This document shows positions 1-41,677 of a stretch of 41,677 nucleotides of DNA, in pieces (the first letter of the stretch is position 1; each line of letters begins with the position of its first letter). The stretch lies in NCBI GenBank assembly GCA_026391695.1, contig JAPLDP010000087.1:1-41677 (forward strand), given 5' to 3'. Source of the DNA: Bacteroidota bacterium. Its GTDB lineage: Bacteria > Bacteroidota > Bacteroidia > Bacteroidales > JAGONC01. A program made the position numbers and the translations under genes. The notes beneath the pieces are model-generated. The model was given only the letters and a program-made list of their open reading frames with translations, did no database searches and was not told the origin of the DNA.

Positions 1-941
1 GCATAGCCAGCAGTAGTGGCATAATATGCGTTATCAGCCCAGCCATGCAATGGGCCATAAAAAGTACCATGGAAGGTAGTGCCCCAGAAGTTAGTGCCTG
101 ATATGTTACCGCAAACATCAAGATCGCCCTTAATGTTTACATTATAATTAAATGCAGAAACGCCATCGACGAGTAATGTAGCTTGTGTCCATGGTCCACA
201 GTTGGGTCCGACAAGTCCTACGGTAGTATTACCTACTTTTAACCATTGTTTGAATGTAGCTTTAGCATTTCCATAAACGTCTTGCTGAACACTCACACCA
301 CCTTTCACAACCAAAGCGCCATCAATATCATTGGTGGCATTATACATGGAATTAATAAAGGCTCTGGATTCGATAGAAGTATTTCCGCATACAGTCAACA
401 AACCTTTAATACCTGTATTTCCATTGAGTGCGGTTCCGCCAGCTACTGTGAGGGCGCCAGCGTAACCTCCGGTACAATCACCTGTAAGACCTGTGGTATT
501 GGTCAGATTAAAAACAGCATTCAGGGGTGTGACGTTGCCGGCTACTTTAGCGTAAGGCACGCTCCAGATATTGACTATTCCCATAGATACCCAGCCATCG
601 CTTTCGCCTATTAAAGCCTGAACTTCGATCTTCGGAGTGGTCAGATTTTGCCAGACGATAGACGAAGCCTGAGTAACAACCATTGTGAACAAGCCAAAAT
701 TATTTGTAGTAACCGATTGTTCTGGTCCTGTCCAGACTACGGTAGCACCGTCATAAATAATCACTTTCACCACCAGTGCTGTCGATACCAGTGGGGCGCC
801 GCTCGCATTACGTGCGATAGCCTGGTAGTTTATCCCGTCAGGAACCGTCACCTGCGCATTTAAAGTAAGTCCCAACAATAATATTAAGAATAATATCATC
901 GTGTTACGGGCTACTAAACTTAGTAAATTCATTTTTTTCAT
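1..941 (-). CDS. Exported surface protein of the INYQAIARN type, N-terminal part
   Basis: The reading frame begins with ATG at 941 and runs off the left edge, giving 313 codons. Residues 1-30 form a signal peptide (MKK start, hydrophobic ILFLILLLGL core, cleavage expected after NAQ). Residues about 36-90 hold a motif common in secreted Bacteroidota proteins (GINYQAIARN, later NNFGLFTMVV). From about 155 onward the chain is rich in Gly, Thr, Asn and Val, with loosely repeated segments such as LLTVCGN and DLDVCGN, as in beta-helical fibre-like proteins. Many proteins with this N-terminus end in an intramolecular chaperone or secretion domain, but that end lies outside the window. The function is unknown; a cell-surface or secreted role is inferred. 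It stands alone and points away from the rest of the window, behind a long AT-rich leader with tandem repeats. Confidence 0.85.
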   Translation of the reverse strand, partial: MKKMNLLSLVARNTMILFLILLLGLTLNAQVTVPDGINYQAIARNASGAPLVSTALVVKVIIYDGATVVWTGPEQSVTTNNFGLFTMVVTQASSIVWQNLTTPKIEVQALIGESDGWVSMGIVNIWSVPYAKVAGNVTPLNAVFNLTNTTGLTGDCTGGYAGALTVAGGTALNGNTGIKGLLTVCGNTSIESRAFINSMYNATNDIDGALVVKGGVSVQQDVYGNAKATFKQWLKVGNTTVGLVGPNCGPWTQATLLVDGVSAFNYNVNIKGDLDVCGNISGTNFWGTTFHGTFYGPLHGWADNAYYATTAGY

Positions 942-1033
942 AATCATTTGGTTTTTGGTTTAAAATTGACTTAATTGATTGATTTCTATTTTTTTATATT
1001 CAACATTAGGAATTATATAGTGTGTTAATATTC

Positions 1034-1117
1034 CTATACATTATTTATAATGATAAATTTATACCTCGTGAATTTTGCAATTTCGCTGCGAATATCGAGT
1101 TCATTTTTCTGAAACAT
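1034..1117 (-). CDS. Candidate 27-residue peptide, copy 1 of a tandem pair
   Basis: ATG at 1117 opens a 27-codon frame ending in TAG. Its first 19 residues read MFQKNELDIRSEIAKFTRY and match the peptide encoded exactly 138 bp away (MFRRIVLDIRNEIAKFSKF). In the shared LDIRxEIAKF core most codon differences are silent (CTC/CTT, ATT/ATA, CGC/AGA, ATT/ATC), and the flanking ones are conservative (Ser/Asn, Thr/Ser, Arg/Lys, Tyr/Phe). That pattern suggests selection on a peptide. The tail after Tyr19 is Ile/Asn-rich and may be unselected read-through. I do not recognise the peptide. It could also be a decayed fragment of a larger duplicated gene. Confidence 0.4.
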   Translation of the reverse strand: MFQKNELDIRSEIAKFTRYKFIIINNV

Positions 1118-1121
1118 CACA

Positions 1122-1153
1122 CAAAGTAAATACATATAATGTAAACTTCCAAA
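1122..1153 (-). promoter_or_regulatory. Promoter-like element, repeat copy 1
   Basis: On the minus strand TTTG (1153-1150) is followed after 20 bases by TTACTTTG (1129-1122). This is one mismatch from the Bacteroidota TTTG-N19/20-TAnnTTTG consensus. The two boxes are identical in the second repeat copy while the spacer between them differs, as expected for a promoter. It could drive the small frame at 1117 and, with a leader of about 170 bases, the exported-protein gene starting at 941. Confidence 0.4.
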
Positions 1154-1195
1154 TAAAATAATTCTTTTTTATATTTTATTTATAATTTAATGAAT

Positions 1196-1255
1196 TTAGA
1201 ACTTCGAGAATTTTGCGATTTCGTTTCTTATATCAAGTACAATTCTCCGAAACAT
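1196..1255 (-). CDS. Candidate 19-residue peptide, copy 2 of a tandem pair
   Basis: ATG at 1255 opens MFRRIVLDIRNEIAKFSKF followed by TAA. It is the second member of the pair described at 1034-1117, in the same strand and register. A TTACTTTG box ends four bases before the ATG in both copies, so a transcript from that box would have almost no leader. The peptide is basic and amphipathic. No function can be assigned. Confidence 0.4.
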   Translation of the reverse strand: MFRRIVLDIRNEIAKFSKF

Positions 1256-1259
1256 CTTA

Positions 1260-1291
1260 CAAAGTAACAATAAATAAAACTATCTTCCAAA
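1260..1291 (-). promoter_or_regulatory. Promoter-like element, repeat copy 2
   Basis: Same arrangement as at 1122-1153: TTTG (1291-1288), 20 bases, TTACTTTG (1267-1260), on the minus strand, four bases ahead of the ATG of the second small frame. Confidence 0.4.
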
Positions 1292-1753
1292 TAAAATAAT
1301 TCTCTTTTTATACTTTTTTATAAAAAATTAGTTACATCAAGTGCAATTAATTTATAAAAGGATAAAATCCATGCGCTCTGGCGCTATATTTTTTCGACTA
1401 TTTTCCTTAAGTCTTATGCAAAATAAGCATTATTAACTTTAATATGCAAATTATTTATTCGGTTTACAGTGAAAAAATTGTTAATAAACAGGGCGCTAAA
1501 CAGTATTACCATCATCTCATCTTATTGTAACCGGAACAGAGCAACCTTTGTATCCATCCCTATGAATTATTATAATACTGTTTTTCAAATATTTATGTGC
1601 TATTTTCAGCTTATCAACAACAGATTACCAGAACCCCGCAATTTTACCCATATCCAAATAAAATTGAAAAAAAATGTTAATAAATTTTTATTCTGCTAAT
1701 TTACTTAATGTATAACCTGAATAATTCATGAACCCATATATTAGGCTGTCTTT

Positions 1754-1845
1754 CTTTGTGTTACTTCGTGCTACCCTTCGGGTGACTTTGTGGTAAGAAT
1801 ACTTCACCTCTATGGCCACAAAGGATTTCACTAAGGCACACAAAG
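1754..1845. repeat. Inverted pair of CTTTGTG...CTTTGTGG elements
   Basis: The left element (about 1754-1794) contains CTTTGTG, CTTCGTG and CTTTGTGG. The right element (1814-1845) reads as its reverse complement, with CTTTGTG, CTTAGTG and CTTTGTGG. Elements of this look are dispersed non-coding repeats; the pair faces inward across about 20 bases. Confidence 0.6.
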
Positions 1846-1973
1846 TTAACAAGCTATCTCAAATTTATTATGAACATTTTAAAATTAGAAATAAATTTAA
1901 TACCATTCTACAATTCCCGAATAAATTATTTTCTGCTTCTGAAAATTGGGAGTCATCACAATAATTCCCGCTG

Positions 1974-2086
1974 GCGCGCGTTTCCGAACGCGTGCCCTGT
2001 ATCAGCGCGTTTGAAACGCGCTATTCTTTAAAGCACGCGTCACAGACGCGCGCTAGCATTGGGGGTTTATCCCGCCGAGAGGCGGG
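1974..2086. repeat. REP-like cluster of four GC-rich palindromes
   Basis: Four hairpins lie in AT-rich surroundings: 1974-1995 (GCGCGCGT with ACGCGTGC), 2004-2022 (AGCGCGTTTGAAACGCGCT, a perfect palindrome around one base), 2033-2053 (GCACGCGT with ACGCGCGC, the first element in reverse orientation) and 2071-2086 (CCCGCC with GGCGGG). The direct-palindrome-inverted order resembles bacterial REP/BIME mosaics. It sits about 140 bases ahead of the ugd start. Confidence 0.7.
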
Positions 2087-2155
2087 AGATACGCAAAAGA
2101 AAGTACATCAATAGAAAAACATTCTCTATCCACTTCTTTTTTTCAATAAATTACT

Positions 2156-2163
2156 ATTTTTGT
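2156..2163 (+). promoter_or_regulatory. Possible -7 promoter box of the ugd operon
   Basis: TATTTTTG matches TAnnTTTG and lies 60 bases ahead of the ugd start codon. No TTTG box is seen 19-20 bases upstream, only a T-rich run, so the call rests on one box. Confidence 0.3.
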
Positions 2164-2223
2164 CAGTTGACACTGGTTGAAATGTTAATCGGTGATTTGG
2201 GATAAATGTAATATATAATTGCT

Positions 2224-3549
2224 ATGAAAGTCATTGTTGTCGGCACCGGGTACGTAGGTTTGGTCACAGGAACATGTTTTGCTGAAGTTGGTGTGGATGT
2301 GACCTGTGTCGACATAGACCTGACAAAGATAGATAACCTCCGGAAGGGGATCATACCCATCTATGAGCCGGGGCTTGAAGAGCTTGTTAAAAAAAATACC
2401 GAAAAGCAGCGTTTGCATTTCACCACCGATCTGGCCCCGGCAATGGAGGGCAGTGAAGTAGTGTTCATTGCTGTTGGCACTCCACCGGATGAAGACGGCA
2501 GTGCCGACCTCCGGTACGTGCTTGATGTAGCGAGGGATATTGGCCGGCATATGAATGATTATCTGCTGGTGGTGACTAAAAGTACTGTTCCGGTTGGTAC
2601 ATCATTGAGGGTCAAAGCGGCTATGCAGGGTGAATTGGATAGAAGAAGAAGCGATTTACAATTTGATGTTGCTTCTAATCCGGAATTCCTTAAAGAAGGC
2701 AGCGCTGTTGAAGATTTCCTGCGCCCCGACCGGATTGTTGTCGGTACTGAATCAGAAAGAGCTGCCGATCTTATGAAGAGGCTTTATAAACCTTTTACAC
2801 TGAATGGGCACCCCATCATATTCATGGATATTGCATCGTCGGAGATGACCAAATACACTGCCAATGCCATGCTGGCCACTAAGATCAGTTTCATGAATGA
2901 CATTGCCAACCTCTGCGAAATCGTGGGTGCCGATGTCAATCTTGTAAGAAAGGGAATTGGAAGTGACAGCCGGATCGGAAATAAATTTATTTATCCTGGT
3001 ATAGGTTATGGTGGTTCCTGCTTTCCCAAGGATGTAAAAGCACTGATAAAAACAGCTCATGAGAATGCTTATCATTTACGGGTACTCACTGCTGTTGAGG
3101 ATGTGAACCAGGACCAAAAATCTGTTCTGTTTAATAAGCTGAATCACTTCTATGAAGGGAATTTAAAAGGCAGAATCATTGCTATTTGGGGTTTATCATT
3201 TAAGCCTGAGACGGATGACATGCGCGACGCACCTTCGCTTGTTCTCATTGGCAAGCTGATCGAAGCAGGATGCAGAATTAAAGCTTACGATCCTGCGGCC
3301 ATGATAGAATGCCGCCGGAGAATCGGCGACATTGTGGAATATGCAAATGATCAGTACGAAGCGCTTATCGATGCCGATGCTTTATTGATGGCGACAGAAT
3401 GGAAAGAATTCCGGATACCCAATTTCGCCGTGATGAAAAAACTTTTTAGACATCCGGTAATTTTCGATGGACGCAATATTTATGATGCTGCTGAAATGAA
3501 AAATCTCGGATTCAAATATTTTTGCATTGGAGTCAATACAACTAAATAA
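2224..3549 (+). CDS. ugd: UDP-glucose 6-dehydrogenase
   Basis: This enzyme oxidises UDP-glucose to UDP-glucuronate with two NAD+ in the cytoplasm, feeding polysaccharide synthesis. The 441 residues have the family's usual length. The N-terminal Rossmann motif GTGYVGLVTG is at residues 8-17, followed by the ACFxEVG-like CFAEVG. The catalytic cysteine is Cys266 in GGSCFPKD, and the C-terminal UDP-binding domain contains WGLSFKPETDDMRDAPS. The start ATG is clear. The stop lies six bases ahead of the next gene, whose product uses UDP-glucuronate, so the two steps are probably consecutive in one operon. GDP-mannose dehydrogenases look similar, but the neighbour favours the UDP-glucose enzyme. Confidence 0.93.
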   Translation: MKVIVVGTGYVGLVTGTCFAEVGVDVTCVDIDLTKIDNLRKGIIPIYEPGLEELVKKNTEKQRLHFTTDLAPAMEGSEVVFIAVGTPPDEDGSADLRYVLDVARDIGRHMNDYLLVVTKSTVPVGTSLRVKAAMQGELDRRRSDLQFDVASNPEFLKEGSAVEDFLRPDRIVVGTESERAADLMKRLYKPFTLNGHPIIFMDIASSEMTKYTANAMLATKISFMNDIANLCEIVGADVNLVRKGIGSDSRIGNKFIYPGIGYGGSCFPKDVKALIKTAHENAYHLRVLTAVEDVNQDQKSVLFNKLNHFYEGNLKGRIIAIWGLSFKPETDDMRDAPSLVLIGKLIEAGCRIKAYDPAAMIECRRRIGDIVEYANDQYEALIDADALLMATEWKEFRIPNFAVMKKLFRHPVIFDGRNIYDAAEMKNLGFKYFCIGVNTTK

Positions 3550-3555
3550 AGACCT

Positions 3556-4500
3556 ATGGCTAGAAAAAGAATACTTGTAACAGGAGGCGCAGGTTTCTTA
3601 GGATCCCATCTTTGTGAACGCCTTCTTGCTGAGGGTCATGAAGTTATATGCCTGGATAATTATTTTACAGGATCGAAATTTAATATTATTCACCTGCTCA
3701 ATAACCCCTATTTCGAGCTTATCCGGCACGATGTGACAACGCCCATTTTCCTTGAAGTTGATGAGATCTATAATCTGGCCTGTCCAGCCTCACCGATTCA
3801 TTACCAATACAATCCGATTAAAACAGTCAAGACCTCAGTGATGGGGGCCATTAATATGCTGGGGCTTGCCAAGCGGATCAAGGCAAAAATTCTTCAGGCT
3901 TCAACCAGTGAGGTATACGGAGATCCAAAGGTTCACCCTCAAACCGAAGATTACTGGGGTCATGTGAATCCTATTGGTCCAAGGGCCTGTTATGATGAAG
4001 GGAAAAGAGGTGCAGAAACCTTATTCATCAATTATCACCGTCAGAACAATGTTAAAATAAAGATTGCACGCATCTTTAACACGTATGGGCCCCGCATGCA
4101 TCCTGACGACGGACGGGTGGTGTCGAATTTTATCGTTCAAGCCCTCAGGGGCAGGGATATTACTATTTATGGCGATGGTTCCCAGACCAGGAGCTTTTGT
4201 TATGTGGATGATCTTATTGAAGCACTCATCAGGCTCATGAACACCAATGATGCTTTCACCGGTCCTGTAAATTTAGGCAATCCGAGAGAATTCACCATCC
4301 TGGAACTGGCACGGCTGGTTTTAAAACACACAGATTCAAAATCAAAGATTATTTATAAACCATTGCCATCCGACGATCCGATGCAGCGTCAGCCGGATAT
4401 TTCTCTGGCTAAAAAAGAGTTGAACTGGGAACCAGGGATCCAGTTGGAAGAAGGTATTAACAGAACAATTGCTTATTTTTCAATGATCATTGATCATTGA
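3556..4500 (+). CDS. UDP-glucuronate decarboxylase (UDP-xylose synthase)
   Basis: An extended short-chain dehydrogenase of 314 residues that converts UDP-glucuronate to UDP-xylose through a 4-keto intermediate. The NAD motif [10 protein letters not shown] is at residues 10-19. The catalytic triad region reads STSEVYGDP, then YDEGKR (Tyr-x3-Lys). The segment [20 protein letters not shown] and RSFCYVDDL are characteristic of UXS enzymes rather than generic epimerases. It follows ugd with a six-base gap, fitting the pathway UDP-Glc to UDP-GlcA to UDP-Xyl. The stop codon is formed inside a TGATCAT tandem repeat, so the last four residues (IIDH) are encoded by repeat sequence. Confidence 0.9.
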
Positions 4501-4511
4501 TCACTGATCAT
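4484..4511. repeat. Heptanucleotide array, TGATCAT x4
   Basis: Four adjacent 7-bp units (TGATCAT, TGATCAT, TGATCAC, TGATCAT) straddle the stop codon of the UDP-glucuronate decarboxylase gene and end just before the rmlD ribosome-binding region. Confidence 0.9.
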
Positions 4512-4530
4512 TGCTTAAAGGGTGTTATCC

Positions 4531-5406
4531 TTGAAAATATTAGTCACAGGTTCAAACGGTCAGTTAGGAAGTGAAATCCGCCGCCTTGAACAGGATTATG
4601 CAGGATACAGTTTTACATTCACAGATATCGCCGAACTGGATATCACCAGCCACAATGATTTATTTCATTTCTTCTCGGCCCGGTCATTTGATTGCGTTAT
4701 CAACTGTGCAGCCTACACAGCTGTGGATAAAGCCGAGGATGAAAAGGAGCTGGCCATGCTTGTCAATGCAACAGCGGCAGGTTACCTGGCTGAATTTAGC
4801 AGACAGATGGGAGCATTGATGGTGCATCTTTCAACCGATTATGTGTTTGATGGAATGAAAAATCACCCTTACAATGAAACAGACACCACCAATCCCCTCT
4901 CCCACTATGGCTTCACAAAACTGCGCGGAGAGGAGCAGGTGATGCGGCATTCCCTGAAATCTATGATCATCCGGACATCCTGGCTTTACTCAGGTTATGG
5001 TAACAATTTTGTCAAAACCATTCTGAAACGGGGGCGCTCGGGTGAACAACTCAGGGTGGTGTCGGACCAGATAGGCTGTCCTACCTATGCCCGCGATCTC
5101 GCAAAATGCATCCTGGATATCCTTCCATTTTGCAAACAAGAGGGACATGCTATCTATCATTATACTAACGAAGGCGTGGCCAGTTGGTATGATTTCGCCC
5201 TTGAGATATTAAAAATTGCCGGAATATCGTGTCCGGTCATACCGGTTTGCACAGCCGACTATCCTTCAAAAACCAGACGACCTTTTTATAGTGTGTTAAG
5301 CAAGAATAAAATCAAAAAGGCTTTTCATTTGACTATACCTTACTGGAAGGATAGTCTGAAGGATTGTATCAATGATTTACTTTTAAATCCGAAAACTGTT
5401 CCTTAG
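4531..5406 (+). CDS. rfbD: dTDP-4-dehydrorhamnose reductase-like protein
   Basis: An NAD(P)H-dependent SDR reductase of the RmlD family, which makes dTDP-L-rhamnose from the 4-keto intermediate. Visible motifs are GSNGQLGSE near the N-terminus, NCAAYTAVDKAE, STDYVFDG, YGFTKLRGE (Tyr-x3-Lys) and the C-terminal DQIGCPTYARDLA. No ATG is available. TTG at 4531 gives the family's usual MKILVTG start and has AAAGGG upstream; GTG at 4522 is the alternative. RmlA, RmlB and RmlC are not beside it, so they are either elsewhere or this enzyme reduces another 4-keto sugar related to the UDP-xylose genes just upstream. That last idea is inference. Confidence 0.87.
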   Translation: MKILVTGSNGQLGSEIRRLEQDYAGYSFTFTDIAELDITSHNDLFHFFSARSFDCVINCAAYTAVDKAEDEKELAMLVNATAAGYLAEFSRQMGALMVHLSTDYVFDGMKNHPYNETDTTNPLSHYGFTKLRGEEQVMRHSLKSMIIRTSWLYSGYGNNFVKTILKRGRSGEQLRVVSDQIGCPTYARDLAKCILDILPFCKQEGHAIYHYTNEGVASWYDFALEILKIAGISCPVIPVCTADYPSKTRRPFYSVLSKNKIKKAFHLTIPYWKDSLKDCINDLLLNPKTVP

Positions 5407-5463
5407 AAAATCAGGTTCATCACAGAAATGCGTACTTATAGGGTGACGAAAGTAATATGAATT

Positions 5464-5611
5464 ACCCCGTGCTTTAGCTCGGGGTTAAAAAAGCGACACA
5501 AAACCCGGGCTTTAGCCCAAAATCTTGTTTACGATGTGATTTGATGCCTTTGTTTCGGGCTAAAGCCCAGGGTTTATATAGCTGCCTGGTACCCCGGACT
5601 GAAGTCCGGGG
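5464..5611. repeat. Cluster of palindromic repeats of the GGGCTTTAGCCC and GGACTGAAGTCC types
   Basis: This fills most of the 320-base gap between rmlD and the phosphohexomutase gene. Elements: 5464-5485 (ACCCCG with CGGGGT), 5501-5522 (AAACCCGGGCTTTAGCCC), 5553-5575 (the previous element in reverse orientation) and 5592-5611 (CCCCGGACTGAAGTCCGGGG, 9-bp arms). The second and third form a larger inverted repeat across 30 bases. They could terminate transcription as structured RNA, but none has a U tract. No gene is seen in the gap. Confidence 0.75.
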
Positions 5612-5727
5612 CCATTTAAATCGCGAATTTTAATCCCAGGTACGCATTATTGTGATGACTCATTATTTAATAATTACGGATTATTGCGATTACCGGAGAG
5701 AGAAAATTTAAAAATCAGTAACAAATT

Positions 5728-7476
5728 ATGAAAGAGAATTCTACTAATCTTAAAATTTTGGAAAGATCAAATTCCTGGCTAGCAGGCAATTATGATGAGG
5801 ATACCAAAAAGCAGATCAGGCATTTGATGGACAATGATCCGGCAGGATTGACTGATGCGTTTTACAGGGATCTGGAATTTGGGACAGGGGGCCTTCGGGG
5901 AATCATGGGTGCCGGCACTAACCGTATGAACAGGTATACTGTCGGTATGGCCACGCAGGGATTGGCGAATTATTTACTTCGAGTGTTTGGTGAGGAAAGG
6001 GAGATCAAAGCGGCCATTGCTTATGACAACCGGACTAACAATACGCTTTTCGCCCAAATCACGGCCGATGTTCTTTCAGCCAACGGGATAAAGGTTTATC
6101 TTTTTGATGCCCTGCGTCCTACGCCCGAACTGTCATTTGCCATACGCTATCTGCATTGTCATACTGGTATTGTCATCACAGCGTCACATAATCCGCCTGA
6201 ATACAATGGATACAAGGTATATTGGAATGATGGCGGCCAGCTGGTACCTCCTCATGATAAGAACATCATTGCCGGGGTGCAGAAGATACGTTCGGTTGAT
6301 GAGGTCAGATTTAAAGGGAGGAATGAGCTAATTGAGTTCATCGGTGAGAAGGTAGATCAGGAATATATAAAAAACATCAAGGCATTATCTCTATCGCCCG
6401 AAGTCATTGATAAATACAGCGATCTGCGTATTGTTTATACACCCTTGCATGGTTCCGGTGTCCATTTGGTTCCAATGGCTTTAAAAGCTTTCGGTTTTCA
6501 GAACATCATCCATATACCAGAACAGGATGAGATAAATGGCCATTTCCCGACGCTTAAGTCACCCAATCCCGAAGAGCCAGCAGCATTGTCGATGGCTATT
6601 GAGAAAGCCAGGGAGAGCCATGCCGACCTGGTGATGGGCACTGATCCTGATGCCGACAGGATTGGTATTGCTGTGAGGGACCTACACAATGATTTCATTT
6701 TGCTCAATGGCAACCAGACTGCTTCATTACTGACCTTCTATCTGCTGACGAGATGGAAGGAGAAGGGAAAACTCAGCGGTAAGGAATTCATCGTAAAGAC
6801 GATTGTCACCAGCGAGCTACTCAAAGATATGGCGACCGCATTCAACGTTGAAACATTCGATGTTCTTACGGGTTTCAAATATATCGCGGAGCTGATCAGA
6901 GAACTGGAAGGACAAAAAATATTTATAGGCGGCGGAGAAGAGAGTTACGGATATCTTATCGGCGACTTTGTCAGAGATAAAGATGCGGTGACTTCAAGCT
7001 GCTTTGTGGCTGAGGCAGCTGCCTGGGCAGCAAGCAAAGGGATGACACTGTACGATCTTCTCCTCGAAATCTACCGGACTCATGGCCTTTTCAGGGAAAA
7101 ACTGGTTTCTGTTGAAAAAAAAGGTATAACCGGGGCTGAAGAAATCGAAGGGATGATGAGAAAATACAGGAAGGAACCTTACCTGTCAATTGCTGATTCA
7201 GACGTCATTTGCATTAAAGATTATTTGATACAGCTTGAAAAGGATTTTGTTAAAGGAGAAGAACACCCTATTCATCTGCCAAAATCAGATGTCCTGCAGT
7301 TTTTCCTTGCCGACGGAAGCAAGATCACTGTCAGACCCTCAGGAACCGAACCCAAGATCAAATTCTATTTCAGCGTGAAAGGACATCTTGAAAACAAGCA
7401 AAATTATGAAGAGGTTGCCCGGCAACTCGACGGGAAGATTGATGCAATCATACACCACATGGGGCTTAAAGGATGA
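5728..7476 (+). CDS. Phosphoglucomutase/phosphomannomutase family enzyme
   Basis: An alpha-D-phosphohexomutase interconverting hexose 1- and 6-phosphates through a phosphoserine enzyme. The active serine is Ser153 in TASHNPPEYNG. The metal loop is DPDADRIGIAV, the sugar-specificity loop GGEESYGYL, and the phosphate-binding C-terminal motif RPSGTEPKIKFYF. At 582 residues it belongs to the longer PGM2-like branch, not the roughly 450-residue ManB/GlmM branch. Substrate preference (glucose, mannose or ribose phosphate) cannot be fixed from sequence. Glucose 1-phosphate made here would supply the nucleotide-sugar operon upstream. The stop codon falls in the first unit of a GATGAAA array. Confidence 0.9.
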   Translation: MKENSTNLKILERSNSWLAGNYDEDTKKQIRHLMDNDPAGLTDAFYRDLEFGTGGLRGIMGAGTNRMNRYTVGMATQGLANYLLRVFGEEREIKAAIAYDNRTNNTLFAQITADVLSANGIKVYLFDALRPTPELSFAIRYLHCHTGIVITASHNPPEYNGYKVYWNDGGQLVPPHDKNIIAGVQKIRSVDEVRFKGRNELIEFIGEKVDQEYIKNIKALSLSPEVIDKYSDLRIVYTPLHGSGVHLVPMALKAFGFQNIIHIPEQDEINGHFPTLKSPNPEEPAALSMAIEKARESHADLVMGTDPDADRIGIAVRDLHNDFILLNGNQTASLLTFYLLTRWKEKGKLSGKEFIVKTIVTSELLKDMATAFNVETFDVLTGFKYIAELIRELEGQKIFIGGGEESYGYLIGDFVRDKDAVTSSCFVAEAAAWAASKGMTLYDLLLEIYRTHGLFREKLVSVEKKGITGAEEIEGMMRKYRKEPYLSIADSDVICIKDYLIQLEKDFVKGEEHPIHLPKSDVLQFFLADGSKITVRPSGTEPKIKFYFSVKGHLENKQNYEEVARQLDGKIDAIIHHMGLKG

Positions 7477-7506
7477 AAGATGAAACATGAAAGATGAAAG
7501 ATGAAG
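7472..7506. repeat. Heptanucleotide array, GATGAAA x5
   Basis: Five adjacent 7-bp units (GATGAAA, GATGAAA, CATGAAA, GATGAAA, GATGAAG). The array supplies the phosphohexomutase stop codon (TGA at 7474) and several in-array ATGs, one of which (7494) is in frame with the DUF5063 gene. Confidence 0.9.
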
Positions 7507-7514
7507 AATTATAT

Positions 7515-8036
7515 ATGTCAAGAAATGTGCTGGAGATGCTTACCGTGGCAAATGAATATTGCCATTTTCTGGAAACCTGTGAGGATTATACAAGGGAAGA
7601 CATAATTGATTATCTCCGGAAAATCAGTCCCCTTCTTTATTTAAAAGGGTCATTGTTGCCGGTTGTGCCTGTAAATCATCCGGAAGCGAATGAGCGCTAT
7701 GTTACTGAGGAGCAGTGGGAATATCTATATAATATGTTCCGGAGTAAATTCGGCGCTGATGATGCGTATGTGATCGCTGACATATCGGATAAATCAAATC
7801 CCAGATTTCTCAAATGCAGCTTAGCCGATAATTTTGCAGATATTTACCAGGATCTGAAGAATTTTGTGATGTTATACCAAAAGAACACGGTTGCAGCGAA
7901 AGAGAATGCTGTGAGTGAATGCTGCAGGTTATTTGAAACACACTGGGGTTTCAGGCTGGTCAATGCACACCGGCAGTTACATCATCTGATATTCACAGAG
8001 CCTGAAGAAAGCCAGGAGCCTCCAATCACTTTCTGA
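7515..8036 (+). CDS. DUF5063 family protein
   Basis: A small soluble helical protein of 173 residues matching the Bacteroidota DUF5063 family (N-terminus NVLEMLTVANEYCHFLE, later GSLLPVVPV, FWGFR-like HWGFRLVNAHRQLH). Its molecular role is not known. I chose ATG 7515 because family members begin close to the VLExxTVANEYC motif; an upstream in-frame ATG at 7494 lies inside the heptamer array and would add seven repeat-encoded residues. Its 3' end overlaps the convergent TPR gene by 11 bases, so the two transcripts must overlap. Confidence 0.8.
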   Translation: MSRNVLEMLTVANEYCHFLETCEDYTREDIIDYLRKISPLLYLKGSLLPVVPVNHPEANERYVTEEQWEYLYNMFRSKFGADDAYVIADISDKSNPRFLKCSLADNFADIYQDLKNFVMLYQKNTVAAKENAVSECCRLFETHWGFRLVNAHRQLHHLIFTEPEESQEPPITF

Positions 8037-9042
8037 TCATATTATCCATACGGTTCAGTCCCTCGATAGCTTTAGTATAGGTTACGTCGATCTCCAGTAC
8101 ATTCTGATAATCCTTTTGGGCACTATCTATCTCATTTAAAATCTCATAACACAAACCGCGGTTATAAATGGCATCGACGTAATTCGAATCATACCTGATA
8201 GCTCTTGTGAAATACCGGATAGCTATGGCAAAATCCTCCCTGTGGATGAGGTTAATAAAGCCCAGATTATAATTGGCTTTCACATGTGCCGAGTCAATTG
8301 AAAGCAAATCAACGTAATATTTTTCTGCATCATCAAACAAGGAATCATTCTGGTAACAGAGAGCGATGTTATACAGAACATCTGTATTCTTTGGCTGCAG
8401 GGCCAGGGCATTACTGAAATAATTTGCTGCCAGACGGTTATCTTTCCCGGTATATAAGGAGCCGAGCTGGACATATCCATTAAAAAAAGTTTGATCCTTC
8501 TGAACTGACATCTGAAAATTACGTATGGCTTTAACAGTATCTCCGGTTTCAAGCCAGGCATAACCATCAATAAAGTATGCTTCAGCATTATTATTATCCA
8601 GATTCAGCACCTGCTTGATATAATCATGACAAAAGGGGTAGTTTTTCATGATCAGATGCAACCTGGCTAACTTAAGTAATGGCAGGGGATTAAGAGGATC
8701 ACTATCAGAGGCCTTGTTTAGTGTTTCACGGGCATAGTCGGCCTTACCCATTTGAAGATAAATATCACTCAGCGTCATGAGGCAGGCAACCTTGCCAGGA
8801 TTTAGAGTCAGGGCTTTATTGATATCATGCAATGCGAGGTTAAAATCCTCTTTTCTGAGATAATATTGTGCCCGCAGGTTGAACAAATCGCTGTTAAGGC
8901 TATCGGAGGTTATATTTTCATTAAGTAAAGAAAGAGTATCGGCAGAAGAAAACTTGTCATCAGATACAGGGGTGGAGGCGTTTTTGGTTCTGCAGGATGA
9001 AAACATGACAATGATCAGAACCCATATAATTGCGTTTCTCAT
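8026..9042 (-). CDS. TPR-repeat lipoprotein
   Basis: The N-terminus (MRNAIIWVLIIVMFSSC) is a lipoprotein signal with FSSC as lipobox, so the mature protein should be membrane-anchored outside the cytoplasm. The remaining 320 residues are tandem tetratricopeptide repeats of about 34 residues, with recurrent A-x-Y-x-G/L-x3-Y spacing such as NAEAYFIDGYAWLETGD and DAIYNRGLCYEILNE. TPR arrays bind protein partners; none can be named. It starts six bases after recA and is probably cotranscribed with it. Confidence 0.85.
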   Translation of the reverse strand: MRNAIIWVLIIVMFSSCRTKNASTPVSDDKFSSADTLSLLNENITSDSLNSDLFNLRAQYYLRKEDFNLALHDINKALTLNPGKVACLMTLSDIYLQMGKADYARETLNKASDSDPLNPLPLLKLARLHLIMKNYPFCHDYIKQVLNLDNNNAEAYFIDGYAWLETGDTVKAIRNFQMSVQKDQTFFNGYVQLGSLYTGKDNRLAANYFSNALALQPKNTDVLYNIALCYQNDSLFDDAEKYYVDLLSIDSAHVKANYNLGFINLIHREDFAIAIRYFTRAIRYDSNYVDAIYNRGLCYEILNEIDSAQKDYQNVLEIDVTYTKAIEGLNRMDNMIRK

Positions 9043-9048
9043 TGAATT

Positions 9049-10077
9049 TTAGTCTGTTGCTGATACAGGTTTTGATTTTTTAAGTGCCTCGCGGGCTTTT
9101 TTCTCGAGTTCACTGGCCAGTTCAGGATTATCGGCGATAAGTTTTTTTACCATATCACGGCCCTGGCCGAGTTTCGTTTCGCCATAGCTGAACCATGAGC
9201 CACTTTTCTTTATTATTTCGTGATCAACGCAAATATCAATGATTTCGCCGGTCTTGGAGATGCCTTCGCCATAGATGAGATCAAATTCCGCGATCCGGAA
9301 TGGTGGAGCAAGTTTATTTTTAACGACCTTAACCCTGGCTCTGTTCCCGACAATATTTTCCCCTTCCTTGATCTGGTTCACCTTACGGATATCAAGGCGA
9401 ACGGATGCATAGAACTTAAGTGCATGACCGCCAGTGGTTGTTTCAGGATTACCGAACATGATCCCTATTTTTTCGCGGAGCTGGTTTATAAAAATGCAAC
9501 TGGTATTAGTTTTACTTATTGTGGCTGTAAGTTTTCGGAGGGCTTGCGACATCAGACGTGCCTGTAAACCCATCTTGGAATCGCCCATTTCTCCTTCTAT
9601 CTCGCTTTTTGGCGTGAGAGCGGCAACAGAGTCAATGACTATGACATCGATAGCTCCACTCCGGATAAGGTTGTCAGTAATCTCAAGAGCCTGTTCACCA
9701 TTATCGGGTTGCGACACCAGCAGATTTTCTATATCTACACCGAGTTTCTTGGCATATAAACGGTCAAAGGCATGTTCTGCGTCAATAAAAGCGGCAATAC
9801 CACCGGCTTTCTGTGCTTCGGCAATGGCATGTATAGCCAGAGTGGTTTTACCTGAAGCTTCCGGTCCATATATTTCAATGACCCTTCCACGCGGAAGACC
9901 GCCAATGCCAAGGGCAGCATCAAGTGCAATAGAACCTGTTGAAATGATATCTACATCAACGATGGCATTATCACCCAGCTTCATGATAGTGCCTTTCCCA
10001 AATTCTTTTTCCATCTTATCAATCACCAGCTGCAGGGCTTTTTGTTTCTGGACGTTTTCAGGTTTCTCGGTTGTCAT
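9049..10077 (-). CDS. recA: Recombinase RecA
   Basis: The ATP-dependent strand-exchange protein of homologous recombination and SOS activation. The full 342 residues are present: Walker [11 protein letters not shown] at 71-80, Walker B region [11 protein letters not shown], the L1/L2 loop segments ([30 protein letters not shown]) and a short lysine-rich C-terminus. It lies downstream of endonuclease III and directly upstream of the TPR lipoprotein. A heptamer array sits 30 bases ahead of the start codon, inside the probable leader. No LexA-type operator was recognised. Confidence 0.98.
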
Positions 10078-10106
10078 GTGGTTTGGAATTTGAAATTATT
10101 TAATTA

Positions 10107-10134
10107 GCTGCAAGCTACAAGCTGCGAGCTGCAA
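10107..10134. repeat. Heptanucleotide array, GCTGCAA x4, ahead of recA
   Basis: Four adjacent 7-bp units on the plus strand (GCTGCAA, GCTACAA, GCTGCGA, GCTGCAA) lie between the nth stop and the recA start, ending 30 bases from the recA ATG. Confidence 0.9.
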
Positions 10135-10193
10135 GATTTATTTATTATTAATCGGGTAAAGGATAAAATGTTACCCTGCATGAGAAAAATTTC

Positions 10194-10895
10194 TCAGCTA
10201 CCACCTGCTAAAATTACTAAAAAGGGAATGTGTGATGAGAGAATAATGGAAATATTTTTTAGTCTCCTATAAAATTTGCAAATATCTGTAAGGCCGCAAA
10301 GGCTACATTTTGGTTTCCGGGCCTGGCAGATGTAACGGCCATGGAGAATGAGCCAATGGTGTGCAGCGGGGATTTTGTCCCGGGGAATGAATTTGATTAA
10401 TTGTCTTTCAGTTTCCAATGGTGTCGGGGCGTTTATTGTCAGGCCCAGGCGAGCTGCGACACGGAATACATGGGTATCAACAGCGAGGACAGGTTTATTG
10501 AAAGCAACAGCCGCGATCACATGAGCCGTTTTTCTTCCAACACCTGGTAAGGTCATGAGCTGTTCCGGATCAGAAGGCACAATGCCGTTGTACTTTTCCA
10601 GAAGCATAATGGCCATACCAATGAGATATCTTGATTTGCTATTGGGATAGGAGCAGCTTTTAACCAGTTCATAAACCTCACGCTGACTGGCTTTTGAAAG
10701 AGACGCCACTGTGGGAAAGTGTTCAAAGAAGGCAGGGGTGATCATATTGACTCTCTTATCCGTACACTGAGCCGACAATATAGTAGCCACCAGCAACTCG
10801 TATGGATTGACATGGTGCAGTTCCGTTTCGGCACCGGGCATATTTTTCTCAAAAAACTCAATAAACAGCCTGAAGCGTTCTTCCCTTGGTATCAT
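10194..10895 (-). CDS. nth: Endonuclease III, base-excision DNA glycosylase
   Basis: A DNA glycosylase/AP lyase removing oxidised pyrimidines. The helix-hairpin-helix motif LPGVGRKTAHVI contains the catalytic lysine (Lys122), and the catalytic aspartate is Asp140 in AVDTHVFRV. The 4Fe-4S cluster ligands follow the standard spacing C-x6-C-x2-C-x5-C in CQARKPKCSLCGLTDIC. After FYRR the protein continues for about 22 hydrophobic residues (ISIILSSHIPFLVILAGGS), longer than typical members; this tail is probably translated intergenic sequence. It is followed by recA on the same strand. Confidence 0.95.
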   Translation of the reverse strand: MIPREERFRLFIEFFEKNMPGAETELHHVNPYELLVATILSAQCTDKRVNMITPAFFEHFPTVASLSKASQREVYELVKSCSYPNSKSRYLIGMAIMLLEKYNGIVPSDPEQLMTLPGVGRKTAHVIAAVAFNKPVLAVDTHVFRVAARLGLTINAPTPLETERQLIKFIPRDKIPAAHHWLILHGRYICQARKPKCSLCGLTDICKFYRRLKNISIILSSHIPFLVILAGGS

Positions 10896-10915
10896 GCTTC
10901 ACTGAATTAATAAGA

Positions 10916-10969
10916 GCCTCACCCCCTTCACCCCCTCTCCTGGAGGAGAGGGGGTGAAGGGGGTGAGGC
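10916..10969. repeat. Perfect 25-bp inverted repeat, CCTCACCCCC family, copy 1
   Basis: Left arm 10916-10940 and right arm 10945-10969 are perfect reverse complements around a four-base loop. The arm is built from CACCCCCTT and CACCCCCTCTCC blocks. A related copy lies at 16077-16127. It sits between nth and the small minus-strand gene and would make a very stable RNA hairpin, without a U tract. Confidence 0.9.
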
Positions 10970-10985
10970 CAATTAAATGATTTTC

Positions 10986-11186
10986 CTAATTCAGAACCAC
11001 GATCCTGGTTCCGATCAGATTGGATCTGTGTATATACAGCGTGCGGGAATAATTGAAGACATTCCGGATAATCCCTATTCGCGGTGTGACTTTTTTATAG
11101 ATCCCCCGCCGTCGACCTTCAATTTCAATTTCCTCAAATGTATGGTTGATAAGATCCTCCAGAGTAATAGGATAAGTCATAGGCAC
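10986..11186 (-). CDS. Small hypothetical protein
   Basis: A 66-codon frame beginning MPMTYPITLEDLINHTFEE and ending GTRIVVLN. Its composition is protein-like, mixing charged, aromatic and aliphatic residues, and its codon use resembles its neighbours. It lies 99 bases after the ECF sigma gene on the same strand, before nth. No family is recognised. A plus-strand frame over the same bases (10977-11249) looks less protein-like, with Pro/Asn/Phe-rich stretches, and is treated as its shadow. The second ATG (MTYPITLE) is an equally good start. Confidence 0.45.
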   Translation of the reverse strand: MPMTYPITLEDLINHTFEEIEIEGRRRGIYKKVTPRIGIIRNVFNYSRTLYIHRSNLIGTRIVVLN

Positions 11187-11285
11187 AATATTTCGTTTGT
11201 AGATATTATTACAATAAAAAAACGAAGTGCCCGGTGGAATATTATTTAAAGAATAAAAAAAATTACTTCACGAAGATGATAAATT

Positions 11286-11873
11286 TTATACCGTAAGAAT
11301 GACATCCTTTTCCTTAATGAGTTTTCGCAAGTTGATCAATGCATAACGCATTCTGCCAAGAGCAGTATTAATGCTCACGTCGGTAACCTCGGCAATCTCC
11401 TTGAAGCTCATATCAGAGTAATGGCGCATAACAAGCACCTCGCGCTGTTCTTTGGGGAGATAATCAATTAGTTTACGCACATCTTCATAAATCTGGTCGG
11501 TGATCATTTTTTCCTCCATACATGGATCGGTAATGCCAATGGTGTCAAAAATATCAAATTCATCCGAGTTGTTGTCGACAACAGGAATTCTCCTGGATTT
11601 CCTGAAATGGTCGATGATGAGGTTATGAGCGATGCGCATCACCCATTGGATAAACTTCCCTTCTTCCTTATAAGTGCCGGAATTGAGCGTATTTATGACT
11701 TTAATAAAGGTATCCTGGAAAAGATCGTCGGCCAGTTCAGTATCCCTGACGATCATAAGAATGTAAGAATAAATCCTTTCTTTGTGACGGTGGATAAGTT
11801 TCTCCAGACTTGAGAGATTACCTGATAAATAGTCATCAACTAGCTCTCTGTCGCTAATTAAAATGGCTTCCAT
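11286..11873 (-). CDS. ECF-type RNA polymerase sigma factor
   Basis: An extracytoplasmic-function sigma-70 protein of 195 residues. Region 2 contains YSYILMIVRDTELADDLFQDTFIKV and the helix IQWVMRIAHNLIIDHFRK. Region 4 contains LPKEQREVLVMRHYSDMSFKEIAEV followed by a helix-turn-helix VSINTALGRMRYALINLRK. No anti-sigma gene adjoins it; the next gene is a small hypothetical. GGGAGG lies only three bases ahead of the ATG. It is divergent from uvrA across 215 bases. Confidence 0.92.
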   Translation of the reverse strand: MEAILISDRELVDDYLSGNLSSLEKLIHRHKERIYSYILMIVRDTELADDLFQDTFIKVINTLNSGTYKEEGKFIQWVMRIAHNLIIDHFRKSRRIPVVDNNSDEFDIFDTIGITDPCMEEKMITDQIYEDVRKLIDYLPKEQREVLVMRHYSDMSFKEIAEVTDVSINTALGRMRYALINLRKLIKEKDVILTV

Positions 11874-12088
11874 AAGCCTCCCTTTTTATGTTAGTATTTC
11901 AAAAAAGGGTAACTATTTATTCGATAATGTTCCTCCTATTGATTTGTACAATACAGGTGAGATGTATTGCGTTAACGTCAGGTTTCAAAAAATATTACAG
12001 AGTAAATCGTCTTTACTGCTTGCAAATATATATCAATGAAACATGAAGTGCAAATTTTTTTATAATTTTGTAAATTATATTTTGCTAC

Positions 12089-14926
12089 ATGCTTTCTGAC
12101 GAGTTTGAACATCTTGATCCCCAGAACTATATTATCATCAAAGGAGCGCGGGTACACAACCTGAAAAACCTATCGGTGGCTTTACCGCGCAACAAACTGA
12201 TAGTTATCACCGGTTTATCTGGTTCAGGCAAGTCTTCCCTCGCCTTTGACACGCTCTATGCTGATGGACAACGACGCTATGTTGAGAGTTTAAGTGCTTA
12301 TGCCCGCCAGTTTCTTGGCCGGATGACCAAACCTGAAGTTGATTATATCCGCGGAATAGCCCCGGCCATTGCGATCGAACAAAAAGTCAATACCCGTAAT
12401 CCCCGTTCAACAGTTGGCACTTCCACTGAAATCTATGAATATCTTAAGTTACTCTATGCCCGTATAGGGCGTACTTTTTCTCCTGTAAGCGGCAAAGAGG
12501 TCAAAAGGCATTCTGTTACCGATGTCGTTGACCATATTTATACGTTCGGTGAGGATGAAAAGTTCATTATTTCCTGCCCTCTCTTCATCAAACCAGGACG
12601 TACCGTGGCTGAGCAGCTTCAGATCCTGATACAGCAAGGTTTCACAAGGTTACAGTTCAATGAGGCGATCCTTCGTATAGCAGAGTTGAATGGCCATATT
12701 TTCAATGAAGATGAGCTGAAAGGGCTATTTCTGGTCATCGATCGCCTTGTCGTGAAACATGATGATGAAGATCTGCGGTCGCGGATTGCTGATTCTGTTC
12801 AGCTGGCATTTTATGAAGGCGAAGGTACATGCATTATCGAATCAAATGTCGGCAGAGAGTCTAAGAAAGAAAGGTTTAGCAACCGTTTTGAGCTTGACGG
12901 TCTCACCTTTGAGGAACCATCTGTCAATTTATTCAGCTTCAACAATCCCTATGGTGCGTGCAAAACGTGTGAAGGCTTTGGCAGTATTATCGGCATTGAT
13001 GAAGACCTTGTCATCCCGAATAAGAACTTATCGATTTACAATGATACCATTGCCTGCTGGAAAGGTGAGAAGCTAAGCGAATGGAAGGATGTGCTGGTGA
13101 TGAATGCCTATAAGTTTGATTTCCCGGTTCACAAACCATATTATGAGTTGACAGAGGAACAGCAAAAGTTACTCTGGACAGGGAATGACTATTTCGCAGG
13201 ATTGAATGAATTTTTCCAATATGTTGAGGAGCAAACCTATAAGATACAATACAGGGTTTTACTGAGCCGTTACCGTGGGAAGACAGTATGTCCTGACTGC
13301 AAGGGCACCAGGTTGCGCAAAGATGCCAACTATGTTAAGGTCGGCGGCAAATCCATTTCAGATATTGTTTTGATGCCTGTGAGCCACTCCCTGGCTTTTT
13401 TCAAGGAATTGAAATTAAATAAAACTGATCATCAGATATCAAACCGGCTATTGATCGAGATTACAAACCGTCTGCAATTTTTGGAGGATGTTGGCCTTGG
13501 TTACCTGACACTTAACAGGTTATCATCCTCATTATCAGGGGGTGAATCACAGCGTATAAATCTTGCCACATCGCTTGGAAGCAGTTTAGTCGGCTCAATG
13601 TACATCCTTGATGAACCCAGCATCGGACTCCATCCGCGCGACACACACCGCCTGATAAAAGTTCTTTTTCAGCTGAGGGATATAGGAAATACGGTTATTG
13701 TAGTTGAGCATGATGAGGAGATCATCCGGGCTGCTGACCAGATTGTCGACATTGGTCCATTTGCGGGCAGCCATGGCGGAGAATTGGTTTTTCAGGGAAC
13801 CTTCACGGAACTCCTCAAATCAGAAAACGGGCTGACATCCAAATACCTTAACCATATTCTTCAGATAGAAATTCCCGGAAAGCGAAGGAAGTGGAAAGAA
13901 TTCATTGAAATAAGCGGGGCACGGGAACATAATCTTAAAGGCATCACTGTCAGATTCCCGCTTAATGCTTTCACAGCGGTGACAGGTGTGAGCGGTTCAG
14001 GCAAGACCACACTGGTGAAAAATATCCTTTATACAGCACTGAAGAAAATATATGGAGGTTATGGCGATAAAACAGGCCGGTTCGACAGATTATCTGGCGA
14101 TTATGAGCGCATCGGCAATGTAGAGCTCGTTGACCAGAATCCGATAGGTCGTTCGTCACGTTCTAATCCGGCCACTTATATGAAGGCCTATGATGATATC
14201 AGACAATTATATGCCGATCAGCAGTTGGCAAAAATCAGGGGGTATAAACCCGGCTTTTTTTCGTTCAACATTGAAGGTGGAAGATGTGAAGAGTGCGAGG
14301 GTGAAGGAGTGGTAAAAATAGAAATGCAGTTCATGGCTGATATTTTTCTCACATGCGAATCATGCGGAGGTAAGCGCTTTAAGGAGGAGGTCCTGGAAGT
14401 AACATACAGGAACAAAACCATCAGTGATGTATTGGATCTGACTGTTGACCAGGCCATCACACACTTTGAAGTGACCGGAAAAAAAACACATTCTGAACAC
14501 AAGATCATCGAGAAACTCAAACCTCTTCAGGATGTCGGACTGGGGTATCTGCAATTGGGACAATCATCCAGTACCCTCAGCGGAGGGGAAGCACAACGTG
14601 TCAAGCTGGCCTTTTTCCTGTCGAAAGGCGCTACTGACACTCCTACCCTATTCATTTTTGATGAGCCCACAACCGGATTACACTTCCATGATATCAATAA
14701 ATTATTAGATGCCTTTCATGCACTCATTGAAAAGGGACATTCCATAATTGTTATTGAACATAACATGGATGTCATCAAATGTGCAGACTGGATCATCGAC
14801 CTTGGCCCGGAAGGCGGTGACCATGGCGGGAAAGTGGTTTTTGAAGGCACACCGGAAGAACTTATCACGGTTGCAGACTCCTATACAGGGAAGTATCTTA
14901 GAGGGAAATTGGCGAGGAGCGAATAG
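12089..14926 (+). CDS. uvrA: Excinuclease ABC subunit A
   Basis: The damage-recognition ATPase of nucleotide excision repair, 945 residues, standard length. The first Walker A is GLSGSGKSS (42-50), with an ABC signature [16 protein letters not shown] and Walker [14 protein letters not shown]. The second half has [13 protein letters not shown] (about 632), signature [15 protein letters not shown] and [10 protein letters not shown]. Zinc-finger cysteine pairs are visible ([32 protein letters not shown]). The last five residues and the stop codon come from a heptamer array that begins at 14911, so the natural C-terminus has been rewritten by repeat sequence. Confidence 0.98.
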
Positions 14927-14966
14927 CGAAGAGCGAGGAGCGAAGAGCGACTGGCGACTGGCGACT
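14911..14966. repeat. Heptanucleotide array, AGCGAAG-type x8
   Basis: Eight adjacent 7-bp units (GGCGAGG, AGCGAAT, AGCGAAG, AGCGAGG, AGCGAAG, AGCGACT, GGCGACT, GGCGACT). The second unit and the next base supply the uvrA stop TAG. Confidence 0.92.
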
Positions 14967-14971
14967 GCCAA

Positions 14972-14997
14972 TCCCGCATTCGCTGCGCTCTGCGGGA
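14972..14997. repeat. Short hairpin between two heptamer arrays
   Basis: TCCCGCA (14972-14978) and TGCGGGA (14991-14997) form a seven-base-pair stem with a loop rich in CGCTGCGCT. It joins the AGCGAAG array to the GCCGACC array. Confidence 0.6.
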
Positions 14998-15014
14998 CGT
15001 CGCTTCGCTCCGCC

Positions 15015-15042
15015 GCCGACCGCCGACCGCCGACCGCCGACT
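15015..15042. repeat. Heptanucleotide array, GCCGACC x4
   Basis: Four adjacent units (GCCGACC three times, then GCCGACT), much more GC-rich than the surroundings, 55 bases ahead of the next gene. Confidence 0.92.
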
Positions 15043-15096
15043 TAGTGTGAGTAAACGTAAAATAATTGTACTATACACAACAAAATCCCAATTATC

Positions 15097-16032
15097 ATGA
15101 CTGAATCCATTAAAATATTGCACTATCACGAAATACTCGATTTTTTACATAAAACCGACAGACGGGTTGTCTTCGAGAAGACCAATGTTATCCCTGATGA
15201 TCGTGACCTTTATGACAGCCTGAATAAGTATGTCTGCTATGAAGATATCGGGTGCAAATCGGTTCTTGGAATAGATATTTTTCAGTACACCTCCTATGGT
15301 GAATTTGAACAGACTTTGCTTCCATTCCTTTTTAAACTTCTTTTCAAAACGGCCATCAAAGTATGCCTGGAAAACCATCCTTACCTGTTTCAGAAATATA
15401 CACAAAAAAGTATTGAAAATAGTTTCATAAGTACGGGTGACGGGGGCTTTCTGATCTTTGACACCCCATTGCATTCACTTGTGTTTGCCAGTAATTTCGC
15501 TGTGACATTGCGGGTTTTTAACTCCTATCATTACTACCCCAAATTACGAAAAACCCTTGGCGAAGTGAATCTGCGATATGCCATCACCTATGATAAGATT
15601 TATACCTTTGAAAATAATTATTATGGAAGGGCCATGATCAATAATGCCAGGATTCTCATAAAGGACAACTTAAACCGGTGTCTGATCGATGAAAATGTAT
15701 ATTCGTGGTTCACTATAAATATTGATGGAATAGAGAACCTTCAGGTCCTCACAATTCATGACATCGCCAATATCCATGAATTCAAGCATGCTTATGATAC
15801 GGCAATCCTTGAGCAGCAGCACGATGAGATATTTGAAGATAAGCCATCGCGTGATTATGGAATCATTAATTCCGACATCCTGCATGTTGGGAAGATCAAA
15901 TCAAAGGAGACTGAGATGAACATCTATAACCTGCATTTACAGATAGCACTGAAACTTTATAATGATGATGACAGGACTCAGACGCGTTTTATTACAGCCA
16001 GTCTTGGGAATTTGAATACTGCAGGAATATAA
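15097..16032 (+). CDS. Class III nucleotidyl cyclase-homology protein
   Basis: A 311-residue protein without signal peptide or membrane segment. Residues about 54-200 resemble the class III adenylate/guanylate cyclase fold: GIDIFQYTSY carries a candidate first metal-binding Asp (Asp60), and STGDGGFLIF the second (Asp115). The later NNYYGRAMINNARIL aligns with the GDxVNxAARL motif, keeping the arginine (Arg185) but with Ile where the transition-state Asn is expected. It may therefore be catalytically weak or a nucleotide-binding regulator. The C-terminal 110 residues are unassigned. A second protein of this class lies at 18641-19288. The assignment rests on motif reading only. Confidence 0.6.
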   Translation: MTESIKILHYHEILDFLHKTDRRVVFEKTNVIPDDRDLYDSLNKYVCYEDIGCKSVLGIDIFQYTSYGEFEQTLLPFLFKLLFKTAIKVCLENHPYLFQKYTQKSIENSFISTGDGGFLIFDTPLHSLVFASNFAVTLRVFNSYHYYPKLRKTLGEVNLRYAITYDKIYTFENNYYGRAMINNARILIKDNLNRCLIDENVYSWFTINIDGIENLQVLTIHDIANIHEFKHAYDTAILEQQHDEIFEDKPSRDYGIINSDILHVGKIKSKETEMNIYNLHLQIALKLYNDDDRTQTRFITASLGNLNTAGI

Positions 16033-16076
16033 GAAAATTTGAAATGGAAAATTTAATTGTTATGAACCCCAAACCA

Positions 16077-16127
16077 CCTCACCCCCTTCACCCCCTCTCT
16101 TGGAGGAGAGGGGGCCGGGGGTTGAGG
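16077..16127. repeat. CCTCACCCCC-family hairpin, copy 2
   Basis: The left half is the same as copy 1 (10916-10969) over more than 20 bases. The right half has diverged (GGGGGCCGGGGGTTGAGG), so the stem is imperfect. It lies in the leader ahead of the metal ABC operon. Confidence 0.85.
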
Positions 16128-16162
16128 TCAATTCAAATTTAAACATAAACATTCAGATAAGG

Positions 16163-17029
16163 ATGAAGTGGTGGATTATAGCAGGTTTGTTGGTTATCAT
16201 TGCCAGTTGTGGACCGCGGGAACATTCGGGTAATAAAAAGTCGCTAACTGTGAGCATATTACCTGAAAAGTATCTTATTGACCAAATTGCTAATGAAGAA
16301 TATACTGTCCATGTGATAATTCCTCCCGGAGCGAATCATGAAGCTTTTGATCCCACACCGAAACAAATACTGGAACTTGAGAATTCGGTTGCTTATTTCA
16401 AAATTGGCAACTTCGAATTTGAACGTGTTTTGACGGATAAAATTGGCTCAATAAGCCAGGCAATAAAAATTATCAATCTTTCCGAAGGTATTGATTTACT
16501 TACCGATAGAGATTCCTCTCAGGTATCTCCCGGTGAACAGGGCGCAGATCCCCATATCTGGCTGTCGCCAAAAGAGGTAAAAAGAATGGCTCTGACCATT
16601 TATCTTGCGTTGGAAGCAATTGATCCGCAACGGTCTGAAATGTATAAGAAAAATTATGAGCGACTGATCATAAGGTTAGACAGTGCTGACAACAAGCTAC
16701 AATCCATTTTTGAGCAGTGCCGGTTACATCGGTTTATCATTTACCACCCGGCACTTGGGTATCTGGCAAGAGACTATGGACTGGAGCAGATCGCCATCGA
16801 ACGTGAAGGGAAGAATCCAGCGCCAGCGTACCTCCGGCAAATCATTGACCTCGCTAAACAGGAACATATCCGCATGATACTCATTCAAAAGGAGTTTGAT
16901 ACTGATAATGCCCTGGCTGTGGCAAGGGAAATAAAAGGCACATTAGCCGTTATAGATCCAATGGCTTATGACTGGTTTTCAAATATGGAAGCCATTGTTA
17001 ATACGTTGAATAAAGCATTAAATCCGTGA
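16163..17029 (+). CDS. Zinc/manganese-type ABC transporter, substrate-binding lipoprotein
   Basis: The metal-binding component of a cluster A-I (ZnuA/TroA) importer. MKWWIIAGLLVIIASC is a lipoprotein signal. Candidate metal ligands are the histidines in PGANHEAFDPTP, GADPHIWLSP and FIIYHPALGYLA and the acidic residue in QKEFD. The long His-rich loop typical of many ZnuA proteins is absent. ATG 16163 is preferred, with AAGG directly upstream; the longer in-frame TTG start at 16100 would begin inside a repeat. The stop is six bases ahead of the ATPase gene. Zn or Mn specificity is open, and no Zur- or Fur-like operator is recognised. Confidence 0.88.
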   Translation: MKWWIIAGLLVIIASCGPREHSGNKKSLTVSILPEKYLIDQIANEEYTVHVIIPPGANHEAFDPTPKQILELENSVAYFKIGNFEFERVLTDKIGSISQAIKIINLSEGIDLLTDRDSSQVSPGEQGADPHIWLSPKEVKRMALTIYLALEAIDPQRSEMYKKNYERLIIRLDSADNKLQSIFEQCRLHRFIIYHPALGYLARDYGLEQIAIEREGKNPAPAYLRQIIDLAKQEHIRMILIQKEFDTDNALAVAREIKGTLAVIDPMAYDWFSNMEAIVNTLNKALNP

Positions 17030-17035
17030 TATAAC

Positions 17036-17788
17036 ATGAGCATGATTCTTGAACTCGAATCGGTAACTGCAGCTTATGGAAGTGAGGTCGTACTCAGGAA
17101 TGTTAACCTGACCATACGGGAAAAGGATTTCATTGGCATAATCGGGCCCAATGGAGGAGGTAAAACCACACTGCTTAAAATCATTTTGGGTGAGCTGCCA
17201 CCAGTATCAGGAAGAGTACTTTACAATCCTCAATATATAGCCAACCGGCAACATATTATAGGCTATCTGCCACAAAGACATCAGTTTGATAATAAGTTCC
17301 CCATAACAGTAATGGATGTTGTATTATCCGGATTACTCTCCAGGGATAAATTTTTCAGGCGTTTTACGAAAACTGAGCGGCAAAAAGCAATAGAATGGCT
17401 GGAATGGACAGGAATTGCAGGGTTAAAAGACAAAAATATTGGTCAGTTATCCGGAGGCCAGGCCCAACGGGTATTCCTTTGCCGATCACTCATTTCCGAA
17501 CCCATGCTTCTTCTCCTGGATGAACCTGATACATATGTAGATAACACGTTTGAGAGTGACCTTTACAGAATGCTGACAGAATTAAATACCCGGATGGCCA
17601 TTATTACCGTTTCGCACGACATCGGCACCATTGCCGCATACATTAAAACAATTGCCTGTGTAAACAGGACCTTGCATTACCATCCTTCCAACATCATCAC
17701 AGAAGAACAGCTGGCATCATATGATTGTCCTATTCAGATTATTTCGCATGGCAATATTCCTCATACCATTCTAAAAAAACATGATTGA
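17036..17788 (+). CDS. Zinc/manganese-type ABC transporter, ATP-binding protein
   Basis: A 250-residue ABC ATPase of the ZnuC/MntB type. Walker A is GPNGGGKTTLLK, Q-loop LPQRHQFD, signature IGQLSGGQAQRVFL, Walker B MLLLLDEPDTYVD and the switch histidine is in TVSHD. It is flanked by its own binding protein (six-base gap) and permease (two-base gap). The ATG at 17036 gives MSMILELESV; a second ATG two codons later is equally possible. Confidence 0.93.
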   Translation: MSMILELESVTAAYGSEVVLRNVNLTIREKDFIGIIGPNGGGKTTLLKIILGELPPVSGRVLYNPQYIANRQHIIGYLPQRHQFDNKFPITVMDVVLSGLLSRDKFFRRFTKTERQKAIEWLEWTGIAGLKDKNIGQLSGGQAQRVFLCRSLISEPMLLLLDEPDTYVDNTFESDLYRMLTELNTRMAIITVSHDIGTIAAYIKTIACVNRTLHYHPSNIITEEQLASYDCPIQIISHGNIPHTILKKHD

Positions 17789-17790
17789 CC

Positions 17791-18630
17791 ATGGAATCAC
17801 TGCTTGCACTTTTTCATTACCAGTTTTTTATAAATGCCATAGTGGCGGCTGTGCTGACGAGTATTTCCTGCGGTATCATCGGAACGTATATTGTGACCAG
17901 GCGAATGGTTTTCATCAGCGGAGGAATAACACATACATCATTCGGGGGTATCGGACTAGGTTATTTTCTCGGAATTAATCCAATGTTAGGTGCCGCCATT
18001 TTCAGTGTTTTCTCTGCCCTCGGCATTGAATATCTGGTTAGAAAAGTAAGAGTTCGTGAAGATTCCATGATAGCCATTTTCTGGTCATTCGGTATGGCAG
18101 TGGGTATCATCTTTATTTTTCTGACACCAGGTTATGTGCCAAATCTGATGAGTTACCTATTTGGCAGCATCCTCACCGTGTCGTACACGGATATATTTCT
18201 CCTGCTGCTGTTAAATGCCATTCTTATCCTCTTTTTTATTTTTTTTTACCACACGATCCTGTATATTGCTTTTGATGAAGAATTTGCCCGTACACGGCGG
18301 GTGCCAGTCGATCTGATCAAGTATATCCTGATGGGGCTGATTGCCCTGACCATCGTCTTCAATATACGCGTTGCCGGCATCATCCTGATCATTTCCCTTC
18401 TGACCATACCGCAAACAGTGGCCAATATGCTTTCGAACCGGTACAAAATGATCATGGTTTTATCGGTCATCATTGGATTTGCAGGAGCGTTCGCAGGATT
18501 AATCATCTCCTATTTTCTGAATATTCCATCAGGAGCGACTATTATATTTTCACTGGTCATCATTTTTATAATAATCAGGCTTTTCAGACTCATCCAGATC
18601 AGGAGTGATATCAGGAAAACGAATAAATAG
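17791..18630 (+). CDS. Zinc/manganese-type ABC transporter, permease
   Basis: A hydrophobic 279-residue protein of the ABC-3 family, with about eight membrane helices. The N-terminal segment SCGIIGTYIVTRRMVFISGGITHTSFGGIGLGYFLG and the central RVAGIILIISLLTIPQTVANML are typical. The start is ATG 17791, two bases after the ATPase stop; TTG at 17785 would overlap it. This gene ends the operon and converges with the minus-strand cyclase-like gene ten bases away. Confidence 0.92.
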   Translation: MESLLALFHYQFFINAIVAAVLTSISCGIIGTYIVTRRMVFISGGITHTSFGGIGLGYFLGINPMLGAAIFSVFSALGIEYLVRKVRVREDSMIAIFWSFGMAVGIIFIFLTPGYVPNLMSYLFGSILTVSYTDIFLLLLLNAILILFFIFFYHTILYIAFDEEFARTRRVPVDLIKYILMGLIALTIVFNIRVAGIILIISLLTIPQTVANMLSNRYKMIMVLSVIIGFAGAFAGLIISYFLNIPSGATIIFSLVIIFIIIRLFRLIQIRSDIRKTNK

Positions 18631-18640
18631 TGCCACAGGA

Positions 18641-19288
18641 TCATACATCGATCGTCCTGAATCCTGTGACATGAGGCACACCTTTGAAATCTTCAACATA
18701 TTTTTCCGATACCTTTTCAAGGCAGCCTGTTTTCGCAGGAAGCTTCAATTCCAGCAAGGCATTTTGAACCTGTGAGTAATATTTTTCACTCATCACGATC
18801 CTGTTTGCCTTTGCTTTCAGCATCAGGCGGGCTGAGAGGTCAACATCAATGCCATAATAGTCGTTGTAGTTTTCAAGGAAGGTGATGTTATAAACCTCGG
18901 TACAATAATGAATGGCCACCTTGGCTTGCAGGAAAAGATTATCGACCGGAAAATATTTAATATTATACAATGTGGCATAAATCTCCTCAAGGAGAGCATA
19001 ATAATTATTGCAGTTCTTGCGTATTTTGAGATCCTCATCGGGCACAAACAGCATCATCTCATCACCGATACCTTTTACAATATGGCTGGGAAATTCATTA
19101 AGAATGGAGATGAAGTTGAAGGTGTTATTCAGCCGTTTGCCCCAATCGCGGAGATCGGTCTGGTATTTAATATGTGTTGAATCGACAATATCGATAAATA
19201 TGCAGGTTCCCGGGCATTTGGGGATAGTTTCAAGATATTTTTCAATTTCTGTTGACCTTGGATCTCTATAGTGAATAAAGAATGTCAT
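18641..19288 (-). CDS. Adenylate/guanylate cyclase-like domain protein
   Basis: A 215-residue soluble protein that is essentially one class III cyclase-homology domain. Metal-site aspartates are Asp33 in CIFIDIVDSTH and Asp76 in VKGIGDEMMLF. The YYGIDVDLSARLMLKA segment corresponds to GDxVNxAARL, with Asp in place of the transition-state Asn and the Arg kept (Arg154). It may make a cyclic nucleotide or act only as a nucleotide-binding partner. ATG 19288 is preferred; a TTG at 19315 would add nine hydrophobic residues. It follows the STAS gene by 66 bases on the same strand, so I infer a single unit: HATPase, STAS, cyclase. Confidence 0.75.
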   Translation of the reverse strand: MTFFIHYRDPRSTEIEKYLETIPKCPGTCIFIDIVDSTHIKYQTDLRDWGKRLNNTFNFISILNEFPSHIVKGIGDEMMLFVPDEDLKIRKNCNNYYALLEEIYATLYNIKYFPVDNLFLQAKVAIHYCTEVYNITFLENYNDYYGIDVDLSARLMLKAKANRIVMSEKYYSQVQNALLELKLPAKTGCLEKVSEKYVEDFKGVPHVTGFRTIDV

Positions 19289-19354
19289 AAATACAAAATC
19301 GATGAAAGATATCAATCACATGACTCGACCAGGCAGATGCAGTATCAGGATGAT

Positions 19355-19693
19355 TTATGAGGAAAAGCTGCCAAGAGCTTCAGCCCTGCCGGGAAAAATT
19401 TCGAAAATACTTGTAAAACCAGATATTTCAAATATTTCGGCAATATTTTCCTGCAGACTGCATAACACAAACTTACCTTTAGCTGAAGCGATTTTCTTAA
19501 GTGCCATCAGCAATATCCTTAAACCTGAGCTGCTCACATAATCGAGCTTTGAACAATCGATAAGGATGTATACCACATTGTTATCTATCAGGTCTATAAT
19601 TTTTTTCTCAAGAACATTATAATTCGTGGTATCCAGCCGACCTACCAACTCAAGGATGGTCACATTATCATTTTTTGAATCGAGTATTTCCAT
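19355..19693 (-). CDS. STAS-domain anti-sigma factor antagonist
   Basis: A 112-residue SpoIIAA/RsbV-like STAS protein. The phosphorylation loop reads LDYVSSSGLRILL; by alignment to the DSSG loop of SpoIIAA/RsbV, Ser55 is the predicted phosphoacceptor. Such proteins bind and release an HATPase kinase of the RsbW type depending on phosphorylation. The probable kinase partner is encoded ten bases upstream, and a SpoIIE-type phosphatase lies 6 kb away on the other strand. Its final target is unknown. Confidence 0.9.
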   Translation of the reverse strand: MEILDSKNDNVTILELVGRLDTTNYNVLEKKIIDLIDNNVVYILIDCSKLDYVSSSGLRILLMALKKIASAKGKFVLCSLQENIAEIFEISGFTSIFEIFPGRAEALGSFSS

Positions 19694-19703
19694 ATAGCAA
19701 GAT

Positions 19704-20117
19704 TTATATTTTCTTAATTAAAGTAAGCACATTTTTCTTTTCATATCTCTGATATTCAACATTATCCACCAGTTTCCTCACAAAATGGATGCCCAGTCCG
19801 CCGATCTTTCTTTCTTCAATGGACTTATTCAGGTCATCAGGTTTATTTGAGAGTAAAGGATTGAATTCCACACCATCATCTTCAATCCTTATTCTGAGTA
19901 TATTATTATCAAGGTTAAATCCGATGGTTATCTTATGTTTATCCTTATCCCTGTACGCGTAAAATATAATGTTTGTTATCAATTCCTCAATAACAAGGTT
20001 AATGTTGAAAATGATTTTCGCTGACCAGTCCCATACTTCACCAAGAATTTCCAGTTCGCTTGTGATACGGCTGAGTTCTGACAATTCGTTGGTGATAATA
20101 ATCTCTTTCTCTTTCAT
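19704..20117 (-). CDS. RsbW/SpoIIAB-like HATPase (anti-sigma factor kinase)
   Basis: A 137-residue HATPase_c_2 protein. The N box is NLVIEELITNIIFYAY, the G1 box RIEDDGVEFNPL, and the G2 region KIGGLGIHFVRKLVDNVEY. These proteins phosphorylate STAS antagonists on serine and, when free, sequester a partner such as a sigma factor. ATG 20117 gives MKEKEIIITNELSEL; a TTG three codons earlier is less likely. It heads the minus-strand trio. No sigma-B-like gene is present nearby, so the sequestered partner may not be a sigma factor. Confidence 0.9.
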   Translation of the reverse strand: MKEKEIIITNELSELSRITSELEILGEVWDWSAKIIFNINLVIEELITNIIFYAYRDKDKHKITIGFNLDNNILRIRIEDDGVEFNPLLSNKPDDLNKSIEERKIGGLGIHFVRKLVDNVEYQRYEKKNVLTLIKKI

Positions 20118-20348
20118 TACAGGCAAATTTCAAAAGCCTGACATACTTTATCACTGTAAAAATAGAAAAATAATCCATTGTGCAAATCATAAATCTGATA
20201 AAGCAATTATTTATTGCACAATTATTCATTTAAAATTAAAGGATTCTTAACTTCCTGTTGTACCAATTATGGAAATAACTAAATTAGGGCAAATTTTTGC
20301 TGAAGAAATCTGTGAAAGCAGCTCATTATAACAGATGGGTACTATTTT

Positions 20349-22040
20349 ATGGAAAACTCTGATTCTGAAAACATTTCCGGGAAGAGTCAAATCAGGAAGA
20401 ATACATTGATCATTATTCTTGGAGGCATTAGTATTGTTTCCATTGTTTTGGTTATTATTTCATTCAGCCTGTCATATAAAGCGCAGGTGAGTGAAAAGGA
20501 AGCCGAGGGAAAAGAGCGGATTGCCATGCTGGAGGTTCGCAAAGCGGCCGATCAGCAGAAAGAAGCCCTGATACAGCGTAAGATATCAGAGCAACAACAG
20601 CAGATTGCGGAGCAGCAGAAGCTGATCACTGAGGAGCAGAGGCAATATGCTGTTGAGCAGCAAAATATTGCCTTAAAAGAGAAAAAAGAGGCACAGGTGC
20701 AACGGCAATTGGCTGAGGAGGCTGAGTCGCAGGCTATCATTGCCCGGGATGAGGCAGAACAGCAGCGGCAGGAGGCGATATCTCAAAAACATATTGCAGA
20801 TGAGCAGCGGATCAACGCTGAAAATTCAGAGCAGCATGCCAGGCGACTACGTCTTCTGGCTATCGCCCGATCGCTGGCTGTCCAATCATCAGAAATGGAG
20901 AAAAGCGTGCAGAGTGATCTGCCCGCCCTCCTTGCATTGCAGGCATATGTGTTCAATAAAGAAAACGAAGGAAAAGAAAACGATCCTGATATTTTCAGGG
21001 CTTTATCAGGAGTGGTAGATGATGAAATTGTTTTAAGAAATCAAAAAGATGAAATACGATCGGTTGTTGTTGACCACAACGGACACATGCTGGTTTCATG
21101 CAGTCTCGATGGAACTGTTGACATCTGGGATCTCACCAGTCCGAACATTACTCCTGTCAGTCTTACTACTGATAAATACGGGGAAACTGGGTTCAGGACA
21201 CTTGCCTTGAACCGGCAGGGTAATTTGCTGGCCGGAGGTACGATGGAAGGAGCTGTTCTTGTATGGAATCTGAACGCAGCAGGTTATCCCTTTCGCGTTC
21301 TTGAAGGTCAGGGAGGCATCATTTATGATCTGAGTTTTCATCCGGACGGCAAAAACCTTGCGGTGGCCTGTTCCGACGGCAATATTCGGATATGGGATGT
21401 TTCACAACAACCCTCTTCATGGAAGAATATGCCTTCAGCAGGAGCAATTATAACGGCGGTATGTTTCAGCCCTGATGGGAAAAACCTCCTCTGGGCTACC
21501 AACCAGGGAAAAATCCTTATAAATGCTATAAACAGCGTGTCAACAGATACCAGGGAAATATCACCATCAGGCAATACAGTATATTGCTTGTCTTTCAGCC
21601 AGGATGGTTCATTTCTGGCAGCCGGACAGGCTGACGGACTGATAAAACTGTGGAACTTCAGGGAAAATGACATAAAACCTATCAACCTGATTGGCCATAG
21701 CTCCGGAGTCACCAGCCTTAATTTCAGCCAGGATGACCGATTTCTGTCCAGCTGCAGTTATGACGGAACGATTAGGATCTGGAATATAGCCCGGCCGGAA
21801 GATCAACCCATGATCATCGAAGATGATATCGGGTCATGGATATACAGCATCGTATTTACGCCTGATGGGAACAAACTGATCTCAGGAAACTCGGATAAAA
21901 CAATAAAGATCAGGACGATAAAAGCAGAACTGCTGGCACAAAAAATCTGTGAGATAGTGACAAGGAATATGAGCCATGAAGAGTGGGAAAAATATGTAGG
22001 AGCTGATATCGAATATAGGAAAACCTGTGAGGGAAAATAA
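20349..22040 (+). CDS. Membrane-anchored coiled-coil WD40 propeller protein
   Basis: A 563-residue protein with three parts. Residues about 17-40 are one membrane helix (TLIIILGGISIVSIVLVIIS). Residues about 45-170 are a long Gln/Glu-rich coiled coil, followed by ARRLRLLAIARSLAVQS and DLPALLALQAYVFN, a linker often seen ahead of WD40 domains in signalling proteins. Residues about 225-545 carry seven WD-type blades with endings such as DGTVDIWDL, DGNIRIWDV, ADGLIKLWNF and DGTIRIWNI, enough for a closed propeller. There is no enzymatic domain. It precedes a sensor kinase on the same strand and may be a sensory or scaffold partner; this is inference. Confidence 0.85.
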   Translation: MENSDSENISGKSQIRKNTLIIILGGISIVSIVLVIISFSLSYKAQVSEKEAEGKERIAMLEVRKAADQQKEALIQRKISEQQQQIAEQQKLITEEQRQYAVEQQNIALKEKKEAQVQRQLAEEAESQAIIARDEAEQQRQEAISQKHIADEQRINAENSEQHARRLRLLAIARSLAVQSSEMEKSVQSDLPALLALQAYVFNKENEGKENDPDIFRALSGVVDDEIVLRNQKDEIRSVVVDHNGHMLVSCSLDGTVDIWDLTSPNITPVSLTTDKYGETGFRTLALNRQGNLLAGGTMEGAVLVWNLNAAGYPFRVLEGQGGIIYDLSFHPDGKNLAVACSDGNIRIWDVSQQPSSWKNMPSAGAIITAVCFSPDGKNLLWATNQGKILINAINSVSTDTREISPSGNTVYCLSFSQDGSFLAAGQADGLIKLWNFRENDIKPINLIGHSSGVTSLNFSQDDRFLSSCSYDGTIRIWNIARPEDQPMIIEDDIGSWIYSIVFTPDGNKLISGNSDKTIKIRTIKAELLAQKICEIVTRNMSHEEWEKYVGADIEYRKTCEGK

Positions 22041-22057
22041 TAAATGGTAAATGATAG

Positions 22058-22087
22058 TCATAAATTGTCATGAATGGTCATTCATAG
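22058..22087. repeat. Degenerate 10-bp tandem repeat at the WD40/kinase junction
   Basis: Three units with the pattern TCATnAATnG (TCATAAATTG, TCATGAATGG, TCATTCATAG), perhaps preceded by a weaker fourth. It covers an ATG at 22074 in frame with the kinase gene, which is why the later ATG at 22098 is preferred. Confidence 0.5.
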
Positions 22088-22097
22088 TTTACAGGTA

Positions 22098-25000
22098 ATG
22101 AGATACGGGAAAAAGAGAAGCTTTATTGTTACGCTGTTCATCATTCTGTTGTCGTTGACGGTTCATGGACAGGTCATAGTGAACAGTGAGCAGGGTTATC
22201 CCTTTATCAGGTATTTCAGTGCGGACGAGTATAATGCCCACACGCAGAATTTCGATATAGTTCAGGATAACCGTGGTGTAATCTATGTGGCGAATTTTGC
22301 GGGTGTCATGGAGTACGATGGTGAAAACTGGCGACTTATTCCGACAAAACAGATTACAAAAGTCACTTCGCTGGCTGTGGATACCTCCGGTAAGATATAT
22401 GTGGGCGCCAGAGGAGAGATCGGTTATCTGGAACCTGCCAGGAATGGCAGCATGGAATTTATCAGTTTAAATAAACTCATTAATCCTGATCAGCTGAAAT
22501 TTCTTGATGTTATCAAAACGTTCGCTTCACCTGAGGGTATCTATTTTATAACCAGTCGAACGATATTTCTCCTGAAGGATAATGAAATTAAGACCTGGCA
22601 GATGGATAAAGAGATCCATTCTACATTTTATATTGATGGTGCTTTATACTATCAGCTGGTCAGGGGAGGCCTCTATTTCATCAAAAATGGTAAAACAACA
22701 GGTGTGAGCGGAATTGAGAATTTACCGGAGGCTACGCTCATCAATGCACTCTTGTCATATTATGAAGGGAGTTTATTGCTTGGTGCGGCTGACCAGGGAT
22801 TGTATCTCCTTGAAAATAATACGCTGAAAGACTTTCCGTCAGAAGCTGATCCCATTTTTAAAGAGAGCCAGATCACATGCGGTATAAGACTGAATGACGG
22901 TTGTATAGCATTTGGAACGGCAAGAAAGGGCATTGTCCTTCTTTATCCGGATGGCAGGATCAAAAAGGTCATCGACAAAAATGCAGGACTTCCGGATGAC
23001 AATGTCCAAAATCTGTTCATCGATAAAGAGAATACTCTCTGGTCGGCATTGAATAACGGGCTGGCACATCTGGACATTCCCTCTCCATTTTCCTTCTTTT
23101 CTGAATCGGCTGGTATCAGGGGCGGTGTCATAGATATCCTTCGGCAAAATAAAATTTTTTACGCAGCAACATACCAGGGTCTGTATTACTATGATGGGAA
23201 ACAGGATGTCTTCACATCTGTACCAGGTATAACCACGGCATGCTGGTCGATAGTACCTGTTGATAATGACTTGCTGGCAGCGACCAGCAAAGGTATTTTT
23301 CTTGTTCATGATTTTACAGCACGTTTAATTTCGCAAGGATTCTTCCTGAAGCTATGCAGATCCAGGTGGAAACCCTCAGTGATTTTTGCCGGCGAAACGG
23401 AAGGACTGCACATTCTGGAATTCAAAAACGGAATATGGACCGATAAAGGCAATGTCCCGGGAATAGACATGGAAATCAGGGAGATTGTCGAAGATGGAAT
23501 ACAAAATCTCTGGTTAAACAGTCCATTGGAAAATATAGTGCGATACGATCCTCTAACAGGAAAAACAGAAAAGTACGACACCTTATCCGGGCTTCCTGCC
23601 AGCTCAGGTAACCATCTCAACGAGCTGGATCCTGCGCCTGTAGTGAGCACACGGAATGGTCTGGTCAGTTATGACCCGGAATCAGACATTTTCAGATCGT
23701 TTATTCTTTTCCCGGGAGATAGCCTGTATAGCACGATCTGGCTCATGGATTTAGTAGAAAACAGCCATAGGGATCTTTGGACAACAACAGGTGACGAAAA
23801 GAATATCACTTTCCATTTAAGGAAGGGAGAAAAAGACTTCCGTCATCTTTTTCAGCCATTTCTCCCAGTAGCTGATTTTGTCACATGGGTAATTTATCCT
23901 GAAACTGACGGCATTTGCTGGTTTGGCGGACCACAAGGTCTTCTTCGTTATGATCCGTCAGTGGCCAGAGACTATAACCGGTCATACCTTACATTTATAA
24001 GAAAGACTGTCATTAAAAATGATTCAGTGATATTTGATGGTGCCTATTCAAACCCCAGCAGGCAAGTCATTGATGATCAGCCTGCTGATTTTATTCCACG
24101 GATAGATTATTCCGCTAATGCCATACGTTTTACATTTGCATCAGCAAGTTACCCTGTCAGAGGGAAAAATCAATACCAGTATTACCTGCAGGGTTTTGAT
24201 AAAACCTGGTCAGAATGGACATCCGAACTCCAGAAGGAATACACCAACCTTCGAAAAGGAGACTATGCTTTCCATGTACGATCAATAAACGTCTATGGAA
24301 AAGCAGGTGAAGAAGCCCGTTATTCCTTCTTTATCAGAACACCCTGGTTCCTGAAATGGTGGGGTTTTATGCTTTACCTGATCGTGCTCTGTGGCTTGAT
24401 TTACATTATCGTTGTGCTGCGTTCACGGCAGCTGATAAAAGAAAAGCAGCGGCTTGAAACAATTGTTAAAGAGAGGACCGATGATCTGCAAAAAACCCTG
24501 GATGATTTAAAGGAGACACAGGATCAGCTCATTCAATCTGAAAAACTGGCATCGTTGGGAAAACTGACTGCAGGCATCGCTCATGAGATCCAGAATCCAC
24601 TCAATTTTGTCAATAATTTCTCTGCACTTTCCATCGATCTTGCTGATGAGCTTAAATCAAGTCTCGAAAAGGAAAAGAATAATATCAGAGCTGAAACATT
24701 TGCCGATATGGGAGAAGTGATCGGCATGATCGAAGGGAATGTTCAGAAGATTAATGAGCATGGAAAAAGAGCCGACAGGATTGTCAAAGGTATGTTACAG
24801 CATTCCCGAGGTAAGTCCGGCGAATTCCAGGTGACCGACCTGAACCAGCTCATTGGAGAGTATGTTAATTTGGCATACCATGGCACCAGAGCCGAAAACA
24901 AAGAATTTAACACAACCTTTAAACTGGATTTCGATCCGCAGGTTGGTAGGGTAAAGGTTGTGCCTCAGGATTTCTCGCGGGTTATCCTGAATGTCGTGAA

Positions 25001-25316
25001 CAACTCTTGTTACGCAGTCTTCGAGAAGAGTCAAAAAATTCAGACCGGATATTCTCCGGAGATCAGCATCAGCACCAAACGCATCGATATGAACATTGTC
25101 ATAAAAATTAAAGATAATGGCACCGGTATCCCACAATCGGTCATCACTAAAATTTTTGAACCCTTTTTCACAACCAAACCAACGGGTAAAGGTACCGGTC
25201 TTGGATTGTCAATGAGTTATGATATCATCTCATCAATACACAGTGGAAAATTGGAGGTAAACTCGCAGGAAGGGGAATCGACAGAGTTTGTTATCACGAT
25301 TCCCGATAGGAGCTGA
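22098..25316 (+). CDS. Propeller-type sensor histidine kinase
   Basis: A 1072-residue membrane sensor. A signal peptide ([20 protein letters not shown]) leads an exported half built of two-component regulator propeller repeats (for example [19 protein letters not shown]). A Y_Y_Y-type beta domain follows ([18 protein letters not shown]), then one membrane helix at about 752-775 and a coiled coil. The kinase has H box [14 protein letters not shown] with phosphorylatable His829, N box [12 protein letters not shown]1 DNGTGIP and [16 protein letters not shown]. Unlike the hybrid kinases of polysaccharide loci it lacks REC and AraC domains; the receiver is in the next gene. ATG 22098 is chosen because the signal peptide follows directly. 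Confidence 0.93.
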
Positions 25317-25404
25317 TAATGGGTTTGGATGAAGGAAAAGGTTGAAAGAAAATTATCTGTAATATAAGAGAAAAAATAAATATTAACAATTGAATCATAA
25401 GAAA

Positions 25405-26571
25405 ATGGATACTGTAAAAATCATGATCGTCGATGATGAAGCGGATATGGAGCTTCTTATGCGGCAAAAGTTCAGAACGATGCTCAGAGAAAAGAAATAC
25501 GACTTCGTCTTTGCAATAAACGGACTTGAAGCCCTGTCGAAGCTTCTGGAGCATCCCGATATTTCGATTATTCTTTCCGACATCAACATGCCGGAAATGG
25601 ATGGTCTGACTCTTCTTGCAAGACTTAATGAACTCAAGAATCCTGCCTTGAAAACGGTTATTGTTTCAGCTTACGGGGATATGGACAATATCCGGACAGC
25701 CATGAACCGGGGGGCGTTTGATTTTATCACCAAACCCATCAACTTCGAGGATCTTGAGATCACCATCAATAAGACCATTGAGCATATACACATCCTTCAG
25801 CAGGCAAATAAAGAACATGAGCAGCTTGTATCACTTCAGCATGACCTGGATATTGCCAAGGAGATCCAGCAAGCAATTCTTCCCAAGGTATTCCCGCCTT
25901 TCCCCAACAGGAAGGATTTTGACCTGTTTGCTTCGATGAATGCAGCAAAGTCAGTCGGCGGGGATTTCTATGACTTCTTTCTGATTGATGATGACCACCT
26001 TGGGGTTGTCATTGCTGATGTATCCGATAAGGGTATACCTGCAGCGATTTACATGGCTGTCAGCAGGACGATAATCAGGGCGGCCGCCATTAAAGGCCTT
26101 GCACCTGAAGATTGTCTTGAGTACTCCAACCTGCTCCTGTGCAAAGAAAGTGTGAACAGCATGTTTGTGACTGTCTTTTATGGCATTTTGAATACCAGGA
26201 CGGGGGAATTCCGCTATTCCAATGCAGGACATAATCCACCCTATATCGTGTCACCAAACGGTACAGTGAGAGGTATCGAGCTTACCCACGACATTGTTAT
26301 GGGCGTGATTGACGGCATTAAATTCAAACCAAAGAGTGTCAGCGTAAATAAGGGAGATGCGTTGTATCTCTATACCGATGGCGTCACAGAGGCGATGAGT
26401 ACCAGGAATGAGCTTTATGGCGAGGAACGGCTTGAAGGTGTGCTTAAAACAATTGGTAATGTTTCGCCTGAAGAGATTATCCAAAGAGTCATGCAAGATC
26501 TGAGTACATATACAACCGGTGCTGTGCAGTCGGACGACATCACCATGCTTGCGGTGAGGTATCATCCGTGA
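25405..26571 (+). CDS. Response regulator with SpoIIE/RsbU-type PP2C phosphatase
   Basis: A 388-residue REC-PPM fusion. The receiver (1-125) has acidic residues Asp10/Asp11 in IMIVDDEAD, phosphoacceptor Asp59 in ILSDINMPEMDG and the Lys of FITKP. A helical linker (QHDLDIAKEIQQAILP) typical of this fusion precedes the phosphatase (about 165-388), with metal motifs GGDFYDFF, ADVSDKGIPAA, NAGHNPP, LYTDGVTEA and QSDDITMLAV. The expected substrate is a serine-phosphorylated STAS protein, of which two are encoded close by. It should be switched on by the kinase upstream (gap 88 bases). ATG 25405 is preferred over TTG 25390. Confidence 0.94.
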   Translation: MDTVKIMIVDDEADMELLMRQKFRTMLREKKYDFVFAINGLEALSKLLEHPDISIILSDINMPEMDGLTLLARLNELKNPALKTVIVSAYGDMDNIRTAMNRGAFDFITKPINFEDLEITINKTIEHIHILQQANKEHEQLVSLQHDLDIAKEIQQAILPKVFPPFPNRKDFDLFASMNAAKSVGGDFYDFFLIDDDHLGVVIADVSDKGIPAAIYMAVSRTIIRAAAIKGLAPEDCLEYSNLLLCKESVNSMFVTVFYGILNTRTGEFRYSNAGHNPPYIVSPNGTVRGIELTHDIVMGVIDGIKFKPKSVSVNKGDALYLYTDGVTEAMSTRNELYGEERLEGVLKTIGNVSPEEIIQRVMQDLSTYTTGAVQSDDITMLAVRYHP

Positions 26572-26582
26572 GGAAGTAAGGT

Positions 26583-26613
26583 TTTGTGTGTTTTGCCAAG
26601 TGTATTACTTTCG
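26583..26613 (+). promoter_or_regulatory. Bacteroidota-type promoter of the ABC/STAS operon
   Basis: TTTG (26583-26586), exactly 19 bases, then TACTTTCG (26606-26613), one mismatch from TAnnTTTG. It lies 24-54 bases ahead of the substrate-binding gene, so this operon can be transcribed apart from the kinase/phosphatase genes. Confidence 0.6.
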
Positions 26614-26636
26614 CAATTAACAAAAACAGATTATAA

Positions 26637-28646
26637 ATGATCAGGAGAATAAAACCATTGCTCAAAGGTATTGTTTTGATTTTTATGATTGCCGCCTTGC
26701 TGATATTCTCTGACTGGAGAAACAGGACGGCCCTTAAATCTAAGGGGAGTCTCCGGCAAAAAGCAACCGGCACGACTGCTGAGATTGGAAGATCCTACAG
26801 CATCGGTATTGCTTATTTTGCGCCGGAAGAATCGTTCGATAACCTGTTGACAGGTTTGTTTTATGGTTTAGCTGATCTGGGATTTGTTAAAGACAGCAAC
26901 CTCAATGTCATCTTATCCCATGCAAATGGTGAAATTTCCAATATTCCGAGTGTATTGCAAAATCTGGATAACCAGCCAATCGATCTGTTGATTGTAACCT
27001 CTACGCCATGTTTGACAGCTGCGCTGACAATCGTGAAAAACAAACCCATTGTTTTCACTTACGTTTATGATCCGATAGCCGCTGGTGCGGGTACAAATTA
27101 CAATGAGCACCGTCCTAATGTAACTGGAGTCGGCTCTTTTCCTCCAATAGAAAAAACGATAGAGCTAATTACCACCCTGATACCTGGTATCCGCTCTGCA
27201 GGTACGATTTACAACTCGTCGGAAGCCAATTCCCGAAAGGCTGTCAGTGTCGGCAGGGAGCTCTTTGCCCAAAAAAACATAGCGCTCGAAGAGATCACGG
27301 TTGTTAATACCAATGAGGTTCTTCAGGCTATCCAGGTCCTTGTGACAAAAGACATCCAGGTCCTATGGATAACAGGGGATAACACTGCTATTCAGGCTTT
27401 GGATGGAATCATCAAAACTGCTGATAAAAGCAAGATACCTGTCATTATCAATGATTATGAGTATGTCAGCCATGGTGCTCTTGCTGCTGCAGGAATAGGA
27501 TGGTACGGCACAGGCTATCATTCAGCCGGGGTTGTGGCCAAAGTGCTGAATGGGGCAAATGTTGACACCATACCTCTTGAAAATTATGTGGAGGAACAGA
27601 TCGTCATCAACTTTGAAAAGGCAAAAATCCTGGGTATCCTGATACCTAAAGAGCTGAAAAAAGTCAGCATGGCCTCAGATAAGTTAGACATGGCATCCGG
27701 TAAAAATGACCGTAACTCCTTCATGAGAAAGCGAAATCGTGATCATAAGTTCAGATTCGTTATAGTTCAGTACAATGATGCTCCCATATCAGAGCTTACA
27801 CTTCAGGGCCTTATCTATGGCTTGGAAGAATCAGGGCTTTTGGAGGGCAAAGATTTTGATCTTCAAATTAAAAATGCACAGGGCGACATTACAACCTTGA
27901 ATTCCATAATCAATCAGGTGGCATCCGATAAATATGATATCGTGTTCATCACATCCACACCCACTTTACAGTGTGCTATAAAGAAGATCAAGGACCAGGA
28001 TATTGTATTTACTACAGTAGCTGATCCCATCACTGCCGGTGCGGGAAAAAGTTTCTCACAGCATTTGCCGAATGTAACCGGTATTTCGACAATGGGCGAT
28101 TATGAAGGCATGGCTAAACTTCTAAAAACCTTGCTTCCTTCGGCTCACAGAATCGGGACCTTGTATTCACCGGGCGAAGCCAATTCCGTAAATAATCTGG
28201 AGACATTCAGAAAATACACAAAACAGGAAGGTCTTGAGGTCATTGCCACTCCGGTAAATTCAAGCTCTGAAATCACCGATGCTGCTTTATCGATGTGCTC
28301 ACAGAGAATTGATGTGATTTGTCAGATCATTGACAACCTTACATCTGCATCATTCCCCGGAATCAACCGGGTTGCCAGGAAAACAAAGATACCGCTGTTT
28401 GGGTTTGTAAGTGAACAGGTCGAAGATGGAGCCATCCTGGCTGTTTCACGAGATTATATTCAGGCTGGAAAAGATGCTGCAAGGCTTGCTTTGAGAATCC
28501 TCCAGGGAGAACAAGCCTCAAATCTGCCTTTTGAGTTTGTCAGCAAAACTAATCTTATTATAAATCTTGAAGCAGCCGATTACTATGGAATTTCCATCCC
28601 GGATGCAGTGATCAGTAAAGCCGATAAAATCATAAAAAGAGAATAA
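26637..28646 (+). CDS. ABC transporter substrate-binding protein with two tandem binding domains
   Basis: A 669-residue protein anchored by an N-terminal membrane helix (residues about 10-25) with no lipobox. Two copies of the ABC_sub_bind (TrpX-like) domain follow, at about 54-340 and 372-660. The repeat is obvious: DLLIVTSTPCLTAAL with DIVFITSTPTLQCAI, DPIAAGAGTNYNEHRPNVTG with DPITAGAGKSFSQHLPNVTG, and SSEANS with PGEANS. Family members usually carry one such domain of about 300 residues. Known relatives bind aromatic amino acids or other small ligands; the ligand here is unknown. It is followed after three bases by the STAS gene, then the matching permease and ATPase. Confidence 0.9.
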   Translation: MIRRIKPLLKGIVLIFMIAALLIFSDWRNRTALKSKGSLRQKATGTTAEIGRSYSIGIAYFAPEESFDNLLTGLFYGLADLGFVKDSNLNVILSHANGEISNIPSVLQNLDNQPIDLLIVTSTPCLTAALTIVKNKPIVFTYVYDPIAAGAGTNYNEHRPNVTGVGSFPPIEKTIELITTLIPGIRSAGTIYNSSEANSRKAVSVGRELFAQKNIALEEITVVNTNEVLQAIQVLVTKDIQVLWITGDNTAIQALDGIIKTADKSKIPVIINDYEYVSHGALAAAGIGWYGTGYHSAGVVAKVLNGANVDTIPLENYVEEQIVINFEKAKILGILIPKELKKVSMASDKLDMASGKNDRNSFMRKRNRDHKFRFVIVQYNDAPISELTLQGLIYGLEESGLLEGKDFDLQIKNAQGDITTLNSIINQVASDKYDIVFITSTPTLQCAIKKIKDQDIVFTTVADPITAGAGKSFSQHLPNVTGISTMGDYEGMAKLLKTLLPSAHRIGTLYSPGEANSVNNLETFRKYTKQEGLEVIATPVNSSSEITDAALSMCSQRIDVICQIIDNLTSASFPGINRVARKTKIPLFGFVSEQVEDGAILAVSRDYIQAGKDAARLALRILQGEQASNLPFEFVSKTNLIINLEAADYYGISIPDAVISKADKIIKRE

Positions 28647-28649
28647 GCG

Positions 28650-29906
28650 ATGAGTGAAATCCTTGAGATATCCAAATCTTTTGATCATCAAATACTCGTT
28701 CTTAACCTGAGAGGGCGCATAGATGCCTACTGGTCATCGCAACTGGGAAGCTACCTTGATGACAGCATCCGTGAAGGACATTATGATATAAGGCTGAATA
28801 TGAAGGAGATCAGCTATATCAGCTCAGCGGGCATAAGGGTGTTACTGAACTATTTTAAACAGCTTCATGACATCAATGGCTCGTTAACACTAAATGAGAT
28901 TTCAGATAATGTAAGGACCGTTCTGGAGATGGTCGGACTTAGGAGCCTGTTGTCCGGTGAAGATATTGAAAAACCAGCAGAAGTCAAAGCGTCAGTAAAG
29001 GAAGAGATCCTGGATAATGTACATTTTACTCAAATTCCGTTGAATGAATCCTCCAGGTTGCATTGCCGGTTTACCGGGAATCCTGATCACCTCAACAGCG
29101 GCAGCTTTACAGGTGCACTCTTGGACAATGAACGTTTTAATTCAGGCAGCTTTGGAATCGGTCTGGGTGCATTTGGTAATAATTTTGACGATTGCCGGGA
29201 GCGTTTCGGTGAATTCATCGGACTGGGAGATGTGGTCTGCTACCTGCCTGCCAACAGAACCAGTCTCCCTGATTATCTGATAAGGAGCGGACAACTTATC
29301 CCTGAAATTAAAAGCCTTTATTCGATCATCTTTTCAGGTTCTTTCAATCATACTATTCGTTATGATATGCAGGGTGTCAGAAAAAGTATTCCTTGCAGCA
29401 GACTTTTTACCAACTGCATGAAACTGACCAATTTTAACAGCGCTGGTATTGTGATGTTAGCGGAGACCACCGGCCTGGTAGGTGCTTCACTCACCTCGTC
29501 GCCGGTCCGAGACCCTTCAGGTGCAGCCCTGTTTCAGTTCCCGGAGGTTCGTGATCATTTGCATATCACCACCGAGCCCGAATATGACAAGATGCTGACA
29601 GCGACAGTCGGTATCCTTCATAATGCGCCGGAAGAAGCCATGAAATCCTTTCTCCGGCCAATTTCTTCCGGATCAGAATTGTGGGGACACTTTCACACCG
29701 CTGTCTTTTCATATCATCCCCTGAGAAAAGAAAACATCGAATTGAACAGCGCGATTGTATCTTTTTTTGAAAATGACAAGATCCAGCATATTCTCCACTT
29801 GATTAATGATGAAAGAGACCTTGTAGGAATCGGGGATAGCGGATTTAAGAGCGGAACGGTATGGATTGGGGAAATAGAAAAAACAGAGATCATTCAACAT
29901 GCATAA
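28650..29906 (+). CDS. STAS-domain protein with unrecognised C-terminal domain
   Basis: Residues 1-105 are a STAS antagonist domain with loop ISYISSAGIRVLL; Ser59 is the predicted phosphoacceptor. Residues about 120-418 form a domain I do not recognise, with distinctive segments FGIGLGAFGNNFDDCRERFGEF, DVVCYLPANRTSLPDYLIRSG and LWGHFHTAVFSYHPL. No membrane helix is seen. It starts three bases after the substrate-binding gene and ends 39 bases ahead of the permease, so it is made together with an ABC importer. I infer it links partner-switch phosphorylation to the transporter or to a surface-independent output. Confidence 0.8.
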   Translation: MSEILEISKSFDHQILVLNLRGRIDAYWSSQLGSYLDDSIREGHYDIRLNMKEISYISSAGIRVLLNYFKQLHDINGSLTLNEISDNVRTVLEMVGLRSLLSGEDIEKPAEVKASVKEEILDNVHFTQIPLNESSRLHCRFTGNPDHLNSGSFTGALLDNERFNSGSFGIGLGAFGNNFDDCRERFGEFIGLGDVVCYLPANRTSLPDYLIRSGQLIPEIKSLYSIIFSGSFNHTIRYDMQGVRKSIPCSRLFTNCMKLTNFNSAGIVMLAETTGLVGASLTSSPVRDPSGAALFQFPEVRDHLHITTEPEYDKMLTATVGILHNAPEEAMKSFLRPISSGSELWGHFHTAVFSYHPLRKENIELNSAIVSFFENDKIQHILHLINDERDLVGIGDSGFKSGTVWIGEIEKTEIIQHA

Positions 29907-29933
29907 TACAGTAATTATGACAATAAAAATCAC

Positions 29934-29941
29934 AGGAGGTG
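29934..29941 (+). promoter_or_regulatory. Strong Shine-Dalgarno sequence of the permease gene
   Basis: AGGAGGTG ends four bases before the ATG at 29946. Most genes in this window lack any clear purine-rich site, so this near-perfect anti-16S match stands out and fixes the start. Confidence 0.75.
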
Positions 29942-29945
29942 AAAC

Positions 29946-30893
29946 ATGACGCTGCTCATTGGTTCCATAACTATTGGACTTATACTATCCTTGCTGGCAC
30001 TTGGAGTCTTCATCAGTTTCAGAATTTACAATTTTCCGGATATTACCGCTGAAGGTTCGATAACCCTTGGAGCTGCAATTGCCGCATCATTGATCGTTGC
30101 CGGGCTCAATCCGGTTCTGGCAACCCTGCTGGCTTTCTGCGGAGGATTCATCGCAGGATCAATAACAGGGATTTTGCATACACGTTTCAATATCAACAAT
30201 CTTTTAGCCGGCATTCTCGTCATGACAGCACTCTACTCGGTTAATCTGCATGTGATGGGAAAAAGCAATGTTCCCTTGTTGTCAGAGAAATCATTGATAA
30301 CCTATTTTGAAAGTGTGCAATCTGTTTTTGCCCCGGGCAGAGAAACAGTTAATCTCCTTGGCTGGACAGTGCCTGAAAAAGACCTTTTTGTCCTCATTTT
30401 TATTTTTATGATTATAATAGCCATTACTGTCTTATTATACTGGTTCTTCAGGACCGACATGGGTACGGCGATGCGTGCAACCGGCAATAATCAGCAGATG
30501 ATCAGGGCATTGGGTGTAAACACCAAAAATATGGTTATTCTGGGCATTGCCATTTCCAATGGATTGATAGGCTTATCAGGTGCGCTGCTGGCTCAATATC
30601 AGGGCTTTGCCGATGTTCAGATGGGCATCGGCATGGTGGTATGGGGATTGGCCAGTGTCATCATCGGAGAGGCACTGATAACAGAGAAAAACCTTGGTTT
30701 TGTCATTGCCGGAGCCGTGATGGGATCTGTACTTTTCCGGCTGCTTGTTGCCATCGCCCTGCGATGGGGCATGAATCCCAATGATCTTAAGCTGATCACT
30801 GCGTTGTTCGTTTTTATCGCCCTCATTCTCCCCACATTGATGCAGAAGATTAACAGGAAAAACAAAATAGCCATTGCTGATTACAGGAAATAA
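29946..30893 (+). CDS. ABC transporter permease, TrpY-like
   Basis: A 315-residue membrane protein of the BPD_transp_2 family with about eight to nine helices. RIYNFPDITAEGSITLGAAI and NNLLAGILVMTALYSVNLHVMG are hallmarks of permeases that work with ABC_sub_bind proteins. The cytoplasmic loop TDMGTAMRATGNNQQMIRALGVN is the ATPase contact segment. It follows the STAS gene and is followed by its ATPase; only one permease is present, so a homodimer is expected. Confidence 0.92.
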   Translation: MTLLIGSITIGLILSLLALGVFISFRIYNFPDITAEGSITLGAAIAASLIVAGLNPVLATLLAFCGGFIAGSITGILHTRFNINNLLAGILVMTALYSVNLHVMGKSNVPLLSEKSLITYFESVQSVFAPGRETVNLLGWTVPEKDLFVLIFIFMIIIAITVLLYWFFRTDMGTAMRATGNNQQMIRALGVNTKNMVILGIAISNGLIGLSGALLAQYQGFADVQMGIGMVVWGLASVIIGEALITEKNLGFVIAGAVMGSVLFRLLVAIALRWGMNPNDLKLITALFVFIALILPTLMQKINRKNKIAIADYRK

Positions 30894-30906
30894 ACAGAGA
30901 TATACA

Positions 30907-31719
30907 ATGCTGAAAATCGAGAATCTTTATAAAACATTTAATCCCGGAACCGTTCATGAGGTTCGCGCTCTGGTCGGGATAAACTGTGAGATCAAAGAGG
31001 GAAGCTTCGTTGTCCTGCTCGGCACTAATGGTTCCGGTAAATCAACACTGCTTAATGCTGTTGCGGGGTCATTCTATCCTGATACCGGAAGTATTCTTCT
31101 CGATGGCAGGGACATTACCAATTATCCAGAACATAAACGTGCCAGTTTCATCGGACGTGTGTTTCAGAATCCATTCACCGGGACAGCTCCCGATATGAGT
31201 ATAGCGGAGAATCTTGCACTGGCGTCGAGAAGAGGGATGCGACGAGGTCTTGGTATGGCATTGCATTCCAAACGGCTTGATGCCTTCAGCAAAAGAATTA
31301 AAATGCTGAATATGGGCCTTGAAGAAAGATTGGATAATCCAATAGGTAAACTCTCCGGAGGACAACGACAGGCACTTACTTTAATCATGGCCACATGGCA
31401 TAAGCCCAGGCTTCTATTGCTTGATGAACATACGGCTGCATTGGATCCCAAGACAGGCGGTAAGGTTGTTCAACTCACCGGGGAGGTGATCTCAAAAGAT
31501 CATCTTACGACGCTCATGGTCACCCATTCAATGCAACAGGCTGTGAATCTCGGCGACCGCATACTGATGATGCATAACGGCAAAATCGTTTATGACTTCA
31601 GCGGTGAGGATAAACGGCGTTTGAATGTTAAGGATCTGTTGAGTCTTTTTGAAGACATACGGCGAAGAGAGCAAATTGACGCCACCATGGCTGAGATGAT
31701 TAAGCAAATATATATTTAG
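30907..31719 (+). CDS. ABC transporter ATP-binding protein, TrpZ-like
   Basis: A 270-residue ABC ATPase. Walker A GTNGSGKSTLLNA, Q-loop VFQNPFTGTAPDMSIAENL, signature GKLSGGQRQALTL, Walker B LLLLDEHTAALDP (His replaces the usual Pro after Glu, common in this subfamily) and switch histidine VTHSM are intact. ATG 30907 is the natural start (MLKIENLYKTF); a TTG at 30874 inside the permease gene is unlikely. It closes the operon of substrate-binding protein, STAS protein and permease. Confidence 0.93.
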   Translation: MLKIENLYKTFNPGTVHEVRALVGINCEIKEGSFVVLLGTNGSGKSTLLNAVAGSFYPDTGSILLDGRDITNYPEHKRASFIGRVFQNPFTGTAPDMSIAENLALASRRGMRRGLGMALHSKRLDAFSKRIKMLNMGLEERLDNPIGKLSGGQRQALTLIMATWHKPRLLLLDEHTAALDPKTGGKVVQLTGEVISKDHLTTLMVTHSMQQAVNLGDRILMMHNGKIVYDFSGEDKRRLNVKDLLSLFEDIRRREQIDATMAEMIKQIYI

Positions 31720-31836
31720 TATCAATTCTTCAAACGATCAGGCAAGAGAAAATGATGTTGCACAAATTTTCACACTGTCCCATACTTCATGTTTTAAATA
31801 TTCCTTACTTTTACTCACTTTAACTGATTTGCTTTC

Positions 31837-32436
31837 ATGGATTACGAAAAAGCCAAAGATTTTATTATAAACAAGCTCTCGAACGGGCTCTCACCCGATC
31901 TCCGTTATCATAACGTAGATCATACACTCGATGTCCTGCAATCTGTTGAGAAGCTATGTGAAATGGAGAATGTGAACGGACATGACCTGATCCTGCTGAA
32001 TACGGCCGCTTTATTCCATGATTCGGGAATGCTCGTGCAGTATGAAGAACATGAAGAAGCATCTACACGACTAACCCGTAAACTCCTGCCGGAAATGGGC
32101 TATACCGCTGAAGATATTAAAATCATCAATAAAATGATTCTGACTACACGGCTGCCGCAGAGTGCACAAACCCACCTCGAAAAAATCCTTTGTGATGCTG
32201 ATCTGGATTATCTGGGCCGCGACGATTTTTTCATGATCGCCCACCAATTGAAATACGAATGGAATAAGCTGAATATTAATAAAGTATCGTTGAAACGATG
32301 GTATGAACTTCAAAGCGATTTTCTTGAAACACATACTTATTACACCGATTCTGCCGTTATATTGCGTCAGAAAAAAAAGAATCAGAACCTGTCAGAAGTC
32401 AAAGAACTCTTAATAAAACACGAACATTGCATATGA
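31837..32436 (+). CDS. HD-domain phosphohydrolase
   Basis: A 199-residue metal-dependent HD protein. Ligand motifs are RYHNVDHTLDVL (His), AALFHDSGM (the HD pair) and DADLDYLG (distal Asp), all present, so it should be active. Members of this group hydrolyse phosphoester bonds, some in cyclic nucleotides; the substrate is not visible from sequence. Its stop overlaps the next gene's start (ATGA at 32433), implying translational coupling to the universal stress protein. Confidence 0.85.
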   Translation: MDYEKAKDFIINKLSNGLSPDLRYHNVDHTLDVLQSVEKLCEMENVNGHDLILLNTAALFHDSGMLVQYEEHEEASTRLTRKLLPEMGYTAEDIKIINKMILTTRLPQSAQTHLEKILCDADLDYLGRDDFFMIAHQLKYEWNKLNINKVSLKRWYELQSDFLETHTYYTDSAVILRQKKKNQNLSEVKELLIKHEHCI

Positions 32437-33290
32437 ATAATAAATCATCCGGTAAAATTATATTAATCCCTACTGATCTTTCAGAGGTATGCAAAAATGC
32501 CATTCAGCATGGTGCCGAAATTGCCCAGTATCTTGGTTACAGTGTATATTTGTTGCATGTTGTTAATAAAGACACACGCGATCATTTAAAAAGTCAAAAC
32601 CATGGCCTTGAAGACCTTGTTGATGAGCTCAGAAAAACTGCTGAATCACTTGAAAAGAAATTTAAGATTAAAGCTGATTCCATAACTCGTATCGGCAGCA
32701 TCTTTACGAGAATACCGGAAGTCGCCAGGGAGTTAAATGCCAACCTGGTTGTTCTGGGTACACATGGAAAAGTCGGATTTCAGAAGCTTGTTGGCAGTTT
32801 CGCTCTCAAGATCATTCTCAAATCACCATGTCCTGTCATTGTCGTCCAGAAACGACCTTTTGGCAAGGGCTATAAAAATATCGTCTTCCCGATTTCCGAT
32901 TTCATGGAAGACAGGCAGAAGGTTAAATGGGCCATATATCTGGCCAGGACTTTCAATTCGACTATTCATCTGTTTCAGAAATATGCTCATGATCCCGGTT
33001 CCTCAAGCCGTATCAATATAGTCACACATCATATCAAGGAAGCTTTCGATGCGAACGGGATATATTACCGGATCGTTAACGCCAATGAACGCGGGGTATT
33101 TGCTGACCAGGTGATGGAATATGCTGTAAGCAATATGGCCGATCTGGTCATTATCATGACCGATACGGAGGTCCCTGATCCCCGTTTCAAGCTTGCACCG
33201 TGGGATGAGACGATGATATTCAATAAATCCCAGATTCCTGTCATGTGCCTTAATCCCCTTGCGCTGAGTAACGTTTATTTTGGGCTTTAA
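32433..33290 (+). CDS. Double-domain universal stress protein
   Basis: A 285-residue protein with two UspA folds. The first (about 5-145) begins GKIILIPTDLSEVCKNAIQHG and keeps the nucleotide-binding loop GTHGKVGFQKLVGS in its Bacteroidota form. The second (about 150-283) starts YKNIVFPISDFMED and lacks a clear ATP loop, so only the first is expected to bind ATP. ATG 32433 overlaps the HD gene's stop by four bases. A stress-related cytoplasmic role is known for the family; the specific role is not. Confidence 0.9.
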   Translation: MNNKSSGKIILIPTDLSEVCKNAIQHGAEIAQYLGYSVYLLHVVNKDTRDHLKSQNHGLEDLVDELRKTAESLEKKFKIKADSITRIGSIFTRIPEVARELNANLVVLGTHGKVGFQKLVGSFALKIILKSPCPVIVVQKRPFGKGYKNIVFPISDFMEDRQKVKWAIYLARTFNSTIHLFQKYAHDPGSSSRINIVTHHIKEAFDANGIYYRIVNANERGVFADQVMEYAVSNMADLVIIMTDTEVPDPRFKLAPWDETMIFNKSQIPVMCLNPLALSNVYFGL

Positions 33291-33323
33291 TGCATCATGG
33301 CTGGCCTGGGGCTCTGTCAAGGC

Positions 33324-34874
33324 ATGATAAAATATATTAAAACTTCCTGGGAAAGGCATCCGCTGGCCGTCATCATCTGGACAGCCATTATACTTCGTTT
33401 GATTTCCGTAGTTTTTGCCAGGGGCTTTGGCATGCACGACGACCATTTCCTTGTCGTCGAACCACCGCAATCATGGGTCGAAGGCTGGGATTATAACAAC
33501 TACCTGCCCGACAGTGCCGGACACAACCACCCTACCGGCCATAGCTTTTTCTATAATGGGCTCCAGTACATTACTTTCCTTATCCTCAATTTTCTTCATG
33601 TACAGGATCCTCAGATTAAAATGCTTTTCGTCAGGTTTCTGCATGCCGCTTTCTCACTGATAACGGTATATCTTGGCTTTAAGATTACAAAAAAAATTCA
33701 TACTGTAGCTTCTGCAAAACTTGTGGGAATATTACTTGCTGCATACTGGTTCATGCCCTGGATTAGTGTCCGTAACCTTGTTGAAGTGGTTTGTATCCCA
33801 TTCCTCATATCTGGAACATGGATCATGATCACGGCTGATGACAGGAACCGGCGGCTGTGGTCATATCTCTTTGCAGGATTACTTTTTGGACTGGCCTTTT
33901 CGGTTCGATTCCAGACAATATTCTTCCCTGTAGGAGCTGGTCTTGCATTACTCATACAGAAAAAATGGCGTGAAGCGGTCATTTTAGCCGCCGGCTCTGT
34001 CACGGGTATTTCGCTGACACAGGGTTTGATCGATTTTGCCATTTGGGGCAGGCCTTTTGCCGAGCTGACAGAATATGTGCGTTACAATATCATTGCGTCG
34101 CACGATTACTTTGTAATGCCTTGGTATAATTATCTTCTCGTTATTCTTGCCTTGTTAATACCACCTGTAAGCTTTTTCTTTTTCTTTGGATTTTTCAGAA
34201 AAATAAAACGACATCTGCTCCTTTTCCTTCCTGCCTTGTTATTTCTTGTATTCCATTCCTATTTCCCGAATAAACAGGAAAGGTTTATCCTTCCTGCGAT
34301 ACCATATATCATCATTTTAGGGGTGGTTGGCTGGAATGATTTTATAGCCCGGTCAAAATTCTGGCTAAAAAACATCAAGTTGTTAAAGGCCTGCTGGATT
34401 TTTTTCTGGGTTGTCAATCTTATACTTTTACCTATCGTTTCGACCATGTATTCAAAGAAAGCCAGGGTGGAGTCGATGTACTATCTGTACCGTTATAAAA
34501 ATATTGAATTTATACTTCTTGATGATACATTCAGACCGGATTTTAAAATCCCTCCGGAATTTTACAGTGGACAGAATATGGAAATTTACAGTCTTTGTGA
34601 GGGGAATCCGTTTGATGCGCTGAAGGAACGGTTACAGAATGACGGAGAGGCGAAATATCCCCGTTTTGTGTTATTTTTTGACGACCGTGACCTCGAAAAA
34701 CGGGTTGAAAGAGTAAAAACAATATTACCACACATCACTTATGAAACCACGATAAAACCCGGATTTGTTGACTGGGTGCTTTATAAGCTCAACCCTTACA
34801 ATGCAAATCAGACCATTTTTATCTACCGGAACGTGGATTTTTTCCCGGAGAAAATCGGGAAAGGTAAAAAATAA
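33324..34874 (+). CDS. GT-C membrane glycosyltransferase, Alg9/PIG-B-like
   Basis: A 516-residue integral membrane protein with about ten helices. Near the N-terminus, GMHDDHFLVVEP has the acidic residues found in the first periplasmic loop of GT-C transferases, which use lipid-linked sugars. FPNKQERFILPAIPY matches the HKExRF-type motif of the GT22 mannosyltransferases. The final 130 residues form a soluble domain. Donor and acceptor are unknown. ATG 33324 (MIKYIKTSWERHP) is preferred; ATG 33297 would add nine residues and sit six bases after the previous stop. Confidence 0.75.
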   Translation: MIKYIKTSWERHPLAVIIWTAIILRLISVVFARGFGMHDDHFLVVEPPQSWVEGWDYNNYLPDSAGHNHPTGHSFFYNGLQYITFLILNFLHVQDPQIKMLFVRFLHAAFSLITVYLGFKITKKIHTVASAKLVGILLAAYWFMPWISVRNLVEVVCIPFLISGTWIMITADDRNRRLWSYLFAGLLFGLAFSVRFQTIFFPVGAGLALLIQKKWREAVILAAGSVTGISLTQGLIDFAIWGRPFAELTEYVRYNIIASHDYFVMPWYNYLLVILALLIPPVSFFFFFGFFRKIKRHLLLFLPALLFLVFHSYFPNKQERFILPAIPYIIILGVVGWNDFIARSKFWLKNIKLLKACWIFFWVVNLILLPIVSTMYSKKARVESMYYLYRYKNIEFILLDDTFRPDFKIPPEFYSGQNMEIYSLCEGNPFDALKERLQNDGEAKYPRFVLFFDDRDLEKRVERVKTILPHITYETTIKPGFVDWVLYKLNPYNANQTIFIYRNVDFFPEKIGKGKK

Positions 34875-34897
34875 TCCTCCTTTCAAACCATTGCTGA

Positions 34898-37003
<2,106 letters not shown>

Positions 37004-37036
37004 AAGAAATCAATAAATCCCCGGAGGTCTCAGGCT

Positions 37037-37762
37037 CTATATTTTCTCAATATCACCTGCACCGGAAACCTGCGTATTCACTTTTTCCGGTTCACCACGG
37101 TAGCGCACTGTGCCGGCTCCGCTTACTTCAACGTCAAGTTCTTTTGTCACATATATTCTGGCATCACCGGCGCCTGACATGGACATCCGGCATATAGCTA
37201 TTTCCAAGTTCTCGGCTGATATTTCGGTGGCTCCGGAAGCCTCCACGATTGCTTCGTTAACTTTACCCGACAATGTCAGCTCGCTGGCTCCTGACAATTC
37301 CATTTCAATTTTCTGCGCTGTCAGGTTCATTTCGATTTCTGAAGCGCCACTTGCGTCGATACTGAGGTCATTGAAATTCAGACTGTTTTCACTCCAAAGC
37401 TCCACTGCACCGCTGAATTCCATGCTTTCGAGGGTCTTAAATGTAATATACGCCTTTAGCTTTTCAAACCTGATACAATCTTTCTCGGTTGAAATGATTA
37501 ATATTCCATCCTTAACTTCAGTAGTGATATATTGAAGCAGGTTTTCATCGGTTTCAATGGTAAGCGCTTCCCTATCGCCTTGTTTGAGCACAACCTGGAA
37601 AGCCCCCCCGATATCGATTCCGGTGAAAGAATCCACAGACCTTTCTTCAGTCACTACTTTGCCATTGCCATGTTGGATGTCACAGCATCCGTATGAATAG
37701 AAAATAAATCCGACAATCAGGATGAATGGACTAAAAATCATTTTGGACATAACTTTTTTCAT
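37037..37762 (-). CDS. Exported DUF2807-like (head GIN) beta-repeat protein
   Basis: After a signal sequence (MIFSPFILIVGFIFYSYGCC, possibly a lipobox at GCC) the protein is a DUF2807-type right-handed beta structure. Typical segments are FTGIDIGGAFQVVLKQGD at the start, then repeated SGASEIEM, SGASELTL, SGATEIS, SGAGDARI, SGAGTVRY and SGAGDIEKI turns. The function is unknown; the family is often found with ECF sigma clusters. ATG 37762 is preferred over a TTG at 37777. It is the last gene of the sigma cluster, 29 bases after the previous stop. Confidence 0.87.
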   Translation of the reverse strand: MKKVMSKMIFSPFILIVGFIFYSYGCCDIQHGNGKVVTEERSVDSFTGIDIGGAFQVVLKQGDREALTIETDENLLQYITTEVKDGILIISTEKDCIRFEKLKAYITFKTLESMEFSGAVELWSENSLNFNDLSIDASGASEIEMNLTAQKIEMELSGASELTLSGKVNEAIVEASGATEISAENLEIAICRMSMSGAGDARIYVTKELDVEVSGAGTVRYRGEPEKVNTQVSGAGDIEKI

Positions 37763-37806
37763 AACTTTTTTTTTCAAAGATATAATACTTTATAAAACAA
37801 ACTTGA

Positions 37807-38874
37807 TTATTCTGCCTTTAATATCACACTGGCATTCGTGCTTTCGATTTTTACTATTGATCGGGGATCGCTTTGCGATCCGACATATCCCTTGTATGTT
37901 GTACTTACATAATCTTCTTCCCTGACCGAAATTTTAGAAAGATTTTTAGGGTACTCCAATGAACCGAATTTTATCGTTGCGTTGACCAGGTAGTTGGCAT
38001 CCCTTGAAAAGTTCAATTGCACATCACCGAAGCGATTATTGATGATAATGTCATTGAAGGAGGAAGGGATATACCCAATTTCTATATCGCCATATTGTGA
38101 TTCTAACTCTCCATGCACGTTAAGCGTCTCAATTTCAATATCTGAGAACTTTGAATCACTGTTAAGCAGATTTACTTTACCGATTTTATATGTGTCATAC
38201 TGTGACATGACACCTGCGACATCCGCAACGTCGATATTCACTGTTGAAAACTTCGTATCCAGTTTCAGGTCACCCGATTCAGCCAGGGTAAGCTCCGAAT
38301 ATTTTAATTCGACCTTACCGCTTTTCATATATTTGATCACTGCGTCACTGAACTTGATCGACAGCGTATTAGAGGTGTTTTGAATCCGGTTGGCTTCCAT
38401 GTTACCATAACTCAGATCGATGGTCAAAGGGCCTTCAACCTGATCAATAAAAATATCCCCAAATTTATTGTCCAGGGCTACTTCAAGTGATTTAGGCATA
38501 TAAATTTCATAATCAATGCTGAAGTTTTGTGAATCGTCTTTACCAGACCAATTTTCACTGATACTGGTTTCAGCCTTCACCATTGCATTGCTCCCAGAAA
38601 TATCAATGCTTATATGATCGAATATCCGCTGTGCTTTCTGCTCGTTGCCGGCTTCAACTGATATGGTGACCTCTACCGATACTGCCATCTTTTCCCAGTT
38701 ATTGCAATGGATCTTACCATATTTATTTTTCACCGAAAGCAAGGCATCGCTATTAACCGTAAATTCCTTTTTGATGTTTTTGGTAAATTTTTCGGATGCT
38801 GCAAAGCTCTTCCAACCCGGGAAGAAAATGATCAGCGCTGCAGCAAGCCATAATTTAAATCGCCTGGTTTTCAT
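37807..38874 (-). CDS. Exported DUF4097-like beta-repeat protein
   Basis: A 355-residue protein with a signal peptide (FKLWLAAALIIFFPGWKSFAAS) and a body of short beta repeats around F-G-D and Y-G-x motifs: VKNKYGKIHCNNW, LDNKFGDIFIDQV, SQYGDIEIGY, NNRFGDVQLNF. This is the pattern of DUF4097 proteins, whose role is unknown. Its start overlaps the end of the anti-sigma candidate by 20 bases, so translation is coupled. Confidence 0.83.
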   Translation of the reverse strand: MKTRRFKLWLAAALIIFFPGWKSFAASEKFTKNIKKEFTVNSDALLSVKNKYGKIHCNNWEKMAVSVEVTISVEAGNEQKAQRIFDHISIDISGSNAMVKAETSISENWSGKDDSQNFSIDYEIYMPKSLEVALDNKFGDIFIDQVEGPLTIDLSYGNMEANRIQNTSNTLSIKFSDAVIKYMKSGKVELKYSELTLAESGDLKLDTKFSTVNIDVADVAGVMSQYDTYKIGKVNLLNSDSKFSDIEIETLNVHGELESQYGDIEIGYIPSSFNDIIINNRFGDVQLNFSRDANYLVNATIKFGSLEYPKNLSKISVREEDYVSTTYKGYVGSQSDPRSIVKIESTNASVILKAE

Positions 38875-39430
38875 TGTTCTGATTTTGGTTTGTGTTTTGT
38901 TTATTTGTTTGATTTAATTCAATGATAATATGATCGAGAAGGTTGGTCATGATGCGGTAGTTGTTGGCTATAGCATCCAGAATCCTTTCGCTTTTTGCTC
39001 CTTTGGAGTATTCATTTTGCAATTCAACAGTACTGGCATTGATTTCTTTTACTTCATGCATTGCCATTTGCCTAAGCCTTGTGGCTTCCTTATCTGAACC
39101 GGCCAGTTGTTCAATCCGGGTCAGCTTATCGTTGTTCATTTTAGTGTAGTATGCCTCCACTTCCATTAACTCCTTCGGAAGAGCTGTTTGATTTTCAGCA
39201 TAAACAGAAGGTCTGTTTCTCATATAAAACTGGGATACCAGAAAAGAAACCAGGGCCATGATAGCTATTACAGCAGCTATACGGAGGATCCAGCGGATAT
39301 TCCATACTTGCCTGTCAGGATGGTTGTATTTGGCGAGTTTCCGGCTGAATGTCTCAAAATGATCATCCGACGGTTCATGGATATCGAAATGTTCCTTGTT
39401 TTCCTGTATTTTTCTCTCAAGTTTCGACAT
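38855..39430 (-). CDS. Membrane protein, probable anti-sigma factor
   Basis: A 191-residue protein with a cytoplasmic N-terminal 50 residues (DIHEPSDDHFETFSRKLAKY), one membrane helix (ILRIAAVIAIMALVSFLVSQF) and an extracytoplasmic helical region ending in an Asn/Gln-rich tail. Topology and position directly after an ECF sigma gene (21 bases) fit a membrane anti-sigma factor. No zinc-finger ZAS motif is visible, so the role is inferred from context. It overlaps the next gene by 20 bases. Confidence 0.7.
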   Translation of the reverse strand: MSKLERKIQENKEHFDIHEPSDDHFETFSRKLAKYNHPDRQVWNIRWILRIAAVIAIMALVSFLVSQFYMRNRPSVYAENQTALPKELMEVEAYYTKMNNDKLTRIEQLAGSDKEATRLRQMAMHEVKEINASTVELQNEYSKGAKSERILDAIANNYRIMTNLLDHIIIELNQTNKQNTNQNQNNENQAI

Positions 39431-39451
39431 GGATTTGTCAATTATAATGTT

Positions 39452-40018
39452 TTAAAATATCAAGTTTCTGATTCTTTCCTGCTGAAGGATTTCCAATAGC
39501 CTTTGTTTGGCCCTGAAATACCGGATGCGCGAAGTGTTATTCGAGATATTCAGGATATCGCTGATTTCTTCATGATCATAACCTTCAAGGAGGAACAACG
39601 ATAATACAACCCGGTAATCATCCGGTAACCTGGTGATGGCTTTTCTGATTTCTTCAACCTGGTAATCGACATCCTCAGCATAGTCATTATCGTCATGGTC
39701 CGGTATTTCATGATCATATTCTTCCACGAAGGAGAGTCCGGTATTTTTTTTCAGGGCATCAAGTGAGTTGTTAATCACTATTTTTTTGAGCCAGGCACCA
39801 AAACTGGCTGTGCCCTTGAAATCCTCGATACGTTGAAATGCGTCAAGGAACGAATCCTGCATCACATCTTCAGCTTCGGCTGTATTATTCACGATACGCA
39901 AGCTGGTGTTATACATGTTTTTGTAATACAGCCGGTATATTTCAAATTGCGCCCGCGGATCCTTCGTGCGGCAACCTTCAATAAGATCCTGGTGTATATG
40001 CTTGACAGGTGTATCCAA
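39452..40018 (-). CDS. ECF-type RNA polymerase sigma factor
   Basis: A 188-residue ECF sigma protein. Region 2 is NMYNTSLRIVNNTAEAEDVMQDSFLDAFQ with FGAWLKKIVINNSLDALKK. Region 4 is LPDDYRVVLSLFLLEGYDHEEISDIL followed by NISNNTSRIRYFRAKQRLLEIL. No ATG is available near the N-terminus; TTG at 40018 (leader residue then DTPVKHIHQDLIEGC) is the best start. It heads a minus-strand operon with a membrane anti-sigma candidate and two exported beta-repeat proteins, so it probably responds to a cell-envelope cue. Confidence 0.92.
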   Translation of the reverse strand: MDTPVKHIHQDLIEGCRTKDPRAQFEIYRLYYKNMYNTSLRIVNNTAEAEDVMQDSFLDAFQRIEDFKGTASFGAWLKKIVINNSLDALKKNTGLSFVEEYDHEIPDHDDNDYAEDVDYQVEEIRKAITRLPDDYRVVLSLFLLEGYDHEEISDILNISNNTSRIRYFRAKQRLLEILQQERIRNLIF

Positions 40019-40205
40019 AGCACTGAGTTTTGAATGAAAGACTACGGAAAAATGGAAATGTTACATAAATATTTTAAATTGAAGAAATTAAAATTAAAAT
40101 TTACAGTGGAAATTTTAAAATTATTAAAAAATCATTATAAATACTGGGTCATGTTTACAGTAAATTTTGATTAATATGAGGGCATACATTTTATATTCAT
40201 AATAT

Positions 40206-40589
40206 ATGCAGTACGACAAAAAAGAATTCCGGACAATTTTTATCAAAAGGCTTTATTCGTTCACCATAAAACTAATAAAATTCATTGAAGCCATTCCAAA
40301 AGATAATATTTCAATCAGGCTAACTGATCAATTGCTTCGCAGTAGTACAAGTATCCTGGCAAACTATATTGAAGGACAATCTGCAAGCAGTAAAAAGGAT
40401 TTTATAAATTATTTGAATATTGCCTTAAAATCAAGCAATGAAAGTAAAGTATGGTTATGTCTGTTAAAGGATTTAAATCGGGGCAATATTGAGGAAATTA
40501 ATGGATTTATAAGAGAGTTGAATGAATTTTCTAATATTTTAGCCTCCAGTTTAATGACACTTCGGGGCAAACGCTCTTCAAAAGTTTGA
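40206..40589 (+). CDS. Four-helix-bundle protein (23S rRNA intervening-sequence family)
   Basis: A 127-residue helical protein matching the small family first seen in rRNA intervening sequences and widespread in Bacteroidota. Typical segments are LTDQLLRSSTSILANYIEGQ and FINYLNIALKSSNESKVWL. Its function is unknown. It is a single gene unconnected to rRNA here, preceded by an AT-rich 187-base gap. Confidence 0.88.
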   Translation: MQYDKKEFRTIFIKRLYSFTIKLIKFIEAIPKDNISIRLTDQLLRSSTSILANYIEGQSASSKKDFINYLNIALKSSNESKVWLCLLKDLNRGNIEEINGFIRELNEFSNILASSLMTLRGKRSSKV

Positions 40590-40631
40590 AATTTTCACTT
40601 AACTTTTTAATTTTACATTTTTAGATTTTAA

Positions 40632-41537
40632 ATGAAACTAATGAAGCATAAGACTTATATCTATGTTCTCATCTTTTTTTCCATGCTCTTCTGGGGCTGT
40701 TCCTTCATTTGGTCTAAAATAGTCTTCAATTATTATAATCCTATAACAACCATCTTCCTGAGGCTGGTATTATCGACGATCATATTATATACAGGACTTA
40801 AAATCTTCAACAGGACCGAAAAAATATATATGGAGGATATCAGGTTATTCTTGCTTTCAGCACTGTTCAACCCCTTTATATATTTCCTTGGCGAGAATTA
40901 TGGATTGAAATTTTCAACACCATCGATATGCGCAGTAGTCATTGCCACGATTCCTTTGTTCACGACCCTGATGGCGCGTTTTATGCTAAAGGAAAAGCTT
41001 CCTTTTATAAACATTTTGGGAATCCTGTTGTCATTTTCAGGCATTGTACTTATGCTGGTGAATAAGGACCTGTCGCTGAACGCCTCACCGTTAGGCATCG
41101 TTTTTCTTCTCGTTGCGGTAATGGCAGCTGCCAGCTATTCAATACTGCTAAAGAAACTGACATACAAGTATTCAGCTTTTACTATCATACTGATTCAGAA
41201 CTTTATTGGAATTCTATATTTTCTTCCCTTTTTCCTTATCTTTGAGTTACGCAACTTCCTAACAGTCAAGCCAAATGCCGAGTTAATCTCATCACTCCTC
41301 ATGCTGGCCATTTTTGCATCATCGCTTGCTTTTGTATTTTTTGCCATTGCTGTACGTGAAATTGGCGTCAGCCGGACCAATGTCTTTTCAAATACGATAC
41401 CCGTGTTCACTGCAATATTCTCCTACTTTATCTTGTCGGAATACTTTAGTTTCAATAAAATTGCAGGGATGATTATTGTGGTGGCGGGGGTGATGCTAAC
41501 GCAATTAAATAAATTAAATAAATTAAATAGCCCATGA
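40632..41537 (+). CDS. EamA/DMT-family transporter
   Basis: A 301-residue membrane protein with about ten helices in two EamA halves. The first half contains FWGCSFIWSKIVFNYYNP and TPSICAVVIATIPLFTTLMA; the second contains RTNVFSNTIPVFTAIFSYFIL. Drug/metabolite transporters of this type export varied small molecules; the substrate is unknown. The C-terminus is three Leu-Asn-Lys units encoded by a 9-bp tandem repeat and then Asn-Ser-Pro. Confidence 0.9.
   Translation: MKLMKHKTYIYVLIFFSMLFWGCSFIWSKIVFNYYNPITTIFLRLVLSTIILYTGLKIFNRTEKIYMEDIRLFLLSALFNPFIYFLGENYGLKFSTPSICAVVIATIPLFTTLMARFMLKEKLPFINILGILLSFSGIVLMLVNKDLSLNASPLGIVFLLVAVMAAASYSILLKKLTYKYSAFTIILIQNFIGILYFLPFFLIFELRNFLTVKPNAELISSLLMLAIFASSLAFVFFAIAVREIGVSRTNVFSNTIPVFTAIFSYFILSEYFSFNKIAGMIIVVAGVMLTQLNKLNKLNSP
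41503..41529. repeat. In-frame 9-bp tandem repeat at the 3' end of the EamA gene
   Basis: AATTAAATA occurs three times without interruption. It encodes the Leu-Asn-Lys repeats of the transporter tail, eight bases or fewer from the stop codon, and changes of copy number would keep the frame. Confidence 0.9.
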
Positions 41538-41562
41538 CTTAACCTGAATTATTCATAAAAAA

Positions 41563-41634
41563 ATGGAAAAGTTTGTTATCTCATTGATAATCATTATCTT
41601 TGAGGTGTATAAACTTTTAAACAAACTTTTCCAT
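41563..41634. repeat. Perfect 15-bp inverted repeat around a promoter
   Basis: ATGGAAAAGTTTGTT (41563-41577) and its exact reverse complement (41620-41634) are separated by 42 bases. The right arm ends on the start codon of the last gene. Inside lies a small palindrome, GATAATCATTATC. Confidence 0.85.
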
Positions 41635-41640
41635 GAGTAA
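41563..41640 (+). CDS. Candidate 25-residue hydrophobic peptide
   Basis: ATG at 41563 opens 25 codons ending in TAA. Residues 4-13 are hydrophobic (FVISLIIIIF) and the rest basic and amphipathic (VYKLLNKLFHE), the shape of small membrane peptides such as type I toxins. Its stop overlaps the next gene's start (ATGAGTAA). Against it, a promoter-like element lies inside the frame, so the frame may be fortuitous. Confidence 0.25.
   Translation: MEKFVISLIIIIFEVYKLLNKLFHE
41572..41602 (+). promoter_or_regulatory. Consensus Bacteroidota promoter
   Basis: TTTG (41572-41575), 19 bases, then TATCTTTG (41595-41602), an exact match to TTTG-N19-TAnnTTTG. Transcription would start near 41608, about 25 bases ahead of the ATG at 41633. 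Confidence 0.7.
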
Positions 41641-41677
41641 AGATACAAAAAGCCCAAATACCCATCTTGTTTCTGAT
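41633..41677 (+). CDS. Start of a further gene, N-terminal 15 codons only
   Basis: ATG at 41633 opens MSKDTKSPNTHLVSD, which runs off the right edge. Too little is present to name a family. A consensus promoter and the inverted repeat precede it directly. Confidence 0.6.
   Translation, partial: MSKDTKSPNTHLVSD

What the first reader, a model, noticed from the sequence alone, without database searches (positions are those of the whole stretch)
28650..29906. STAS protein with an unrecognised 300-residue domain encoded inside an ABC importer operon
The gene lies between the substrate-binding protein (3-base gap) and the permease. The N-terminal STAS domain keeps the predicted phosphoserine. The C-terminal domain has strong family-like segments (GAFGNNFDDCRERFGEF, GHFHTAVFSYHPL) but matches nothing I know. 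A phosphorylation-controlled part of an ABC transporter would be new.
Basis: partly seen in the sequence, partly recalled or inferred. Interest (0 to 1): 0.6.

Follow-up and report, generated by a model that had tools for sequence, protein, structure and literature searches.

The report
STAS–decarboxylase-fold protein in importer operons
A gene found inside one group of bacterial nutrient-import operons encodes a phosphorylation-switch domain fused to a domain with the fold of metal-dependent decarboxylases, which suggests, but does not show, an importer controlled by both protein phosphorylation and a small molecule.

Summary
Window 28650-29906 encodes 418 residues: a STAS domain (11-101) and a C-terminal domain that the sequence libraries tried do not recognise. 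Its fold is known, however: the AlphaFold2 model (pLDDT 93) matches acetolactate decarboxylase (ALDC, Z 18.6) and human PTD012 (Z 16.1); unrelated rows start at Z 3.2. Over 36 distinct loci Ser58/Ser59 of the STAS switch never vary, nor do Glu188, His347, His349 and His383, candidates for an ALDC-like metal site, nor Asp208. Glu188 aligns with the ALDC Glu; which His match which ALDC ligands is unsettled. The gene lies among ABC importer genes in 36 of 36 loci and diverges in step with the permease (r 0.935). The only SpoIIE-type phosphatase found in the genome is encoded just upstream; 15 of 28 carrier genomes have one within 10 kb, 0.46 expected, but 22 of 36 loci as read show none. Best reading: an accessory subunit of a TrpXYZ-like importer, switched by phosphorylation and carrying a small-acid-binding, probably metal-containing domain. 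Docking, phosphorylation and metal binding are inferred. New variant of a known kind.

The parts
28650..29906 (+). STAS + acetolactate-decarboxylase/PTD012-fold protein (418 aa; called STASx here)
28680..28952 (+). STAS domain, residues 11-101; expected phosphoserine Ser59 (codon 28824-28826), preceded by invariant Ser58
   Evidence: PF01740; RsbV and SpoIIAA alignments; S58 and S59 35 of 35
29058..29903 (+). ALDC/PTD012-fold domain, residues 137-418 in the ALDC match (114-418 in the PTD012 match); invariant Glu188, Asp208, His347, His349, His383
   Evidence: fold; conservation
26637..28646 (+). Substrate-binding protein with two ABC_sub_bind (TrpX-like) domains, 669 aa
   Evidence: PF04392, 2 stretches, E 1.8e-115; 3lkv, 6hni, 3lft
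29946..30893 (+). ABC permease, BPD_transp_2
   Evidence: PF02653 E 2.3e-30
30874..31719 (+). ABC ATPase
   Evidence: PF00005 E 5.1e-29
25390..26571 (+). Response regulator with SpoIIE-type PP2C phosphatase domain; the only SpoIIE-family match found in the genome
   Evidence: PF00072 + PF07228
22074..25316 (+). Sensor histidine kinase with Y_Y_Y and Reg_prop matches
   Evidence: PF02518, PF07495, PF07494
19704..20126 (-). RsbW-like (HATPase_c_2) candidate serine kinase
   Evidence: PF13581 E 4.8e-24
19355..19693 (-). Single-domain STAS protein, 112 aa
   Evidence: PF01740 E 1.3e-21

Best explanation
STASx is most likely a dedicated cytoplasmic accessory subunit of a TrpXYZ-like ABC importer. 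Its STAS domain would dock on the importer, as MlaB does in its transporter, and be switched at Ser59 by an RsbW-type kinase and a response-regulator PP2C phosphatase. Its C-terminal domain, a far-diverged branch of the acetolactate decarboxylase/PTD012 fold with an invariant Glu and three invariant His, would hold a metal and bind (perhaps convert) a small carboxylic acid related to the imported substrate, so that import follows both the two-component signal and an internal metabolite. Shown by computation: domain structure, predicted fold, invariant residues, operon membership, co-divergence, linkage to the phosphatase. Inferred: docking, phosphorylation, metal and ligand binding, direction of control.
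For: Linkage: 36 of 36 distinct loci have STASx among importer genes. A permease, alone or fused to the SBP, follows directly in 35 (L080 is cut by its contig end); an SBP precedes directly (30) or is fused to the permease (5) in 35 (L086 is cut); an ATPase was found in 32. STASx distances correlate with permease distances (0.935) as permease with ATPase do (0.939); 500 label shuffles reached at most 0.36 and 0.40. In 99 relatives the 10 genomes with a permease match at E < 1e-100 are the 10 with STASx. Switch: Ser58 and Ser59 invariant in 35 of 35; the sole SpoIIE match of the genome lies in the same run of genes; 15 of 28 carrier genomes have a SpoIIE gene within 10 kb, 0.46 expected; in L082 and L085 the phosphatase gene abuts STASx and no RsbW or small STAS gene was found within about 8 kb. 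Domain: ALDC Z 18.6, 2.8 A over 205 residues; PTD012 Z 16.1, 4.2 A over 239. ALDC-family proteins keep G-E, HxH and GH in 16 of 16; STASx keeps G-E, HxH and a later H in 35 of 35. Five joint alignments all put ALDC Gly-Glu on Gly187-Glu188.
Against: 22 of 36 loci, and 15 of the 27 with at least 6 kb read upstream, show no PP2C gene in the stretch read; 26 of 36 show no RsbW gene (found by BLAST with proteins of the window, L016 and L017, so far relatives can be missed). In the window the small STAS protein beside the kinase is the more obvious phosphatase substrate. SpoIIE and HATPase_c_2 matches in 28 of 28 carriers have no matched control in carrier-free genomes of the order, and HATPase_c_2 rang in 12 of 14 named control genomes, so that count says little. 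Profile comparison with ALDC is not significant (hhalign P 0.3 and 0.15). The His register is unsettled: all five joint alignments and the local alignment put His383 on the second His of the ALDC HxH, and one search leaves the third ALDC His unmatched; my preferred register rests on the order of predicted strands only. The ALDC Arg is not kept (its neighbour falls on Ser280 in 4 of 5 alignments, so the Arg falls on Ala279); no Arg of the domain is fully invariant (Arg389 33 of 35). STAS residue 23 is Arg where RsbV has Glu.
Confidence: 0.45

Rival explanations
1. STASx is chiefly an enzyme: the C-terminal domain is an active metal-dependent decarboxylase or hydrolase that processes the imported compound, and the STAS domain only tethers it to the importer.
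For: Glu188, Asp208 and three His invariant in 35 of 35 over sequences 20-48% identical to the window's in A1 and A4; ALDC and, by a 2025 commentary, PTD012 are decarboxylases of similar keto acids (PMC12435205, passages). The window genome has no PF03306 match.
Against: The Arg of canonical ALDC is not kept and the His register is unsettled. An invariant Ser-Ser switch would be unneeded for a tether. No pathway gene was seen linked in most loci, though neighbours were searched mainly by BLAST with window proteins.
Confidence: 0.2
2. The importer is the sensor: transport state or the STASx ligand sets how much unphosphorylated STASx is free to bind the RsbW-type kinase, and the output is a partner-switch pathway, not transport.
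For: RsbW-like and small STAS genes lie near in 10 and 9 of 36 loci; the STAS domain is closest to RsbV/SpoIIAA-type proteins.
Against: No sigma-factor target was noticed in the linked genes; many loci as read contain only importer genes of the set searched for.
Confidence: 0.15
3. STASx is an MlaB-like assembly subunit: it stabilises the ATPase/permease and is not phosphorylated; nearby phosphatase genes serve the small STAS protein.
For: Strict importer linkage but patchy phosphatase linkage; MlaB is required for assembly of its transporter (PMC5016091, passages).
Against: Invariant Ser-Ser pair; the sole phosphatase match of the genome is in this gene run; L082 and L085 have the phosphatase but no small STAS gene found nearby. 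It does not explain the second domain.
Confidence: 0.15

Closest known systems
MlaB of the MlaFEDB lipid transporter
   Same: Cytoplasmic STAS protein that is a working part of an ABC transporter; a conserved Thr at the SpoIIAA serine position, mutation of which abolishes ATPase activity; phosphorylation proposed (PMC5016091, passages).
   Different: MlaB is STAS only, with Thr52. STASx has Ser, a second domain, a BPD_transp_2 permease and a TrpX-like SBP, and in part of the loci partner-switch genes nearby.
Acetolactate decarboxylase (PF03306)
   Same: Fold (Z 18.6); Gly-Glu aligned in all of five joint alignments; HxH and a further invariant His.
   Different: No significant sequence or profile match; fused to STAS; His register unsettled and Arg not kept.
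PTD012/C11orf54 (DUF1907, PF08925)
   Same: Fold (Z 16.1); Zn held by three conserved His, structure related to ALDC (PMC12435205, passages).
   Different: No Pfam match; in that commentary stand-alone or fused to dehydrogenases, not to STAS.
SypA/SypE and RsbV/RsbW/RsbU partner switches
   Same: A STAS serine controlled by a kinase and a PP2C phosphatase, in SypE joined with a REC domain; SypA acts below transcription on biofilm formation (PMC10120452, passages).
   Different: Single-domain STAS proteins, not known as transporter subunits (recalled).
TrpXYZ / CD0873-type aromatic amino acid importers
   Same: SBP family PF04392 with permease and ATPase (TrpX and CD0873 seen in a search listing).
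   Different: The L100 operon, with a far permease relative, has no STASx. Substrate here unknown.

Membership tests
STAS, RsbV/SpoIIAA type | STAS domain by profile | tested here: met
   PF01740 53.3 bits (cut-off 22.6), TIGR00377 62.5 bits (cut-off 53.45)
STAS, RsbV/SpoIIAA type | Phosphorylatable Ser two residues before the conserved Gly | tested here: met
   Ser59/Gly61, 35 of 35
STAS, RsbV/SpoIIAA type | Phosphorylated by a cognate HATPase_c_2 kinase | not testable with these tools
   Candidate genes in 28 of 28 carriers, but also in 12 of 14 control genomes; no assay
SpoIIAA equivalog TIGR02886 | Score over curated cut-off | tested here: not met
   46.6 against 114.75 bits
Acetolactate decarboxylase PF03306 | Profile match | tested here: not met
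   No PF03306 match listed at E up to 10 in 10 members; hhalign P 0.3 and 0.15
Acetolactate decarboxylase PF03306 | ALDC fold | tested here: met
   Predicted model, Z 18.6 / 2.8 A / 205 residues
Acetolactate decarboxylase PF03306 | Gly-Glu motif | tested here: met
   Gly187-Glu188 invariant and on ALDC Gly-Glu in 5 of 5 joint alignments
Acetolactate decarboxylase PF03306 | Three metal His | tested here: inconclusive
   Three invariant His, but 5 of 5 joint alignments leave the third ALDC His unmatched; no coordinates to measure
Acetolactate decarboxylase PF03306 | Conserved Arg before Ser-Val-Pro of canonical members | tested here: not met
   Falls on Ala279 in 4 of 5 joint alignments; also absent in the 8 divergent ALDC-family rows of 16
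Acetolactate decarboxylase PF03306 | Decarboxylase activity | not testable with these tools
   needs enzyme assay
PTD012 / DUF1907 PF08925 | Profile match | tested here: not met
   No PF08925 match listed at E up to 10 in 10 members
PTD012 / DUF1907 PF08925 | Fold | tested here: met
   Z 16.1 / 4.2 A / 239 residues
MlaB (NF033618) | Equivalog score over cut-off | tested here: not met
   16.9 against 90 bits
MlaB (NF033618) | Physical subunit of the ABC transporter | not testable with these tools
   operon linkage 36 of 36 only
TrpX (NF041285), for the SBP | Equivalog score over cut-off | tested here: not met
   367.6 against 390 bits over two domains; PF04392 met

The most novel reading that the evidence does not exclude
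A class of ABC importers, found mainly in genomes titled Bacteroidetes or Bacteroidales and once in one titled Victivallis, has an obligate further cytoplasmic subunit that joins a serine phosphorylation switch with a metal-dependent acid-binding domain, so that a two-component phosphatase and an internal metabolite jointly gate import: the first partner-switched ABC importer.
Probability: 0.33. Interest if true: 0.8.

Novelty: new variant of a known kind. Interest (0 to 1): 0.6.

Why it matters
STAS domains recur in transporters, but whether the switch residue is really phosphorylated in an ABC system is open; for MlaB it was only proposed (PMC5016091, passages). Here the switch serine, a second ligand-type domain and in many loci the phosphatase are encoded together, a compact system in which the question can be tested. 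It also adds a STAS-fused branch to the acetolactate decarboxylase/PTD012 fold, seemingly recruited into transport control.

Tried and rejected
Rejected: 'no known fold' (searches give a clear match); an SpoIIE-like phosphatase fold for the C-terminal domain, considered from the sequence (no such row among those shown); a phage or defence link (no hit in PHROGs or PADLOC; none by tblastn in the phage and plasmid collections; in the viral fold library no row with E under 0.001, though a DUF296 row, the PPC relative, stands third with probability 0.82).

Led nowhere: genome-contig scan with the single protein (0 confirmed); PF08925 in 148 genomes (0, but none of 14 controls rang either, so inconclusive); PDB profile searches with the domain (best E 0.36; none); hhalign against ALDC (not significant; global mode aligned only 17 columns; the local alignment puts Gly-Glu on Gly-Glu, that puts the His383 segment on the ALDC HxH segment).

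Set aside as chance: two Pfam rows (a viral polymerase domain and DUF7078, E about 0.09, one member each) and the VIA rows with Z 3.2 or less.

A5 holds 14 of 16 ALDC-family proteins (L058, a near-duplicate, and L065, a fusion, left out); the count uses all 16. In one search the ALDC ORF was picked with a preference for one containing HxH, but 15 of 16 loci offered one candidate only, and in the other the longest was taken, so this did not make the motif. A4 holds 26 of 28 sequences; truncated L049 and L055 were left out there and but kept.

It supports the Glu equivalence and the Arg loss but speaks against my His register, so I lowered the best explanation from 0.50 to 0.45 and the novel case from 0.35 to 0.33, raised the assembly-only rival from 0.13 to 0.15, and removed the statement that all the invariant residues are the expected metal-site set (Asp208 is not).

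Literature: no paper held has both 'STAS domain' and 'acetolactate decarboxylase' or two of 'ALDC', 'Ptd012', 'AF0104'. Other searches were seen as listings only, some capped; none listed looked like an account of this gene. Most subscription papers, and bioRxiv preprints, are not in that library. The C11orf54 paper itself was not held; I used passages of the commentary.

Full report
OBSERVATION. The ORF 28650-29906 is real: 418 codons from ATG, 3 bases after the substrate-binding protein and 39 before the permease. The run of genes on the + strand is histidine kinase (22074-25316), response regulator with SpoIIE-type PP2C phosphatase (25390-26571), SBP with two ABC_sub_bind domains (26637-28646), the STAS protein ('STASx'), permease (29946-30893), ATPase (30874-31719). 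On the - strand upstream lie a single-domain STAS protein (19355-19693) and an RsbW-like ATPase/kinase (19704-20126).

STAS DOMAIN. PF01740 matches with E 2.6e-14 and TIGR00377 passes its cut-off. In the HMMER alignments to RsbV and SpoIIAA the position two before the conserved Gly, the phosphoserine of those proteins (recalled; for the STAS protein SypA the site is Ser56, PMC10120452, passages), is Ser59; Ser58 replaces their Asp. Both serines are invariant in 35 of 35 sequences that cover them.

C-TERMINAL DOMAIN. By sequence it gave no significant match in Pfam, NCBIfam, PHROGs, PADLOC or the PDB. AlphaFold2 on ten homologues gave pLDDT 85.7 for the whole protein; the domain alone, with 26 homologues, gave pLDDT 93.1 and pTM 0.92. 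Foldseek ranks acetolactate decarboxylases first (E 2.9e-7) with PTD012 sixth. VIA-align gives ALDC Z 18.6 (2.8 A, 205 residues), PTD012 Z 16.1 (4.2 A, 239 residues), then PPC/AF0104-type proteins and one Vibrio protein at 8.5-10.8; the next row is at 3.2. The ALDC, PTD012 and AF0104 folds are grouped together in SCOP (recalled). According to a 2025 commentary, PTD012/C11orf54 is a beta-ketogulonate decarboxylase with Zn on three conserved His and a structure related to ALDC (PMC12435205, passages read).

POSSIBLE METAL SITE. In 16 of 16 ALDC-family proteins fetched from the phylum the fully invariant residues are Gly58, Gly65-Glu66, Gly179, His195-x-His197 and Gly207-His208 (numbering of L056). 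In 36 STASx sequences the invariant residues of the C-terminal domain are Gly171, Gly187-Glu188, Pro200, Asp208, Gly275, His347, His349, His383 and Gly402 (35 of 35 each, Gly275 36 of 36; one truncated sequence lacks letters at each of the others). Five joint alignments of 34 STASx domains with the 16 ALDC-family proteins all put Gly65-Glu66 on Gly187-Glu188; four of five put Gly58 on Gly171; three of five put Gly179 on Gly321 (conserved in 35 of 36). The histidines are not settled. By the order of predicted strands I would pair His347/His349 with the ALDC HxH and His383 with the third His, a helix (residues 251-261 of the domain model) being inserted between. But all five alignments pair His383 with the second His of HxH and leave the third unmatched, and a non-significant hhalign alignment also puts the His383 segment on the HxH segment. 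The Arg of canonical ALDC falls on Ala279 in four of five, though the 8 divergent ALDC-family rows of 16 lack it too. Profile-profile comparison is not significant. Kinship therefore rests on fold and the Gly-Glu motif, and a metal site is likely but unproven.

DISTRIBUTION AND LINKAGE. STASx was found in 10 of 99 relatives, 4 of 395 phylum genomes and 25 of 393 order genomes, each including the window's own. The second genome-contig scan gave 13 loci: 12 titled Bacteroidetes or Bacteroidales and one titled Victivallis vadensis (L098), another phylum if its label is right. After dropping 5 duplicates, 36 distinct loci remain; in the aligned sets STASx or its domain is 20-48% identical to the window's. 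In all 36 it lies among importer genes: a permease, or in five distant loci a permease-SBP fusion, follows directly in 35 of 36, and an SBP precedes directly or is fused in 35 of 36, the exceptions being contig ends; an ATPase was found in 32 of 36, missing at contig ends (L015, L080) or not found in what was read (L081, L090). STASx distances follow permease distances as closely as ATPase distances do (0.935 against 0.939). In the 99 relatives the permease at E < 1e-100 occurs in the same 10 genomes as STASx. Weaker permease matches occur in three others (G079, G080, G093) and a second one in G056; the one looked at, G093, is an ABC_sub_bind operon without STASx.

PARTNER-SWITCH CONTEXT. The window phosphatase is the only SpoIIE-family match at E 0.001 or better in its 3.6-Mb, 97% complete assembly. 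That genome has four STAS matches and three HATPase_c_2 matches over the cut-off. All 28 carrier genomes have SpoIIE and HATPase_c_2 matches. HATPase_c_2 also rang in 12 of 14 named control genomes, SpoIIE in 5 of 14; no count was made in carrier-free genomes of the order, so the 28 of 28 lacks a matched control. Position says more: in 15 of 28 a SpoIIE gene is within 10 kb of STASx, 0.46 expected if copies were placed at random, and 200,000 draws never exceeded 5; of 8 genomes with a single copy, 6 have it there (positions tallied by hand). In L082 and L085 the order is kinase, REC-PP2C, STASx, permease-SBP, ATPase, and no other STAS or RsbW gene was found by BLAST in about 8 kb either side, although these two genomes have 3 and 4 SpoIIE matches in all. 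Against this, 22 of 36 loci as read show no phosphatase nearby.

MECHANISM. The most economical reading is an importer subunit with two inputs. The STAS half would sit on the ABC complex, as MlaB does (needed for assembly; T52A abolishes ATPase activity; PMC5016091, passages), and be switched by phosphorylation. The other half would bind a small acid. The SBP family includes aromatic amino acid binders (TrpX; CD0873 by recall and search listing), so the imported compound may be an aromatic amino acid, but the substrate here is unknown. Cytosolic ligand domains that gate ABC importers exist in MetNI, ModBC and OpuA (recalled). Enzyme, reverse-signalling and assembly-only readings are kept as rivals.

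VERDICT. It is a new variant of a known kind (STAS accessory subunit, ALDC-fold domain, partner switch), in a combination for which the library searches gave no account (listings only).

Noticed in passing
26637-28646: The SBP carries two ABC_sub_bind domains in one polypeptide; other loci have shorter (about 340 aa) or larger versions.
   Followed up: partly
L028, L029, L030, L082, L085: Permease and SBP are fused into one 945-1247 aa protein in five distant loci (Pfam checked for L082 only).
   Followed up: partly
18641-19315 (-) and 15097-16032 (+): A class III cyclase-like protein (PF00211 E 2.6e-5) lies beside the small STAS/RsbW pair; 15097-16032 has no Pfam match at E 0.01.
   Followed up: no
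28716-28724 (residues 23-25): STAS residue 23 is Arg (35 of 35) where RsbV has Glu; the small STAS of the window also has Arg there, so both may suit the same changed kinase surface.
   Followed up: partly
L098: A complete SBP-STASx-permease-ATPase module in a genome titled Victivallis vadensis, outside Bacteroidota if the label is right.
   Followed up: partly
L016, L017, L022, L073-L076, L086: An NMT1/THI5-like binding protein beside a sensor kinase or membrane PP2C recurs near the module (by BLAST; Pfam checked for L016 only).
   Followed up: no
31837-37003: HD-domain, glycosyltransferase-like and LigA genes downstream (names by recall, no family search) keep their order in L018 and L019.
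   Followed up: no
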